NCBI GenBank assembly: GCA_016786465.1
Contig: JAEUWC010000013.1
Span: 1 to 64,000, forward strand
DNA: 64,000 bases
Source of the DNA: Bdellovibrionales bacterium
Lineage (GTDB): Bacteria; Bdellovibrionota; UBA1018
Direction of reading: 5' to 3'
Shown here: piece after piece, positions 1 through 64,000 of the stretch
How the letters are laid out: each line of letters starts with the position of its first letter
Numbering within the stretch: the first letter of the stretch is position 1
Program-made: the position numbers and the translations under genes
The notes under the pieces: generated by a model
The model's database searches: none
What the model saw: the letters and a program-made list of their open reading frames with translations, nothing else
Told to the model about the DNA's origin: nothing

Positions 1-693
1 CGGATCCGCGAACGGTGCCTTCGTCGCCGCTGTGTCCGGATCGGCCAAAAGTAGCAGTCGCAATGACCAGATGGCGCGGGCTTCGTCTTCGGTCAGCATT
101 TCGGTCATCTTGGCGACGTGTAAAAACCAGTCGCGATCCAAAACAGCGTCCGAAGACATGAAAGCTTGAAGATCTTCCAGTGCCGGAAGAATTTCGTCAT
201 AGGAAAACTTCAACATGTCTTCCGCTTTCGTGTTCTTCATCTTTAGAAAGATTTCAGAATGGGCTTTTGCCCAGCTCAGAAGCATTTGAACACTGCCGCG
301 GTGAAGTGCGGGTTCTCCGCGCGGGTGGAAAAGTCGTAGTGCTCCTTCTAGGGCGCCCCATTTTCTTTCATCCTTAAAATCCAGGGCGATCACACGCCGT
401 TCGACCAAAAGCTTGATTTCAGAAACGGAAAGTTCGTTTTGAACTTTTCCACGAACCGATTTGAAGCCTTCGTCCAATTGACTTTTCAGGCAGTCAGCGG
501 CCAGTGAAAGTTTGATGGGATCGGTCAAAAGCCCCTTCATGTCGTCCGCTTTTGGAAGCGAACAAGATTGGTTCGAGCTTGCCGTCTGCACGGTCGGAGC
601 AGCGGTTTCCTTTTCGCCAAACATCTTTCCGCAAGATGAAAGAAGGATGACCGGAAGGACCCAGTAAGTCTTTAGGCTCCAGAACTTTCTCAT
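1..693 (-). CDS. Putative lipoprotein, partial (C-terminus beyond left edge)
   Basis: The frame is open for 231 codons from an ATG at 693 to the window edge, so only the C-terminus is missing. The N-terminus has a basic start, a hydrophobic stretch and a lipobox ending LSSC, with the lipid-attachment Cys at residue 21. This predicts export and lipid anchoring. The mature part is mostly helical and charged, with no domain I recognise. The start overlaps the stop of the upstream gene in an ATGA junction (690-693), so the two are probably translationally coupled and may act together in the envelope. Function unknown. Confidence 0.75.
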   Translation of the reverse strand, partial: MRKFWSLKTYWVLPVILLSSCGKMFGEKETAAPTVQTASSNQSCSLPKADDMKGLLTDPIKLSLAADCLKSQLDEGFKSVRGKVQNELSVSEIKLLVERRVIALDFKDERKWGALEGALRLFHPRGEPALHRGSVQMLLSWAKAHSEIFLKMKNTKAEDMLKFSYDEILPALEDLQAFMSSDAVLDRDWFLHVAKMTEMLTEDEARAIWSLRLLLLADPDTAATKAPFADP

Positions 694-2078
694 GATTCAA
701 GTCTCCAAGTAAAAGCGACGTAAATGCGGTCGTTGGTCCGCCACTCGCTGAAATAGGTTCCTTCGCTTCCGGCAAAAGCTTCTGCGCCGAAATCCAACTG
801 TGCGCGGGCTGAAATTGGGTGCTTTGAAACCAAGCGCACCCAGCTGTCGTGTTCCACTGGATCCACTTTGAATCCGCCGAATAGTCCCCATCGAGGGGTC
901 AAGTTCAAAGCGACGTCCATCTGAACCATTTGATTGGTATAAGATCCGCCGGCGCTGGATGCGGATCCGCCACTGGAAGGCTGTGGTCGCTCGGTCAAAT
1001 AGGTGATGGTCACCGACTTAAAGCTCATTCCGGTTTCAAACCCGACGCGTCCCAGGGTGTTTCCGGCAACCGTCAGAAAGAATTTCGTATTTCCCAAAAG
1101 GCGCGAAGGTTTCCAAACGTGTGTCAGTGTCCCGATCAAAGATTTGGGAAAGCGGGGAGTCACTTCAGCGATGGCATTCACACCGGACCCGGAAACACTG
1201 ACAAAGCCCGATGTCGTCGGATCCGCTTCCGCAGAAGGGCTGTACTGGAAGCTATAGTGTCCCGTCAGTTCAGACGTGATTTCTGCGCGCATGTTTAAAC
1301 CCAACTGCGGATTTAAAATAACGTCTTGAAAGATTCTGGAATCATCCAGCCGATAGCGCAGGGGAAGAAGATTTCCTCCGCCCACATCAATCGTTCCAGG
1401 GGGACGGCGTCCGAAGCGGCCCGCTGATGCGTCTTCGGTGGTTGAGAACGAAACTTCGGAACCTAAATTAGGAATGAAGAAAGGGGTTGCTGAAAGGCCC
1501 CATTGAAATCTTCCCTTGCGAGAAGGGCTGGACCAAGTGTGGACGCCCAGCCAGCCCAAAAGGACGGGTTGAGGGAAAACTTCGTCGTTGGACCCCAGGA
1601 AGCCCTGGCCAAGTAAAATTCCTCGGTTCTGAGGCTGAAGTTGTTGCGCGTATCCCCAGGGGCGATTGGCTTCCAGGTTTCCTGAGATGTCCCAAGGGTG
1701 GATTCGTCCCAAGGTCAGTTCCATCGAACCTGTGGCCCACGAATACCATGCGCGATCCAAGTCGAAAGAACGGTCGCGCCGCCCGTCCAATTCAGATTCC
1801 GCATGCAGCTGAAGGGTCCATTGGGACTGAGTGCGATCCTGAGTGGTTGATCGAAAACGTAGCGAAGTTTGTGCGACCGTTTGAAACTTGGGTTCAGTGC
1901 CGCGCGAACCCGAATACAAATGGGGTTCCAGACGAAACTGAATTTCTGATTTTGCGCCGGATTCTGAATCTTCGAACGCAGGCGCGGCGAAACCCGGGCG
2001 CGAAATCGCGCAGGCTGCGAGTGCAATCCAAGCGGATATGAGGGTCGGCGATTTCCGACCAGCGGGTTTCAAAACCAT
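690..2078 (-). CDS. Outer-membrane beta-barrel-like protein
   Basis: 462 residues. A signal peptide (about residues 1-32, ending near GFAA) precedes a long run of alternating aromatic and polar strands rich in Gly, Trp, Tyr and Phe, as in porin-like barrels. Segments such as LTLGRIHPWD and LTGHYSFQYSPS suit transmembrane beta-hairpins. The last strand ends YVAFTWRLES and lacks the classical terminal Phe. It is co-translated with the lipoprotein gene at 1-693 (ATGA overlap) and diverges from the gene at 2257. No specific family is recognised, so substrate and role are open. Confidence 0.6.
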   Translation of the reverse strand: MVLKPAGRKSPTLISAWIALAACAISRPGFAAPAFEDSESGAKSEIQFRLEPHLYSGSRGTEPKFQTVAQTSLRFRSTTQDRTQSQWTLQLHAESELDGRRDRSFDLDRAWYSWATGSMELTLGRIHPWDISGNLEANRPWGYAQQLQPQNRGILLGQGFLGSNDEVFPQPVLLGWLGVHTWSSPSRKGRFQWGLSATPFFIPNLGSEVSFSTTEDASAGRFGRRPPGTIDVGGGNLLPLRYRLDDSRIFQDVILNPQLGLNMRAEITSELTGHYSFQYSPSAEADPTTSGFVSVSGSGVNAIAEVTPRFPKSLIGTLTHVWKPSRLLGNTKFFLTVAGNTLGRVGFETGMSFKSVTITYLTERPQPSSGGSASSAGGSYTNQMVQMDVALNLTPRWGLFGGFKVDPVEHDSWVRLVSKHPISARAQLDFGAEAFAGSEGTYFSEWRTNDRIYVAFTWRLES

Positions 2079-2143
2079 TTTGGCGCATTGGGTATACAGA
2101 ATTCTGAATTAAAAGTCGACTAAAATACTCGTGTACTAGGTCC

Positions 2144-2171
2144 TTGAAACGCTTTGGATTTTCTTGATAAT
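2144..2171 (+). promoter_or_regulatory. Candidate sigma-70-type promoter for the 705-aa lipoprotein gene
   Basis: TTGAAA at 2144-2149 and GATAAT at 2166-2171 are separated by 16 bases, in the 178-base AT-rich gap between divergent genes. The gap also has an ATGACT/AGTCAT inverted repeat at 2190-2206. Match by eye only. Confidence 0.35.
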
Positions 2172-2235
2172 CAGGGTTAAATTCATGAAATGACTGGATA
2201 AGTCATTAATTGAATTAATTTGTCAGGTATTAGGT

Positions 2236-2253
2236 GAAAAGGATATCCTTTTC
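2236..2253. promoter_or_regulatory. Perfect 18-base palindrome just before a start codon
   Basis: GAAAAGGATATCCTTTTC is perfectly self-complementary and ends 3 bases before the ATG at 2257. It contains the only purine-rich ribosome-binding candidate (AAAAGGA). It could be an operator or an RNA fold that hides the Shine-Dalgarno sequence. Which of these, if either, is inference. Confidence 0.4.
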
Positions 2254-2256
2254 TGG

Positions 2257-4374
2257 ATGGGACGTAGGTGGGATTCGGGTCTTTTTAAGCGGTTTCAGCC
2301 GCATTTGGCAGCCCTGGCAGGCGTCGCCCTTTTTGCGGTCGCTCCGGGGTGTTTTCGTTCAGACATGATCTGGATGGACGAAGCAACCCACAAGATCGAA
2401 GTCACCGAACCGATCTGGTTCACTGCGCAGACCAAGACGGCTGGGCAATGCCTTTATGACTTTGGCGCGCGCTTTGTGAAGCTAGCGGATGGCGAAGTCG
2501 ACGCCAGCCTGGAAAACGTTCCGGTCGATCTGGTGCTTTATTCCGATTCTGGCTGCACTTCGACGCTTCCTGTTTATGACTATCAGACCGGCGGCTATCG
2601 TTCGGATGGAGTGATCCAGCACACCCAATCGGGTGTCTCGGGCTTGATTCCATTTTTTCCAAATACTCCGTTGGTATCGGTGACTTGTAATTCAAACACC
2701 CCTGGACAAGTCACCCGCGCAGGCTCGGCAACTTATTTGAAAATTCGTTCGATGGGATTCGGAAGTTCGGCTTGCATGGGTCCGTTAACCATCCTTCCTG
2801 CTCCTGCGGATCGCGTGCGTGGTGTGGGCATGAATTCATTTCCAGTGGGCACGGCTTCTCCGACCGTAGCCAGCGTGAACGTTCAACTACAGGACGCTTA
2901 CGGAAACTGGGTTCCTTTGCCTGCGGGGGCGTCAGTCACTGTGAACCCTAATCCGACACCGCTTCCAACCAGTGCGGCTTATCCGGGGTCGCATGGTCTG
3001 ATGGCGGGATCTGTGGCGCTTGCAGCCGATGGGTCGGGCCAGTTGGCGTTCGATCCAGTTTATGGAACGGGAAAGATCAAGGGTCTTTTCACCATCAGCG
3101 GCACCGTCAGCACCACGGGCTTAACCCTTTCGGACAATACCTTTTCCGCAAATTACACCTTAACTGGACACCTGGGGGCATCGAGCTTTCAAGTGAAAGA
3201 CTTGCCGCAAATGCAACTTTTCACCGATCACCGATACACGGTTCGGGTTTCAGTGATTGATTCGTATGGAAACGCTGTGAATGACTACACGGGAACGGTG
3301 AACACTTCGATTTACGGTTATCCGGCCGGAAGCGCGACTTTTTACGCATGGGATGGCGGAGAAAAAGTGGTCGACTTAGTCGCGCCAAATACCGCGCTTT
3401 CATCGGTTTATGTCGATGTGACCGATGGGACCATCAGCGGAACGGCTAATCCTGCGACCGTAACGGTGGTTTCGGCGCCGGCGCCCACGGCGACACCTTC
3501 ATCGCCGCCAGTGGCTTCCTTAAGTTCAAATCAAATCGCCTGGAGCGGCGTTACGATTTCGGGTGACTTGAATCTAAACGGCGGGACACACGTGATCGAT
3601 GGCCCTGGACAGCTGGTCATCAATGGAAATCTGAATTGCATTCCCGGCAGCGGTTTAGCTTGCCGACTTTGGATCAATGGTGATGTGCGCGTGAAGGGAA
3701 ACGTGAACATTCATTCAGCGGGAATTGGTTCGCCTTCCTTGGTTTACCTTGCGCCCGGTGGGCGCATGGAAGTCGATGGCAACGTGAATCTGGGAACATC
3801 AGGAAGCTATTACGGCACCGGGATCATTGTTGATTCAGGAGCAACCCTTGCGATTGACGACGGTTACACGATTTCACTGCAGTACGGTGGGCAATTCATT
3901 TCACGCGGATCGCCGGGACGCCGCGCTGAAATCGTTTCGACGGACCTAGGATCGAAGTATTTTTCAGTGAATTCCGCGCCAAACAATTACGGCTTTTCGG
4001 CGTACCACACGAACTTTCGGGGCCTATCCAAAAGCAGTGGTCTGGGTCTGAACAATGTCAGTCAGCCGCTTTTGGCCGGTGTTGCGTTTACGGATTATCA
4101 GTATGATGCATCCGTCACGGGTGGCACTTTGATCACTTTGGGTTCTGGATTAGCGCAGAACAGTCTTTTTGATCTTCGTTTCGAGCATGCGCCGATTCAG
4201 GGCACGACTACCGGAATGGCCCTGATCAATCCTTGCGGGCTAAGCACGTTGGGTGGTCCGTACAATTTTGCTTTGATCCTGGGTCATGGGTTCAATCCGA
4301 TGCAGTACTCGGTCACGAATTGTTCGCCGTCGCCTACGCCAAACATCAACTGGTCGTTTACCGGCGCTTACTGA
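2257..4374 (+). CDS. Large lipoprotein with Ig-like/invasin-like repeats and a beta-helix-like C-terminus
   Basis: 705 residues. A hydrophobic N-terminus ends in a lipobox (APGC, Cys32), predicting lipid anchoring. The central part has two similar modules with the DAYGNWV and DSYGNAV signature of bacterial Ig-like/invasin-type domains (about residues 185-300 and 310-400). A Pro/Ala/Thr linker (about 405-420) leads into a repetitive ING-N-L and VKGNVNIH segment that looks like a right-handed beta-solenoid. These features point to a surface-displayed adhesive or structural protein. The 3' end overlaps the convergent gene at 4358 by 17 bases. A palindrome lies directly before the start. Exact family unknown. 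Confidence 0.65.
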   Translation: MGRRWDSGLFKRFQPHLAALAGVALFAVAPGCFRSDMIWMDEATHKIEVTEPIWFTAQTKTAGQCLYDFGARFVKLADGEVDASLENVPVDLVLYSDSGCTSTLPVYDYQTGGYRSDGVIQHTQSGVSGLIPFFPNTPLVSVTCNSNTPGQVTRAGSATYLKIRSMGFGSSACMGPLTILPAPADRVRGVGMNSFPVGTASPTVASVNVQLQDAYGNWVPLPAGASVTVNPNPTPLPTSAAYPGSHGLMAGSVALAADGSGQLAFDPVYGTGKIKGLFTISGTVSTTGLTLSDNTFSANYTLTGHLGASSFQVKDLPQMQLFTDHRYTVRVSVIDSYGNAVNDYTGTVNTSIYGYPAGSATFYAWDGGEKVVDLVAPNTALSSVYVDVTDGTISGTANPATVTVVSAPAPTATPSSPPVASLSSNQIAWSGVTISGDLNLNGGTHVIDGPGQLVINGNLNCIPGSGLACRLWINGDVRVKGNVNIHSAGIGSPSLVYLAPGGRMEVDGNVNLGTSGSYYGTGIIVDSGATLAIDDGYTISLQYGGQFISRGSPGRRAEIVSTDLGSKYFSVNSAPNNYGFSAYHTNFRGLSKSSGLGLNNVSQPLLAGVAFTDYQYDASVTGGTLITLGSGLAQNSLFDLRFEHAPIQGTTTGMALINPCGLSTLGGPYNFALILGHGFNPMQYSVTNCSPSPTPNINWSFTGAY

Positions 4375-4780
4375 TCATTTTACGGACTTTGGTCACCAGT
4401 TCCTTGGCTTCTTTTTTCTTTCGCCTTCGAACCCCAGGTTCAATTCCAATTTCTTTGACCCGTTTCAGAATAGCGCGGGTCAAGGATTCAGCCATGGATT
4501 CAAAATCGGCATCGCTTTGCGATATGTACAGCCATTTTCCCAAGATGGGGTGCGACTGCAGCCCTTTGAATTTTTCCATCAGGAAGGGATGATGCTCGCG
4601 GCTGGTGGGAACCAAGATGCCATTCCAAGGTTCGTCACTGACCATCAAGACCAAGACCATCCGTCCGTCAATAAAGGCCGTGATTCCTCCGAACATCTTT
4701 CGAGTCGCGAAAGTCGGATCCGATTCCAAAGGTTCAAAAACCCAGAGCAGGGGATTTTGTTTCTTGATCGAAAGCTTCAT
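4358..4780 (-). CDS. TfoX/Sxy N-terminal-domain-like protein
   Basis: 140 residues. The segment RKMFGGITAFIDGRMVLVLM (about 27-46) resembles the TfoX N-terminal domain, which typically has a K-M-FGG motif followed by strands and a Gly-rich turn. The tail is Lys/Arg-rich (KRVKE...RRRKKKEAK...KRR), so nucleic-acid contact is possible. TfoX/Sxy proteins regulate competence in gammaproteobacteria, but stand-alone N-domains elsewhere have no settled role. The gene is translationally coupled to the upstream ABA4-like gene (ATGA, 4777-4780). Family call is moderate; function not claimed. Confidence 0.6.
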   Translation of the reverse strand: MKLSIKKQNPLLWVFEPLESDPTFATRKMFGGITAFIDGRMVLVLMVSDEPWNGILVPTSREHHPFLMEKFKGLQSHPILGKWLYISQSDADFESMAESLTRAILKRVKEIGIEPGVRRRKKKEAKELVTKVRKMISKRR

Positions 4781-5217
4781 GACTTGGTCTTAAGTCCACG
4801 AACCTTTCTGACGGCAAAATAAAGGGCAAATCCCAGAGGCCCAAACAAGAACGTCAGCGCCAAAATCGGGCTGATCAACCAAGGAGCCACGTTTTCTTTT
4901 TTTGAATCCATTGAAATCCAGGCGCCGATCGCTAGGTCAATGGCCAGAAAATGGACCCATCCCAGTAGGGCGGTTCCCGGACGAGCAAAAAAGTTTTGAA
5001 GGCCTTCTAGGCGGTTCATTTGGGCCAGATCAGCCGGACTTAAATGAAATAGAGCCCCGATTCCATAGGCCAAAGAAAGCGCCAAGGCGATGCCCAAGCT
5101 GATGATGGCCGGTTGCATCGAGGGCCAGCGCCTAGACCAACTATTGCCCAAGATCAGGAATGCCCAGCCCAAGATGGCGGTAACATTCGCGAATTGAAAT
5201 AGGACTTCGGTCTTCAT
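4777..5217 (-). CDS. ABA4-like (DUF4281) family membrane protein
   Basis: 146 residues with four hydrophobic segments. It has the pattern of the ABA4-like family: an N-terminal FANVTAILGWAFLIL helix, a central LLGWVHFLAIDLAIGAWI helix with conserved His and Asp, and a C-terminal TFLFGPLGFALYF helix. The plant member ABA4 is needed for neoxanthin synthesis. Bacterial members are uncharacterised integral membrane proteins. First gene of a two-gene unit with the TfoX-like gene. Confidence 0.7.
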   Translation of the reverse strand: MKTEVLFQFANVTAILGWAFLILGNSWSRRWPSMQPAIISLGIALALSLAYGIGALFHLSPADLAQMNRLEGLQNFFARPGTALLGWVHFLAIDLAIGAWISMDSKKENVAPWLISPILALTFLFGPLGFALYFAVRKVRGLKTKS

Positions 5218-5284
5218 TCGGGCCCCCTTTTTGGCCCAGTTTAGCCTTTAAGTTCGGGGTTCAAAAGGTCGAAAAGCCTTTGTT

Positions 5285-5896
5285 ATGGCAGCCCCCGAAT
5301 TACGCTTAGTTCCAAGTTTGCCTCCCGAAACAAAAGCCCTGCAGCATACGACCCAAGATTTGCCTCAGGCCGTGTTTGCTGGGTTTTGGATTCGCGGCGC
5401 TGCGGCAGTCTTTGACTGGTTCTTGGGCAGCCTGATTTCCAACCCCATGGGGTACTTCGTAGGACAGGTGACCGCAACCGCTGTATTGGATGGCCACTTG
5501 ACTGCGGACCAAGCTGAAGCTTTGGGTTCCGGATTCACTTTGGCTTTTGCCGTGACTTTAAACCTAGCTTACCTGGGAATCATGCAAGGAATCTTGGGCT
5601 ACACCTTGGGTAAAAAGGTCTTTGGGCTAAGGGTCTTGAACCGCGATTTAGGAACGCCCGACTGGAAAAAGGGGATCCTACGTTACGGGGCGTGGGTTCT
5701 GGGGTCTTTGCCCCTGTATGCCGGGTTTATCTGGGCGGCTTTTGATCCAAAAAAGCGGGCCTTTCACGATCGGGTGGCCAAGACTTCAGTTGTTTACGCG
5801 GATCGCTTCGAACGGGCTTTGCAGGCTTTGAACCAGGCCGATATCCAGCGCGCTCAAGCTGCTTCCCCCGAGATTTCCGACCGCCTAGCCGCCTAG
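5285..5896 (+). CDS. RDD family membrane protein
   Basis: 203 residues. The RDD pattern is visible: a first helix with Arg and Asp (WIRGAAAVFDWFL, about 38-50), a long middle helix, GYTLGKKVFGLRVL (about 111-124), and the end motif DPKKRAFHDRVAKTSVV (about 157-173). RDD proteins are small inner-membrane proteins, some linked to ion transport, most of unknown role. A charged cytoplasmic tail follows the domain. The SDR gene starts 28 bases downstream in the same direction. Confidence 0.8.
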   Translation: MAAPELRLVPSLPPETKALQHTTQDLPQAVFAGFWIRGAAAVFDWFLGSLISNPMGYFVGQVTATAVLDGHLTADQAEALGSGFTLAFAVTLNLAYLGIMQGILGYTLGKKVFGLRVLNRDLGTPDWKKGILRYGAWVLGSLPLYAGFIWAAFDPKKRAFHDRVAKTSVVYADRFERALQALNQADIQRAQAASPEISDRLAA

Positions 5897-5924
5897 GCCG
5901 CTTCCGTGCTAAGCCCAAAGCCAA

Positions 5925-6623
5925 ATGAAGATCGCTTTGGTCACTGGCGCGTCCCGCGGAATTGGACACGCGACTGCATTAGAACTGGTGAAAAACGGGT
6001 ACCGCGTGGTCGTGACGGCCCGAAGTTTTCCCGCGTCGTCTGATTTTGGCGGTATCGGGCCCGACCAGATCTGGCCCATCGAAGCAGACGTCACTGATGA
6101 AGCTGCGATGAAGCGCGTCTTTGATCTGGTTTTGGAAAAGTGGGGTCCGATTCACACCCTGATTAACAACGCAGGTCGCGTGGTTCCCGCACCCATTGAA
6201 AAACTTTCTGTTTCTGAATTTGACCAAACTTGGGCGGTCAACGTTCGTGGCGCTTTCATCTGTTCCAAGCTTCTTTTTGCGCACGCCCGTCAAAGTGGGA
6301 AGGGCGGATGCATCGTGAATCTTTCCAGCCTTTCGGGAATTCGTGGAACCGAAAAATTCGAAGGCTTTTCGGCTTACGTCGCTGCTAAGCACGCGGTCGT
6401 GGGATTGACGGAAAGCTTGGCCGTCGAAGGAAAGAAACTTGGAATTCGTACCAATTGCGTGGCACCGGGCGCGGTCGATACGGAGATGCTTCGCAAGGCG
6501 GTTCCGTTTCTAAAGACCCAGACGCGTCCCGAAGACATCGCCCCAATCATTGTCGGGCTTTGTGACGAAACCCGTTCGCGCGCCTTAAATGGCGCCATCA
6601 TCGAGGTCAATTCCAATGCTTAA
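5925..6623 (+). CDS. SDR-family oxidoreductase, possible pteridine reductase
   Basis: 232 residues, a classical short-chain dehydrogenase. TGASRGIGHA near the N-terminus binds the NAD(P) dinucleotide, NNAG is at about residue 80, the catalytic Ser lies in VNLSSLSG, and the YVAAK motif holds the Tyr/Lys pair. PGAVDT follows. The next gene starts inside this one (8-base overlap) and encodes a PTPS-fold pterin enzyme, followed by a second. SDRs in such company include sepiapterin reductase and FolM-type pteridine reductases, so a pterin substrate is a reasonable inference. Sequence alone does not prove it. Confidence 0.8.
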   Translation: MKIALVTGASRGIGHATALELVKNGYRVVVTARSFPASSDFGGIGPDQIWPIEADVTDEAAMKRVFDLVLEKWGPIHTLINNAGRVVPAPIEKLSVSEFDQTWAVNVRGAFICSKLLFAHARQSGKGGCIVNLSSLSGIRGTEKFEGFSAYVAAKHAVVGLTESLAVEGKKLGIRTNCVAPGAVDTEMLRKAVPFLKTQTRPEDIAPIIVGLCDETRSRALNGAIIEVNSNA

Positions 6624-7125
6624 TCGGGGAACCCACCGGCTTTTGATTCGCAAAGACGCGCTTAAGTTTTCTTCCGCCCACATGACGGTATTTCCCGGGG
6701 GTACGAAAGAAAATCTTCATGGCCACAATTACCAGGTGTCCATTCGCCTGGACGTTCCAAAGGCGGACCTTTCTGAAATGATTCCGTTTCATGAAGTAAA
6801 AAAAGCGGCCAAACAGATTTGCGATCTTTGGGATGAAAAGGTTCTTTTGGCTTCGCTTTGTCCTGAAATGAAGGGTCGACGCGAAGCCGATGGGTCGGTT
6901 CAGTTCGAACTTTGCGGAAAAAAGTACCTTTTGCCCATGGACGAAGTGGTTTGGCTTGAAGCTGACAACGTGACCAGCGAATCACTTTCAAAACTTTTTG
7001 CGATTTCATTGGCCAAGCGGCTTGAAAAGATTCTGGCTCAGGCTTCGGTTTCGCGCCTGGAAGTGAAAGTGGAAGAAACGCCGGGGCAGGGAGCATCCTA
7101 TATTTTGTCCGGAGGCGCGAAGTGA
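6616..7125 (+). CDS. 6-pyruvoyltetrahydropterin synthase family protein, Glu-type
   Basis: 169 residues from the ATG at 6616, chosen because GAGG lies 9 bases upstream and the protein then begins at the family's usual point. Zinc ligands H22, H35 and H37 are present in SSAH and ENLHGH. The family's catalytic Cys (CxxxHGH in QueD and PTPS) is absent, and a Glu (E32) precedes HGH by three residues, as described for PTPS-III enzymes that bypass FolB in folate synthesis. An insertion (about residues 80-108) and the ending VEETPGQGASY are also visible. Cluster with an SDR upstream and a paralogue downstream suggests pterin metabolism. QueD-like activity is the alternative. Confidence 0.75.
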   Translation: MLNRGTHRLLIRKDALKFSSAHMTVFPGGTKENLHGHNYQVSIRLDVPKADLSEMIPFHEVKKAAKQICDLWDEKVLLASLCPEMKGRREADGSVQFELCGKKYLLPMDEVVWLEADNVTSESLSKLFAISLAKRLEKILAQASVSRLEVKVEETPGQGASYILSGGAK

Positions 7126-7535
7126 AGACCAGCCTTTTGGTGAAAGTCGATTTGATGGCGTCGCATTCGCTTGCGGGAAATGAAGTTCCGCACCCGCATC
7201 GTTTTCGAATCGTGGTGGAAGTCACCGGGCATCCCGTTGAAGGACGAATCATTGATCTTCCTTCATTTGAATCTGCGGTCGTGGACCGGGTCCGCCCGCT
7301 TCAGAATCAGTACTTGAACGAATCTGAAACGGTCGATTCATCGGTTCGTGCGTTTCCTACTTGCGAAACCATCGCCGCTTTTCTTTTTCCTAGGGTCGAT
7401 CAAGACGTTCTTTCGCGTTTTCGAAATTTGAATCCTAGTCTTCGACTGACTTCGGTTTCGGTCACCCTTTTTGATTTGGATTCGCCAGACGGTCGCCCCG
7501 GCAAAGAATACGGAACCGCGCGCGTTTCCGATTAA
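7122..7535 (+). CDS. Second 6-pyruvoyltetrahydropterin synthase-like protein
   Basis: 137 residues. ATGA-type overlap with the previous gene (7122-7125). Divergent PTPS fold: ASHSL with H15, then EVPHPHRF with H24 and H26 as likely zinc ligands, GRIIDLPSFESAV matching the family's GMVIDF region, and PTCETIAAFLF matching NPTAEN. There is no Cys in the catalytic position, and a Glu (E21) again sits three residues before the HxH pair. Two unlike paralogues in tandem could form a heteromer or act on successive pterins. The stop codon begins in a hairpin at the convergent junction with gltD. Confidence 0.65.
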   Translation: MKTSLLVKVDLMASHSLAGNEVPHPHRFRIVVEVTGHPVEGRIIDLPSFESAVVDRVRPLQNQYLNESETVDSSVRAFPTCETIAAFLFPRVDQDVLSRFRNLNPSLRLTSVSVTLFDLDSPDGRPGKEYGTARVSD

Positions 7536-7552
7536 AGGTGCCTGGCGCCTTT
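7534..7552. terminator. Hairpin between convergent PTPS-like gene and gltD
   Basis: AAAGGTGCCTGGCGCCTTT forms a long stem with a tiny loop. The stop codons of both convergent genes (TAA at 7533-7535; TAA on the minus strand at 7551-7553) touch it. Probable bidirectional terminator. It nearly matches the hairpin at 23323-23339. Confidence 0.5.
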
Positions 7553-8984
7553 AGAATCGGATTTGGCGATCGACAAATGCCGCCATCTTTCGGCCTTCGG
7601 CAATTGCCCAGACAATCAGCGATGCGCCCCGACGTGCGTCGCCTGCGGCGAAAACCTTGGGGTTTGAAGTTCGATAATCAGAACCGGTGGCAATGTTTCC
7701 GCGTGAATCGGGCGCGATTGAAAAAGCTTTTAGAATTCCCTGGGTTGAAGACGTCTGGGATGGGCCCGTGAAACCCATCGCCAAAAGAACCAAATCGCAT
7801 TCCAATTTAAATTCGGTTCCAGGTACGGGGTGAAATTTTCCGTTTTCAAGTTTCACGCGGATGGCTTCCAGTGCCTGAACTTTCTTGGGGTCGCGGTCGC
7901 TTGCGATGAAGGCCGTGGTCGAAATGCTCCATTCGCGCTTTCCGCCTTCTTCATGCGCGTGGGACGATCGAAGCTGCATCGGCCAAGTCGGCCAAGGGGT
8001 TTGCGTTGACCGTTGATTCGGCGGCTGCGGCAAAAGTTCAAACTGATGCACTGTCAGCGCACCTTCGCGATGGGCAGTGCCTAAGCAATCTGAACCGGTG
8101 TCGCCACCGCCGATGATGACGACGCGTTTGCCTTGGGCCGAAATTGGAAACGGGGCATCGGGGTGGCCTGCGACCCGTCGGTTGGACTGGATCAAGTAGT
8201 CCATCGCGGGATGAATTCCTTGAAGTTCACGACCGGGGATTTTCAGTTCGCGCGGTTCTTCTGCGCCGATGGTCAAGCAGACGGCATCGAAGGTACGGAC
8301 CAGTTCTTCGGCAGGATGCGCGGCTGACCCGATTTCAATTCCGGTTTTGAACTTCACGCCTTCGGCGGCAATTTGCGCCAGTCGTCGATCCAAAACCCAC
8401 TTTTCCATTTTGAAATCAGGGATCCCATAGCGAAGCAAACCGCCGATGCGATCGGCCTTTTCAAAAACCGTCACGTCATGACCGGCGCGGGCCAGTTGTT
8501 GGGCTGCCGCAAGCCCAGCTGGTCCGGATCCGATGATGGCAACTTTTTTACCGGAGGGCTTGGCGGGCGGGCGCGGAGAAATCCAGCCTTCCTGAAATCC
8601 CCGTTCAATGATCGAAGATTCCAGCGTGCGAATGGCGACCGGTTCGTCGTTGATCCCTAGCGTGCAGGCCGATTCGCAGGGTGCGGGACAAAGGCGTCCC
8701 GTAAATTCGGGAAAGTTGTTCGTGGAATGCAAAGACCGAAGCGCATCGCGGTGAAGTCCTTGGTGAAGCAGGTCGTTGAATTCCGGAATCAAATTTTCAA
8801 CCGGGCAGCCCGTGTTTCCCTGGCAAAACGGAACACCACAGTCCATGCAGCGCGAAGCCTGGGTCTTTAAGGCATCTTCATCCATGGGCGCATAGAATTC
8901 CTTAAAGTGCTTAAGTCGATCTTGCACCGCTTCGCGGGTGGGCGTCTGTCTTCCGTGCTTCATGAAGCCCTTAGGATCAGACAT
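7551..8984 (-). CDS. gltD: Glutamate synthase, small (beta) subunit
   Basis: 477 residues. This is the NADPH-oxidising, FAD-containing subunit of glutamate synthase, which passes electrons to GltB for 2-oxoglutarate amination. The N-terminal Cys cluster region (CMDCGVPFC...CPVEN...CPAPCESAC) binds iron-sulfur clusters. GSGPAGLAAA (about 150) binds FAD, and GGGDTGSDC (about 290) binds NADPH. Length matches the family. It overlaps the end of gltB by 8 bases with GAGG about 8 bases before its ATG, so it is expressed as gltB-gltD. Confidence 0.95.
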   Translation of the reverse strand: MSDPKGFMKHGRQTPTREAVQDRLKHFKEFYAPMDEDALKTQASRCMDCGVPFCQGNTGCPVENLIPEFNDLLHQGLHRDALRSLHSTNNFPEFTGRLCPAPCESACTLGINDEPVAIRTLESSIIERGFQEGWISPRPPAKPSGKKVAIIGSGPAGLAAAQQLARAGHDVTVFEKADRIGGLLRYGIPDFKMEKWVLDRRLAQIAAEGVKFKTGIEIGSAAHPAEELVRTFDAVCLTIGAEEPRELKIPGRELQGIHPAMDYLIQSNRRVAGHPDAPFPISAQGKRVVIIGGGDTGSDCLGTAHREGALTVHQFELLPQPPNQRSTQTPWPTWPMQLRSSHAHEEGGKREWSISTTAFIASDRDPKKVQALEAIRVKLENGKFHPVPGTEFKLECDLVLLAMGFTGPSQTSSTQGILKAFSIAPDSRGNIATGSDYRTSNPKVFAAGDARRGASLIVWAIAEGRKMAAFVDRQIRF

Positions 8985-11900
8985 TTCCAGACCTCGCGGT
9001 TTTGGTTTCGCGCCAGGCCGATAGCGTTTGAAGAATCAACGAACCCGTCATCATGTTTCTGGGTTTTGTTCCTTCTAGGACCCGTCGGTAATCCACTGGC
9101 ATGACTTTTAAAAAGCGTGAAACGGTTTGTTCCCAGTCCAATAAAAGCTTCTTTGCCTTGGTGCTTTCGGTCATTGCGTAGTGGGCCTGCAGAAGCTTTT
9201 TCAGTTCTTCTTGTTCTTCAGGCAGCATCAAAGGTTCAAGTCCAACCATCGCTAAATTGCAGCGCGCACCAAACTGTCCGTCTTCGTCCAGAACCAAGGC
9301 GACCCCGCCGGACATTCCTGCGGCAAAGTTGCGTCCCGTTTTCCCAAGTACAACCACCAGGCCGCCGGTCATGTATTCACAGCCATGATCCCCCGTGCCT
9401 TCGACCACAGCGGTAGCGCCGCTATTACGAACGGCGAAACGTTCGCCAGCGGTTCCCGCCAAAAAGGCCTGGCCACGGGTTGCCCCGTAAAGTGCGGTAT
9501 TGCCCACCAAAATGGTACTGCTTGGGTCATAGGTCACGTTTTCTGGCGCGCGCACGATGATTCGAGCACCCGAAAGTCCTTTGCCTAAGTAATCATTCGC
9601 TTCGCCCGTCAGCTTCAGCGTGACGCCTGGGCAGGCGAAAGCGCCAAAGGACTGTCCAGCGGAACCGGTCAAATCCAGGGTCAGCTGATCCGGGGCTAGG
9701 CCTTTTTCGCCAGTTTTCTTTGTGATCTGGGAAGAAAGGAAAGTCCCCACAGCGCGATCGACGTTGGTGATGGTTTTTTTCAAGACGACGGGCTTTTCAA
9801 GCGTTTTCAGAAATTCAGTGTCACCACCCAGTTCCGAATAGATCGAAAGATCCAAAACCGAACCCAGCCGGTTTCGGTAGGATTCTAAGCTTGGGTTGCG
9901 TTTCCTAGCCGGTTTTCCAGAAATGCTTTCGCGCGGGACGCCCGGTTTTTTGTAAAGGATCGCTGAAAGATCCAGGCCCCGCGACTTGAGGTCCGATGGA
10001 CGATGGCCTTCGGTTTTCGGCTTCTGAATCAAGAATTCCGTCATTCCTACGGCATCCTGAAGCGTTCGAAAGCCAAGGCTTGCCAAAATTTCGCGAACTT
10101 CTTCGGCCACAAAGAAAAAATAATTGATGACGTGTTCAGGTTGTCCTGTGAATTTCTTTCGAAGCGCAGGATCTTGGGTCGCAATCCCCACAGGGCAAGT
10201 GTTCAGATGGCACTTACGCATCATGATGCAGCCTTCGACAATTAAAGGCGCGGTCGAAAACCCAAATTCTTCGGCCCCCAGCAGGGCTGCGATCATCACG
10301 TCGCGACCCGTGCGAAGCTGACCGTCGACTTCCACGCGAACGCGATCACGTAGCCCGTTCAAAACCAAGGTTTGTTGTGTTTCAGACAATCCCAGTTCCC
10401 AGGGAAGCCCGGCGTACTTGATGGATGAAAGCGGGGATGCACCTGTTCCGCCATTATCCCCACTGATCAAAATCTTATCTGCGTGCGCTTTCACAACGCC
10501 AGCCGCGACCGTACCCACGCCAACTTCAGAAACCAGTTTCACGGAAACGTCCGCGGTTGGGTTTGCATTTTTCAGATCAAAGATCAGCTGCGAAAGGTCT
10601 TCGATTGAATAGATGTCGTGGTGGGGTGGTGGAGAAATCAGGCTTACCCCCGGTGTCGAATACCGCATGCGTGCGATGTTTGGGTCGACCTTGTGGCCTG
10701 GAAGCTGGCCGCCTTCGCCGGGCTTCGCCCCTTGCGCCATCTTGATCTGCAGTTCTTGAGCCGACATCAAATAGTGCGAAGTCACACCAAAACGCGCCGA
10801 AGCAATCTGCTTGATCGCAGAATTCTTAGAATCGCCGTTGGGAAGGGGGATGGATCTTTCTAGGTCTTCACCGCCTTCACCGGAATTGCTTTTTGCCCCA
10901 AGACGGTTCATCGCAATGGCCAAGGTTTCGTGGGCTTCTTTCCCAAGTGCACCAAAAGACATGGCTCCGGTAGTAAAACGCTTCACGATTTCAGAAGCGG
11001 GTTCGACCTGGTCGATGGCGATGGATCGGGCCCCATCGATCTTAAAATCCAAAAGGCTTCGAAGGCTGTCACGGTTGGCGTTCACGCGGTTCGAAAATTC
11101 ACGAAATGTCTTTGCGTCTTTTTCTCGGGTTGCTTTCTGAAGCGACGCGATCGTTTCGGGGTTCCAGGAATGGCTTTCGCCTTGGATTCTGTAATGGATT
11201 TCTCCGCCCGGATCCAAAAGGCCATCCGACGCCAGTTCTTCGGGCGTGATGGGTGAAAATGCGGTTTCGTGGCGGCTTAAAACTTCCTGTCCGATTTCAG
11301 CAAGCCCCACGCCTTCGACCCGCGAAGGTGTGCCCGTAAAATAACGTTCGATCGTGTCCTTGCAAAGGCCGACGGCTTCAAAGACCTGCGCACCACAGTA
11401 CGATTGCACGGTCGAAATTCCCATTTTGGAAAAAATCTTCAAAAGGCCCTTGTTGACAGCCTTGATGTACTTTAGGTGGGCGGTGGAAGCGTCGATCCCT
11501 TCCGGAAGCGCACCTTCGCGTTCCATTCCGGTCAATGATTCAAATGCCAGGTAGGGGTTTACCGATCCCGCGCCGTATCCCAAAAGACAAGCCATGTGGT
11601 GAACGTCGCGGGGTTCGCCACTTTCGACGATCAGACCGGCTTCAGCGCGCTGAGATTTTCTAACCAGGTGGTTGTTCACGGCCGCCACCGCAAGAAGTGA
11701 CGGAATCGGCGCCATTTCGGCGTTGACCCCGCGGTCGCTTAGGATGATGAAGCGGCAGCCCTTGTTGATGGCGTCGCTGGCTTGGCGGCATAAAGACAAA
11801 ACGCCTGCGCGAAGTCCTTGGGGACCATCAGATGCTTTAAAAAGCATTTTCAAAGTCTTTGTTCGAAAGTAGGGGTCTTCGATTTCGCGAATTTTTTCCA

Positions 11901-13584
11901 GGTCCGAATTCGTGATGATTGGGCCGGAAACTTTGATCCTGCGCCAGATTTCAGAATTTTCCGAAAGAAGATTGGGCTTGGGGCCGATGTTCGTGGTCAA
12001 GGACATGACCAGGTGTTCGCGAATCGGGTCGATGGGTGGGTTGGTCACCTGCGCAAAAAGCTGCCGAAAGTATTTGAAAAGAAGCTGTGGGCGATTGGAA
12101 AGAACGGCCAAGGGCGTATCGTTTCCCATCGAAGAAAGGGGTTCTTCGCCGGTGACGACCATCGGACCCAAGACCATCTTCAATTCTTCACGCGTGTAAC
12201 CAAAAGCCCGCTGAAGGCTTTTTAGCGTCAGGCGATCCGGCTGCGGAACGTTGATCGGATCGGGAAGTTCGTCCAAGGACACCCGGTTTCGCGTGACCCA
12301 TGAACGATAAGGTTTACGCGCGGCAATCTGGGCTTTGATTTCTTCGTCATCGATCAAGCGGCCCTGCGCCGTATCGACCAAAAACATTCGGCCTGGTTCC
12401 AGCCGTCCCTTTTGCAAAATCTGATCGGGTTCAATCGGAAGCACGCCTGCTTCAGATGCCAAGATCACTCGGTCGTCCTTGGTGATCAGGTAGCGACACG
12501 GACGAAGGCCATTGCGATCTAAGGTTGCTCCGATCAGTTTGCCGTCCGTAAAACAAACGGCCGCCGGGCCATCCCAGGGTTCCATCATCGCCGAATGGTA
12601 TTCGTAAAACCCACGACGTTCCAAATCCATGTGGGGATTGGCGACCCAAGGTTCCGGGATCAGCATCATCATCGCGTGTGGTAACGACCGCCCACCCATC
12701 ACCAGGAATTCAACCGCGTTGTCTAGGCACGCCGAATCACTTTGGCCTTCTGGCACAATCGGAAAAAGCGATTTCAGATCTTCGCCAAAAAGATCCGATT
12801 GCAATCGGCCCTGGCGTGCGCGCATCCAATTCACGTTGCCGCGGATGGTGTTGATTTCCCCGTTATGACAAAGGTAGCGGTACGGGTGCGCTAGTTTCCA
12901 AGCGGGAAAAGTATTGGTGCTGAAACGCGAATGGACCAGCGCCAGCGCGCTTCGATAAGCGGGGTCGCGAAGATCCGGAAAGTAATCGCCCAGTTGGGGC
13001 GGCAGCATCATTCCCTTGTAGACAATCGTCTGGCTGGAAAAACTGCAGATATAAAATTCTTTGTCCGCGATTTTTTCACAACGCTTTCGGGTGATGTAAA
13101 GCTTTCGTTCAAAATCGCTGGGTTCTAGCTTTCCGCGCCCCACAAAAAGCTGACGAATCACGGGTTCGGTTGCTTGTGCAATCGGGCCGATGGCGTCGCG
13201 GTTCACCGGAACGTCGCGCCAACCTAAGACCGAAGCGCCGACTTCAAGCACCGTGGTTTCAACCTGTTTTTCTAATTTCTTTCGGATGGCTGCGTCGCGC
13301 GGAAGAAAAACCATCGCAACGCCATATTCATTCGCAGCCGGTAGGGCGAAGGCTAACTTTGCAGCACTGAAGAATCCGTGGGGAAGCTGGGTTAGAATTC
13401 CGGCGCCATCGCCGGTCTTTCCGTCACTTGCAGCGGCGCCACGGTGGGAAAGCTGGGTCAGGATCTTCAGGCCCGAAGCGACCATTTCGTGCGACCGCTG
13501 GCCCCGGATGTGCGCAATCAGCCCAATTCCACAACTGTCTTTCTCGTGAACCGGGTCGTAAAGCCCTTGGGCCTTTGGCTGCAC
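8977..13584 (-). CDS. gltB: Glutamate synthase, large (alpha) subunit
   Basis: 1535 residues from a GTG at 13584. That start has GGAGG five bases upstream and leaves a 17-residue propeptide before Cys18 of CGIGLIAHI, the N-terminal nucleophile of the class II glutaminase domain. A TTG at 13647 lies in frame but has no good ribosome-binding site. Domains in order: glutaminase (about 18-430), central domain, FMN-binding synthase barrel (MSFGALGKEAHE, about 875), 3Fe-4S motif C-x5-C-x4-C in CIMMRKCHLNTCP, and a C-terminal beta-helix. It makes glutamate from glutamine and 2-oxoglutarate together with GltD. Complete and normal in length. Confidence 0.95.
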   Translation of the reverse strand: MQPKAQGLYDPVHEKDSCGIGLIAHIRGQRSHEMVASGLKILTQLSHRGAAASDGKTGDGAGILTQLPHGFFSAAKLAFALPAANEYGVAMVFLPRDAAIRKKLEKQVETTVLEVGASVLGWRDVPVNRDAIGPIAQATEPVIRQLFVGRGKLEPSDFERKLYITRKRCEKIADKEFYICSFSSQTIVYKGMMLPPQLGDYFPDLRDPAYRSALALVHSRFSTNTFPAWKLAHPYRYLCHNGEINTIRGNVNWMRARQGRLQSDLFGEDLKSLFPIVPEGQSDSACLDNAVEFLVMGGRSLPHAMMMLIPEPWVANPHMDLERRGFYEYHSAMMEPWDGPAAVCFTDGKLIGATLDRNGLRPCRYLITKDDRVILASEAGVLPIEPDQILQKGRLEPGRMFLVDTAQGRLIDDEEIKAQIAARKPYRSWVTRNRVSLDELPDPINVPQPDRLTLKSLQRAFGYTREELKMVLGPMVVTGEEPLSSMGNDTPLAVLSNRPQLLFKYFRQLFAQVTNPPIDPIREHLVMSLTTNIGPKPNLLSENSEIWRRIKVSGPIITNSDLEKIREIEDPYFRTKTLKMLFKASDGPQGLRAGVLSLCRQASDAINKGCRFIILSDRGVNAEMAPIPSLLAVAAVNNHLVRKSQRAEAGLIVESGEPRDVHHMACLLGYGAGSVNPYLAFESLTGMEREGALPEGIDASTAHLKYIKAVNKGLLKIFSKMGISTVQSYCGAQVFEAVGLCKDTIERYFTGTPSRVEGVGLAEIGQEVLSRHETAFSPITPEELASDGLLDPGGEIHYRIQGESHSWNPETIASLQKATREKDAKTFREFSNRVNANRDSLRSLLDFKIDGARSIAIDQVEPASEIVKRFTTGAMSFGALGKEAHETLAIAMNRLGAKSNSGEGGEDLERSIPLPNGDSKNSAIKQIASARFGVTSHYLMSAQELQIKMAQGAKPGEGGQLPGHKVDPNIARMRYSTPGVSLISPPPHHDIYSIEDLSQLIFDLKNANPTADVSVKLVSEVGVGTVAAGVVKAHADKILISGDNGGTGASPLSSIKYAGLPWELGLSETQQTLVLNGLRDRVRVEVDGQLRTGRDVMIAALLGAEEFGFSTAPLIVEGCIMMRKCHLNTCPVGIATQDPALRKKFTGQPEHVINYFFFVAEEVREILASLGFRTLQDAVGMTEFLIQKPKTEGHRPSDLKSRGLDLSAILYKKPGVPRESISGKPARKRNPSLESYRNRLGSVLDLSIYSELGGDTEFLKTLEKPVVLKKTITNVDRAVGTFLSSQITKKTGEKGLAPDQLTLDLTGSAGQSFGAFACPGVTLKLTGEANDYLGKGLSGARIIVRAPENVTYDPSSTILVGNTALYGATRGQAFLAGTAGERFAVRNSGATAVVEGTGDHGCEYMTGGLVVVLGKTGRNFAAGMSGGVALVLDEDGQFGARCNLAMVGLEPLMLPEEQEELKKLLQAHYAMTESTKAKKLLLDWEQTVSRFLKVMPVDYRRVLEGTKPRNMMTGSLILQTLSAWRETKTARSGNV

Positions 13585-13688
13585 GTGGGCCTCCCTGCCT
13601 GCGCCAGCGAATCCCCAAAACCGAGGAATCGCAAAATACACAGACAATTCTGCCCAAACGTCAGATCAAAACACAAGACTAGTCTAAT

Positions 13689-14381
13689 TTATTGATACTT
13701 AGGGTCTTTACAGATCGCCCGCGTTTTATCGCCACGGTACCAAGGGTCAAAGTCGCTGCCCCCAGTCAAGATCCGGCGCTTCGCGGGATCGGGTTCAATT
13801 TGGCTTAAATGAAATTTTTCACCCTTACAGTCCAGCTTCCCAAAAGCGACCTGCTGGGCCTTTGAAAGCTTGGTGGGAACCGTGTTCCAGGCCTTTTTCA
13901 TTTCAGCCTGAGAAAAAGTGGCTTCTTTTTTGGCATGGGTCACAATGGCTTGTTGCTGGCCTTGCTGGTGTTTTTGTCCTGCATCCGCAGCGGTTTCGAT
14001 GGAAAGTTTGACGGGCGTCAGTGAAGGCATCTTGATCGGCGCTAGGCTGGGCATCTTCAGCGGTTCGGGCTTTTTGATCACGACATCGCGTTTGCCGCGG
14101 TCGATGAATCGGGTGCAATCCCGGGAACCCTGGTTGTGCTGGCAGTTTTTGGTTTCGCCGGTCTGAAGATTGACCTTGGTCTTGTGACCGCGGTTTTCAC
14201 CTGACTTGACCTTTTCCTTCATTCGGATGCCATTGCCGTTTTCATCGACAACGACTTTGCGTTGACCAATCACATTGCCTTCAGCGTCCGTGATTTCGGT
14301 TTTGTACTTTTTGTTTTTCGCCCAAGCAGCGGTCGAAAAAGCCAAAGCAAAAATAGCAACCCAATGAAAAGTCTTTTTCAT
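13689..14381 (-). CDS. Secreted protein of unknown function
   Basis: 230 residues. Signal peptide MKKTFHWVAIFALAFSTAAWA, with cleavage likely after AWA, so the product is periplasmic or exported. The mature part is basic. It has a Cys pair (KNCQHNQGSRDC) and a short repeat KMPSLAPIKMPSLTPVKL. It has a Gln-rich stretch and two more Cys near the end (DCKGE, ICKDP), suggesting disulfides. No family recognised. It lies between gltB and pepA on the same strand, about 100 bases from each. Confidence 0.65.
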   Translation of the reverse strand: MKKTFHWVAIFALAFSTAAWAKNKKYKTEITDAEGNVIGQRKVVVDENGNGIRMKEKVKSGENRGHKTKVNLQTGETKNCQHNQGSRDCTRFIDRGKRDVVIKKPEPLKMPSLAPIKMPSLTPVKLSIETAADAGQKHQQGQQQAIVTHAKKEATFSQAEMKKAWNTVPTKLSKAQQVAFGKLDCKGEKFHLSQIEPDPAKRRILTGGSDFDPWYRGDKTRAICKDPKYQ

Positions 14382-14480
14382 GAAAACCCCCGTAAATTCC
14401 CTACCTTTAAGGATAACTTGGGTGTGATTTCCGTTCTAGCTTTTTCTATTTGGGTCGGACCTGTGTCCCAAAAGACCCAC

Positions 14481-15977
14481 TTACCGAACCGAAAGTTCCT
14501 TAGCGACGCGATAAAGCGTATGGACCATCCGTCCAGCTGTCTGAATCGGGGATGCCGAAGCCGGGCTGCCCAGATCATGGGTTCCGGCAATATCCAGGTG
14601 GCACCATGGGGTTTCAGCGACAAAGTTCTGTAAGAATGCGGCTCCGATGCTGGCGCCGCCCGCGCGGTTTTTTCCCATATTGGTCAAATCGGCCAAAGAA
14701 TTCTTCAGTTCTTCGCCGTAACGTCTAGACAACGGCAGCGGCCAAGCCGGTTCACCTGCGAAATCGGATTCCCGGAAAACCAGTTTTCCAAAGCGGTCTT
14801 GGTTGGTGAAAAGTCCTGAATGGTACGACCCCAAGGCAATTTGGCAAGCGCCCGTCAGTGTCGCGACATCGATGATGTAGTCGGCCTTGTTCTTCACGCA
14901 ATAGTGAAGGGCATCGGCCAAAATCAAACGTCCTTCCGCATCGGTATTCTGAATTTCAACCGTTTTTCCGCTGTAGGCCGTCACAATGTCACCTGGAATG
15001 ACGGACTTCGAACCCAAGATGTTTGGGGTCATGGGCGTCACGGCTACCACGCGGATGGGCAACTTGCTTTCAGCAATTGCCAAGATCGCTCCGAGAACGG
15101 CGGCGCAACCGCACATGTCTTTGCGCATGGAAAGAAGGTCACGCCAGTCACCGGTTTTCAAATTCACACCGCCCGTATCAAAGGTGATTCCCTTTCCAAC
15201 CAGGTACAAAGTCGGCGCAGATTCGCCATACTTTTTGCCGGTTCTAGCAATCAGGAAGCGCGGAGGAATCGCGGAACCCTGTGAAACGGCCTGCAAAAGC
15301 CCCATTTTTTCAGACGCGATCTTCTTTTCGTTCCAAACTTCAATTTCGATTCCGTGATGGGTCGCGCTTTCGGTGAAAAGGTCGACGATTCCTTGGGGGC
15401 TTGCAACTGCCGGCGGCAGTTCGCCCAAGATGCGGGCAAAAGCGATTGCGGGAATCAGGGCTGCGACTTCGAAAAGATCGCCTTCTTCTAGGATTTCGTC
15501 TTCGCAAACAAACTGGATTGACTGAATCCGGGTTCGTTTTTCGGAAGAAGCCGACGAAGGCGCGGACTTCAGATCCGTGAAGTTCACCCCGGCAAGCCCC
15601 AGACCCTTGATGAAATTTTGCGCGATCGCGGGATGGGGAATCGAAATCGGCCAATGGATGGCGACATCCAAGAAGCCTTCAGCGATCAAAATATTTCCTA
15701 GGTTTTCGCCCCATTCGGCGGCTTCTTGCGGAGTCAATTCCGGCGCCTTACCCAAACCGTAAATGACTGAAGCGTCTTTGGCGTGAAGGACCAGTTTGGA
15801 TCCGCGCTTTCCTTTCAAAACCGGATGATCTTCACCGCTGCGAGGAACGCGGTTTCGAGCCGCCTTTTCCAGTTTCAATCCTTCGGTGACCAGGAAGACC
15901 TGAGCGACCGAACGATCGATTTTTTTAGACGAGCGAGCAAGTTTAAGTTCCGGACTGAAGTTAGAAATTTGTGGCAT
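14481..15977 (-). CDS. pepA: Leucyl aminopeptidase (M17 family)
   Basis: 498 residues, the usual length. The M17 signature NTDAEGRL is present. The metal- and substrate-binding Lys and Asp lie in VGKGITFDTGGVNLK, and further conserved blocks include MRKDMCG and IDVATLTGAC. It is a cytosolic two-metal exopeptidase that removes N-terminal residues, with Leu preferred, for peptide turnover. The first 160 residues are the variable N-domain. It lies 19 bases downstream of the receiver-kinase gene, on the same strand. Confidence 0.93.
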   Translation of the reverse strand: MPQISNFSPELKLARSSKKIDRSVAQVFLVTEGLKLEKAARNRVPRSGEDHPVLKGKRGSKLVLHAKDASVIYGLGKAPELTPQEAAEWGENLGNILIAEGFLDVAIHWPISIPHPAIAQNFIKGLGLAGVNFTDLKSAPSSASSEKRTRIQSIQFVCEDEILEEGDLFEVAALIPAIAFARILGELPPAVASPQGIVDLFTESATHHGIEIEVWNEKKIASEKMGLLQAVSQGSAIPPRFLIARTGKKYGESAPTLYLVGKGITFDTGGVNLKTGDWRDLLSMRKDMCGCAAVLGAILAIAESKLPIRVVAVTPMTPNILGSKSVIPGDIVTAYSGKTVEIQNTDAEGRLILADALHYCVKNKADYIIDVATLTGACQIALGSYHSGLFTNQDRFGKLVFRESDFAGEPAWPLPLSRRYGEELKNSLADLTNMGKNRAGGASIGAAFLQNFVAETPWCHLDIAGTHDLGSPASASPIQTAGRMVHTLYRVAKELSVR

Positions 15978-15996
15978 CCGAGCGCTATACCCTAAG

Positions 15997-17175
15997 TCAG
16001 GATTTCGCGCGGAGCGTTAAAATAAATCGAGTGGGGCTTGCGGCCCGATCCAAGAACAGATCGCCCCCTTGAAGTTCGGCCAAACGTTTACTGATTCGAA
16101 GTCCTAAGCCAGTGCCTTTTCCCGGCTTTTTGGTCGTGGCAAAGGAATGAAACAATTTGTCGACCATTTCCGCGGATATGCCAGGACCGGGGTCTTCGAC
16201 GTGGATTTCCACCCAGGTCGATGATTGAGGTTTCTTGGAAGGATTCTTCTTCGAATACCGGCGTTCGGCCTTCAGTTCGGCAACATGGACGCGAACAGTT
16301 CTTTCGGTAAGCCCTTCGGTCGCGTCCAGGGCGTTTGAAAAAAGGTTCAAAAGAATCTGTGCCGCTTCCGAAGGTCTGCAAACGGCTTCTAATCCTTCAG
16401 GACCATAGTCTGCATCCAGGCGAACGTTTTCGGTTTTGAATCGATCCGAACAAAGGCTGATTGCATCGTCGATCAGCGACCTTACGGAAATGGTTTCAAA
16501 AGGGTCTGAATGGGTTTCGCGGCTAAACGCCTTCAGTGACTTGAGGATTTTCCCGACGCGTTCGATGTCGTTTTCGGCTTTCTTGATCTGGGCGGCGATT
16601 TCGCTTTGATCATCGACCAGCTTTTTTAATCGATGCATTCTTCCCTGAAGAAGCATCAAGGGCGTGCTGATTTCATGGGCCAGTCCAGCCGACATTTCTC
16701 CGACCAAAGCCAGCTTCTGAAGTTGATGAATCTGTTGATCGGTTTCTAGGTCGCGGTCATGCTTGTGAAAAGCGCGGGTCACGGCTTCAAGCAAAGTGCC
16801 TTGGCGAAAGGGCTTAGAAACGAAATCGGTTGCGCCTAAGCGAAGGGCTTCAAGCGTGTTTGGAGTATTTGTGTATGCGGTCACGAAGACCACTGGGGTG
16901 TTTCGCCCTTTGGATCGAAGTGAATTCAAGAATTCCAGACCATTCATTTCCGGCATCGTGATGTCAGAAAGAATCAGGTCAAAGTCTTCCTTTTCTGCAA
17001 ACGATAGCGCTTCTTTGCCGTTTTCAGCCGTTTGGGTTTCAATCGATTCTTTGGAAAGGAACTTACAGATCAGATCCCGAATTTCAGGTTCGTCATCGAC
17101 CACCAGCGCCCGGCGAACATTGCTGGGAATAACGGGTGGACGCGGATTTTGGCTGGTTCCAACAGAAGACGCCAT
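15997..17175 (-). CDS. Receiver-histidine kinase hybrid, soluble
   Basis: 392 residues. An N-terminal receiver domain (about 20-135) has the acidic pair D27/D28, phosphoacceptor D71, T99 and K121. A histidine kinase follows: H167 in GLAHEISTP, an N box (LLNLFSNALDA), a G1 box (VEDPGPGIS) and a G2 box (GKGTGLGL). There is no membrane segment or sensory domain, so input must come by phosphorylation of the receiver. The receiver comes first, the reverse of most hybrid kinases. The partner is unknown. The start lies 97 bases from the divergent DUF493 gene. Confidence 0.88.
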   Translation of the reverse strand: MASSVGTSQNPRPPVIPSNVRRALVVDDEPEIRDLICKFLSKESIETQTAENGKEALSFAEKEDFDLILSDITMPEMNGLEFLNSLRSKGRNTPVVFVTAYTNTPNTLEALRLGATDFVSKPFRQGTLLEAVTRAFHKHDRDLETDQQIHQLQKLALVGEMSAGLAHEISTPLMLLQGRMHRLKKLVDDQSEIAAQIKKAENDIERVGKILKSLKAFSRETHSDPFETISVRSLIDDAISLCSDRFKTENVRLDADYGPEGLEAVCRPSEAAQILLNLFSNALDATEGLTERTVRVHVAELKAERRYSKKNPSKKPQSSTWVEIHVEDPGPGISAEMVDKLFHSFATTKKPGKGTGLGLRISKRLAELQGGDLFLDRAASPTRFILTLRAKS

Positions 17176-17272
17176 GCTTCAAAAAGGTCGCAGTCGGGGT
17201 GGGAAGCGGCCACTTAAAGTTTCTTAAAACCTTGCTGCTTTTTAGGTCAAAAAGTGCGACATCTTTCGGCCG

Positions 17273-17569
17273 ATGTCATCCCAAAGCTATGAAGACCTTT
17301 TGAAAGTTTTTCAGGAGACTGAGAATTTTCCAACGGTTTTTATTCATAAATTCATTGGAAAGAATTCGGATGCTTTTTTGACGGGCGTTTCGGATTGGAG
17401 CGCATCCAAAAAGGCGCTGTATCCTTCGCTAAAAGAGACCCATCGCCGTCTTTCAGCCGACAACAAACACTGTTCGCTGACCTTTGAATTCACCGCATCC
17501 AGCGCCGAACAAATCATCGATATTCTGAAATCCACTGCCGCAATCCCAGATCTGAAAATGGTGCTTTAA
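17273..17569 (+). CDS. DUF493 (YbeD-like) family protein
   Basis: 98 residues. It matches the small DUF493 alpha/beta fold: FPTVFIHKFIGKN near the start, an ACT-like strand CSLTFEFTASSAEQIIDIL, and the family ending IPDLKMVL. YbeD of E. coli has this fold and no firmly known role. The downstream MATE gene begins immediately after its stop codon, so the two are co-transcribed. Confidence 0.8.
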   Translation: MSSQSYEDLLKVFQETENFPTVFIHKFIGKNSDAFLTGVSDWSASKKALYPSLKETHRRLSADNKHCSLTFEFTASSAEQIIDILKSTAAIPDLKMVL

Positions 17570-18910
17570 GTGGGATCGGTTCTGAAGATCGCGCTTCCCG
17601 TGATCCTTTCATTCCTGGGTTCCATGCTTTTGATGACGGTCGATTTGATCTTTGTCGGAAAGCTCGGCGCGCTTCCAATCGCAGCCGTGGGTTTGGGTGG
17701 GGCCACGCACGCAGGCTTTTTTGTTTTTGGATTGGGACTTTTGACGGGTTTAGAATTTTTGACCGCGCGCGAAGTCGGGGCAGGAAAGCCCGATCAGTCC
17801 TTCAATTATTGGATTCAAGGGGTTTGGGTGGCACTGGTATTAAGCGTGGTTTTGATCTTGGGTCAAAACTTAGCGGCACTTGGGTATCGCGCCTTTGGTG
17901 TCGCCCCTGAATTGGTGGTTCCCACCCAGGAATACGTTTTTTGGATCAGTTTTTCGACGCTTCCCAGTCTGCTTCTGATTTTGGGTCGAATTTATCTTCA
18001 GGCCCATTCGCGGGTGATTGCCCCTTTGGTAGTCAGTCTGATTGCGAACGTTTTGAACTATTTTCTGAATAAAATCTGGGTCGAAGGGGCCTGGGGTTTT
18101 CAAAGCTTGGGGCTGATCGGAAGCGCCTACGCGACGACGGTGGCCCGGGTTTTAAGCGCGATCCTTTTGATGGGTTGGGTTGCCGTTTTTGAACGTCGCC
18201 GTTTGCGTGCTTCGGGAAGAAGCGCCACTTGGAAGTTACGGATGCCGGATTTTCCGATGTGGCGAGAAATCCTGATTTTAGGGATTCCATCTGGTTTTCA
18301 AATGGGCCTAGAAGTGGGCGTCTTCGCGCTAGGAACGGCGTTGGCCGGAAAAATCAGCACCGTCGCATTGGCCGCGCACCAGATTGTCTTAAACGTGGCG
18401 TCTTTGACTTTCATGGTTCCGTTGGGTTTGGGATCGGCGGGCGCCGTTTTGGTGGGGCACCAAATTGGACGACGCGATTTTGCACTGGCCAGGCGGCAAG
18501 GCTATCGAATCGTTGGATTGGCCGTGGGTTTCATGGCGATGTCGGCTGTCTTTCTTTCCGTGTTTTCGGGCTGGGTGTTTGGGATCTTCACCACCGACTT
18601 TTCCGTGATTCAACTAGGCAGAAAGTTGATTTTCCTAGCTGCGATTTTTCAGCTCAGCGATGGGATCCAGGTTTCGACAACCGGAACTTTACGGGGAATT
18701 GGCGACACGCGAAGTTCGATGTGGGCCAACATGGCAGGGCACTGGGTGTTTGGAATTCCGCTAGGGTCGTACCTGGCCTTTTCTTTGGGGCAAGGGGTTG
18801 AAGGGCTTTGGGTGGGATTTGTTGCGGGTCTGACTTTGGTGGCGATTACTTTGATCATTCAGTGGGATCGCAAAAGCCGGGTTTCTGCTTTAAAGCTTTC
18901 AGGCGGCTAG
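17570..18910 (+). CDS. MATE-family multidrug/metabolite efflux transporter
   Basis: 446 residues with about 12 hydrophobic segments. The start is GTG directly after the TAA of the preceding gene. It places LKIALPVILSFLGSMLLMTV and IFVGKLG at the family's usual N-terminal positions. The internal repeat begins near residue 230 (REILILGIPSGFQMGLEVGVF). MATE proteins export cationic compounds by Na+ or H+ antiport across the inner membrane. The substrate cannot be read from sequence. The last codons GGC GGC TAG lie inside the first arm of a duplicated hairpin. Confidence 0.9.
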   Translation: MGSVLKIALPVILSFLGSMLLMTVDLIFVGKLGALPIAAVGLGGATHAGFFVFGLGLLTGLEFLTAREVGAGKPDQSFNYWIQGVWVALVLSVVLILGQNLAALGYRAFGVAPELVVPTQEYVFWISFSTLPSLLLILGRIYLQAHSRVIAPLVVSLIANVLNYFLNKIWVEGAWGFQSLGLIGSAYATTVARVLSAILLMGWVAVFERRRLRASGRSATWKLRMPDFPMWREILILGIPSGFQMGLEVGVFALGTALAGKISTVALAAHQIVLNVASLTFMVPLGLGSAGAVLVGHQIGRRDFALARRQGYRIVGLAVGFMAMSAVFLSVFSGWVFGIFTTDFSVIQLGRKLIFLAAIFQLSDGIQVSTTGTLRGIGDTRSSMWANMAGHWVFGIPLGSYLAFSLGQGVEGLWVGFVAGLTLVAITLIIQWDRKSRVSALKLSGG

Positions 18911-18961
18911 TAAGCCGCCCTGGTCTTGGCAATCTCGGGCGGCTAGTAAGCCGCCCTGGTC
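18902..18961. repeat. Tandemly duplicated hairpin holding the stops of two convergent genes
   Basis: A 24-base unit occurs at 18902-18925 and again, identical, at 18938-18961. Each copy contains the stem-loop GGCGGCTAGTAAGCCGCC. Copy 1 holds the TAG of the MATE gene, and copy 2 holds the TAG of the Sua5-type gene on the other strand together with its last five codons. It may be a bidirectional terminator made by local duplication, or a REP-like element. Confidence 0.7.
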
Positions 18962-20061
18962 AGGCGATCGTGGATGGCGTGGCCTAGGCCGGTGGGATGA
19001 GGGCAAGAATCCGCCAAGATCCACTGAATCCGTGAATCGTCATCCAAGGTTCGCATCGCGCGGAAAAGATCGCGCGCGGCTTCTTCGACATCACCCTGCC
19101 GAGACAAGATTTCGATTCGCACGGCGGGCGAAAGCCCGGCCTTTTCGATGGCCGTGTTCATCTTTTCAACTTGCCGGCCATCCCAAAGCAAAAGCCCAAC
19201 TGCACCTTTAGGGTCTGCGTTCTTTTTCTTCAGCTGGGTTTCGGCCAGGGCGAAAAGTTCCTTGCCTGACTTTCCTGTTTCAAAAAATCCCATAGGCAAA
19301 AGCACCAGCGGCTTTCGCGGAGCATAGTGGCTAGCCAGGGTTCCAGGGCTAAGTCCCTGCGGAAGTCCCCGGGAACTTCCGGGCGGGTGAATGATTTCGT
19401 TCAAAGTTTCAGAAATCTGGTGGGCTGAAATCGCTCCGGGACGAAGAAGCGTTAAGGGGTCCATCAGAAGAACAGTGGATTCCACACCGACGGCACAGGG
19501 GCCGCCATCCACCACGGCGGCGATTCTGCCGTCCAGTTCCTGAACCACATGGCTGGCTTGGGTGGGGCTGATTCGGCCAAAGCGATTCGCACTTGGGGCC
19601 GCAATCGGAACGCCGGCGGCGTTAATGATCTTTCGTGCGACTTCGTGCTTGGGCATTCGGATTCCAACACGCGGAAGACCCGCGGTCACTAGATCCGGAA
19701 CCTTGGAAAGTTTTGGAACCACCAGGGTCAAGGGTCCTGGCCAAAAAATCCGCATCAGCTTTTCCATCTGGTCGCGGGTTTTTTCAGTCAGCGACAAAGC
19801 GTCCAATAGCCCCAGGCGATTTAACGCTTCCACCCAGGTGTCGCTTTTGGTGTTTGCGATCAATTCTTCGCTGACGTGGACGATCAAAGGATCAAAAGTC
19901 GGGCGTTCCTTGGCTTCAAAGACCCGCGTGACAGCAGAAAGGTCAAAGCAGTTTGCCCCCAAGCCGTAAACTGTTTCCGTGGGCAACGCGACGGTCTTTC
20001 CTTCTAAAAGAAGCTGAGCGGCACGAAGGATTCCGGATTCATCGGATTTCAGAAGCTCCAA
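18943..20061 (-). CDS. L-threonylcarbamoyladenylate synthase, Sua5 type
   Basis: 372 residues. It makes threonylcarbamoyl-AMP from threonine, bicarbonate and ATP for the t6A modification at position 37 of ANN-decoding tRNAs. The YrdC-like catalytic domain (about 1-215) shows LPTETVYGLGANC, the basic KERPTFDP segment and PSANRFGRISPT. A C-terminal Sua5 domain (about 235-372) makes it the long type rather than the short TsaC. The start is TTG at 20061, immediately after the murF stop, with AGGAGG five bases upstream inside murF. Confidence 0.9.
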   Translation of the reverse strand: MELLKSDESGILRAAQLLLEGKTVALPTETVYGLGANCFDLSAVTRVFEAKERPTFDPLIVHVSEELIANTKSDTWVEALNRLGLLDALSLTEKTRDQMEKLMRIFWPGPLTLVVPKLSKVPDLVTAGLPRVGIRMPKHEVARKIINAAGVPIAAPSANRFGRISPTQASHVVQELDGRIAAVVDGGPCAVGVESTVLLMDPLTLLRPGAISAHQISETLNEIIHPPGSSRGLPQGLSPGTLASHYAPRKPLVLLPMGFFETGKSGKELFALAETQLKKKNADPKGAVGLLLWDGRQVEKMNTAIEKAGLSPAVRIEILSRQGDVEEAARDLFRAMRTLDDDSRIQWILADSCPHPTGLGHAIHDRLTRAAY

Positions 20062-21588
20062 TTAGCCTCCTAGTTCTGGATCAGCGGCCAGGATTTTCCA
20101 GACTTCTTCCATTTTCATTCCGCGTGAACCCTTGATCATCAGTGCGACAGGGGCGGGACGCGCTTTCAGATCTGACTTGAGCGAATCAGCCAGGTCCGGA
20201 TGCGTACCAAAGTGCTTGAAGGTTTTTGGGAACGCGCCCTTTCTTTTTTCCAGTTCATTCAGAAGCCACTTCATTCGGTTTCCGTAAAGGTAAACGCGTT
20301 CTACACGGTGGCGCAAAATCAGATCGGCTAGGTCGCGGTGGTATTTTTCTTCGTCCTTGCCCAGTTCCAACATGTCGCCTAGCACGGCCCATCGCATGCG
20401 TTCTGGCTGCGATTTCTTTGAAATCAGTTCCAAACTGTCTAAGCCGGCCTGAACTGAACTGGGATTTGAATTATAATAATCGCAAAGAACAGGGCTACCA
20501 TCTTGAAAGGATTTCACTTCGGATCGCCCATATGCGGCTTGAAACCGCATCAAGCCTGCGCGAATTTCTTGAAAATCAAGCCCCACACTAAGCGCCGTAG
20601 CCACGGCGTTGGCCAGGTTGACGGCGTTGTGTTTTCCCGGAAGCGGAAGAAGAAGTTTCGCGTTTGCTTCATCAATTCCCAGGCCCGAAAACTGGATTTC
20701 AGAAGTGTCGTCTGAAATCTTTGCGGTGAGCTTGTTTTTGATTTTGGAAAATGATCCGGCTTTTTTTGCTACCGTCCCAAGCGTCACGCCGAAGGTTTTG
20801 TCCGTTGGGCTGGTTCCGGCTTCATTCAGGGTGGGCGTAACCCATTCGTCATCTAGGTTCATGACCGCGGTCCCGCCGTTTTTCATCACCCACTGAAGCG
20901 ACAAAACTTCTTCGCGCGAAACGGTCTTTAGGTCGATCAGCTTTTCCAGGTGTTCGGGGCCAATGGCCGTCAAAATGCAATGGGTGGGGCGTACGATTTC
21001 CAGGTGCTTGGCCATCGCGCCAATTTCATCAATGCCGACTTCGATGACGGCGACTTGATGACTGGGTTTTAATTCCAAAAGCGTCATCGGAATTCCTAAA
21101 TAGCCATTTTGACTGCCCTGGGTTTTTAGGATTTCTTCCTGCTTCCACTTGCCCTGAAGAATCGCAGCCAGAAGTTCTTTAGTCGTTGTTTTGCCCACAC
21201 TGCCAGCCACACAGATCACAGGAATTTGAAAACGATCGCGCCAGGCCTTGGAAATTTTTCGATACGCTTCCTGGGTGTCTTTTACCCGGAAAACATGCGC
21301 GGACCTAAAGACGGGTGCTGGGCGATCTTCTAAGCAAAGAACGCCGGTGGCGCCGTTTTGAACCGCCTGTTCCATAAAGTTGTGCCCATCAAAGACATCG
21401 CCTGGAATGGCGACAAAAAGGCATCCAGGAATGATTTTTCTGGAATCGGTGCATACGGCCGTGAAGGGTTGGTCTAGGCTTGGGCCGGTGTTTTCAGCAG
21501 CAAGTTCGGCTGGCGAAGCGGGGGAAGAATTTGAAAGTAATCCGGGTAAATACACGTCCAAAAGTTGAGCGATCCAGCGGGCTGTCAT
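20062..21588 (-). CDS. murF: UDP-MurNAc-tripeptide--D-alanyl-D-alanine ligase
   Basis: 508 residues. It adds D-Ala-D-Ala to the peptidoglycan precursor in the cytoplasm. The N-terminal UDP-binding domain is followed by the ATP site GSVGKTTTKELL (about 130-141), the carbamylated-lysine region IEVGIDEIGAM and the C-terminal ligase domain with YYNSNPSS. It stands outside any mur/fts cluster, in a two-gene unit with the Sua5-type gene. It diverges from purK with 42 bases between the starts. Confidence 0.92.
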   Translation of the reverse strand: MTARWIAQLLDVYLPGLLSNSSPASPAELAAENTGPSLDQPFTAVCTDSRKIIPGCLFVAIPGDVFDGHNFMEQAVQNGATGVLCLEDRPAPVFRSAHVFRVKDTQEAYRKISKAWRDRFQIPVICVAGSVGKTTTKELLAAILQGKWKQEEILKTQGSQNGYLGIPMTLLELKPSHQVAVIEVGIDEIGAMAKHLEIVRPTHCILTAIGPEHLEKLIDLKTVSREEVLSLQWVMKNGGTAVMNLDDEWVTPTLNEAGTSPTDKTFGVTLGTVAKKAGSFSKIKNKLTAKISDDTSEIQFSGLGIDEANAKLLLPLPGKHNAVNLANAVATALSVGLDFQEIRAGLMRFQAAYGRSEVKSFQDGSPVLCDYYNSNPSSVQAGLDSLELISKKSQPERMRWAVLGDMLELGKDEEKYHRDLADLILRHRVERVYLYGNRMKWLLNELEKRKGAFPKTFKHFGTHPDLADSLKSDLKARPAPVALMIKGSRGMKMEEVWKILAADPELGG

Positions 21589-21630
21589 GGTGTTTCCAAG
21601 TTAGCACGGGGCTGATAGGCTAGAAAGCAA

Positions 21631-22809
21631 ATGATCGGGATATTGGGCAGCGGACAGCTGGCGAAAATGATTTCTGAAGCGGCGCAGGGGATGGGAATTC
21701 CCGTGACGGTTTTGGCCGCATCGCAGTCGGACCCCGCCGTTCATTCGGCTGCCGAAAGTCAGATTGGAAGTTGGGAAAATCCTAGTGATCTGACGCGTTT
21801 CATCGCGGGAAAAGACCGAGTGCTTTTTGAAAACGAATTTGTTCCGGAAAAAGCGTTTCGAACGGCCGGGATTGCTTCGGATGATCCTTTGTTTGAACCC
21901 AGGCTTTCCATTCTTTATCGCCTTCAAGACAAGTGGCAGCAGAAGTTGATTCTGAACGAATTGCAGATCCCCACTTCGGATGCGCAGCTGATTCGCGGCC
22001 AAGACCTTCAGGCGCTTCAGGATCTAGACCACCGTTATGGAAAGGGCGGATGGGTTTTGAAGTGGTGCCGGCTGGGCTACGACGGAAAAGGCACCTTCTT
22101 GAAGTCTTTGGATCATTCGGCGGCACTGAAGTTTCTGGAAGCTGCTGATACTCGTGGCGTATCCATTTATGCCGAAGCCAAAGTCGCGTTTGTTCGAGAA
22201 CTGGCGATGGTCTATGCGCGAAATCACGATGGGGATTTTCTGCATTTTCCCTTGGTGATTTCAGAACAGCGCGACGGGATTTGTTTTGAAGTAAAGGGGC
22301 CGGCTTCCGCTTTTGGCGTTTCTTTGGATCTTGAAAAAAGGGCCGCCGATTACGGTCGCCGACTGGGCGATCGTCTGGGTTTGACCGGGGTCTACGCCAT
22401 CGAATTTTTTGAAGCCCCAGCGGTTTCGGATCTGAAAAGCACGCGCGACGCCCGGGGTCTTTGGGTTAACGAAATTGCTCCTAGGGTCCACAATTCGGGA
22501 CACTATTCGCAAGATGCGTGCAGTTTTTCTCAGTTTCAGGCGCATTTGGCGATGGCGTTGTCGCAGTGGAAGGGCGAAAGGGTCCTGGCACCGCAAGCAA
22601 AGCCTTTTTTCGGAATGCTGAATCTGATCGGAGAAACTTCGGGGAAATCCCAAGCGCCCAAACTTCCAAAAGATTCGAAGCTGATTTTGCATTGGTACCA
22701 AAAAACCGAAATCCGCCCGGGAAGGAAGATGGGGCACCTGAACTATTTTGCCGATTCCATCGAAGAATTTGAAAAGCTGGCGAAGTCGGCACGGGATGTT
22801 AAACTGTGA
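21631..22809 (+). CDS. purK: 5-(carboxyamino)imidazole ribonucleotide synthase
   Basis: 392 residues, ATP-grasp fold. It converts AIR, bicarbonate and ATP to N5-CAIR in purine synthesis. It begins with the family N-terminus [14 protein letters not shown]. The ATP-binding segment [16 protein letters not shown], the catalytic region [18 protein letters not shown], and [19 protein letters not shown] near residue 270 are diagnostic. It overlaps or abuts purE, in the order purK-purE rather than the commoner purE-purK. Confidence 0.95.
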
Positions 22810-22811
22810 CC

Positions 22812-23318
22812 ATGCCCACGAAAAAGACGAAGACCAAAAAGTCTGAAAAGCCTTTAGTCGCCATCTGGATGGGCAGCGATTCAGACCTGCCCATCATGAA
22901 GGACGCGGGCCACGCGCTTGAAGGTTTTGGAATTTCTTATGCGGTGAAGATTGTGTCGGCTCATCGCACGCCCGAAATGATGTTTGACGAAGCCAAGAAG
23001 GCCCGCAAAACGGGCATCAAGGTGATCATCGCAGGCGCCGGTGGCGCCGCGCACTTGCCGGGAATGGTGGCGGCGGTGACCGAACTTCCCGTCATCGGGG
23101 TACCGATCCCGCATGGAAATCTTCATGGCGAAGATTCGCTTCTTTCGATTGTCCAAATGCCCAAGGGCGTACCCGTAGCAACGGTTGCGATTGGAAACGC
23201 TTGGAACGCCGGAATTTTGGCGGCCCAGATCCTTGGGGTCTGGAAGTCCGAATGGCTTGACCAGGTGCGTGATTATAAAGACCAGCTCGATGCGCTGGTG
23301 AAGAAGAAAAACGCGTGA
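22812..23318 (+). CDS. purE: N5-CAIR mutase (class I PurE)
   Basis: 168 residues from the ATG at 22812; a GTG six bases earlier overlaps the purK stop and is also possible. It rearranges N5-CAIR to [25 protein letters not shown] and [14 protein letters not shown] are the class I PurE motifs. A Lys/Thr-rich extension of about 15 residues precedes the domain. A hairpin with a short T-run follows the stop. Confidence 0.95.
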
Positions 23319-23322
23319 GCGC

Positions 23323-23343
23323 AAGGTGCCTGGCACCTTTTCT
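23323..23343 (+). terminator. Probable terminator after purE
   Basis: The hairpin AAGGTGCCTGGCACCTT begins 4 bases after the purE stop codon and is followed by TTTCT. The core is the same as the hairpin at 7534-7552. Confidence 0.6.
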
Positions 23344-23432
23344 GTGGGCGCCGCGTTAGTGCTGACGCTTTGCTTCGAGAAAAGTAACCACGCACCTTGG
23401 GTTCCATTGGGTTTTTGCCGATCCATAGAAGG

Positions 23433-25913
23433 ATGACGAGCCCCGATTCCGGCACCGCCGGATCCAAGCTGAAGAAAACCCGAAGTCGCTTTCGCTGGGA
23501 GCCCAGGAAGACCGAAGCACTTCGATTTGGTTTGATCGCCGCCATGGCGTCGGTCGTGATTTCGACGGCTGCGATGGAAGTGACCTGGCAAAGCCTAAGC
23601 CAAGAAACCCAAGGTTTTATTCAGCAATCACTGGGCGACACGACCACTTTGATTTCCGGGCATATCAAAACCGAATTAGAAGGTTTGGTGCTGCAGCTTC
23701 GCGACATCGCTTCAAGAATGCCGCGTGAAACCGGCATCGTGGAACCCAAGCCCGCACTGGGTTGGGAATCGGATTGGCTGAGCATCGCCGTTTGGCGGAA
23801 AATCAACGCCGACGCCGTGAACACTGCGCCAGTAGCTTTGGGAAAACCACCGGTTGCGCCTGAATGGAAGCGCACGGCTTGGATGGCCAATTCCACTTTG
23901 TTTCAACGCATTCCTGATTTGGGAATCCGTGTTCGGTCGCAAGAAGCTTTGGAAAGATCCTGGGCGGAAGCGGCCGCGCAAAAGCCCCTGACCTTGCGTT
24001 TGGAAAACACGGTCATCGAACCCGGTGGCACGCTTTGGATGTCTGGCCCGATGGGACTGAATGACGAAGTCTGGGTTGCGCAAATTCAGCTGGGTCGTTT
24101 GAATCGACTTTTGCCTTCTGAAACCATGGTCAATTCGCTGGTCATCGATGCAGCCGGAATGGTTGCAGCCCACCCAGGCGGTAAAACCGGATCACCCCGC
24201 GCGCTTCCGCAGTTTGCCCTGATCCAAAAGTCGCTTCAGGGGAATCAGGCTGAAATCAAAAGTAACCAATTTCGGATGGAAGATCCGTCAGGTTCGGGTG
24301 GCGCTTATTATGGCGGCTACCGCCGTGTCGGCGTGGGTGGCCTAACGATCGTTTCATATGTGACGGAAGCGGATGCACGCGCAGGGCTTAGCGGATTCCG
24401 CGTTCGGTCCATCGTCTTTGTTTTCATCAGCTTTCTTTTTGCGGGAATCGTGGGCTCGCTTTATTCGTGGTCCAAGATCCGCAGAAATCGCCGCCTTTTG
24501 AAATCGGCTTCATCATCTGCTTTACAGCAGGAAGCTGAAACTTGGGCCGGAAACGATGTCGTGCTTTCAGCCAAGCGGGCGCCCGTGGTCTTGGTTTTCG
24601 GAACTGTTCGAAATCAAAAAGACTGGATGAAGGAAGCGAATCCAGATTGGGTCGTTGAAGCGGTTTCAGATTGGCTGACCTTGGTCAAAAGCCGCGCCGT
24701 TGAATTCATGGGTCATTTTGAAATGATCGGCGGCAACGCGTACGCGGTGACTTGGGCCGCGCGCGAAGATCATCTGGAAAGTGTGATGGCGACGCGTTTC
24801 GCGATGACGCTTCGACGGGATCTGGATTCTTTGAATCAAGCCAGAAAGATTGATGGAATGCCTGCCATTTGGGTGGGCATGGGCGTGCATTCGGATTCAG
24901 TCGTTCTTGGAAAAGTCGGCCCCGCAGGTGGACGCAAAGTTCAATCTGTCGGAGAAATCCTGGCCTGCGCCCGCGTACTTGAAAACATCGCCCTTCACAG
25001 TGGTTTGGACATGGTGATTTCCAAAAATGTTTGGGAAGACGCGAAGACTGCGATTTATGGCCATTGGGTGGGTGAAGCGAAATTAAGCCAGTATGCGCTT
25101 TTGATGGAGTATTTTTGGCCCGAAGGACTTTTGGAAGATTCAAACAAGATTCGCATCCTGACGCCCTACAGCCGGCCGGTCGAAAACGCGGAAGACCTTG
25201 CGGGATCGCAAGCTCAAGCCGCGCCGGAAGCGGCGACGCCCGCTGGAACCGACGCGGCGGCATCGGCGGGATCGGTCATGGTCGGAAGCGAACCGACTTG
25301 GCTAGTGAACAACGGAAGCCAGATGCTTGGACCTTTGAACGCCAAGCAGATCGCGCAGGCGCTTTTTGCTCAGGAACTGGATTTTGATTGTGAATGTTGG
25401 GCCGGATCGGCGGGGGGTTCTGCCAAGATTCGTGATGCGAAGATTTTTTCATCCACCGTGGATGCGTCAGCCACGGGCTGGGTTTTTGATGGCGAAACTT
25501 TGCATGGCCCGATGACGGAATCTTTCATTCGCGCGGCTTTTTCTCGCGGGGCAATTCCCGATCACGCCCGGATTTGTTTTGAATCCACGGTGCAGGGTTG
25601 GGTTGAAGCGGCGCAGTGGCTTAAGGATCATCCGGTTAAGGCGGTCACGCCGCCGCCATTTACCCAGGCGCCCGTGGTCGAAGCGGCGCCCGTGGTCCAA
25701 GCGCCCGCTCCCGAAGTCGTGATCGCCCCATCCGTTGCACCCTCTGTCGCCCCATCGGAATCCCCAGAAGCGGCGTCACCGGTTGCGGCGGTCGTGCTGA
25801 CGGAATACCAGCCCGGTGCTATCGTCGCCATTGAGGAATCGAGTTCACTCCAAGCGGATTCTGAATCGCCGAAAGTGGCCGAAGATCCACAAAAGCTAAA
25901 GGACGCAGCGTAG
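23433..25913 (+). CDS. Membrane sensor: Cache-like domain, degenerate class III cyclase-like domain, two GYF_2 domains
   Basis: About 826 residues from the ATG at 23433; a TTG at 23397 is possible, and neither has an ideal ribosome-binding site. TM1 (about 29-48) and TM2 (about 326-346) enclose a periplasmic sensor with a Cache-like core (VIDAAGMVAAHPGGKTG). The cytoplasmic part (about 382-560) resembles a class III nucleotide cyclase (IWVGMGVHSDSVVLGKVGP, then SVGEILACARVLE). The first metal-binding Asp is not seen: the strand reads LVFGTVR where families have FxDI. Two GYF_2-like modules follow (WLVNNGSQMLGPL; WVFDGETLHGPM), then a Pro/Ala/Val-rich tail. Probably a non-catalytic or altered signalling protein. 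Confidence 0.7.
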   Translation: MTSPDSGTAGSKLKKTRSRFRWEPRKTEALRFGLIAAMASVVISTAAMEVTWQSLSQETQGFIQQSLGDTTTLISGHIKTELEGLVLQLRDIASRMPRETGIVEPKPALGWESDWLSIAVWRKINADAVNTAPVALGKPPVAPEWKRTAWMANSTLFQRIPDLGIRVRSQEALERSWAEAAAQKPLTLRLENTVIEPGGTLWMSGPMGLNDEVWVAQIQLGRLNRLLPSETMVNSLVIDAAGMVAAHPGGKTGSPRALPQFALIQKSLQGNQAEIKSNQFRMEDPSGSGGAYYGGYRRVGVGGLTIVSYVTEADARAGLSGFRVRSIVFVFISFLFAGIVGSLYSWSKIRRNRRLLKSASSSALQQEAETWAGNDVVLSAKRAPVVLVFGTVRNQKDWMKEANPDWVVEAVSDWLTLVKSRAVEFMGHFEMIGGNAYAVTWAAREDHLESVMATRFAMTLRRDLDSLNQARKIDGMPAIWVGMGVHSDSVVLGKVGPAGGRKVQSVGEILACARVLENIALHSGLDMVISKNVWEDAKTAIYGHWVGEAKLSQYALLMEYFWPEGLLEDSNKIRILTPYSRPVENAEDLAGSQAQAAPEAATPAGTDAAASAGSVMVGSEPTWLVNNGSQMLGPLNAKQIAQALFAQELDFDCECWAGSAGGSAKIRDAKIFSSTVDASATGWVFDGETLHGPMTESFIRAAFSRGAIPDHARICFESTVQGWVEAAQWLKDHPVKAVTPPPFTQAPVVEAAPVVQAPAPEVVIAPSVAPSVAPSESPEAASPVAAVVLTEYQPGAIVAIEESSSLQADSESPKVAEDPQKLKDAA

Positions 25914-26505
25914 GTCCTGGAAGAAGTACCGCGAAGATTCGCGAATTCCACGCCGTAGGAATCGCTGAAACCGTCAATAGAATCTTTTCATGACCGATCA
26001 GCTGAACTTCCCAAGCCAGATTGCTGTAAAGCGCCGAAATCTTTCCGGTGGGGTCTAGGATCATCCGAAGCTTCAAACGATTTCCGGGAATGTACTTTTC
26101 CACGCTGAAACGAAAGCGGTGAACGGGCGCATCCGAAACGGGTCTTTCGACTTCAAGGATGATTTCTTCGTCGCTACGGCGGGAAAGCTTTGGGTCGACA
26201 GAAAGTTCCAGGATGGATCCTTCCTGAAGCTTTTGATCGTTCAGGGGCAAGGGAATCCCTTCGGGATTGATCAGGCGCGCCTGCCGCACGTTGGGGCAGA
26301 ACCGGGGCCAGTTCACAACGGAATCCAAAAGGGTCGAAGTCTTTTCGGGCGGTGCAGAAAGGGGCTGCGACCACTGTGCTTGGGCTTCGGGCGCCGGATT
26401 TCGGCTGGCGATGGCAAAAAGAAGAACACCAGTGCCCATCACCAAAACAGCAACAGCCGACCAAAATCCTGGTGTTCGATTCTTCTTTCCAAAGCGATGA
26501 ACCAT
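25819..26505 (-). CDS. Single-pass membrane protein of unknown function
   Basis: About 228 residues from the ATG at 26505. A basic N-terminus (MVHRFGKKNR) is followed by one hydrophobic helix (about residues 14-35) and a soluble C-terminal domain rich in beta-strand patterns (FRFSVEKYI, LKLRMILD). Two Pro-rich segments are visible. It is probably anchored in the inner membrane with the domain outside. The last 95 bases lie on the opposite strand of the sensor gene's 3' end, a long tail-to-tail overlap. It diverges from the pseudouridine synthase at 26530. No family recognised. Confidence 0.55.
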   Translation of the reverse strand: MVHRFGKKNRTPGFWSAVAVLVMGTGVLLFAIASRNPAPEAQAQWSQPLSAPPEKTSTLLDSVVNWPRFCPNVRQARLINPEGIPLPLNDQKLQEGSILELSVDPKLSRRSDEEIILEVERPVSDAPVHRFRFSVEKYIPGNRLKLRMILDPTGKISALYSNLAWEVQLIGHEKILLTVSAIPTAWNSRIFAVLLPGPTLRPLAFVDLRPLSAIQNPLGVNSIPQWRR

Positions 26506-26529
26506 GGCCCTATGGTAACCTAAAACAGA

Positions 26530-27249
26530 TTGGACCAGCCGAAGATTATTCACGAGACTTCCGACTTTTGGATCATCGACAAGCCCGCAAACTGGCTGTC
26601 TAGGACGGGCCGTGACGGAGCAGATGGTGCTCCGAATCCATTTCCGATTGTCGCCGAATGGCTTTTTCAGAATCGCCTAAAGAACCCTGGCGAAAAAGTT
26701 TTCATCGTCCATCGGCTGGACCTTCAGACTTCCGGGGTCATGGTCTATGCCAAAACCGCTGAAATGCATCGCAAACTTTCGATGCTTTTTGAAAAGCACC
26801 AGATCAAGAAGGTTTACGAATTCATCGCCGGTGGAAATCCGACGCAACCCGTTTACCGGTGTTCCGAACCGATTGAAGGTTCCAAGGCACTGACCCAGAT
26901 CGAAGTTCTGACCCGTTTTCGGAATCCGTTTTATGAAGCCTTTATCGGACGCGCACGAATCGAAACGGGCCGACGTCACCAGATTCGAATTCACTTAAAA
27001 GGGATCGGGCATCCCATTTTAGGGGACGTCCGTTATGGCGGCTTTGAAAACCTGGCTTATTCGCCCCCCGGCGAACCCCCCATCCAGCTGAAAATTTCCA
27101 GGGTCGCGCTTCACGCCGCCGAACTTTCGATTCCCGGGATCGGAAATTTTCGCGCCGAAAAGCACGCGGATTTCAAAGATTGGATTTCTTGGATGCAAAA
27201 TCACCCGCCCGATCAAAAGGCGATTCACCAGTACCGAGGGTCGACATGA
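26530..27249 (+). CDS. RluA-family pseudouridine synthase
   Basis: 239 residues. The catalytic motif VHRLDLQTSG (about 57-66) holds the active-site Asp that attacks uridine. Family blocks VYAKTAEMHRKL, KKVYEFIAGG, ETGRRHQIRIHL and HPILGDVRYGG follow in order. There is no S4 domain. RluA-type enzymes modify rRNA or tRNA; the target site cannot be assigned. It is coupled by ATGA to the methyltransferase downstream, suggesting a joint RNA-modification unit. Confidence 0.9.
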   Translation: MDQPKIIHETSDFWIIDKPANWLSRTGRDGADGAPNPFPIVAEWLFQNRLKNPGEKVFIVHRLDLQTSGVMVYAKTAEMHRKLSMLFEKHQIKKVYEFIAGGNPTQPVYRCSEPIEGSKALTQIEVLTRFRNPFYEAFIGRARIETGRRHQIRIHLKGIGHPILGDVRYGGFENLAYSPPGEPPIQLKISRVALHAAELSIPGIGNFRAEKHADFKDWISWMQNHPPDQKAIHQYRGST

Positions 27250-28199
27250 CGACCATCGCTGAATCGTTAGAAGCAGCCTGGAAAAAACGTAAGACGGCAA
27301 TCGATCGCCAAAGCCCGGTTCGTGTTTTTCACGGGGATGGCGAAGGGCGTGGCGCACTGGCATCCATCGCCATTGAAAAGTTTTTGGATTTTTACTGGGT
27401 CTTTGAATGGCAGGGGTCTTCAAAGAAGCTTTCGAAAGCGCAGCTGGATGAAGTTTCTGAATTTTTGAAATCCAAAGAAGCCAAAGGCGCTGTTCACCTT
27501 TTTCGCCCTGAAAAAGGCACCCCTGATTTTCCTTCCCCCCTTTTTGGCAAGCCACCTGAATCCGTCACCGTTTTCGAAGGCACTAGAAAATCGTTGATTC
27601 GCTTTGAGAATACCCGGCACCCCGGACTTTTTTTGGATCACGAACCGATTCGAAACTGGCTTCAGGAAAATTCGAAGGGCAAAAGAATCCTAAACACGTT
27701 TTGCTACACCGGAAGTATTTCCGTGGCGGCAGGCCTGGGTGGTGCTTCGGCGGTTGTGAATCTGGATCTTTCTAAGCCCACCTTGAAATGGTCGGAAGAA
27801 AACTGGGTCTTGAATGGACTGGCGCGCGAAAAATTAAAGATCGTCGCAGATGATTACTTTGCGGCGTTGCCCAGGTTTGCCAAACGAAAGGAACTTTTTG
27901 ATGTCATCGTTTTGGATCCCCCCAGCTTTTCACGTGGCCTAAAAGGAAACTTTTCGACGTCCAAGGATCTGGGAAAACTGCATCGGCTTGCTTTGGACGT
28001 GCTTGCCCCAGGTGGCGTTCTGATCAGTTCCATCAATTCTGAAAATGTATCAGTTCAAGAATTCGACGCACAAGTCGACCCGGTCATCGCGGCTACAAAG
28101 CGAAATCTGAAAAAGCTTTTCCCTATCGCCCAGCCCGGTTCTTTTCCGGGCGTGAAGTACTTAAAGGGCTGGGTTTACGCTGAATCCACAGTGCCTTGA
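27246..28199 (+). CDS. Class I SAM-dependent (rRNA) methyltransferase, RlmI/RlmK-like
   Basis: 317 residues from the ATG at 27246, chosen for the ATGA overlap with the upstream stop. The C-terminal Rossmann domain shows the SAM-binding motif LNTFCYTGSISVAAGLGGA (about 144-162), a NxDLSKPTLKW segment and the catalytic DPPSFSRG (about 223-230), as in RlmI/RlmK 23S rRNA methyltransferases. The PUA domain of RlmI is not evident. The last 25 bases overlap the convergent pseudouridine synthase gene. RNA is the likely substrate by family and neighbour. Confidence 0.85.
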   Translation: MTTIAESLEAAWKKRKTAIDRQSPVRVFHGDGEGRGALASIAIEKFLDFYWVFEWQGSSKKLSKAQLDEVSEFLKSKEAKGAVHLFRPEKGTPDFPSPLFGKPPESVTVFEGTRKSLIRFENTRHPGLFLDHEPIRNWLQENSKGKRILNTFCYTGSISVAAGLGGASAVVNLDLSKPTLKWSEENWVLNGLAREKLKIVADDYFAALPRFAKRKELFDVIVLDPPSFSRGLKGNFSTSKDLGKLHRLALDVLAPGGVLISSINSENVSVQEFDAQVDPVIAATKRNLKKLFPIAQPGSFPGVKYLKGWVYAESTVP

Positions 28200-28894
28200 A
28201 TTTGAAGATCTGCGGGAAGTGGGGATAGAAATTCCAGATTTTCGTCCGACATCGGGTGGGGAAAACGGATCCGGTGTGAATGAAGCGCAGTTCTAGAAAA
28301 AGTCGGGCCGTTTTTTGCGGCGTATTTCGTGTCACCCAATAATGGAAATCCCGCCGCATGCGATTGAACCCGAATCTGGTGGGACCTTCCTGTATCTAAA
28401 ACGAATTCACAAAGGGTCAGGCAAGGCGTCGCAATCGAATCTGGCTTCAGATATGAAACGGGCTTCACTGAAAGCTTTGCCATTTTTGCTTTGCTAGGGC
28501 CGATGCTTTGAACGACGCGGACGGTGTTGGTTTTTTCGTCTTTCAAAAGCAGATTTTCCCAAGTCGCTGGCGCCGGCACGCGACCGACCAACCAGGCTAG
28601 GTAGGTCCTGACCAAGGTCCCTTCTTTTAGGCTTTCGGTCAGTCGGTTTGCCGCTTTGGATCGCTTGGCAACCACGATCAATCCCGACGTGTTTCGATCC
28701 AGGCGGTGAACCAATCCCACGTAATTTCGACCAAAGTGTTGTCGGCAGTAATCCACCAGACTTGCTTCACCCGAAATATCGCCCTGAGAAAGCAAACCAA
28801 AGGGCTTATCAAAGACGGCTAGGTGGGTGTCTTCAAAGATGACCCGAGGTGTTTGGGCAGGGGTAAAAGTAAAACGGGGATCTGGCAGTGCCAC
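28175..28894 (-). CDS. Second RluA-family pseudouridine synthase
   Basis: 239 residues, clearly distinct from the enzyme at 26530. Motif VHRLDRNTSGLIVVAK (about 62-77) carries the catalytic Asp. RTYLAWLVGRVP, DTGRSHQIRVQSHAAG and LLGDTKYA complete the family pattern. No S4 domain. It is convergent with the methyltransferase gene (25-base overlap), so RNA-modification genes are concentrated here although they are not one operon. Target unknown. Confidence 0.88.
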   Translation of the reverse strand: MALPDPRFTFTPAQTPRVIFEDTHLAVFDKPFGLLSQGDISGEASLVDYCRQHFGRNYVGLVHRLDRNTSGLIVVAKRSKAANRLTESLKEGTLVRTYLAWLVGRVPAPATWENLLLKDEKTNTVRVVQSIGPSKAKMAKLSVKPVSYLKPDSIATPCLTLCEFVLDTGRSHQIRVQSHAAGFPLLGDTKYAAKNGPTFSRTALHSHRIRFPHPMSDENLEFLSPLPADLQIQGTVDSA

Positions 28895-28930
28895 ATCCCC
28901 GTCATACCACAGTCTTTTTTTTAGAATCGA

Positions 28931-29878
28931 TTACGGAATGTTTGGAACCGCAATCGAAACCGAAGTCACGGATTCTCCACCCGAAACCGACGGGCTGGAA
29001 ATCACGTTCGAAATCACGCAGCTTCCTTTGCCTGCTGATTCGACATAGTCCATGGCCCCGCGAACCAAGATCCCTTCGATTAGCCCGGTCTTTTCGTTGA
29101 AAACCGCGCTTCCGCTGTTTCCACCGTAGGTGTCCAGATCCGCATTGAAGTAACCGCGTCCGAACGAAAGAACCACTGCGCCGCCTGCGATCTTGGTTGG
29201 AAGACCAGCTGGGTGACCAATGACCAACATCGGGTCACCGATGGCGGTATTGTTTAGGCGATTCACGGCTAGCGCCGGGCGATCCGTGACCTTGCGATCC
29301 AGCCGGACCAGAGCATAGTCAGCACCGGTTGCTTGTTCGACGCGCGCAATGACCTGCTTACAGCCATAAACGCTGGTGGTTGGCACTTCACCTGGGGTCT
29401 TGCTGCCTTTGCTCCAAATCCCAAAATCAAAAACAAACTTCGTGTCTTTGCACTTAGGAACGTAAAGGTCCTGGGCCGATGAAGTGATGCAGTGCCCCGC
29501 GGTTAGAACCAAGTCGTCACCGACCAGGGATCCTGAACAGAAGGCACCCGTGTCTTGGTCATAATAGGGCTCGCTGGTGCACAAGTTATAATCCTGTGCG
29601 TAAGACGTCGTTTTGATCTTTGTCGCGCCGCTGGTCGTCGTACCCAAGACGCTCTTGGAAGAAAACAAGGCGACCGTGGATCGAGCTTTGTCCAGCCAGA
29701 TCTGTTCGGTGACCTCGTACGGGTCACGACGATTGTCGACACCGTAGATGACCGTAGGTCCTATTATTCCGACAGTTGCGCTAGGAGCGGCTGCCGCGTG
29801 AACCCAGGTCGATTGAAAAACTGGAAATGCCCCCAAAACGGTAACCCAAAAAAACCTCGAAACGAACGCGCGATCCAT
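28931..29878 (-). CDS. Secreted trypsin-like serine protease
   Basis: 315 residues. A signal peptide (about 1-29, ending VHA) sends it out of the cytoplasm. A putative triad is readable: H129 in LTAGHC, D187 in GADYALVRLD and S255 in YGGNSGSAV. Six or more Cys in the catalytic part suggest disulfides. The layout is nearer glutamyl-endopeptidase/V8-like S1 proteases than chymotrypsin itself. GGGGAGAA-like ribosome-binding sequence (GGGGAGAAGCGC) precedes the ATG. Role probably extracellular protein breakdown; specificity unknown. Confidence 0.88.
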   Translation of the reverse strand: MDRAFVSRFFWVTVLGAFPVFQSTWVHAAAAPSATVGIIGPTVIYGVDNRRDPYEVTEQIWLDKARSTVALFSSKSVLGTTTSGATKIKTTSYAQDYNLCTSEPYYDQDTGAFCSGSLVGDDLVLTAGHCITSSAQDLYVPKCKDTKFVFDFGIWSKGSKTPGEVPTTSVYGCKQVIARVEQATGADYALVRLDRKVTDRPALAVNRLNNTAIGDPMLVIGHPAGLPTKIAGGAVVLSFGRGYFNADLDTYGGNSGSAVFNEKTGLIEGILVRGAMDYVESAGKGSCVISNVISSPSVSGGESVTSVSIAVPNIP

Positions 29879-30096
29879 GCGCTTCTCCCCTGTACAAGGT
29901 TGATCTTCCCATCCAACAGGGTTTCAGAAATCCTTTCCTCGCCCCGTCTTCATTATCTGATAAGTGTCCCAGGAACCGGGAAGTGGTGTCAATGTGTCAC
30001 TGAAAGTATTTTGAAGGCTCTGACTTTTTTCGTGCGCATTGCGGGCGGCCATGTTTCCTTTTTGACATGGAAATTTTTCAAGAGCGCGCTCGAGTG

Positions 30097-30927
30097 ATGT
30101 CGAATCCCCAAAATTCGAACTGGAACGAAGTGGACGCAGAGTACCATCGAGTTTTGCTTCGAGTCCTTTCCGAAGGAACCCAGAAGGGCGATCGAACGGG
30201 AACGGGAACGCTGAGCGTCTTTGGCGAGCAAATGCGCTTTGATCTTTCCAAGGGCTTCCCGCTTTTGACCACCAAAAAGGTTCATCTGAAATCGATCATT
30301 CATGAACTTCTTTGGTTCATCCAAGGCGACACAAACACCAAGTACCTAAAAGACCATGGCGTCACCATTTGGGACGAATGGGCGGATCAGGACGGAAACC
30401 TGGGCCCGGTTTACGGCGCTCAGTGGAGATCTTGGAAGGCCGCGGATGGACGGACCATTGATCAACTTTCGCAAGTGATTGAAATGATCAAAAAGAACCC
30501 AAATTCTAGGCGTTTGATCGTGAACGCGTGGAACGTCGGCGAAATCGACAAGATGGCGCTTCCGCCTTGCCATGCGTTTTTCCAGTTCTATGTCGCTAAC
30601 GGAAAGCTTTCTTGCCAGCTGTACCAACGGTCGGCGGATCTTTTCTTGGGCGTTCCGTTTAACATCGCCAGCTATGCGCTTTTGACGATGATGATCGCGA
30701 AAGTCACGGGACTGGGATTGGGTGATTTTGTGCACACCTTGGGCGATGCGCACCTTTACAGCAATCACATGGATCAGACGAAGCTTCAGCTTTCGCGCGA
30801 TTCGCGCGCGATTCCCCAGATGAAGATCCACGGAAATCAGAAGGCGATCACCGACTTTAAATTCGAAGACTTCGAACTGGTTGGCTACGACCCTCATCCG
30901 GGAATCAAGGCTCCGGTGGCGGTTTAG
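30097..30927 (+). CDS. thyA: Thymidylate synthase
   Basis: 276 residues from the ATG at 30097; an in-frame ATG at 30067 would add ten poorly conserved residues. It converts dUMP to dTMP using methylene-THF. [13 protein letters not shown] at the N-terminus, the catalytic Cys in [12 protein letters not shown], and [21 protein letters not shown] are diagnostic. folA follows after a terminator-like hairpin, the usual partner because ThyA generates dihydrofolate. Confidence 0.96.
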
Positions 30928-30944
30928 TGCTCTGAGCACTTTTT
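30926..30944 (+). terminator. Terminator-like hairpin overlapping the thyA stop
   Basis: AGTGCTCTGAGCACT followed by TTTT. The stem begins inside the TAG stop codon of thyA (30925-30927). It separates thyA from folA, possibly attenuating read-through. Confidence 0.6.
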
Positions 30945-30991
30945 GATGCCGGATGCGTTAAAAGTGACTGAAAACCGGTCGTAGGAGAAAT

Positions 30992-31525
30992 GTGAAAGAT
31001 CCTAAAATTGTTTTGATCGCAGCGATGGCAAAAAACCGCGTGATCGGTCGCGACGGAAAATTGCCGTGGCATCTGCCCGAAGATCTTCAGTGGTTTCGAT
31101 CCAGAACCCTGGGCAAGCCCGTCATCATGGGCCGCAAGACTTATGAATCGTTGGGTAACCCACTTCCCAAGCGCCTGAATGTCGTGATCACTCGGGACAG
31201 TTCTTGGCGGTCCCGCGCAGGCGTACCCGAAGGTGTTCACGTGACTTCAGACATCGCTTTGGCCGTGAAGCTAGCGCAAGATCACGCGCGTGCGCACGGC
31301 TTGAATGAAATTTTTGTGATCGGTGGCGGAGAAATTTACGGCGAAGCCCTGAAGAAGGGTTTTGCCGACCAGTTGGATCTGACCGAAGTCGATGCCGTGA
31401 TCGATGGCGACGCCAGCTTTCCCGAATTCCCCAAGAACGCCTGGCGCGAAATCAAGCGCGACCACCGGGCAGCGGATTCGGGTCGTCCCGGATTTGATTT
31501 CGTCACCTATGAAAAAAATCATTGA
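30992..31525 (+). CDS. folA: Dihydrofolate reductase
   Basis: 177 residues from a GTG at 30992 with AGGAG five bases upstream. It reduces dihydrofolate to tetrahydrofolate with NADPH. Family residues visible: IAAMAKNRVIGRDGKLPWHLPEDLQWF (substrate region, read in parts), GRKTYESLG, and VIGGGEIYGEAL for the cofactor. The acidic residue at the catalytic position is Glu/Asp in HLPEDLQ. The next gene overlaps its end by 17 bases. Confidence 0.95.
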   Translation: MKDPKIVLIAAMAKNRVIGRDGKLPWHLPEDLQWFRSRTLGKPVIMGRKTYESLGNPLPKRLNVVITRDSSWRSRAGVPEGVHVTSDIALAVKLAQDHARAHGLNEIFVIGGGEIYGEALKKGFADQLDLTEVDAVIDGDASFPEFPKNAWREIKRDHRAADSGRPGFDFVTYEKNH

Positions 31526-32375
31526 ACGCCTTGCGACCTTTGCCGATCGGGTTCCTGAATTCGCCAAGATTCAAGACTTTCGCATTCAGGCTTGGGATGG
31601 CGTTTTCACCGCAGAAGCCGTCGGCGCAGCACCCGTTTTTCAGATTCCGGGTTTAGATCCCGCGACTTCGTTTGGGATTGGAACTTCCAAGGACCTGGCT
31701 GTGATGGATTGCGCGTCCGCGCTTTTGGAAGGGGCTTTTAGCCGTTTGGTGGATACGCCGGCGCTGGATGCCGCCATCCAGGCGGTGGGTGCGGGCTTTT
31801 CGGCGCAAACGGCGTTGGATCGTGCGCGACGTTTTGCCGTGACCCAGGCTGCGGTCGATTTTTGGCTGATTCAAGGCTGGCCGATTCCAGAAGTAACTGG
31901 ATCCGAATTGACCCATCAGGCGTTGAAAGCGCTTGGGCTTTCTGAAAACGACGGACCGGCTCGGTTTTTTTCCGCAAAGTGCATCGCCGCTTGGGGCGAT
32001 GGTGGCGGAGCCCTTCACGAATTTCGTGCCGTTTTGATTCCCGGAAAAAGTGACCGTGGAGCGATCGCATCTGAAACCGGAATCCTGGAATGGACCCGAT
32101 TCGGAGCAAGCGTCTTTCTTCAGCATGAAAGCGAAATCGAATGCTGGAAAAGGATCTTGGCTGAAGCGAAGAAGACCGTTTCGACCCTGGGGCGGATCGA
32201 TCCACCGCGCGCAAGCCTGCAGCGCCCGGTTCAGCCTGCGATGACGGCGGTTCAAACCAAGGTTGAAGAACAGATTCGGCGATTAGAAAAGCAGGGCGTG
32301 TTTTATGCGCGCGCGGGAATTCGATCGCCCATGGGACAGACCGGCCAAAGCGGTCCGGTTGGGGACAAGCACTAA
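31509..32375 (+). CDS. Protein of unknown function, translationally coupled to folA
   Basis: 288 residues from the ATG at 31509, inside the end of folA. Two segments, GIGTSKDLAVMDCASALLEG (about 56-75) and GAGFSAQTALDRARRFAV (about 95-112), are similar in layout: a Gly-rich turn, then an amphipathic helix ending in acidic or basic residues. Both recall ATP-binding helices of YcaO proteins, but the spacing is far too short and the similarity is not decisive. The C-terminal third is Pro/Gln-rich and basic. The partner gene and small size do not reveal a role. Confidence 0.55.
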   Translation: MKKIIERLATFADRVPEFAKIQDFRIQAWDGVFTAEAVGAAPVFQIPGLDPATSFGIGTSKDLAVMDCASALLEGAFSRLVDTPALDAAIQAVGAGFSAQTALDRARRFAVTQAAVDFWLIQGWPIPEVTGSELTHQALKALGLSENDGPARFFSAKCIAAWGDGGGALHEFRAVLIPGKSDRGAIASETGILEWTRFGASVFLQHESEIECWKRILAEAKKTVSTLGRIDPPRASLQRPVQPAMTAVQTKVEEQIRRLEKQGVFYARAGIRSPMGQTGQSGPVGDKH

Positions 32376-32378
32376 GGG

Positions 32379-32393
32379 GTTCAGTTACTGAAC
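32379..32393. terminator. Hairpin at convergent junction with metH-like gene
   Basis: GTTCAGTTACTGAAC is a 6-bp stem with a TTA loop. On the minus strand the loop is the TAA stop codon of the MetH-like gene. No T-run on the plus side, so terminator strength is doubtful. Confidence 0.35.
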
Positions 32394-34892
32394 GGCCCGG
32401 TACCCTAAGGCTTCCAGAACACGTTCGGTTTCACCGACGATGCTTCCGACGTCTTCGCTATGACCGTCAGCGCCGATTTCTTTCGCGAATTCATCCGTGA
32501 CCGGAGCCCCGCCCACTAAGACTTTGAACCCATAACCCTGCTTGCGGTTTTCTTCGATCAAAAGCTTCATTTGAATCATCGTCGTCGTCATCAACGCCGA
32601 AAGCGCGATGATCTGGGCTTTGTGCTTTCGGGCGGCGTCGAAGATTTCTTCCATCGAAACGTTTCGCCCCAGGTCGATGACCTCAAATCCGAAATTCCGA
32701 AGCATCAAGATGCAGATGTTCTTCCCGATGTCGTGAATATCGCCTTTGACGGTTGCAAAGATCACCGTCCCACGCTTTTGGGGGGTGCCGTCTTTGGATT
32801 CGACTTTCAAATAAGGCTGAAGGACTTCAACCCCGGCTTTCATGGCTTCGGCGGCTGCGACCAGGTGGGGGATGAAGCGTTTTCTTTTTCCAAATAGGTC
32901 ACCTAGGTAACGAATCGCGGGCGTCATGACGTTTAGGAAAAGACCAAACGATTCCTTGGAGCGCGTTTGAATGAAAAGGTTCAGATCCGTGATGATCTTG
33001 TCCTTCTTGCCGTCCAAGACGTCAAAATAGATTTCGCGAGAAAGCGCGTCCAACTTCATTTCAGCCGTAGGATCGGTTTCGGCGTCGTTTGCACTGGACG
33101 TCGTCGCCGCTTGGCCGGCGGCGCCTTCTTCGATGGGCTTTGAAAAATTTTCCAAGAAGTCTTCGGTCGAACGCGCCCGATTTCGAAAAAGATCGGCAGC
33201 GGCGACTCGAACGGTGATGTCGCGTTCCAAAACGTTCATGATCGCGCTGCTTAGGCCCCGTTGCATGGCGATCATCAAATAGGTCTGGTGAACAAAACGG
33301 CGGTTCGGAAGTCCAAACGATGAATTGCTTAAGCCAAAAGTCGTCGCGCAACCCAGTTCCCGGGTGATCATTTCAATGGCCGAAAAAGTTTCGATCGAAC
33401 CCTTCTTCATCGCCGAAGCGGTCAAGGCCAAGACGTCAAAGACGATGTCATTGCGTTTGAAACCGGCCTTCAGCATCCGATCCAGGATCTTTTGCGCGTA
33501 CTTCATTCGCCCAGCCGCTGTTTCAGGAACTTCGGTTTCCGTGGTCAAAGCCAAGACCGCCGCGCCCGTCTTTTGCGCAATCGGAATGACTTCATCCATT
33601 TTTTCGTCTTCGGCGTTTAGGCTATTCAATAGCGGGCGCCCGTAATAGCAGGATGCGCCGGTCAAAAGTGCCTTTGAAAAACTGGAATCGATGCAAAGCG
33701 GTTGTTCGATCGCGTTTTGAATCGCCGTGATGGTGTTTGCCATCATCGCCGGTTCATCAATCAGGGGAACGCCGACGTTGACGTCCAGAACATGGGCGCC
33801 GGCTTCAACCTGTGCGGCTGCATCGGCCATCAAGGCCTCGATGTTTCCTGCACGGATGTTTTCAGCGACTTTCTTACGACCGGTTGGATTGATTTTTTCT
33901 CCGATCATGACAAAGGGTTCGTCTGGACCAAGCGTCACGATTTTTTGTTTGCTGGAAAGAATCACGCGGTTTCGCGGCTTGATTTCCGTGGCCGAAAAAA
34001 GTTCGCGGCCCTTGGAATCGCGAATCTGTGCCAGGATCTTGATGTATTCAGGCGTCGTGCCGCAGCACCCACCCAAAACGCGCGCGCCGGCGTTGAAAAA
34101 CGATTCGGCATATCCGCCCATCTTTTCGGCATCCAAGGGAAAAACGGTCGTGCCGTTTTGAAGCTTGGGCATCCCGGCGTTGGGTTGCGCGCACACGGGA
34201 ATCTGGCTGACCTTCTTCATCCGCGAAATCACTTGAATCATCGCATCTGGGCCGACTGAACAGTTTGCGCCGACGACGTCAACGTGAAAGCCTTCGGCAA
34301 TCGCCACGCAGGATTCTGGGCTAATACCGGTATCTGAAATTCCGTCGGTGTTAAAGGTCATTAGTGCAATGACGGGAACGTCTTGGCTGACCGCACGGAT
34401 TCCAGAAAGCGCGGCTTTGTAATCCAGCGAATCGAACATGGTTTCAACGATCAAAAGATCGGCGCCCGCGCTGATCAGCGCATCGGCTTGTTCACGAAAA
34501 ATTTCAACGGCCGTTTCAAAGGGCAAGTTTCCGGTGGGGAAGATCGTATCGCCGCAAGGACCGATGTCGCCTGCGACAAAGCCTTTGTCGCCGACCACGC
34601 TTCGGGCGATTTCAACGGCGGCGCGATTGATTTCGCGCAACTTTCCGTAAGCGCCGTATTCCTGAAGGCGAAGCCGTGATGCTCCGAAAGTATTCGTGAT
34701 CAGAATGTCGGCGCCCGCATCGAAGTATTCCTGATGGACTTGTTTGATCGCGGATGGATTTTCCAGATTCCAAAGATCCGGCGCGTACCCGGGCGGAAGG
34801 TTTCTGCGCTGAAGAAGCGCGCCCATGGATCCGTCTAAAACCATCAGACGGCTAGCCAAAGTTTTTCTGAATTTTTCGTACCGCGCGTTCAA
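32385..34892 (-). CDS. metH: Cobalamin-dependent methionine synthase lacking the activation domain
   Basis: 835 residues. Domains: homocysteine-binding barrel with its zinc motif GGCCGTTPEY (about 1-295), pterin (methyl-THF) binding barrel beginning near GEKINPTGRKK (about 325-590), and B12-binding cap and Rossmann domains with DIHDIGKNI (the DxHxxG lower-ligand motif) and LVGGAPVTDEF near the end. E. coli MetH is 1227 residues; the C-terminal AdoMet activation domain is absent here. The gene starts at a TTG (34892) overlapping the RACo-like stop in a TTGA junction. Reactivation of oxidised B12 is therefore likely supplied in trans by the neighbour. Confidence 0.92.
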   Translation of the reverse strand: MNARYEKFRKTLASRLMVLDGSMGALLQRRNLPPGYAPDLWNLENPSAIKQVHQEYFDAGADILITNTFGASRLRLQEYGAYGKLREINRAAVEIARSVVGDKGFVAGDIGPCGDTIFPTGNLPFETAVEIFREQADALISAGADLLIVETMFDSLDYKAALSGIRAVSQDVPVIALMTFNTDGISDTGISPESCVAIAEGFHVDVVGANCSVGPDAMIQVISRMKKVSQIPVCAQPNAGMPKLQNGTTVFPLDAEKMGGYAESFFNAGARVLGGCCGTTPEYIKILAQIRDSKGRELFSATEIKPRNRVILSSKQKIVTLGPDEPFVMIGEKINPTGRKKVAENIRAGNIEALMADAAAQVEAGAHVLDVNVGVPLIDEPAMMANTITAIQNAIEQPLCIDSSFSKALLTGASCYYGRPLLNSLNAEDEKMDEVIPIAQKTGAAVLALTTETEVPETAAGRMKYAQKILDRMLKAGFKRNDIVFDVLALTASAMKKGSIETFSAIEMITRELGCATTFGLSNSSFGLPNRRFVHQTYLMIAMQRGLSSAIMNVLERDITVRVAAADLFRNRARSTEDFLENFSKPIEEGAAGQAATTSSANDAETDPTAEMKLDALSREIYFDVLDGKKDKIITDLNLFIQTRSKESFGLFLNVMTPAIRYLGDLFGKRKRFIPHLVAAAEAMKAGVEVLQPYLKVESKDGTPQKRGTVIFATVKGDIHDIGKNICILMLRNFGFEVIDLGRNVSMEEIFDAARKHKAQIIALSALMTTTMIQMKLLIEENRKQGYGFKVLVGGAPVTDEFAKEIGADGHSEDVGSIVGETERVLEALGYRAVQ

Positions 34893-36469
34893 GCTGGGCT
34901 TCTTTCTTGATTGTTAGCTGCTTTATCGGCCTCGGGGCCTGCTTCTAAATGCATGTTCTTCACGAACAGGTCCTGGAAGCGATCGCTTAAAGACAGTTCA
35001 AAAGGCATTTTGACCGTATTCAGCCAGCTTTGAAAGGCTTTCCTTTTTTCGCCCGAAGCCTGGGCCCAAAGAAGCGTTCCATCCAAGCTGGAATTGCCAA
35101 GCGTGCGGGTGGTCATCCGGGGCAGCATCCCCAGCCAGCGGCTTTCGTCTAGCGGCAGGTTTTGACCAAAAGCCCCGGCTAGATACAGGGTCTTGGGCTT
35201 CACGGTCATTTTTTCAATGACCAGGTCCAGCCCCGATCGAATCGCTGACTTGGCCAGTTGAAATTCGCGGATATCGTCCTGTGAAAGGGAAAGACCCTGC
35301 GTGAAGGCTAGGCCAGCTTCGCGCAGAACTTCGCCGTCGGCCTTGATGACGCCCCCGCGAACCATTTCATAAACTGACTGCACCAGCGCAGAACCGCAGA
35401 TTCCCTTTGGGGTATCCCCGCCGATGACGGAATACGTCCAATCGCCTGATGTTCCGGCCCCTTCTGGTTTCGTTTGCAACCTTGGATTCGTGATCGCGCC
35501 GTTTTCAGCGCGCATTCCGATGCTGATGTTGGATCCTTCAAACGCCGGCCCAGCGGGTGTGGATGAAACCCAAAGCTTCGTTCCGTCCCAACCTAGGATT
35601 TCGGAATTGGTTCCCACATCCGTCAAGATCCAAGGATTCCCGGACATCGCTTCGGCTGTGCCGCCAGCCTGGGTCCAAAGAACAAAAAGGCCCGCAAAAA
35701 GATCGCCGCCGATGAAGCTGGTCAAAAGCGGCAGGGTCGTCCAAGTGACGTGATCCAGGGCGACGGTTTGTGATTCCAAAGTGATGGGTTGGTAGGGGGC
35801 GACGGCCAGTTGAGCGATTTCAAGTCTGGCCAGAAAACTAGTGACGGCAGAATTTCCGGCCAAAAATCCTTTTTTGGAATCGCCGCAAGCGTTCCAAGTC
35901 GCGCCAAAGTTTTTCTGGCCCGCTTCGTTCACTTTCGCAACCAACGCGTTCAGTTGTTCGGCCGATTTTTGAAAAAGCGGTTCCACGCCGTTGCGCTGGG
36001 CGTATTCCAAGCGGGTCATGATGTCGGCGCCTTGAACCACGCTTTTGCTTAAGGCCGCGATCCGAATCAATTCGCCGTTTTGATCACAGGCCATGACTTC
36101 AATCCCGGTGGTTCCCAGGTCACAAACCCAGTGGATTTCAGAAGCCGGGGCGCGTGTCACAGTGATTATTTCGCCAAAGACATAGGCTTGTGGAAAGAAA
36201 ACTGAAATCGCGGTTTTAGGTCGGATGCAACAGGACAGACGCCAGCCTTCGCGGATGCGTTCTTCAGAAAAACTTTTGCGATCTGCGGAAGAAACCGCAG
36301 CAACACCGGATTCGACTTTGACCCGGCACTGGCGGCAGATCCCTTTTCCCAGGCAAGACGATTTGATGGGGACGCCCGCTTGCTGAAGAAGTTCAAGAAG
36401 CGATGGCCCGGCAAACCCGCGGGTCTGAAACTTCTGATCCGTCGAGCGCGCCTGGATCGGAAAATTCAT
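34889..36469 (-). CDS. RACo-like ATP-dependent reductive activator ([2Fe-2S] + ASKHA/DUF4445)
   Basis: 526 residues. The N-terminal ferredoxin-like domain has the plant-type cluster pattern C39-x5-C45-x2-C48 and C80. From about residue 115 there is an ASKHA-type ATPase domain (CDLGTTGIEV at 115-125) continuing as DUF4445 to the end, including NSEILGWDG and AGAFGQNLP. Characterised members (RACo, RamA) reduce inactive Co(II) corrinoid proteins to Co(I) using ATP. It lies between the MetF fusion and MetH with 4-base overlaps on both sides. That strongly suggests it reactivates this MetH, whose own activation domain is missing. Confidence 0.88.
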   Translation of the reverse strand: MNFPIQARSTDQKFQTRGFAGPSLLELLQQAGVPIKSSCLGKGICRQCRVKVESGVAAVSSADRKSFSEERIREGWRLSCCIRPKTAISVFFPQAYVFGEIITVTRAPASEIHWVCDLGTTGIEVMACDQNGELIRIAALSKSVVQGADIMTRLEYAQRNGVEPLFQKSAEQLNALVAKVNEAGQKNFGATWNACGDSKKGFLAGNSAVTSFLARLEIAQLAVAPYQPITLESQTVALDHVTWTTLPLLTSFIGGDLFAGLFVLWTQAGGTAEAMSGNPWILTDVGTNSEILGWDGTKLWVSSTPAGPAFEGSNISIGMRAENGAITNPRLQTKPEGAGTSGDWTYSVIGGDTPKGICGSALVQSVYEMVRGGVIKADGEVLREAGLAFTQGLSLSQDDIREFQLAKSAIRSGLDLVIEKMTVKPKTLYLAGAFGQNLPLDESRWLGMLPRMTTRTLGNSSLDGTLLWAQASGEKRKAFQSWLNTVKMPFELSLSDRFQDLFVKNMHLEAGPEADKAANNQERSPA

Positions 36470-38388
36470 TTTGAATGGGCTCCGATCAGTTTGGATACGA
36501 TGTCAACCCGTCCCAGGGGCGCGCTGATGCAAACCCCTGAAGCCACCGAACGGATTTCTTCCATGACTTTCAGTGCGATATCGATACCGCGCTTGATTGC
36601 GTCGGCCTTGGCTTCAGGCGAATCGGTCGATCCGTTTGCGTCGGCTGACTTTTCCATTTCCTTTAAGACCCAGGTCGGAACATGAAGGCCCGGAACTTCG
36701 TTGGCCATGAATTCGGCGTTTCGAAGGCTGATCAAGGGCCAGATTCCAACGACATGGGGAATGGCTTTGTCGCCTAAGCGATCCATCCAGCGAAGGAAAC
36801 TTTCGCTATCAAAAATCGGCTGAGTGATCGCAAAATCGGCACCGCTTTCCAGTTTGTAAAGGTAGCGTTGGTGTTCCAGTTCCAGGTTGATCGCCGTTGG
36901 GTTGGTCGCCACGCCGATTCCAAATGAAGTTCCGCGCCCGATGGATTCGCCGCTGGGGGTGATCCCGCGGTTTAAGCAATCGGCTAGGTAAGTCAGGCCG
37001 ATGGAATCGATGTCGTAAACCGCAGTCGCTTCACGGTTATTTCCCAGTTTTGGGGGATCTCCGGTCACGATCAGGACATCGGTAACTCCGTTCACGTAAG
37101 CGCCCAAAAGATCGGATTGAAGCGCGATCAGGTTTCGATCGCGGGTCGTGAAGTGAGGAATCGCGTGCATCGCGCCTTTTGTTCGCGACTGAACCAACGA
37201 AGCCAGGTGCATGGAATTCACGCGGGTCATGGCGCGTGCGCCATCGGGAATATTGATCAGATCGACGCCTGTTTTTTGAAGAAGTTCGATGCCTTCAAAA
37301 AATTTCACCAGATCCGTGCCCTTGGGCGGCAGAACTTCAACCGAAAGAACTTTCTTTCCGGCGTTTAAGATCTGGCCGATCTTGGATTCCTTTCGGTCGG
37401 CCAAGGACCGCCGGGGCTGGGATTCAGAAGTCCCAGGTGTGGTCCCGCCTTTGACCGCTCCCGCATCCTGCTTCTTCGTTCGGTTCATGCCCGCGATGCC
37501 GCCGTAAATCTGGGCGTCGACCATCTTCAGCGAATGCGCAATGGCGTGAATATGTTCGGGGCGGGTTCCGCAGCAACCGCCGACGCCTGCGGCGCCTGCT
37601 TCAGCAAATCGTTTGGCGAATTTTGCGACGTAATCGGGCGACGACATATAAAAGTATCGACCGTTGACGTGTCTGGGCGTGCCGGCGTTGGGCTGAATGA
37701 TCAGCGGCTTTTGGGTCAGGGGCTTTAAAAACTTCAGCGAAACATAAAGATCGCTAGGGCCTTCGCTGCAGTTCAGTCCCAAGTACTGAATGTCGGTTCG
37801 TTCGCCGATTCGCTTTGCGAATTCCGTCAAAAGATCCTTTTGGCTGGATTTCACAGAAAGGCTAGCGACGATCGGGCGCACGGGATCGACCTTACGAATG
37901 CCTTCGATTGCGACTTCAAGTTCCGCGATCTGGGTAAAGGTTTCTAGGATGTAAAGGTCGAAGTCCTGTCCGGATTGGCAGGCGCTACTGGCAATCAGAC
38001 GGAATTCTTCTTTCGCATCTGAAAGCGCGAAAGGTCCCAGCGGTTCAACCAAGACGCCTAACGGACCCATCGAAAGCGCGACCTGAACTTTGTCGTGACC
38101 TTTTCGCGCATGGTTTGCGTTTTTCAGCGCGGCCTGAATGATTTCAAAAAGTTTTTGGTCGATGTCGAATTCTTTCAACTGGGGCCTGGACGCGCCAAAG
38201 GTGTTGGTCGTCAGGACCTGTGCGCCGGCTTCGATATAGGCCAAGTGGACATTGGCAACGTCAGCAGGGGACGAAAGGTTCAGTTCTTCGAACGGGCGGT
38301 TGATGAAAAAACCGCGTTCGTAAAGTTCGGTGCCCATTCCGCCGTCGAAGACGAGGATGGAACTTTGAGGAGTCGATTGAGGGGGCAT
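36466..38388 (-). CDS. Bifunctional homocysteine S-methyltransferase / methylenetetrahydrofolate reductase
   Basis: 640 residues. The N-terminal half (about 1-290) is a homocysteine methyltransferase barrel with DGGMGTELY and zinc-binding Cys in GLNCSEGP and GGCCGTRPEH. A linker rich in Lys and Ser (about 300-340) joins a MetF-like barrel (about 345-630) with VEVLPPKGTD, ITQPIFD and FGIGVATNPTA. Fusions of this layout, such as YitJ of Bacillus, make methyl-THF and can transfer methyl groups. It is the first gene of an operon with the RACo-like gene and metH, all with ATGA/TTGA overlaps. Confidence 0.9.
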   Translation of the reverse strand: MPPQSTPQSSILVFDGGMGTELYERGFFINRPFEELNLSSPADVANVHLAYIEAGAQVLTTNTFGASRPQLKEFDIDQKLFEIIQAALKNANHARKGHDKVQVALSMGPLGVLVEPLGPFALSDAKEEFRLIASSACQSGQDFDLYILETFTQIAELEVAIEGIRKVDPVRPIVASLSVKSSQKDLLTEFAKRIGERTDIQYLGLNCSEGPSDLYVSLKFLKPLTQKPLIIQPNAGTPRHVNGRYFYMSSPDYVAKFAKRFAEAGAAGVGGCCGTRPEHIHAIAHSLKMVDAQIYGGIAGMNRTKKQDAGAVKGGTTPGTSESQPRRSLADRKESKIGQILNAGKKVLSVEVLPPKGTDLVKFFEGIELLQKTGVDLINIPDGARAMTRVNSMHLASLVQSRTKGAMHAIPHFTTRDRNLIALQSDLLGAYVNGVTDVLIVTGDPPKLGNNREATAVYDIDSIGLTYLADCLNRGITPSGESIGRGTSFGIGVATNPTAINLELEHQRYLYKLESGADFAITQPIFDSESFLRWMDRLGDKAIPHVVGIWPLISLRNAEFMANEVPGLHVPTWVLKEMEKSADANGSTDSPEAKADAIKRGIDIALKVMEEIRSVASGVCISAPLGRVDIVSKLIGAHSK

Positions 38389-38452
38389 TTCGTATTTCTT
38401 AGCAAATCCCCGGGAATGAAGGAAATGGATATTTGACGCTATGCGTCTGTTT

Positions 38453-39445
38453 TTAGTACTGCAGGACCTTTTCTGGGCGGCGGTTCTGCAAAATCAGCTT
38501 TTCCAGATGGGGAATCTTACCTGCAAAGGGGATCAAATTCAGTCCGGATTGAAGTCGCTTGAAATCCAGGTGCAGTACCGACCGGATACGGCCGGGTTCA
38601 ATGTTCCCCCGACGATGGAAACCCAGGGTATTGGCAATCACCAGGGTATTGGCTTTGCCGGTCATCGACTTTTCTTCGATCCCCAGGGCCTTGCGATCGG
38701 CTGGGGATGGGACGTATCGTCCTAGGTACAGGTTTTCTTTCGGAAGTTCGTCGGTTCGACCCATCTGCATCTTCATCAGCTGACAGCTGCGACGGTATTC
38801 GTATTTCAGGCGTTCAAACGTCAGGCGATTGCTTTTGGGGGCGTAAACAAAGGCCCCGTCTTCGGTGCCGACATCGTCCAAGTACAGCCAGGCCTTGTAG
38901 ATCGGCAGCGAAGCGTCTTGGTGAAGAATCGTTTCGGCATCGAAGTCTTCGCTTTGGTGCAAGATCACGTTCTTTTTGTCTTTATAAGATTCGATGGAAA
39001 GGCGCTGCATGATGCAGGCCATGGGTAGCCTAATCTTTTTATGGGCTGCCCACTGGACGATTTTTCGAATCGTTTCAGACATCAGAAAAAGTCGTCGGGA
39101 AAGCGCGTAGGATTGCTGATTGGATTCAAGAACGTCGATTTCTTCAATCAGGTTCTTTCCCGAAACGCGGTTCCGGATGTCGGCATTATCCGGATTGAAA
39201 GAAGCCTTAAACTCTTCGCGCAAACGTTGAAAGTCTTCTTGGGGCAGAAAATTTTCGATGACGACGTAACCGTTTTGCTCAAGCGCACTTAGGGTCGATC
39301 GAAATTCAGGCGATACCCGCATGGGTCGCAAGTACCAAAAGAACCGGTCTAGAATGATGCGCAGGGGCTGAATTCCAAGGCGATTCAGCCAATAGGAATT
39401 GTAAAATTTGGGTGGAAGAACCAAATTTCGCATGATTGTCTTCAT
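38453..39445 (-). CDS. Phytanoyl-CoA dioxygenase (PhyH) family protein
   Basis: About 330 residues. ILHQDASLPIYKAWLYLDDV gives the HxD metal pair, and NTLGFHRRG gives the distal His, followed by the Arg that binds 2-oxoglutarate (IRSVLHLDF). Fe(II)/2-oxoglutarate oxygenases of this type hydroxylate lipids, amino acids or sugars. The start is uncertain: ATGs at 39457, 39451, 39445 and 39433 all lie in frame and overlap or touch the divergent FkbM gene. It belongs to the resident (GAG-poor) sequence, unlike the PhyH gene at 44026. Confidence 0.72.
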   Translation of the reverse strand: MKTIMRNLVLPPKFYNSYWLNRLGIQPLRIILDRFFWYLRPMRVSPEFRSTLSALEQNGYVVIENFLPQEDFQRLREEFKASFNPDNADIRNRVSGKNLIEEIDVLESNQQSYALSRRLFLMSETIRKIVQWAAHKKIRLPMACIMQRLSIESYKDKKNVILHQSEDFDAETILHQDASLPIYKAWLYLDDVGTEDGAFVYAPKSNRLTFERLKYEYRRSCQLMKMQMGRTDELPKENLYLGRYVPSPADRKALGIEEKSMTGKANTLVIANTLGFHRRGNIEPGRIRSVLHLDFKRLQSGLNLIPFAGKIPHLEKLILQNRRPEKVLQY

Positions 39446-39455
39446 GGTCATACGC

Positions 39456-40346
39456 ATGCCTATATCATTAAAAAGTACCGTTTCAGCCATTTTAGAAAAG
39501 ATCGTCAAGTTAACGGGTCGCAACAATCGGCTTTTTTCGATGATCCTGAACGGCCTAGCGGAACGCGAATTAGATCTGATGCAGCGTCCAAGCCTTCTTC
39601 AGAAGGTCGGCAATTACTTATTGCGTTTGATTCCTAAGGGGGCGTCTTTTCAGGACCCGATTTTCAAGAGCGTGAGTTTTCGTCACCGGGATTTCAAGTT
39701 CAAGGTTTGGCTGGATGTCACAGACTACACTCAGATCCGCTACTACTTTGCTTACCCGGATCCAGCCCTACGGAACTTGCTTTTAAAAGGGGGCCGGACT
39801 TTCGTCGATATTGGTTCAAACGTTGGAATTTTTTCGGTCCTTGCAGCTCAGACCTTTAAGAAAGTTCATGCTTTTGAACCTTTGCCCAGCGTCTTTGAAA
39901 CCCTTCAGAAGAATTCCAAGCCGCAAGGGAACATGTCAGTCCACAACGTGGCTCTTTCGGATCAAAGCGGCAGCGTCACCTTTCATTTTAATCCGCTGGG
40001 CAGTGGGGGGTCGTCGATTGAAGGGGTTCCCGCACACCATCTGGAAAAGACGAACAAAGTCGCCCGGACTTTTGATGTTCAAGCGCGAACCTTGGATAGC
40101 TACCTGGATGAAATCCAAGACGTTGATTTCATCAAGATCGATGTCGAAGGACATGAAACAAGCGCCCTTCGGGGGGCTTCAAAGACGATTGAAAAGTTTC
40201 GTCCCGCTTTGTTTGTCGAAATTCACGACGATCATCGCTTTCAGGAAATCAAAAAACTTTTACCCCAAGGGTACCGGGTCGTGGACCCAGTGACGATGCA
40301 GGAACACCCGCGCCCCTATCCGGATGTGCTTTTTCTAGCAAAGTAG
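39456..40346 (+). CDS. FkbM-family methyltransferase
   Basis: About 296 residues if started at the ATG at 39456. The FkbM domain is clear: FVDIGSNVGIFSVLAA (SAM-binding glycine motif, about 115-130), HAFEPLPSVFETLQKN, QARTLDSYLDEI, VDFIKIDVEGHETSALRGA (about 222-241) and PALFVEIHDDHRF. These enzymes methylate hydroxyls of sugars or polyketides and are frequent in surface-glycan loci. The 5' end is divergent from, and possibly overlaps, the PhyH gene. Confidence 0.85.
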   Translation: MPISLKSTVSAILEKIVKLTGRNNRLFSMILNGLAERELDLMQRPSLLQKVGNYLLRLIPKGASFQDPIFKSVSFRHRDFKFKVWLDVTDYTQIRYYFAYPDPALRNLLLKGGRTFVDIGSNVGIFSVLAAQTFKKVHAFEPLPSVFETLQKNSKPQGNMSVHNVALSDQSGSVTFHFNPLGSGGSSIEGVPAHHLEKTNKVARTFDVQARTLDSYLDEIQDVDFIKIDVEGHETSALRGASKTIEKFRPALFVEIHDDHRFQEIKKLLPQGYRVVDPVTMQEHPRPYPDVLFLAK

Positions 40347-40352
40347 CCAGGC

Positions 40353-41618
40353 TTAGTAGGGGTATCCCCAGACTTCAGCGGAATAAGGGTATCCCGACGT
40401 CGCCATTCCGATGATCAGCTTGCCCTGAAAAATCGTCATTTTATAGATCCACTGGGTGCCCGTGGTTCCCGTTTGCCCGGGGCTTAAGTGCCAGCTGGAT
40501 CCTTCAATTCCGTGACCTGCAACTTTGTTCCACACGTTCAACGTTTCATCCAATACCCAGATCGTCGCCGTTCCGGGCGCGCCGCCGGTCGAAAGGTAAA
40601 GCTTCCCGTTGTATTCAATCAGCTTATTGAAGATCTGGAAGTTCGACCATTCGGCAGGGACGTTGCCCACGGTTGACCAGGAAGTTCCGTCGAATTTCCA
40701 AACCGGATTTTCGCGATTTCCTGAAGGGTCAGACGATCCCTGAAGCGAAACATAAAGCTGCGAATGGTAAATGATTCCGTCGCCGACGAACTTGATTTCA
40801 GGATTGTTCCAGCTTCCTCGGATACCTTGACCGCCAATTTGTTCGAAGGTCGATCCGTCATATCGAAAGAAATTTCCGTTGTGATCCGATCGGCCTGCAA
40901 GGCCGCTGTAAAGGTAGGTGCCGTCGGAAAGCGAAACATAGGCCATGAAGTAGCCCTGGGTGTTGTTCCAACCGCCGTTTTCTCCGTTGATGCCGGTCAC
41001 CAAGGACCAAGTCGCCCCGTTGTAACGGTACAAAGGTGCGGCCAGCTGCCCGCTGCGTTCTTCAACTAAACCGGCGTAAAGCTGACCTTGGTGAAATGTC
41101 ATGTGCCAGACGTCGTCGATGTTTGACCCCCAGCTTCCGTTTAGGTTGTTGCCGCCGATTTGCGTCCAAGTGCTTCCATCAAATCTCCAGACGGTTGCCA
41201 TTCCCAAATAGTTGCCGGTTCCTGCGTAAAGGTAAGTTGAATCTGCGGCCATCGAGTTCACCGCATTGTACTGCCCTTCATTCCAGGAACCCATTTCTCC
41301 ACCTCCGGCAACGCGTTCCCATTCCGCCCCGTCAAAACGCCAGACTTCTCCGTACAGGTGGTCATTGTTCACTAGACCCACGTAAAGCTTGCCCTGAAAG
41401 ACCTGAAGCGGACGAACCTGGGTGTACTTGCGACCCAGCTGGTCCCAGCTTCCGTTTTGCTTCATCCCGCCCAAAAGCCGCCAAGGGGTATCGTCGGACC
41501 AGAACTTCAAAAATCCGGGTTCCGCCGGATCCGAGCAGCTGACCGCGGCAACGGAAAGCGCAGCCAGAACCAAGATCCAACCCTGGATTCTTTGGAACCT
41601 AAATGAGGTTGCGATCAT
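40353..41618 (-). CDS. Beta-propeller-like lipoprotein
   Basis: 421 residues. The N-terminus is a lipoprotein signal ending AVSC (Cys28). The mature protein is built of repeats of about 55-60 residues with the consensus VWRFDGxxW...GGxGxxGSWN...LYAG, read six or seven times. This fits a beta-propeller with one blade per repeat. The cell location is likely the outer membrane. Propellers of this sort bind ligands or proteins; no enzymatic residues are apparent. It precedes the imported island and is convergent with the FkbM gene. Confidence 0.72.
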   Translation of the reverse strand: MIATSFRFQRIQGWILVLAALSVAAVSCSDPAEPGFLKFWSDDTPWRLLGGMKQNGSWDQLGRKYTQVRPLQVFQGKLYVGLVNNDHLYGEVWRFDGAEWERVAGGGEMGSWNEGQYNAVNSMAADSTYLYAGTGNYLGMATVWRFDGSTWTQIGGNNLNGSWGSNIDDVWHMTFHQGQLYAGLVEERSGQLAAPLYRYNGATWSLVTGINGENGGWNNTQGYFMAYVSLSDGTYLYSGLAGRSDHNGNFFRYDGSTFEQIGGQGIRGSWNNPEIKFVGDGIIYHSQLYVSLQGSSDPSGNRENPVWKFDGTSWSTVGNVPAEWSNFQIFNKLIEYNGKLYLSTGGAPGTATIWVLDETLNVWNKVAGHGIEGSSWHLSPGQTGTTGTQWIYKMTIFQGKLIIGMATSGYPYSAEVWGYPY

Positions 41619-41801
41619 CCCTCCAATTCTAGCATGAATCTATCTAGGAGAGCGATGTGATCCAATCTGAGCCGTGTTAAATATTCATAAATTTCAACGT
41701 GTTAGGCTGTTGCGAGAGACTATTTTGTGTTGACTTTTATTGCACGAGCAGCGAGCAATTGGGGACTAGCGGTTAAACGAGTTTCGAGCAGAGGGTTTTT
41801 C

Positions 41802-43289
41802 TTGGGTTCAAACGTTTCGATACGTGCGCTTGCCTTTCGCTTATTCAAGAATTCTTCCCACTACGGGGTAGGCGTGTTTTTGGTTCGAGCAGGAAGCCTG
41901 TTCTTGCTCCCCTTATACTGGAGAAAGTTAGACCCAGCCGACTTTGGCGTAATCGGAATTGTAAATGGGATACTGGTTTTTCTTACCCCGGTCTTGGGTT
42001 TTGGTCTAGCGGACGCCGTTCAACGGTTTTATCTCGCTTGGCCTGAGTCCAAGCGAAAATCAAACCTTGGAATTCTCTGGTTGTTCGCAACTGTATCAAG
42101 CGCAGTTATCTGCCTTCTTTTGGAATGTTTTCATGGTCAAATATTTCCGGCTCTTTTTACGAATGTACCTTACGAGCCCCATCTTCGCACAGGCGTCTGG
42201 TCGGGGTTTGCACTCAGTTTAAGCACTTTCCCATTGGCTCTTTGGCGAATTCGCGAACAGCTCAGAGTCTATGTCGGTCTGACTGTAACTTCGTTTTTCA
42301 TGCAGTCTGGTTTGATACTGTTCAACCTTTTCTATTTGAATTTGGGACTACAGGGATATTTGTCTGCAATCCTAATCAGCAACTCACTCTCAGGCGTGGT
42401 GTATGTTGGATACATGTTCAAGGAAGTCCGCTGGGAAGCGGATTTCAAAGCATTGAAAGAGACCCTGATCTATTCTATTCCAATGGTGCCCGCGAATGTC
42501 GGGGAGGGAGTTTTTGGCGTCCTTGACCGATATTTTCTCGACAAATTCGTGGGACTTCGCGAGATGGGGATCTACTCCGTCGCAGGACAATTCGGAACAG
42601 CTTTCAACTTGTTCAACCAGATACTTAAGCTTTCGTGGGTTCCCTTCCTATTTCGCCTGACTTCGGAACGAGAAGATGCTCCTAAGGTACTTGGACGTTT
42701 GTCAACGGTATACCTTGCGGTCCTAGCACTCCCGGCAATCTGCCTTACGGCGGTTGCTCGAGAAATACTGTTGCTGGTCGGAAATTCGAAATTCTTCCCA
42801 TCGGCTCCTCTCATTTCATTTTTTGTTTTGGCTTACTTTATTTCTGGAGCCGCTACCGCTTTGGGGCGAGGAGTTGAGCTTTCAAGCCGCACATATTTTT
42901 CACCTCTCATCACGGTGGTTGGTCTTACGACTTGTGTCTGCAGCCTTTGGGCTTTAGTTCCTAGATATGGAATTTGGGGCGCCGTTCATGCGTTTGTACT
43001 TACGATGTCGGCGCGAGCCTTGGTTCAGATTTTCATTGCGGTTAAGCTCTACCCAAGACCCGTCTATTGGAGCCAGATTCTTGTCATATTTATCGGATCG
43101 ATGGGGGCCTGCATCCTTGCATTTCAGATCGAAACCGGTTTTCTATATCTAAACATTGTCGCAAAATTGGCGATCTGTGTCTTGGTTTGGGTGTTTCTTG
43201 CTATTCATTCAATAGGCGGGTCGGGAAATGCTAGTTGGCTAATGAATTCAGCGCTATTGAAAATGAAAAAAGTGGCGCCAACAGAATGA
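41802..43289 (+). CDS. Oligosaccharide flippase (Wzx-like, MOP superfamily)
   Basis: 495 residues from a TTG at 41802 with GAGGG six bases upstream. This start puts LFKNSSHYGVGVFLVRAG at the family's usual N-terminus, whereas the GTG at 41727 would add a doubtful 25-residue extension. About 12-14 hydrophobic segments are visible. The pattern LLPLYWRKLDPADFG is typical of polysaccharide biosynthesis flippases that move undecaprenyl-linked glycan repeats across the inner membrane. Codon use (more GAG, ATA, AGA) differs from most of the window, in keeping with transfer. Followed by a methyltransferase gene in ATGA overlap. Confidence 0.85.
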   Translation: MGSNVSIRALAFRLFKNSSHYGVGVFLVRAGSLFLLPLYWRKLDPADFGVIGIVNGILVFLTPVLGFGLADAVQRFYLAWPESKRKSNLGILWLFATVSSAVICLLLECFHGQIFPALFTNVPYEPHLRTGVWSGFALSLSTFPLALWRIREQLRVYVGLTVTSFFMQSGLILFNLFYLNLGLQGYLSAILISNSLSGVVYVGYMFKEVRWEADFKALKETLIYSIPMVPANVGEGVFGVLDRYFLDKFVGLREMGIYSVAGQFGTAFNLFNQILKLSWVPFLFRLTSEREDAPKVLGRLSTVYLAVLALPAICLTAVAREILLLVGNSKFFPSAPLISFFVLAYFISGAATALGRGVELSSRTYFSPLITVVGLTTCVCSLWALVPRYGIWGAVHAFVLTMSARALVQIFIAVKLYPRPVYWSQILVIFIGSMGACILAFQIETGFLYLNIVAKLAICVLVWVFLAIHSIGGSGNASWLMNSALLKMKKVAPTE

Positions 43290-44029
43290 AAATGGGGTGT
43301 GTTTTGATTCCTGCCTTGATTAAGGAAAAATTGATACTGTCAGTTCAGATGGCACAGGACTTCACGCTTTATCTTCGACACAAGCTCAGCGGGACTCCTT
43401 ATTTTAAGTACTATTCAGAACGCATGGATCGGATTGTAAAGAGGAACCCGAATTGGGGGCTAAATCTAGAGAGAGAGTTCCAACTCAAGTACCTGCAGAA
43501 GCAAGGAATGAAGCAGAGTGACTCTCTATTGGATTACGGCTGCGGCGCAATTTCGGCGGGACGGCACTTCATTGATTTTCTAGACAGGGGAAACTACGTT
43601 GGTGTTGACGTGTCGCCTGCAGTTGTACAAGAAGCGAAAAATCGAGTGTCCCGATTCGGATTGCTTGATAAAGAGCCAACGCTCTTTTGTATTTTTGAAG
43701 GGTCTTTGGCTATTGTTGGGCCACGGAAGTTTCGCTTTATTTGGGCCCAGTCTGTCCTTACTCACATGTCGCCTCAAGACATTCTATCGCTTCTTTGTGA
43801 TATCCAGCAGTTTATGGCAGCGGACTCTGAGTTTTTTGCGACATTCACCGAGAGCGCCACGGATGATATTCATCACCGGCACCTGCGAGACTGGAGTTAC
43901 CCACTCTCATTCTTTGAAAAGGCTGGTTTGCAGAACGGCCTGTCTGTTTCATTCGTGAAAGACTGGATGCATCCGAATGATCCGTCAGGTCGTGATAGGA
44001 TGGTCGTATTCAGATTAAAGAAAGAATGA
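43286..44029 (+). CDS. Class I SAM-dependent methyltransferase
   Basis: About 247 residues from the ATG at 43286 (ATGA overlap with the flippase stop); an ATG six bases later is also possible. The SAM-binding motif LLDYGCGAISAGRHF is at about 80-94, followed by YVGVDVSPAVV and FIWAQSVLTHMSP. This is a small-molecule type methyltransferase, likely acting on a sugar or lipid given the flippase and PhyH neighbours. Substrate unknown. Part of the imported segment. Confidence 0.8.
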   Translation: MKMGCVLIPALIKEKLILSVQMAQDFTLYLRHKLSGTPYFKYYSERMDRIVKRNPNWGLNLEREFQLKYLQKQGMKQSDSLLDYGCGAISAGRHFIDFLDRGNYVGVDVSPAVVQEAKNRVSRFGLLDKEPTLFCIFEGSLAIVGPRKFRFIWAQSVLTHMSPQDILSLLCDIQQFMAADSEFFATFTESATDDIHHRHLRDWSYPLSFFEKAGLQNGLSVSFVKDWMHPNDPSGRDRMVVFRLKKE

Positions 44030-44925
44030 GTCTGAGCATGAAAAAATGGCTGGGCCGAATCTACACACGAGTGTCCGTGAGGATTTTCGGAAATCGAATT
44101 GGCGTTGTCACCAACTTGTTGCACTATTTGTTTGGGGCATTTCTGCGGTCGATTTCTCTGTTCAAACCTTGGAATACAATGAGAAGCGCGAGCGACAAAG
44201 GAATGGAAATCCGAGAGAACGGATATGCGTCCGTGAGCCCCGTTCTCTCGGAGCAGTTTTTAAGTGCCCTTTCTGAAAAAATTGACAGGCTTATTGGGCG
44301 ACCCGACCAAGTCATCGGTACGCATACTGCTGGCGGAATTCTTCGACTAAAGGACTCGTTTATCCTGCTCCCAGAACTCGAAGTACTTCTAACGGCGCCC
44401 GAGTTACTTAATGCCGTATGCAGTTATTTTTCAAGTCCGTTCAAAGTGTACAGCTGTGATGTTTACAGGACATTTCCAGTTGAAACCCCAATAGTTGAAG
44501 AAAATTACAGTTTGATTTGGCATTTTGACAATGCTCCGCACTCGATGCTGAAGCTTATGGTTTATATAACGGACACACCAGAAGATCGGGGGGCATTGAC
44601 CCTAGTGCCCAAGCACACGAGTGCAGAACTCAAAAGAAAAGGATTCTGGGATCGGTTGAAGATGGATGCCTTTAGATCGACGATTCAAGAACAGGCGCGA
44701 ACTTTACCAGGTCCAAAAGGAACATGTCTTCTTTTTACTCCGCAATACTGCATTCACAAGGCCACACTCCCGCAGAAGAGTTATCGCGACGTAGCCGTTT
44801 TCTTACTGTTCCCGTCCTACGAATTTTCCCGTTTCAGTTCGGAGGTTCGTCGTACGTTGAGTTACAATTTTGGATACCTGGCCAATCCTTTCTCGGGTCG
44901 GCCTCTGAGAGTGGGAGACGAGTAG
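44026..44925 (+). CDS. Phytanoyl-CoA dioxygenase (PhyH) family protein, island copy
   Basis: 299 residues, ATGA overlap with the methyltransferase. LIWHFDNAPHSMLKLMVYIT gives the HxD metal motif (about 166-168). The segment DTPEDRGALTLVPKHT is the typical PhyH turn, and IHKATLP supplies the distal His. The Arg that binds 2-oxoglutarate is less clear than in the copy at 38453. Codon use is the most unlike the window average. Substrate unknown, perhaps the flipped glycan or a lipid. Confidence 0.7.
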   Translation: MSLSMKKWLGRIYTRVSVRIFGNRIGVVTNLLHYLFGAFLRSISLFKPWNTMRSASDKGMEIRENGYASVSPVLSEQFLSALSEKIDRLIGRPDQVIGTHTAGGILRLKDSFILLPELEVLLTAPELLNAVCSYFSSPFKVYSCDVYRTFPVETPIVEENYSLIWHFDNAPHSMLKLMVYITDTPEDRGALTLVPKHTSAELKRKGFWDRLKMDAFRSTIQEQARTLPGPKGTCLLFTPQYCIHKATLPQKSYRDVAVFLLFPSYEFSRFSSEVRRTLSYNFGYLANPFSGRPLRVGDE

Positions 44926-44946
44926 AAGAGTGTAGCGAAAGAAGCT

Positions 44947-45804
44947 TCAGGATCGGTGAAATCCGAATCCTTGTGATTTCGTAGTGTCCAAGACAAAAGG
45001 CTCAATAAGCTGCTGGGGGATGCGCGATCCAGGCTTCAATACGCGGAGCATCCAAAACAGAGGACGAAAAAAAGCCTCTGGGAAATCGAAAACGTTCGGC
45101 TTCTTGTTACCGTCGGCGGCTAATTTACGGACAATCTCTCCCACAGGAAGAGGCTTTATCGCAGCAAGATTAAGTACCTGATTCATTCCTCTTGAATCTG
45201 AAGTGTTCAGCAGGTGGACTTTCACAAAATCGACAAGATCATCGACATGTAAAATGCTTCTTGGGCTTTTTAATCCACCCAGCGGAAGTGGAATTCCTTT
45301 TTTAGCTAGGGCCCGAACCTTAGCCGGGCTTCCCGGCGCGTCCGGGCCATAGATCATGGGTGGACGAAGGATCGTGTACTGAATCGATGGATGACTGCGA
45401 CAAAAATCCTGAACTGCGACTTCGGCCATCCACTTCGAACGGCCATAATCGTCGGTGGGATCCGGTGCCTGAACTTCGGGAATGGGGCGGGCGTCTTTTG
45501 CGCGCCCATAGACCGAAGCACTGCTGATCAAAATGAACCGCGTGCATCCGATGTCGTGGGCATCTTGAAGAAGCTTTCGCGTGACGTCGACATGAAACCC
45601 AAAAACCTTTTGCGGGTCGTTTTCTCGCCCATGTGCGATTCCGGCAGCATGGATCACGACCGCGGCATCTTTTAAGAAGGGCCTAAAATCGGTCTGGGGT
45701 GTCCATTCAGGAATATCCTTTCGAGAAAGCCCGACGGCCCCAGGAATTTTCAGTAAATTCCGTCCAACAAACCCCGTGCTTCCGGTGACGACGATCTTTA
45801 GCAC
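44947..45804 (-). CDS. NAD-dependent epimerase/dehydratase, mosaic gene
   Basis: 285 residues. Extended SDR: GSTGFVGRN at the N-terminus binds NAD, then HAAGIAHG, the catalytic Ser in LISSASVYG and YGRSK for Tyr/Lys. The family includes UDP-glucose 4-epimerase and WbpV-like enzymes of surface-sugar synthesis; the exact sugar is unclear. The start is GTG at 45804, overlapping the alcohol dehydrogenase gene. GAG/CTC frequency and base composition change near 45200-45240, so the C-terminal 85 or so codons seem to have a different origin from the rest. Confidence 0.82.
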   Translation of the reverse strand: MLKIVVTGSTGFVGRNLLKIPGAVGLSRKDIPEWTPQTDFRPFLKDAAVVIHAAGIAHGRENDPQKVFGFHVDVTRKLLQDAHDIGCTRFILISSASVYGRAKDARPIPEVQAPDPTDDYGRSKWMAEVAVQDFCRSHPSIQYTILRPPMIYGPDAPGSPAKVRALAKKGIPLPLGGLKSPRSILHVDDLVDFVKVHLLNTSDSRGMNQVLNLAAIKPLPVGEIVRKLAADGNKKPNVFDFPEAFFRPLFWMLRVLKPGSRIPQQLIEPFVLDTTKSQGFGFHRS

Positions 45805-46907
45805 TGGGCCATCACCTGGTCCCAGGCGCGCACCAAGATTTGCCGTGCCTGAAGGTCATCCACTTGGGCTAGGTTGTTATCGGCCCTGGCTGCTTGAATT
45901 AGTTTTCCCTTCAATCCCAAAAGTTTCGCGGACCCTGGGATTTTTTTATTCAGTTCAGCTGCCAAGCCCAGTTCTTTAAAAAAGGCGTAAACACGCGAAA
46001 CGCCTTCATCAGCCGATTTCACCGACAGGGCAAAAAAAACATCTTTCATCTGATCCAATTCAGCTTGGGCGTTAACGCGAAGGACTTCGCCTAGGCTAAA
46101 GCTGCAGGCTAGACCATGGGGAACGTCCAGTTCTGAAGTAATGGGGTAGGACATCGAATGCGCAAGCGCCGTTCGGTTTTGGGCAATCGCCTGTCCCGCC
46201 CATACAGATGCTTCCTGAACTTCGCGACGGGATTCCAGATTCCTGGGTTCTTTCAACACCCTAGGTAGGTGTTTCAGAAGCTTTTGAACGGCGCCACTTG
46301 CAAGCTTCACGCTTTCGGGGTTTCGGTTTCGGTTCCAAAGGGTTTCCAAAGCGTGGGAAAACGCATCCAGTCCCGTGAAAAGGCTTAAGTCATGGGGCTG
46401 GGTTGCGGTCAGTTCCGGGATCAGAATTGCGGCTTCTGAAAAAAGTTTAGGGTGATGGATTGAATACTTGGCCCCGGTCTTTTCGTCCCAAATGGTACCA
46501 AACGGGGTCACTTCGCTGCCGGTGCCCGCGGTTGTTGGGATGGCAATGATCGGAAGCGGTTGAAATTCTTTGGGCAATGGAACGCCATTTCTTAGGTGCA
46601 AAGATAGCCAATCCGACTGCTGGATCAATTCGGGGCAAAGCAAGGCCGCTACCCCCTTTGCGGTATCCAGCGTGCTACCACCCCCGATGGCTAGAAGGAT
46701 TTCTGGGGGATTTGACTTCATGGCGTTGGCCGCTTTTTGAACCGCGGCAATGGTGGGGTTGGGCGCGATTTCTGAAAAAATCCCAAGCGGCTTGGGATAG
46801 TCTAGGATTTTCGCGGAACGCTTCAGGGTGCCTTCTGTCGCCAGGACCCAGAAGCCACGGCCTGCGATGACCGCTTGCAGTTTCGGATCTGAAAGAAGCC
46901 TAACCAA
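45798..46907 (-). CDS. Iron-containing alcohol dehydrogenase, probable phosphonoacetaldehyde reductase
   Basis: 369 residues from a TTG at 46907 with GGTGG seven bases upstream. The fold is group III alcohol dehydrogenase: GGGSTLDTAKG binds the nucleotide, TTAGTGSEVTPFGT is the family signature, and His residues for the metal lie in DAFSHALE and DVPHGLACS. It overlaps the phosphonopyruvate decarboxylase gene by 8 bases. In phosphonate clusters such an enzyme (PhpC-like) reduces phosphonoacetaldehyde to 2-hydroxyethylphosphonate, which is the inferred role here. Confidence 0.82.
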   Translation of the reverse strand: MVRLLSDPKLQAVIAGRGFWVLATEGTLKRSAKILDYPKPLGIFSEIAPNPTIAAVQKAANAMKSNPPEILLAIGGGSTLDTAKGVAALLCPELIQQSDWLSLHLRNGVPLPKEFQPLPIIAIPTTAGTGSEVTPFGTIWDEKTGAKYSIHHPKLFSEAAILIPELTATQPHDLSLFTGLDAFSHALETLWNRNRNPESVKLASGAVQKLLKHLPRVLKEPRNLESRREVQEASVWAGQAIAQNRTALAHSMSYPITSELDVPHGLACSFSLGEVLRVNAQAELDQMKDVFFALSVKSADEGVSRVYAFFKELGLAAELNKKIPGSAKLLGLKGKLIQAARADNNLAQVDDLQARQILVRAWDQVMAQC

Positions 46908-48069
46908 GCGTTTTCCACCAGTCCCTGAACTGGTCTTTGACCTGAACCGGAGTCACCGTGGGGCGTCCCAGTTTCTGATCCGTTGAAATTCCGACTTTTG
47001 CGTGGATCAGGCAGGGGCCTTTTTGATCTTTCGCAATCGGAAGAATTTTTTTGAAGTCTTCCAACTGATCGGTGCGCCAGATTCTTTGATAACCCGCCGC
47101 CGATGCGATCATTGCGAAATCAACCGTGGAACTGACCGTAGGCTGTGCACCCGTCGATTCGTGAACTTCATTGTCCAAAATAATGTGTAAGAATCGTTCG
47201 GGACGATAGTGGCCAATTGTGGCTAGATTTCCCATCTTCATCAAAGCCGCGCCATCACCATCAATCACGGTGACATGTTTTTTTCCGCGCGCGGATTCAT
47301 GAATTCCAAATCCAATTCCGGATGCGCAGCCCATCGATCCCACGACGTAAAGCTGCCCAGGACGGTGACCCAGGGTAAAAAGTTCGCGTCCGATTTTCCC
47401 AGTGGTCGCTACCAATCCACTTTCTTTTCCGACCCCTTCGCGAACTGCCTGGATGTAATCCATTCTCGGCGCCCACTTTGATGGTGGATTCGAAAAGACT
47501 CCGATCAGTCGCCCATCCTCATGGGCTGGTTTGGGCATAACGGTTCTTGGTCTGGGTACCAATTCGCAGTCGGCCACTGATCCTTTTTTCATGACCAGCG
47601 CATAGGGCATTCCGGTCTTTGCCATGGAATCCTCGGCGCGCTGAAGCACCGCTTCGACCTGACTGGCTTCTTTTGGAAAAACTTCCCAAGGAATCTGCAT
47701 CAGATCCAACATCTTTTCGGTGATTTGACCCATCAGTTCGTGCTGAGGTTCATCAGCGACACCGGGCTCGGCGCGATGGGTCGTGATCAATAGAACCGGG
47801 ATACGAAATGGGAAATTCAACGACGTCAGCGGATTCACCGTGTTTCCCAGCCCTGAATTCTGGCAAATCATCACGGCCTTCTGCCCGGCCAGCGCGGCGC
47901 CGGACGCGATTCCAACTGCTTCGCCTTCACTGGATGCTCCGACGTACTTCAAAGAAGAATCGTTCAAAACCGAATTGATGAATGGGGTCAGGAACGAACA
48001 AGGCACGCCGGTCCAGAAGGTGTAGCCCTGGCGGACGGCGGGTCCCAGGAAGTCGGAAGCTTGGATCAT
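46900..48069 (-). CDS. Phosphonopyruvate decarboxylase
   Basis: 389 residues. ThDP-dependent enzyme of the Ppd type: FWTGVPCSFLTPFINS at the start, the activating Glu in ASSEGEAVGIASG, NSGLGNTVNPLTSL, and the cofactor/Mg motif VIDGDGAALMKMG with VEST-like NEVHESTGAQ. It turns phosphonopyruvate into phosphonoacetaldehyde, the step that drives the unfavourable PEP mutase reaction. Sulfopyruvate decarboxylase is a relative but usually has split subunits. No PEP mutase gene occurs in this window. First gene of a minus-strand unit, diverging from legC. Confidence 0.85.
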   Translation of the reverse strand: MIQASDFLGPAVRQGYTFWTGVPCSFLTPFINSVLNDSSLKYVGASSEGEAVGIASGAALAGQKAVMICQNSGLGNTVNPLTSLNFPFRIPVLLITTHRAEPGVADEPQHELMGQITEKMLDLMQIPWEVFPKEASQVEAVLQRAEDSMAKTGMPYALVMKKGSVADCELVPRPRTVMPKPAHEDGRLIGVFSNPPSKWAPRMDYIQAVREGVGKESGLVATTGKIGRELFTLGHRPGQLYVVGSMGCASGIGFGIHESARGKKHVTVIDGDGAALMKMGNLATIGHYRPERFLHIILDNEVHESTGAQPTVSSTVDFAMIASAAGYQRIWRTDQLEDFKKILPIAKDQKGPCLIHAKVGISTDQKLGRPTVTPVQVKDQFRDWWKTLG

Positions 48070-48154
48070 GGGTCGCAGATTTTCATGGATTGAAGGACAG
48101 GGTCAAGCGCAAATCCGGCTGTTGTTTCATGGACTTTGCGTTAAGGTGGATGCA

Positions 48155-49333
48155 ATGGAATTGCCTTCCAATCTTTTCGACGCACTTCAGCGGATCCAAG
48201 GTTTTTTACCCGAAACCGGAGCCGTTTTGCACGAGCCCCGATTCGTGGGCAATGAATCCAAGTACGTCCAGGATTGCATCGCGACGGGATGGGTTTCGTC
48301 GGTCGGAAGTTACGTGGATCGCTTTGAATCCGACCTTGCCGCGTACACCGGGGTCAAGCGCGCGGTAGTCGTCGCGAATGGTACGGTTGCGCTGCAGGTG
48401 GCATTGGAACTTGCCGATGTTCGACCCGGGGACGAAGTACTGATTCCGACATTAAGTTTTATCGCTACCGCCAATGCGGTTATGCATGCGGGTGCGACAC
48501 CCCATTTTGTCGATTCAGAAGAAAAATCGCTGGGAATCGATGTTCCCAAGCTTTCCGCTTACCTGGATTCGGTCGCTGAAAAAACTTCAGTCGGGGTCAT
48601 CAACAAGAAAACGGGCAAAAGGATTGCGGCGATCGTTCCTGTTCATATTTTTGGCCATCCTGTCGATTTGGATGCGCTATTGGACCTGGGCCGAAAATGG
48701 GGACTGGTCGTTCTAGAAGATGCGGCCGAATCACTGGGGTCCCTTTATCAAGGAAAGCACACGGGAAGTTTCGGACGGCTTTCAGCGGTCAGCTTCAACG
48801 GAAATAAGATAGTGACCAGCGGCGGTGGCGGCGCCATCTTGACCCAAGACGAAGCGCTTGGAAAAAGGGCGAAGCACTTAACGACTACTGCTAAAATTCC
48901 CCACGCTTGGGAATTCGTGCATGACGAAGTCGGTTACAATTTTCGACTGACCAACCTGGCGGCGGCTTTGGGGTGCGCGCAACTTGAACAGATTTCGACT
49001 TTTGTCGAAAAGAAGCGCCGTCTGGCTGACGAATACCGCAGTCTTTTGAAAGGGATTTCTGGTTTTAAGCTACTTCAGGAACCTTCGTATTCGAAAAGCA
49101 ACTATTGGTTGAATGCTTTGGTTTTGGATACTTCATTTCAAAAGCACCGCGACGACTTCATTCAAAGGGCGCATGAAATGAAAGTCGGGGTTCGCCCCGT
49201 GTGGAAGCTTTTGCATAGCTTAAAGATGTACCGCGACTGCCCCCGTTCCGATCTTTCAGTTGCTGAAAAGCTGGAACGCTCGGTGATTTGCCTGCCCAGC
49301 AGTCCCTTTTTGGCAGGGGGGCGAAGAACGTGA
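48155..49333 (+). CDS. legC: LegC-family PLP-dependent aminotransferase
   Basis: 392 residues from the ATG at 48155, with AAGG eight bases upstream. It is a DegT/DnrJ/EryC1-fold enzyme. The PLP lysine lies in SFNGNKIVTSGGGGAI, the cofactor Asp region is LVVLEDAAESLGS, and PHAWEFVHDEVGYNFRLTN follows. LegC installs the 4-amino group on the nucleotide-linked 4-keto-6-deoxy sugar in legionaminic acid synthesis. The assignment rests on the family and on legB, legG, legI and legF nearby. GTGA overlap with the formyltransferase. Confidence 0.88.
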   Translation: MELPSNLFDALQRIQGFLPETGAVLHEPRFVGNESKYVQDCIATGWVSSVGSYVDRFESDLAAYTGVKRAVVVANGTVALQVALELADVRPGDEVLIPTLSFIATANAVMHAGATPHFVDSEEKSLGIDVPKLSAYLDSVAEKTSVGVINKKTGKRIAAIVPVHIFGHPVDLDALLDLGRKWGLVVLEDAAESLGSLYQGKHTGSFGRLSAVSFNGNKIVTSGGGGAILTQDEALGKRAKHLTTTAKIPHAWEFVHDEVGYNFRLTNLAAALGCAQLEQISTFVEKKRRLADEYRSLLKGISGFKLLQEPSYSKSNYWLNALVLDTSFQKHRDDFIQRAHEMKVGVRPVWKLLHSLKMYRDCPRSDLSVAEKLERSVICLPSSPFLAGGRRT

Positions 49334-50235
49334 AAAACTCGGCGCTGCGATTGGGGTATTTTGCCGACGGACCGTGGGCTCATCAGGCCTTTCAAAAGAT
49401 CATAGCCGATTCGCGATTTGAAGTCGCGTTTGTATGCCTTCGTTGGACCCATCAGGATCCTGTTTTGAAACAGATGGCAGAAAAAGCGGGAATTCACGTT
49501 TTTTCCGTACCCAAGATCAATGCGCCAGATGTTTTGGAAAAACTGCGTGGGGAAGAATGTAGAATCTTCGTGTCGATGTCCTTTGATCAGATTTTTAAAG
49601 CTGACATTTTGAAGATCGCGCCGCTAGGAATCATCAATTGTCATGCCGGTAAATTGCCGTTTTATCGCGGTCGCAATATTTTGAATTGGGCGCTGATCAA
49701 TGACGAAAAAGAACTGGGTGTCACCGTTCACCATGTAGATACCGGAATTGACACAGGCGATATCATCTTACAAAAGTGCACGCCCATTACCGACGAAGAT
49801 GACTATGCCAGCCTTCACGCTAAGGCCGTCGCGATTTGTGCGGACCTGCTTTACGAATCCTTGGTTCAGATTCAAGAAGGTCGCGCTAAGCGCATCGTCC
49901 AATCGACGATTCACCCGGTGGGGATGTACTGCGCCCAGCGCAAGCCTGGGGATGAAATCCTAAATTGGAATCAGACCAGCCGTGAAATCTTCAACTTCGT
50001 GCGCGCGATCGCTAAGCCCGGGCCACGCGCGACGACGAAGTACCTGGGGCAGGACGCCTTCATCAATCGCGTGATCGAAGTGAAAGATTCGCCCCAGTAC
50101 AAAGGGACCCCAGGCCAAATTTTAGGAAAAGGGAAGAACGGTTGGCTGGTCAAGACGAAGGACAGCTTTGTCGAAGTTCTGGAAATTGAAGTGACGGGCG
50201 GTGCCGTACTTCGCCCCGGAGAACGGTTTGGTTAG
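49330..50235 (+). CDS. Sugar N-formyltransferase
   Basis: 301 residues from a GTG at 49330 in GTGA overlap with legC. It has the methionyl-tRNA-formyltransferase-like fold with catalytic N103, H105 and D141, in IINCHAGKLPFYRGRN and VDTGIDTGD. It transfers formyl from N10-formyl-THF to an amino sugar; relatives include the ArnA N-domain and WlaRD/FdtF-type enzymes. The C-terminal domain is small. In the legionaminate pathway LegH would acetylate the amine made by LegC. Here a formyltransferase occupies that place, suggesting a 7-formamido product. Confidence 0.82.
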   Translation: MKNSALRLGYFADGPWAHQAFQKIIADSRFEVAFVCLRWTHQDPVLKQMAEKAGIHVFSVPKINAPDVLEKLRGEECRIFVSMSFDQIFKADILKIAPLGIINCHAGKLPFYRGRNILNWALINDEKELGVTVHHVDTGIDTGDIILQKCTPITDEDDYASLHAKAVAICADLLYESLVQIQEGRAKRIVQSTIHPVGMYCAQRKPGDEILNWNQTSREIFNFVRAIAKPGPRATTKYLGQDAFINRVIEVKDSPQYKGTPGQILGKGKNGWLVKTKDSFVEVLEIEVTGGAVLRPGERFG

Positions 50236-50254
50236 GCTCCAATTTTTTTGAAGA

Positions 50255-51004
50255 TCAAGAAGACCTTGGGACGCTAAGATCTTTTCTGGACCGCCAAAGT
50301 TTCAGGGCGATCCGGGGTGGATAGATCAAAGCGAAAAACAGAAAGTACCCGACGGTGTAAAACGACGGCAGTTCCAAAAGCCCAAGCACCAAAAGTGCAA
50401 CAGGGGATAGGGCAGCCAGATTTTCTTGAAACTGTTCGGCCAGATTCTTCCAAGATTTTTGGGCGGCTTTGGGCTTAGATCCCGATGACGAAGTTCCAGC
50501 TTCCAGCGCAAATGCCTTGATTCGCATGTCGGTATAGGCGCTGCAAGCGATCATAAAGGTGCTCCATGCACCTGCGATCGCTTCAAATTCGGCGGGCAAA
50601 AGGTGTGCGTGAAGCCGGATATTTCCGCAGGCGACGAAAATGTAAGTAGCCGATGCCAACTGATCGACAAACCCATCCAGGGTTTTTCCGAATACAGAAT
50701 TAGTCTTCCGGTACCGAGCAATATTTCCGTCGACGTAATCCAAAAGCGTAAAGCAGAAAAACAGAACGTAGCCGGCCTTCGCAAGATTCCAATCGCCCGA
50801 AAGCAGAAGACCCCAAATGATGGGAAGCAGGCTTGCGGCAAGAAGGGTGACCGCATTTGCCGACCATCCGGTTGCGATGAATGCGGTCGTCGGAAGCCAT
50901 GACGCTGGGCGAAAGATTAACCAGCACGCCAGGACGCGGCGATCCAATGCGGGCTTGCCGCTGTTTTTGTAGGAATTCAGCAAATCATTGAGAATTTGGG
51001 ACAT
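50255..51004 (-). CDS. CDP-alcohol phosphatidyltransferase family protein
   Basis: 249 residues, integral membrane. The full family motif D-x2-D-G-x2-A-R-x8-G-x3-D-x3-D is present in DYVDGNIARY...FGKTLDGFVDQ (about 90-115). Five or six hydrophobic helices surround it. These enzymes move a phospho-alcohol from a CDP-linked donor to an alcohol acceptor, usually in phospholipid synthesis. It is read against the surrounding legionaminate genes. Because phosphonate genes lie close by, a phosphonate headgroup acceptor or donor is possible, but that is inference. Confidence 0.85.
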   Translation of the reverse strand: MSQILNDLLNSYKNSGKPALDRRVLACWLIFRPASWLPTTAFIATGWSANAVTLLAASLLPIIWGLLLSGDWNLAKAGYVLFFCFTLLDYVDGNIARYRKTNSVFGKTLDGFVDQLASATYIFVACGNIRLHAHLLPAEFEAIAGAWSTFMIACSAYTDMRIKAFALEAGTSSSGSKPKAAQKSWKNLAEQFQENLAALSPVALLVLGLLELPSFYTVGYFLFFALIYPPRIALKLWRSRKDLSVPRSS

Positions 51005-51064
51005 TTTTCAGGTTTATGACTTGATCCTCACGGCTTGTCAAAGTTACACCCAATTAAATTCCAA

Positions 51065-52087
51065 ATGTCGCTGCATCCCAGTTTGAAAAACAAGAAAATC
51101 CTGGTCACCGGGGCCGATGGCTTCATCGGATCGCATTTGACCGAAAGCTTGGTTCGCGAAGGTTGCCGGGTCAAAGCCTTCACGCTTTATAATTCTTTTA
51201 ATTCCTGGGGTTGGCTGGACCATTCTCCAAAGGAAATCAAAAATGAATTGGAAGTTTTTTCAGGCGATATCCGTGACCCCTTTGGTGTGAAAGAAGCCAT
51301 GAAGGATTGCGACACGGTTCTTCATTTGGCGGCCTTGATCGCCATTCCCTATTCGTACCATTCACCGGCCAACTATGTTGAAACCAATGTTTCGGGGACC
51401 TTGAATATTCTTCAAGCGGCGAAAGAACTTGGGGTTTCAAAAGTCGTACATACTTCGACCAGCGAAGTCTATGGCACGGCCCAGTTCGTACCCATCACCG
51501 AAGAACATCCCCTTCAGGGACAGTCACCGTATTCTGCCACGAAGATCGGCGCCGATCAGATTGCGCTTTCGTTTTACCGTTCATTTGGAACGCCGGTTTC
51601 GGTGATTCGCCCGTTCAATACTTACGGGCCGCGCCAGTCAGCGCGTGCGATCATTCCAACGATCATCACCCAGATCGCATCCGGGAAAAAACAAATCCAC
51701 TTGGGAAGTCTGACACCCACACGCGATTTCAGTTTTGTCGAAGACACCGTTCGCGGCTTTATGGCGGTCGCCGGAAGCGAAAAATCGGTCGGTGAAGTGA
51801 TCAATGTTTCCAGCAATTACGAAGTTTCAATTGGTGAAACCGCAAAAATGATTGCTGAAATCATGGGCAAGTCCATCGAAATTACGACCGACGAAGCCCG
51901 GGTTCGTCCTGAAAAAAGCGAAGTCGAAAGGCTTTGGGGTGAAAACCAAAAGGCAAAACGCCTTTTGGGTTGGTCACCTGAATATTCAGGAAAAGAAGGC
52001 CTTCGGGCGGGCCTGAAGAAAACGATTGATTGGTTTTCCGTTGCCGAAAATCTGAAGCAATACAAGGCGGACATTTACAACTTATGA
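51065..52087 (+). CDS. legB: NAD-dependent nucleotide-sugar 4,6-dehydratase (LegB-like)
   Basis: 340 residues from the ATG at 51065. Extended SDR with GADGFIGSHL (NAD site), the catalytic Thr/Ser in HTSTSEVYG and YSATKIGAD. The segment ALIAIPYSYHSPANYVETNV matches LegB-type dehydratases. It converts the nucleotide-activated N-acetylglucosamine to its 4-keto-6-deoxy form, the first committed step of legionaminic acid synthesis. ATGA overlap with legG downstream. Confidence 0.9.
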   Translation: MSLHPSLKNKKILVTGADGFIGSHLTESLVREGCRVKAFTLYNSFNSWGWLDHSPKEIKNELEVFSGDIRDPFGVKEAMKDCDTVLHLAALIAIPYSYHSPANYVETNVSGTLNILQAAKELGVSKVVHTSTSEVYGTAQFVPITEEHPLQGQSPYSATKIGADQIALSFYRSFGTPVSVIRPFNTYGPRQSARAIIPTIITQIASGKKQIHLGSLTPTRDFSFVEDTVRGFMAVAGSEKSVGEVINVSSNYEVSIGETAKMIAEIMGKSIEITTDEARVRPEKSEVERLWGENQKAKRLLGWSPEYSGKEGLRAGLKKTIDWFSVAENLKQYKADIYNL

Positions 52088-53259
52088 ACTTGCGAAAAGT
52101 CTGTGTCGTCACCGGTTCGCGTGCTGACTACGGGCTTCTGCAAGGTCTGCTGGAGGAAATTCGGGCTACCCAGGGGCTTGATCTTCGGGTGGCGGTGACC
52201 GGAATGCATCTGTCGCCCAGGTACGGAAATACGTTCGACCAAATTGAAAAAGACGGGTTTCAAATCACGCATCGTGTGGACGTTCGTCTGGATCAGGACA
52301 CACATCTAGGCATCAGCCGTTCGGTCGGATTGGGGGTTTCTGGCTTTGCAGAAGTTTTTGACAAAGATCGTCCCGACCTAGTCGTTGTCCTTGGGGATCG
52401 CTTTGAAATCCTAGCAGCGACCCAGGCTGCGATGCTGGCCCGAATTCCCATAGCCCATATTCACGGCGGGGAAATTACTGAAGGGGCTGTCGACGAATCC
52501 ATTCGGCATGCGATTACCAAAATGGCGAATCTTCACTTTGTGACGGCAGACGCCCATCGCAAAAGGGTGATTCAGATGGGTGAAAACCCCGCGCATGTCT
52601 TCAACACCGGCGCTCCGGGTCTGGACTTCATTCGAAAGGCCAAGCTTTTGTCTCGTGCGGAATTTGAAGCGGAAACCGGCTTTCTTCTGGGCGCGCAGAA
52701 TTTTCTAGTGACATTTCACCCCGTCACTTTGGGAACGCGATCTTCAAAGCAATCCTTGGCTGATCTTCTTTTGGCTTTGGATTCTTTCCCGGATGCACAC
52801 CTGATCTTTACCCGTCCAAATGCAGATGCAGACGGGCGGGTGATTTCAGAAATGATCGATGATTATGTTTCAAAGGCTAAACAGCGTCGATTCGTCGCTA
52901 CTTCGTTGGGTCAGATTCGCTATTTAAGCGCCATGAAGAATGTTCAGGCCGTGATTGGAAATTCGTCCAGTGGAATCATCGAGGCTCCGGCTTTGAAAGT
53001 CGCAACTGTGAACATCGGCGATCGGCAGAAGGGACGCTTAAGCGGACCCAGTGTTATCCATTCGGCAGATGATGCCGCATCGATCGTCAAGGCGATTCAA
53101 AAAGCGCTATCGCCCCAGTTTCAGCAGCAGCTGGCTACGGTATCGTCCTTATACGGAGACGGGCACGCATCCGCCAAGATTTGCCAGCAGATTGCTTCAG
53201 TTCACTTGCACGACCTGCAACGGAAACCTTTTTTTGATCAAAAAGGGGTAGTCGTTTGA
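52084..53259 (+). CDS. legG: Hydrolysing UDP/GDP-sugar 2-epimerase (LegG/NeuC-like)
   Basis: 391 residues from the ATG at 52084. GT-B-like fold: SRADYGLLQGLL at the N-terminus, LGDRFEILAATQA, HIHGGEITEGAVDESIRHA (catalytic region) and NSSSGIIEAPAL near the end. It removes the nucleotide and inverts C2 to give the manno-configured diamino sugar used by LegI. The following gene begins at a TTG in its last codons. Confidence 0.92.
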   Translation: MNLRKVCVVTGSRADYGLLQGLLEEIRATQGLDLRVAVTGMHLSPRYGNTFDQIEKDGFQITHRVDVRLDQDTHLGISRSVGLGVSGFAEVFDKDRPDLVVVLGDRFEILAATQAAMLARIPIAHIHGGEITEGAVDESIRHAITKMANLHFVTADAHRKRVIQMGENPAHVFNTGAPGLDFIRKAKLLSRAEFEAETGFLLGAQNFLVTFHPVTLGTRSSKQSLADLLLALDSFPDAHLIFTRPNADADGRVISEMIDDYVSKAKQRRFVATSLGQIRYLSAMKNVQAVIGNSSSGIIEAPALKVATVNIGDRQKGRLSGPSVIHSADDAASIVKAIQKALSPQFQQQLATVSSLYGDGHASAKICQQIASVHLHDLQRKPFFDQKGVVV

Positions 53260-54329
53260 AACGCACACTGATCATTGCAGAAGCAGGCGTCAACCATAAC
53301 GGGGACTTGGAACTGGGCAAGAAGTTGATTGATGCTGCAAAAGCCGCAGGGGCTGATTTTGTTAAGTTTCAAACCTTCAAGGCGGATCGTTTGGTTTCAA
53401 AAGCGGCGCCTAAGGCTGACTATCAAAAGCAGCTGACCGGTGAAGCGGAATCCCAGCATGAAATGATTCGGAAGCTGGAATTAAGTCCTACGGATCACCA
53501 GACCCTAAGCCGGCACTGCGAGAAAGTCGGGATTCAGTTTCTTTCCACGCCTTTTGACGAAGAAAGCATGGCGTACTTGGTACGTGAATTTCAGCTGCCC
53601 TTTATCAAAATTCCTTCCGGTGAATTAACCAATTCACCATTTTTGTTGGCGGCCGCACGCACGCGTAAACCCATTGTTTTGTCGACCGGAATGGCGACCT
53701 TAAAAGAAATTGAACAAGCCCTGTCGGTCATTGCGTTTGGATATTTGGAAAAGACCAAAGCACCGTCGAAATCGGCTTTCAAGAAAGCCTTTGGATCAGC
53801 CGAAGGTCGAAAAATTCTAAAGAAGCGAGTCACGTTGCTACACTGCACGACTGAATACCCGTGCCCTTTTCAAGACGTGAATCTTTCGGCAATGCAGACG
53901 ATGAAAGATTCGTTTGATCTGCCTGTGGGGTATTCGGATCACACGCCAGGAATTGCGATTTCTATCGCCGCCGCTGCCCGGGGGGCGATCGTGATTGAAA
54001 AACATTTTACGCTGGATCGAAATCTTAAGGGACCGGACCATCAGGCTTCGTTAGAACCCAGCGAACTGAAAATGCTGGTCGATGGCGTTCGCGCGGTCGA
54101 TCAATCCTTGGGCAACGGAATCAAGAAACCGGCGTCGTCGGAAAAGAAGAATATCGCCATTGCTCGAAAAAGCTTGGTGGCGGCGCGGGCGATTAAGAAG
54201 GGTGAAGTCTTCACCGAAGAAAACCTGACGTCCAAACGCCCGGCCGGGGGGATTGCCCCCACTGAATTCTGGGATTGGCTGGGAAAAAAGGCATCACGCG
54301 ATTATTCGCAGGAAGAATGGATCGGATAA
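53256..54329 (+). CDS. legI: N,N'-diacetyllegionaminate synthase-type enzyme
   Basis: 357 residues from a TTG at 53256 (TTGA overlap). The AEAGVNHNGDLELGKKLIDA N-terminus, the metal- and PEP-binding barrel (VKFQTFKAD, PSGELTNSPFL, LHCTTEYPCPF) and the C-terminal SAF antifreeze-like domain (ARAIKKGEVFTEEN) identify the NeuB/LegI family. It condenses PEP with the 6-deoxy-manno sugar to form the nine-carbon sugar acid. NeuB and PseI are the alternatives; context favours legionaminic acid. Confidence 0.93.
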   Translation: MKRTLIIAEAGVNHNGDLELGKKLIDAAKAAGADFVKFQTFKADRLVSKAAPKADYQKQLTGEAESQHEMIRKLELSPTDHQTLSRHCEKVGIQFLSTPFDEESMAYLVREFQLPFIKIPSGELTNSPFLLAAARTRKPIVLSTGMATLKEIEQALSVIAFGYLEKTKAPSKSAFKKAFGSAEGRKILKKRVTLLHCTTEYPCPFQDVNLSAMQTMKDSFDLPVGYSDHTPGIAISIAAAARGAIVIEKHFTLDRNLKGPDHQASLEPSELKMLVDGVRAVDQSLGNGIKKPASSEKKNIAIARKSLVAARAIKKGEVFTEENLTSKRPAGGIAPTEFWDWLGKKASRDYSQEEWIG

Positions 54330-54330
54330 A

Positions 54331-55398
54331 ATGGTTCAAAAGATTGCCCTTTGGAAAGACCTAAGAGTTCAGCCTTCAACATCGATCGTGAAAGCGATTG
54401 AGATCATTGATTCAGCAGGTCTTCAGATTGCGCTGGTAACGGATGAAGCGGGAAAACTTCTGGGAACTGTGACTGATGGCGATATCCGTCGGGGCATTCT
54501 GCGCGGAGTCGCGCTTTCCGGACCGGTTCAAGAGATCATGCACAAAACGCCGACTGTCGGTCAGACGTCGATGTCGCGCGATCAGCTTTTTGATCTTTTT
54601 CAGAATCATGGCATTCGGCAGATTCCGGTGGTCGATGAAAAGGGCGTGGTTCAGGGGCTGTACGTTTTAGAGGATTTTCTGAATCGGAAGGCTTACGAAA
54701 ATCCCGTCGTCATCATGGCCGGGGGGCTTGGACGCCGATTGTATCCGCTGACCAAGGATACGCCCAAGCCGATGCTTAAGGTTGGATCCAAGCCTATTTT
54801 GGAAAATATCCTGGAAAGCTTTGTGACCCAAGGTTTCAAGAAATTCTATTTTTCCGTGAATTATAAAGCGGACGTCGTCAAGGAACACTTTGGAAATGGT
54901 TCGCGTTTTGGCGTCCAGATTCAGTATCTGGAAGAAGAAACCAGCATGGGAACGGCCGGATCGTTGACGCTTTTGCCGGCAAAATCCAATCTTCCTATGA
55001 TTGTGATGAACGGCGATCTATTGACCAAAGTGAATTTCAGCCAGCTTCTGGATTTTCATGAACGCCAGAAAGCGGAAGCCACGATGTGCGTCCGCGAATA
55101 TGAATTCCAGGTTCCGTACGGTGTTGTGACGATGGATTCAGAAAAGAACCGCGTATTCAGCATCGACGAAAAGCCGACTCACCGCTTTTTTGTGAACGGG
55201 GGGATTTACGTTTTGAACCCTGAAGTGCTTCCGATGATTCCAAAAGGCGAGCGATACGACATGACCACGCTTTTCTCGTCCCTGATCGAAAAGAAGCGGC
55301 CCACCGGCGCTTTTCCCGTACGCGAGTATTGGATGGACATCGGTCGACTGGATGACTTTGAAAAAGCTAACGGCGAGATTGAAAGCATCTTGAAATGA
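54331..55398 (+). CDS. ptmE: CBS-domain nucleotidyltransferase, PtmE-like
   Basis: 355 residues from the ATG at 54331, one base after the legI stop. Two CBS domains (about 1-120; VTDGDIRRGIL and IRQIPVVDEKG) precede a nucleotidyltransferase domain with VIMAGGLGRRLYPLTKDTPKPML (read in parts, about 125-147), MNGDLLTKV and YEFQVPYGVV. In Campylobacter jejuni the homologue PtmE is a guanylyltransferase that makes GDP-glucosamine for legionaminic acid. The CBS domains suggest adenine-nucleotide sensing. ATGA overlap with ptmF. Confidence 0.87.
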   Translation: MVQKIALWKDLRVQPSTSIVKAIEIIDSAGLQIALVTDEAGKLLGTVTDGDIRRGILRGVALSGPVQEIMHKTPTVGQTSMSRDQLFDLFQNHGIRQIPVVDEKGVVQGLYVLEDFLNRKAYENPVVIMAGGLGRRLYPLTKDTPKPMLKVGSKPILENILESFVTQGFKKFYFSVNYKADVVKEHFGNGSRFGVQIQYLEEETSMGTAGSLTLLPAKSNLPMIVMNGDLLTKVNFSQLLDFHERQKAEATMCVREYEFQVPYGVVTMDSEKNRVFSIDEKPTHRFFVNGGIYVLNPEVLPMIPKGERYDMTTLFSSLIEKKRPTGAFPVREYWMDIGRLDDFEKANGEIESILK

Positions 55399-56297
55399 AA
55401 GCTCTGATCGTCGGTTACGGATCCATTGGTCAACGTCACGAACGGCTATTGAAGGGGCTAGGCCTGACCGTGGGGATGGTCAGTCGACACGCACCGGGTG
55501 CCTTCTTGGATTTGAAAACCGGTGTTTCTGATTTCAAACCCGATTATGTCGTGATCGCTAATCCGACGGATGAACACCTGGGGTCTTTGGCGGTTTTGGG
55601 TCAGACGGGTTACAGGGGCAAAGTCTTGATTGAAAAGCCACTGTTTTCAGATCCCACGGCGATCCCAGAACTTCAAACGTCGGAAGTGTACGTCGCCTAT
55701 CAGCTGCGGTTTCATCCGGCGTTGGTTCAGTTAAAGTCTTTGATCCGGGGTGCAAAGATCATTTCCGTCAACGCTTATGTGGGTCAGTACCTACCGATGT
55801 GGCGGCCCGGGCGGGACTACCGCGAACGCTATTCAGCCAGTCGTGAAAAAGGCGGAGGCGTCATCCGGGACCTAAGCCACGAATTGGATTATCTGAACTG
55901 GCTTTTTGGAAAGCCGGAAAGCTTAACGGCCGTTCAAGCCAAATGGAGCCAATTAGAGATCACCAGTGACGATACTTGCCAGGTCATGATGAGGTTTCAG
56001 GGGCAAGGGGCCGCTAGTTTGGAAGTGAATTACAACGACCGCATGGTTCAGCGCTATTTGACCGTGAACACCCAGGAACATACTTATCGGGTTGACCTGA
56101 TTTCGGGTCGATTAAATATCGATACGCAAATCCAGGATCTTCATTGCGAAGTGGATCATCCCTACGTGCAGATGCATCGGTCGATTTTAAGTGAAAACGG
56201 CAAGAACGTCTGCACGCTGGGTGAAGGCGTCGAAATCCTGAATCAGATTGCAAAGATTGAAAAAGCCAGTGCTTCAAAAACGTGGGTGGCAGTATGA
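55395..56297 (+). CDS. ptmF: Gfo/Idh/MocA-family oxidoreductase, PtmF-like
   Basis: 300 residues. NAD(P)-binding start VGYGSIGQRHERLL, then the family EKP motif in VLIEKPLFSD, and DLSHELDYLNWLFG with the catalytic His region. It sits in the same place as ptmF of C. jejuni, between ptmE and the CMP-legionaminate synthetase. Its catalytic job in the pathway is not firmly established. ATGA overlap with legF. Confidence 0.85.
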   Translation: MKALIVGYGSIGQRHERLLKGLGLTVGMVSRHAPGAFLDLKTGVSDFKPDYVVIANPTDEHLGSLAVLGQTGYRGKVLIEKPLFSDPTAIPELQTSEVYVAYQLRFHPALVQLKSLIRGAKIISVNAYVGQYLPMWRPGRDYRERYSASREKGGGVIRDLSHELDYLNWLFGKPESLTAVQAKWSQLEITSDDTCQVMMRFQGQGAASLEVNYNDRMVQRYLTVNTQEHTYRVDLISGRLNIDTQIQDLHCEVDHPYVQMHRSILSENGKNVCTLGEGVEILNQIAKIEKASASKTWVAV

Positions 56298-57007
56298 AAA
56301 GACTTTGTACCCTTTGCGCAAGGGGCGGATCCAAAGGGGTTCCAGGCAAAAACGTCCGGATGCTTTCGGGCCGTCCGCTTTTGGAAATCAGCATTCTTCA
56401 AGCGAAGAAGTCCGGACTTTTCGAAGCCGTTGCGGTCAGCAGTGATTCTGAAGAAATTCTAGGAATCGCTAAGAATGCCGGAGCCGATTTGGTCATTCGA
56501 CGTCCTGCGGAATTAGCCACCGACACGGCTGGAAAAATTCCAGCGATTCGCCATGCGTTTCTGGAATCTGAAAAGATTTTGGCAACTCATTTTGATGTTT
56601 TGGTGGATTTGGACGCCACGTCTCCGCTTCGAATGGTTTCAGATATTCAAGGTGCCGTCGCGCTTTTGGAAAAGTCGGGGGCAGGGAATGTGATCACCGG
56701 CGCGGTCGCGCGAAGGTCACCGTATTTTAATTTGGTCGAAGACCGCGGGGATGGGACCGTAGGGCTGGCCAAAGTTCCTGCAAAACCCATTTTAAGGCGC
56801 CAGGATGCTCCGAAGTGTTTTGATATGAATGCTTCCATTTATGTTTGGACGCGCGCGGGAATTTTGCAGCGTGACACTTTATTTCATTCCGACACGCGAA
56901 TCTTTGAAATGCCTGAAGACCGGTCTTTGGACATTGATTCGGAATTAGATTTTCAAGTCGTGGAATTCATCGTTTCACAAAGAAAGAGGTTTCAAGATGC
57001 CTGGTGA
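56294..57007 (+). CDS. legF: CMP-legionaminate synthetase (LegF/NeuA-like)
   Basis: 237 residues from the ATG at 56294 (ATGA overlap). ARGGSKGVPGKN is the CTP-binding signature of CMP-sialic acid synthetases, followed by AVSSDSEEIL, LDATSPLR and QDAPKCFDMNASIYVW. It activates the sugar acid with CTP to give the donor used by glycosyltransferases. The next gene starts 11 bases before its stop. Confidence 0.92.
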   Translation: MKRLCTLCARGGSKGVPGKNVRMLSGRPLLEISILQAKKSGLFEAVAVSSDSEEILGIAKNAGADLVIRRPAELATDTAGKIPAIRHAFLESEKILATHFDVLVDLDATSPLRMVSDIQGAVALLEKSGAGNVITGAVARRSPYFNLVEDRGDGTVGLAKVPAKPILRRQDAPKCFDMNASIYVWTRAGILQRDTLFHSDTRIFEMPEDRSLDIDSELDFQVVEFIVSQRKRFQDAW

Positions 57008-57821
57008 AATCACAAAGAAGTTTAGGCTGGATGGAAAGACCGCGATCGTCACGGGCGGAACCGGCATTTTGGGTAAGCATTTTTGCCGTGGGCTGGCTGA
57101 ATTTGGGGCCAACGTAGCTATTGTGGATCGGGACCCGTCAAGTCTGAAGGATTTCGCGTTGGAACTTCAAAAGACCTACGGTGTGAAGGCCTTGGGCATC
57201 GAATGCGATGTCGCCAATGAATCATCGGTCCAAGCGATGGTAAAAAAGGCGGTTGCGGAATTCGGTGCGGTTCACATCCTTCATAATAATGCGGCAACTA
57301 AGACCAAGGACGTGAAAAACTTTTTCGCACCGACCGAAAAGTTTCGATTGGAAGACTGGAAAGAAATCATGTCGGTGAATGTGGACGGGATGTTCCTGGT
57401 CGCACGCGAAGTCGGCGCGCAAATGCTACGCCAGGGCATACGGGGCAGCATCATTCAAACGGGTTCGATCTATGGGATCATGGCGCCTGATCTTCGGATC
57501 TATGAAGGTTCCGAATACATGGGGGAACAGATCAATTCTCCGGCTGTTTATTCCGCATCCAAAGCCGCTGTTGTCGGTCTGACTCAGTACCTGGCGTCCC
57601 TTTGGGGAGCACAAGGAATTCGCGTCAACACCCTAGTCCCTGGCGGCGTTCAAAGCGGTCAGAACGAACGCTTTTTGAAAAACTATTCAGCACGCATTCC
57701 TATGGGACGAATGGCCCAGGCCGATGAAATGGTGGGAGCCCTGATCTATTTGGCATCGGATGCATCCAGCTACGTTACCGGTCAGACGCTGGCTATTGAT
57801 GGCGGTCTGAGCGCTTGGTGA
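56997..57821 (+). CDS. ptmA: SDR-family oxidoreductase, PtmA-like
   Basis: 274 residues; AGAGG seven bases before the ATG at 56997. VTGGTGILGKHF binds NAD(P), NNAA is near residue 94, the catalytic Ser is in IQTGSIYG and YSASKAAV holds Tyr/Lys. LVPGGVQSGQN and the C-terminal SYVTGQTLAIDGGLSAW are classical. It follows legF as ptmA follows ptmB in C. jejuni; it is needed for the pathway there, but the exact step is not settled. The last 29 bases overlap the convergent gene. Confidence 0.87.
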   Translation: MPGEITKKFRLDGKTAIVTGGTGILGKHFCRGLAEFGANVAIVDRDPSSLKDFALELQKTYGVKALGIECDVANESSVQAMVKKAVAEFGAVHILHNNAATKTKDVKNFFAPTEKFRLEDWKEIMSVNVDGMFLVAREVGAQMLRQGIRGSIIQTGSIYGIMAPDLRIYEGSEYMGEQINSPAVYSASKAAVVGLTQYLASLWGAQGIRVNTLVPGGVQSGQNERFLKNYSARIPMGRMAQADEMVGALIYLASDASSYVTGQTLAIDGGLSAW

Positions 57822-59205
57822 TTTGAATCGTCGACAACGGAAGTCGGTGTAAGGGGTGGCGAAAGTTTCGTACTTCGGTCGCCCCAGTCTGTCCGAAACG
57901 CGAAATGCGATTCATTCGATCCTGGACGGTTTCTACGGTGACAAACTTTGCAGAAAGCGCGGGATTCAGCCCAACGCGAAGCTGAAACCCTGCCCGAGAC
58001 CCTAGAAAGTTCATCGCTGCGGCTTGAAGGGTTTGGGCCCATGAAGGATTTGCGCGCGAAGTGATCCTAGACCTGAAGCCGGGTTTGTTTTTTTGGGGAT
58101 TCCTGCCGTTTTGACGAAGATCGGCGTCGATGGCTTCCGCAACGCGGATCGAAGCCATTCCGTCGTTTTTCCAAAACCACGGTTTAACGTACTTTTCATA
58201 AGCGTCACTGCGAGCTTTCATTTGTTCGGCAATTTCTGAATCGCTGGATTGAATGATCTTGGAAAGTTCCTGGTAGGAATGCGCGCAGATGCTGAGTTTC
58301 GATGGCAAGGCGGTATTTTTTGCCAAAAATGCCGTGTTTAAAAATTCCATCGAAACGGGCGGTTTGGCCAGAAGCAAAGTTTCGACCGATGAACCGCAGT
58401 TCAGGTGAAGCATCATTCTGCACCGGCTGATGACGTTTAGGACATCGCCGCGTCCATCGACAACGACGTTGGAAAGATCCCGGAACTTTTCTTGGTAAAA
58501 AGGTTCGTTTTCAAAGGGATGGGGACGGATCAAGAAAGTCTGTTTTGGGTGATCGATCGCCAGACGCCGAATCGTTTCCAGATACTTTGGAAAAACGGCG
58601 TGAAGGTTCAATAGAATTTCGTCGACGTAATCCTCGGGCCAACCCGCGTGAAAGAAGGCCCGCTTTTCGTCTTGGGGTGAGCGGGAAAACTTAGGATTGA
58701 TTGCCGAAAAGTTCGTGTTGATCAATACAAAGTCGCTTCGATCAAACTTTAAAGTCCCAGACCACTTCGGATGACAAAAGTCATAGCGGGGACACCCAGT
58801 GATCTTCAGCTGTTCGGGCTTCATTCCACTGAGTTTCTGAAAAGCGGCATGCGTTTCCGTACCCCAGAAAAAGTACCCATCGATCAACCGATCAAAGCCA
58901 CTGGCCCTGAATGATTTCGCCCAGTTTTCTGGCGCATCAGCACCGTCCGAAGACAAAATCCCGCCTTCGGTATCCAAGACATAGACCCGCGTTCCTGCGT
59001 CATGGAACGATTTCACCAGCGCAGCGTTGCCTGGACGCATGTAGTTCAGCACGATGCCATCCAGTTCAAGCCAGGGAAAATCATAGCCCTGCAAGTACAT
59101 GGGAATAATAAAGACCTGGTGTCCATATTTAAGCAACTCGTGCGTCAAAATAAGGAGACCGTTTAGATCGCGTTTTGGGTTATCGAGAACCAATCCAATC
59201 TTCAC
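57793..59205 (-). CDS. Surface-carbohydrate biosynthesis protein, glycosyltransferase/polymerase-like
   Basis: 470 residues from a GTG at 59205 with GGAG six bases upstream. The sequence resembles the family annotated as surface carbohydrate biosynthesis protein in Leptospira and others. Segments include a GT-B-like start IGLVLDNPKRDLNGLLILTH, VLDTEGG, ITGCPRYDF, LIRPHPFENE and LNCGSSVETLLL. The last two resemble the nucleotide-sugar end of capsule glycosyltransferases. It runs against the legionaminate genes. Donor and acceptor unknown. Confidence 0.68.
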   Translation of the reverse strand: MKIGLVLDNPKRDLNGLLILTHELLKYGHQVFIIPMYLQGYDFPWLELDGIVLNYMRPGNAALVKSFHDAGTRVYVLDTEGGILSSDGADAPENWAKSFRASGFDRLIDGYFFWGTETHAAFQKLSGMKPEQLKITGCPRYDFCHPKWSGTLKFDRSDFVLINTNFSAINPKFSRSPQDEKRAFFHAGWPEDYVDEILLNLHAVFPKYLETIRRLAIDHPKQTFLIRPHPFENEPFYQEKFRDLSNVVVDGRGDVLNVISRCRMMLHLNCGSSVETLLLAKPPVSMEFLNTAFLAKNTALPSKLSICAHSYQELSKIIQSSDSEIAEQMKARSDAYEKYVKPWFWKNDGMASIRVAEAIDADLRQNGRNPQKNKPGFRSRITSRANPSWAQTLQAAAMNFLGSRAGFQLRVGLNPALSAKFVTVETVQDRMNRISRFGQTGATEVRNFRHPLHRLPLSTIQITKRSDRHQ

Positions 59206-59284
59206 TCATTGCTCCAGCGAAAGTAGAGACAGAACCAAAGGGGCGTACCACTGGCAAGTCAAATATGGTACAGCGGAAAAACCT

Positions 59285-59959
59285 ATGTCCCAGACCCCAC
59301 GTGTGGTGATCGTCGATTACAAAATGGGTAATCTACAGTCGGTTGCGAACGCATTCCGGTTTCTTGGGTGCGAAGCATCAATTGTCGATAATCCATCAGA
59401 CCTGGCCTCGGAAATGAAGAATTCAGGTCCTAACGGCCCGGTGAAGGGTTTGGTCTTGCCCGGTGTGGGCGCCTTTGGAATGGCGATGCAGAACCTGCGA
59501 AGCCAAGGAATGATCGAACCCCTGAATGAATGGGTTTTGGATCGCAAGTTTCCGCTGCTGGGAATCTGCTTAGGAATGCAACTTCTGGCCGATCGATCCG
59601 ATGAATTAGGAAATCACGAAGGCCTGGGTTGGATTCCGGGGCATGTAAAAAAATTGGATCCTAAGAATGATCTTCGTATCCCCCATGTGGGTTGGAACAC
59701 GGCGACGATCGTGAAACAGGATCCCCTTTTTCAAAAGTCGGATCCAAAGCCTTGCTACTATTTTGTTCACAGTTTTCATTTTGAATGTGCGCCCGAAAAC
59801 GTCGCCGCGACCTGCGATTATGGGACGCCCTTTGTGGCAGCGGTTCAGAAAGACAGTATTTTTGCGACCCAGTTTCACCCAGAAAAAAGTCAGACGCATG
59901 GACTGCGTATCCTAAGAAATTTTTTGAATTTTGCAGAAGGGAAGGTCGGCCGTGGTTAA
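59285..59959 (+). CDS. hisH: HisH-type glutaminase subunit for sugar amidination
   Basis: 224 residues from the ATG at 59285. Class I glutamine amidotransferase of the HisH family: VVIVDYKMGNLQSV at the N-terminus, nucleophile Cys in GICLGMQLL, and the His/Glu of the triad in THFHPEKS-like TQFHPEKS. It releases ammonia from glutamine for a HisF partner. No other histidine genes are nearby, and two N-acetyl sugar amidotransferases follow. It is therefore likely the acetamidino-sugar paralogue, as beside pseA in C. jejuni and wbpG in Pseudomonas. Confidence 0.88.
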   Translation: MSQTPRVVIVDYKMGNLQSVANAFRFLGCEASIVDNPSDLASEMKNSGPNGPVKGLVLPGVGAFGMAMQNLRSQGMIEPLNEWVLDRKFPLLGICLGMQLLADRSDELGNHEGLGWIPGHVKKLDPKNDLRIPHVGWNTATIVKQDPLFQKSDPKPCYYFVHSFHFECAPENVAATCDYGTPFVAAVQKDSIFATQFHPEKSQTHGLRILRNFLNFAEGKVGRG

Positions 59960-60824
59960 GCGTCGTCTGATTTCGTGCCTGCTTTTGCAGAACGAACTTT
60001 TGGTGCAAAGCATCGGATTCAAGCGCTACCTTCCGATTGGAAAAGCCAAGATCGCAGTTGAATTCATGGCCAACTGGGACATTGACGAAATTCTGCTGAT
60101 CGACATGACGGCAACCCGCGAAGGTCGAAAGCCCAACACGGATTTGATCGCAACTGTTTCTAGAAACTGCTTTGTGCCGTTGACGGTGGGCGGCGGGATT
60201 AGCCAAGTCGGTGACGTGAAAGCAGTGATTCGCGCGGGCGCCGACAAAGTCAGCCTGAATTGGGCAGCGATTCAAAATCCTAAACTGATCACCGAAATTT
60301 CGCAGTCTTTTGGCGCGCAGTGCGTGGTTGTTTCAATGGACGTGAAAAAGAACGCTCAAGGCAAATACGAAGTTTTTGCAAATTCGGGGACTGAAGCCAC
60401 GGGGCTGGATCCCGTTCAATGGGCTTCGAAAGTCGAAAGTCTTGGTGCCGGAGAAATCTTGCTGAATTCCATTGATCGCGACGGTTCTAAGCTGGGGTAC
60501 GATCTGGATTTGATCAAGACCGTGGCCGACGCAGTCGGCATTCCTGTGATCGCCTGTGGGGGCGTGGGCCTGATGAAGCACTTCGTGGAAGGCGTCACGA
60601 AAGCGGGAGCGGACGCGGTTGCGGCTGCGAATATTTTTCAACACGTCGAGCATTCAACCATCGTAGCCAAATCTTTCATGGCCAAGGCCGGTGTCGATAT
60701 TCGCCTAGGCACCCTGGCCCGTTACACGGACTTTGTTTTCGATGATTCAGGTCGAATTCTGAAACGTTCTGACGCGGAACTGGAACAAATCTGGATGGAA
60801 CGCTTCAAGAAAGAGGAAATCTAA
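59952..60824 (+). CDS. hisF: HisF-type synthase subunit for sugar amidination
   Basis: 290 residues from a GTG at 59952 (8-base overlap with hisH; GGAAGG upstream). Beta/alpha-barrel: RLISCLLLQNELLVQ, IDEILLIDMTAT, VGGGISQVGDVKAVIRAGADKVSLN and ILLNSIDRDGSKLGYDLDL. The family's catalytic Asp residues appear in LIDMTAT and SIDRDG. In true histidine synthesis it makes IGP; here the context points to channelling ammonia to the downstream amidotransferases. Confidence 0.88.
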   Translation: MVKRRLISCLLLQNELLVQSIGFKRYLPIGKAKIAVEFMANWDIDEILLIDMTATREGRKPNTDLIATVSRNCFVPLTVGGGISQVGDVKAVIRAGADKVSLNWAAIQNPKLITEISQSFGAQCVVVSMDVKKNAQGKYEVFANSGTEATGLDPVQWASKVESLGAGEILLNSIDRDGSKLGYDLDLIKTVADAVGIPVIACGGVGLMKHFVEGVTKAGADAVAAANIFQHVEHSTIVAKSFMAKAGVDIRLGTLARYTDFVFDDSGRILKRSDAELEQIWMERFKKEEI

Positions 60825-60825
60825 G

Positions 60826-62145
60826 ATGCGTTACTGCACCAGGTGCCTGTACCCGGAAAATCACCCACTGAACATCACCTTTGACGCCGAAGGCGTGTGC
60901 AGCGGCTGTCGGGTGCACGAAGAAAAAGACGAATTGCCTTGGGCCGAAAGGGGCCAGCGTCTGGGACAAATCTTGGAAAGCTACCGCAACCAGTCCGGGC
61001 GAAATTTCGACTGCGTCGTTCCGGTCAGCGGCGGCAAAGACAGCCACTTCATCATCCACACGATCAAGAAAGTGTACGGGATGAATCCCTTGGTGGTGAC
61101 CTTCAACCAGGAATACAACACTAAGCGCGGGATCAGAAACCTAGCCAATCTGCTGACCGTCTTTGATTGCGATCAGATCAGCCTGCAGTTGAATCCCGAT
61201 TTCTTAAAGCGCTTAACCCGGTCCAGCATGCGCCGTTTTGGCAGCATGTACTGGCATTGTCTGGCAGGTACCCAGACCTTCCCCGTTCAAATTGCCCTTC
61301 GGTTCAGGGTTCCTTTGGTGATCTGGGGTGTTCACGGCTGGTCGGATCAGGTCGGGCAGTTTTCGCACCTGGACGAAGTCGAAATGACGAAGAAAGTCCG
61401 TAAAGAACATAGTCTGATGGGCTTTGACGCCGAAGACATGATTTGCGCAGAAGACGGGATTACCCGGCGCGATGTTCAGCCGTTTATTTATCCCTATGAC
61501 AATGAACTTTCGACCGTGGGTGTTCGTGGGATTTACCTGGGCAATTACATCCGATGGGATTCAAAAAAACAGCACGAACTGATGATTGAAAAGTATGGTT
61601 ATGAAAGCGCGAAGCAGGAACGCACTTTCAACACTTACGAAGACGTTGAATGCCTGCATTCGGCGGGAACGCACGATTACATCAAGTTTTTAAAATATGG
61701 ATACGGCAAAGTGACCGACCACGCTTCGCGCGAGATTCGACTGAAGCGAATGACTCGCGAAGAAGGAATCGAGCTAGTCCGTGAATACAGCCATAAAATT
61801 CCGGCCGACCTTCCGATCTTCTTAAAGTGGTCGGGAATGACTGAAGGCCAGTTCTACGACAGCGTCAATCGTTTCCGTGATCCCAGGGCTTGGAAAAAGA
61901 ATGGCGCTCATTGGGAATTGGTCGACTCGGTTGAAAACCACGTCAAGGACCCGGGGGTCGATCGCGTTAGGTTGGAAAAGATCGAAGAATGTCATTTTAG
62001 AATCACGCCGTCCCGTGAACCTGACGCCATCGAAGACGAACCGATCTTGATGGGTCGAAGTTATCTGAACAAGTACAACTACAAGGCTTTGACCGATGCG
62101 CATGAACCTTTAGCGCCTTCTTTGATGGGAGGCCTGATTTCATGA
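60826..62145 (+). CDS. N-acetyl sugar amidotransferase 1 (PseA/WbpG-like)
   Basis: 439 residues; AGAGGA upstream of the ATG. It has an N-terminal zinc-like set CTRCLYPE...CSGCR, then the PP-loop VPVSGGKDSHFIIH. Relatives (PseA, WbpG, PtmG) turn an N-acetyl group into an acetamidino group using ammonia supplied by HisH/HisF and ATP. At 439 residues it is longer than typical PseA (about 380), with extra sequence toward the C-terminus. Followed by a second homologue. Confidence 0.85.
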   Translation: MRYCTRCLYPENHPLNITFDAEGVCSGCRVHEEKDELPWAERGQRLGQILESYRNQSGRNFDCVVPVSGGKDSHFIIHTIKKVYGMNPLVVTFNQEYNTKRGIRNLANLLTVFDCDQISLQLNPDFLKRLTRSSMRRFGSMYWHCLAGTQTFPVQIALRFRVPLVIWGVHGWSDQVGQFSHLDEVEMTKKVRKEHSLMGFDAEDMICAEDGITRRDVQPFIYPYDNELSTVGVRGIYLGNYIRWDSKKQHELMIEKYGYESAKQERTFNTYEDVECLHSAGTHDYIKFLKYGYGKVTDHASREIRLKRMTREEGIELVREYSHKIPADLPIFLKWSGMTEGQFYDSVNRFRDPRAWKKNGAHWELVDSVENHVKDPGVDRVRLEKIEECHFRITPSREPDAIEDEPILMGRSYLNKYNYKALTDAHEPLAPSLMGGLIS

Positions 62146-63251
62146 GGTACTGCACCCGGTGTGTGATGCCTGACACCAAGCCAGGGATCATTTTTAACAG
62201 CGAAGGCGTTTGCAGCGCGTGCGTGTCCAATATCGGAAAACGCATGATCGATTGGGACGAAAGGGGTCGCGAACTTCAAGCGATTTGCGACAGCATCCGT
62301 GGAACCAATGGGAACGGGTACGACTGCATTGTTCCTGTCAGTGGCGGAAAAGACAGCACCTATCAAGCTTACATGATGAAGCATGTGTACAAGATGCACA
62401 CGCTTTGCGTTTGCATTGCGCCACACGTGCAGACCGAAGAAGGCATCGCGAATCTAAACGCGATGGTCGAAAACGTCGGCGTTGACCTGATCAAAATCGT
62501 CATCAAGCCTGAAACTTTTCGGGAAGTCCGTAAACAGGCGTTCATTCTTAAAGGTGAGCCAAATTGGGCGGAGCATTTGACGATGTTTTCTAGCGTAGCC
62601 CGAACCGCGATGATGTACCGCGCGCCGCTGGTCGTTTGGGGCGAAGACATCGCCGCCGAGTTCGGAGGCAGGGGCGGAGAAAAACGCTCTGCCTCCGCAG
62701 ATAATATTGTTAGAAACGACTTAATAAAGGACGAGCGTATCGATCGGTTTTTAGATGGGAAACAGGTCCAAGAAAAAGACATTTTCTTTTACCGCCACCC
62801 GGATATCGAAGAACTGAAGCGGAGGAATATTCGTTCAATTTACCTGGGTTATTACCATTGGTGGGACGGTCAAAAGAATTACATCAAGGCCAAAGAACTG
62901 GGCTTCACGGGTCGTAAAGCCGGCCCCTTAAGCGGGAACTTGATTGACTATGACAACATCGACGAAAAGCTTTGTGAAATTAACATCTGGTTTAAGTTTC
63001 TGAAATTCGGATTTTGGCGGCCAACCGACCAAGCTTGTTACCAACTTTGGAACGATCGCATGACCCGCGCTGAAGCCGTCAAGGTCGTCAATGAACTGCA
63101 GTACCAGATTCCTTCAGAATACATCGGTGAATTCTGCGAATTCCATAAAGTGACTGAAAAGGAATTCTGGGAAAACGTCGACCGCTACCGCAACAAGGAA
63201 ATCTTTCATCAAGTCAAAGGCGAATGGCGGCTGAAGACCCCTCTGGTCTAA
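62142..63251 (+). CDS. N-acetyl sugar amidotransferase 2 (PseA/WbpG-like)
   Basis: 369 residues, ATGA overlap with the first. CTRCVMPDTKPG...CSACVSN zinc-like pairs, PP-loop VPVSGGKDSTYQAYMM, and VWGEDIAAEFGGRGGEKRS in the region that contacts the sugar or ATP. The usual length for the family. Two tandem enzymes sharing one HisH/HisF pair suggest that two N-acyl positions of the product, or two different sugars, are amidinated. Confidence 0.87.
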   Translation: MRYCTRCVMPDTKPGIIFNSEGVCSACVSNIGKRMIDWDERGRELQAICDSIRGTNGNGYDCIVPVSGGKDSTYQAYMMKHVYKMHTLCVCIAPHVQTEEGIANLNAMVENVGVDLIKIVIKPETFREVRKQAFILKGEPNWAEHLTMFSSVARTAMMYRAPLVVWGEDIAAEFGGRGGEKRSASADNIVRNDLIKDERIDRFLDGKQVQEKDIFFYRHPDIEELKRRNIRSIYLGYYHWWDGQKNYIKAKELGFTGRKAGPLSGNLIDYDNIDEKLCEINIWFKFLKFGFWRPTDQACYQLWNDRMTRAEAVKVVNELQYQIPSEYIGEFCEFHKVTEKEFWENVDRYRNKEIFHQVKGEWRLKTPLV

Positions 63252-63281
63252 GCGGTCTTTGCATTGCCAGCGTGCCGGTGG

Positions 63282-64000
63282 CTATTTTTGGTGTTTGATC
63301 ACTGCGCGCAGACCATAGCTGGCCAATGAATAAGCAGATCGAAGAAGGCCCAAGTGTTCGTGCTCGCGGTAAATTCGCCAGACCCATCCTGCTGATCGAA
63401 GTGATTTTCTTGAAACGGAACCTTGCACAACACGGTAGCGAACCAGATCTTGAGCGATGCCGTGGGCGGTAGCACCTGTTTTCAAAATGCGAAGCCAAAG
63501 GACGAAATCGTCGTAACCCCAGCCCGATTCCAGCTCGATGCCCCGAAGCAAGTCACGATCCAGTAAAGTGGTGGATGTCGTAATGGCAGTGTTTGCCAAA
63601 AGTTGATCGTAAGACAGGGATTCCGGAATCTGAATCACCGATCCCAGCTGGGTTCCGTCTTCAGACATGCGGCGGTACTGGGTAAAGCTAAATCTGGATC
63701 CGTGTTCTTTCATCCACCCCAGCTGCGTTTCAAGCTTCGTAGGAACCCAAAGGTCATCGCTGTCTAAAAAAGCGACCATTTGGCCCGTCGCTTGACGAAG
63801 GCTTTGGTTCCGGGCTTCAGCTGGACCGCCATTTTTTGCCGAACGAATCAGAATCACCCGTGGATCCTGAGCTGCTATTTCTTCAACGATCTTCGCAGAG
63901 CTGTCTTTAGAACAGTCATCCGTGATCAGCATTTCCCAGTCGCGATGGGTTTGTGCGCGAACACTTTCGATCGTTTCGCGGATGAAACGCTCGGCGTTGT
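63282..64000 (-). CDS. Glycosyltransferase family 2, partial (N-terminus beyond right edge)
   Basis: The frame remains open to the window edge (codons reading NAERFIRETIESV before the internal ATG at 63932), so the start lies outside. GT-A fold features: MLITDDCSKDSS with the nucleotide-binding Asp, GGPAEARNQS and the DxD-like LDSDDLW. Catalytic-domain length fits a family 2 glycosyltransferase making a surface glycan. Convergent with the amidotransferase gene. Sugar unknown. Confidence 0.9.
   Translation of the reverse strand, partial: NAERFIRETIESVRAQTHRDWEMLITDDCSKDSSAKIVEEIAAQDPRVILIRSAKNGGPAEARNQSLRQATGQMVAFLDSDDLWVPTKLETQLGWMKEHGSRFSFTQYRRMSEDGTQLGSVIQIPESLSYDQLLANTAITTSTTLLDRDLLRGIELESGWGYDDFVLWLRILKTGATAHGIAQDLVRYRVVQGSVSRKSLRSAGWVWRIYREHEHLGLLRSAYSLASYGLRAVIKHQK

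Follow-up and report, generated by a model that had tools for sequence, protein, structure and literature searches.

A methionine operon of a Bdellovibrionales bacterium joins a MetH without activation domain to its probable ATP-driven reactivator, a RACo-like protein

Three genes follow one another on the minus strand of the 64,000-nucleotide stretch of Bdellovibrionales DNA that we analysed (contig JAEUWC010000013.1, positions 1 to 64,000; 'the window'). The first (36466..38388) encodes a 640-residue bifunctional homocysteine S-methyltransferase/methylenetetrahydrofolate reductase (HMT-MTHFR) of the PRK08645 type, the second (34889..36469) a 526-residue putative RACo-like reductive activator (DUF4445), and the third (32385..34892), with a TTG start, an 835-residue MetH that has no AdoMet-activation domain. 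An earlier note, made from the letters alone, had described three genes with four-base overlaps, and we find them as described: a start/stop overlap of sequence ATGA (36466..36469) connects the HMT-MTHFR gene to the RACo-like gene, and a second, TTGA (34889..34892), connects the RACo-like gene to metH. The three genes very probably constitute one methionine-synthesis operon, a judgement that we make for the whole explanation below, ATP-driven reactivation of MetH included. Close downstream and on the opposite strand are thyA-like and folA-like genes (window 30067-31525, recognised by eye from the ORF translations), so that folate one-carbon genes cluster in this region. A 323-residue ORF (31404-32375), convergent with metH, overlaps the end of the folA-like gene and has no Pfam or NCBIfam match. 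No Rfam family, riboswitches included, reached its gathering score within the window, and control of the operon by a B12 or SAM riboswitch is consequently unsupported.

The product of the first gene combines S-methyl_trans and MTHFR domains (Pfam) and scores 560.8 bits against the NCBIfam model for bifunctional HMT/MTHFR (NF006396, cut-off 453), in agreement with the fusion that the earlier note had proposed. MetH contains S-methyl_trans, Pterin_bind, B12-binding_2 and B12-binding domains, laid out as homocysteine methyltransferase (residues 17-289), pterin-binding (332-552), B12 cap (620-691) and B12-binding (709-814) regions; the chain ends at residue 835 with B12-binding as its last domain and with Met_synt_B12 absent, as had been claimed for it. 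The presence of the homocysteine, folate, B12-cap and B12-binding domains in a single chain, together with the cobalamin motif DxHxxG (D718-G723), identifies a B12-dependent MetH, one that scores below the cut-off of the canonical full-length model TIGR02082 (478.7 bits versus 1010.85). Its relatives in the PDB are MetH structures, and the alignment extends only as far as their B12 domain. The zinc cysteines (NCS...GGCC) are kept in both HMT domains, that of MetH and that of the fusion, which would allow the HMT of the fusion to be active; it could then make methionine from another methyl donor while MetH has decayed or become non-essential. We consider this most improbable, since MetH is intact, with its full set of catalytic domains and the cobalamin motif, and relatives retain it at 51-77% identity. 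MetE was not found in this genome; consequently, MetH is the only methionine synthase that we recognise, unless the HMT domain of the fusion is active as well.

The protein encoded between the fusion and MetH consists of Fer2, Raco_middle and RACo_C_ter domains (Pfam). RACo_C_ter (PF14574) is matched with 161.9 bits against a cut-off of 27, Raco_middle (PF17651) with 52.7 bits against 26.8, and the Fer2 domain, of the plant-type [2Fe-2S] kind, with 41.6 bits. The [2Fe-2S]-ASKHA/DUF4445 protein with a C39-x5-C45-x2-C48...C80 pattern, as first read from the translation, is borne out by these domains and by the cysteines, and C39, C45, C48 and C80 are invariant across four homologous family members. 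The protein does not reach the cut-offs of the RamA model TIGR04270 (63.8 bits versus 500) or the AcsV model NF040756 (174.7 bits versus 800). Its predicted structure has a mean pLDDT of 71, with a low-confidence Fer2 part whose placement is too uncertain for electron-transfer geometry. A Foldseek search with this model returned the RACo entries 3zyy and 4c1n (E about 1e-24), and the VIA Z scores of residues 107-514 were 29.8 for 3zyy and 26.6 for 4c1n, the best entry other than RACo scoring 13.9; as the two RACo entries stand far above the rest, the ASKHA part is predicted to have the RACo fold. By its domains and predicted fold, the protein would be a RACo/RACE-type corrinoid reductive activator.

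We now consider which corrinoid protein such an activator would serve. The genome encodes one RACo_C_ter protein and has five B12-binding matches, MetH included. The other four (a methylmalonyl-CoA mutase small subunit, an aminomutase-like protein, a MerR/CarH-type regulator and a radical-SAM protein) were dismissed as clients by their domain content. Among the non-regulatory proteins found in this genome, only MetH has the paired cap and B12 domains of a methyl-corrinoid protein, and of the five it is presumably the only one whose cobalt cycles between methyl-Co(III) and Co(I), as in the proteins that RACo-type activators repair. MetH is, on its domain content, the only plausible client here. 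One may object that relatives of RACo act on a wide range of corrinoid methyltransferases and that most distant RACo loci adjoin other CAP/B12 proteins, so that the RACo-like protein could reactivate some other corrinoid protein and its gene would stand beside metH incidentally. That reading has very little probability in our view: we found no further methyl-transfer corrinoid protein in the genome, and the RACo-metH linkage, with its four-base overlaps, is conserved across genera.

The finding that would speak against the proposal, according to the earlier note, was a distinct AdoMet-activation gene at another place in the genome, and we sought one with two profiles. The Pfam profile of the fused-type domain (PF02965) found nothing in this genome with the limit relaxed to E<=1, where it still picks up the Thermotoga maritima control. 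Some stand-alone activation proteins escape Pfam, however; the one encoded at locus L054 has no Pfam match yet resembles 1J6R. We therefore built a broader profile, using 15 activation domains of both the stand-alone and the fused kind; among PDB entries, it recognises 1J6R as well as the activation domains fused to MetH in E. coli and Thermus. It matches the genomes of L054 and L114 with E below 1e-67, and found nothing in those of L038, L040, L048 and L053. In some Bacillota (L054, L114), stand-alone activation-domain proteins do occur beside an ACT-less MetH and RACo, and by analogy a diverged AdoMet-activation protein might serve our MetH in trans, as in Thermotoga, leaving the RACo-like protein to do something else or merely to help. 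At E<=1, the broader profile found nothing in this genome or in six others of the phylum, namely the five other RACo-bearing members of the family and G064, which holds a fragment of a window-type MetH and no RACo match. The genome is estimated to be 97% complete, so a gene could be missed; even so, we assign the trans-acting protein only a slight probability. DUF1638 (PF07796) is likewise without a match in this genome at E<=1.

Reactivation by the RACo-like protein also agrees with the distribution of the two systems. RACo_C_ter occurs in 4 and PF02965 in 143 of the 192 genomes of the phylum sample, with no overlap; within the bacterium's own family the counts are 6 and 22 of 35, again with no overlap (Fisher p = 0.004 for the phylum and 0.001 for the family, both uncorrected and calculated with shared ancestry ignored). 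The exclusion reaches into a single genus, g7, where G193 has RACo without PF02965 and G194 has PF02965 without RACo. RACo adjoins MetH in five of the six RACo-bearing family genomes (G000, G085, G103, G193 and G199) and at distant loci; in the sixth, G089, RACo follows an MTHFR gene and MetH lies on a different contig. A contig-end MetH fragment (L021, G064:C176:1-948), 69% identical to the MetH of the window, comes from another family of the phylum, f13. In the phylum sample, RACo_C_ter was not matched in its source genome, and the fragment is possibly a product of transfer or contamination.

A survey of 80 RACo loci from named genomes extends the linkage further. The order fusion-RACo-MetH recurs in two more metagenome-assembled genomes, L038 (Bdellovibrionales), which is the nearest named relative of the window, and L040 (Deltaproteobacteria); a RACo-MetH pair is found at L039 and L048, and MetH-RACo accompanied by an MTHFR gene at L053, L054 and L114. 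None of the RACo-adjacent MetHs whose C-terminal end is seen has a fused activation domain (the L039 MetH is cut by the contig end). PF02965 was matched in one of the ten genomes behind such RACo loci, weakly, and in that genome (G212) RACo has no adjoining MetH. The RACo ORF of the RIFCSPHIGHO2_12_FULL_43_9 operon (L040:8125-9621) is without a detectable Fer2 domain, possibly owing to an assembly frameshift. Two Bacillota operons (L054:3662-9614 and L114:3433-9707) contain an MTHFR gene, a stand-alone activation domain, a MetH without fused domain and RACo. Sinorhizobium, too, carries both RACo-type and AdoMet-type systems (PMC5764234), and RACo is consequently no universal substitute. At 13 of the 80 loci (L061, L101, L102, L105, L056, L068, L083, L077, L069, L089, L108, L107 and L086), an ORF for a 1J6R-like (Thermotoga-type) activation domain lies less than 300 bp from the RACo gene or in frame with it; at L069, the activation domain and RACo share a single open frame of 803 residues. 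A full MetH nearby is mostly absent from these 13 loci, where the two proteins possibly have a paired role in corrinoid reactivation.

How the pair came to this genome is suggested by a tree of 25 MetHs, whose AdoMet-domain members were sampled from this phylum and which carries long-branch warnings for L048 and L020. The nine RACo-linked MetHs, that of the window among them, form one group (100/100), and MetHs of the same phylum outside it nearly all have activation domains. The MetH of the window is thus no truncated local copy, and because it stands apart from the AdoMet-domain MetHs of its own family, the RACo-MetH pair looks, from these sequences, like a replacement cassette. A broader proposal, to which we give slightly less than an even chance, is that RACo and the ACT-less MetH form a horizontally moving two-gene module that has repeatedly replaced the AdoMet-reactivated MetH inside one family, down to the level of a single genus, and that needs neither DUF1638 nor an AdoMet-activation domain to be self-sufficient. 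If true, the module would be a complete exchange of reactivation chemistry in a central enzyme.

We consider it highly likely that the RACo-like protein reactivates MetH by ATP-driven reduction of Co(II) to Co(I). The MTHFR would produce methyl-tetrahydrofolate, whose methyl group would pass to the cob(I)alamin of MetH and from there to homocysteine. Occasional oxidation of Co(I) would yield inactive Co(II). The RACo-like protein would then bind the B12 domain of MetH, its [2Fe-2S] cluster would receive an electron from a cellular reductant, and its use of ATP would drive Co(II) back to Co(I), a step that would stand in for the reductive methylation by AdoMet, which needs the missing C-terminal domain. 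The basis of this account in our analysis is gene content, domain architecture, fold similarity, the absence and mutual exclusion of the AdoMet-activation domain, and conserved linkage; we infer the RACo-MetH interaction, the ATP use, the electron flow and the choice of electron donor. The replacement of AdoMet reactivation by ATP-driven reduction, proposed in the earlier note, gains support from the missing domain, the mutual exclusion and the sole plausible client. The operon would be a compact, cleanly linked example of methionine synthase upkeep that is driven by ATP and not by AdoMet. It also holds a warning for annotation: a MetH without activation domain in a MetE-less genome does not amount to methionine auxotrophy.

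The idea of ATP-driven MetH reactivation is already known: the prediction dates from 2009, and mutant fitness data lent it support in 2018. Price et al. (2018) inferred B12 reactivation by DUF4445 proteins in diverse bacteria and named Ferguson et al. 2009 as the source of the prediction (PMC5764234), and a 2025 paper on marine bacteria makes the same DUF4445 assignment (PMC12478193). The way in which ATP powers the reduction of Co(II) is a subject of study in related systems, those of O-demethylase and CoFeSP (PMC6739815). Our literature search found no Bdellovibrio-specific description of this operon and no biochemistry of any RACo-MetH pair, and the pair described here is convenient for the in vitro test that the Desulfovibrio and Phaeobacter genetics imply.

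Those genetics provide the closest comparison. Methionine synthesis in Phaeobacter inhibens depends on a ferredoxin+DUF4445 protein as well as on a DUF1638 protein, and in Desulfovibrio a MetH without PF02965 is cofit with a DUF4445 protein (r = 0.92) (PMC5764234). In both, as is proposed here, a B12-dependent methionine synthase without PF02965 is sustained by a protein that combines ferredoxin and DUF4445 domains, and the combination that marks this kind of system, such a synthase together with DUF4445 in a PF02965-free genome, is found in our bacterium. Unlike Phaeobacter, which has a split MetH and needs DUF1638 besides, and unlike Desulfovibrio, one of whose partner proteins (DvMF_1398) has two DUF4445 domains (PMC5764234), the present genome places the RACo-like gene and metH in a single operon with the HMT-MTHFR fusion, and DUF1638 is absent. 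The MetH of the Thermotoga-type system (1J6R) likewise has no fused activation domain, but its stand-alone activation protein is absent here. RamA of methanogens has the DUF4445 core in common and, presumably, ATP-driven corrinoid reduction, although our protein does not reach the RamA cut-off. RACo of Carboxydothermus hydrogenoformans (3zyy, 4c1n) has the same Fer2, Raco_middle and ASKHA composition, and its ASKHA part superposes with a Z of 29.8; at about 25% identity, Fer2 and ASKHA align, whereas the linker of about 110 residues that lies between Fer2 and the middle domain of that protein is absent here. Its client is CoFeSP, and the client here would be MetH. In a lineage for which our literature search found no description, the locus is a single-operon member of a known mechanism.
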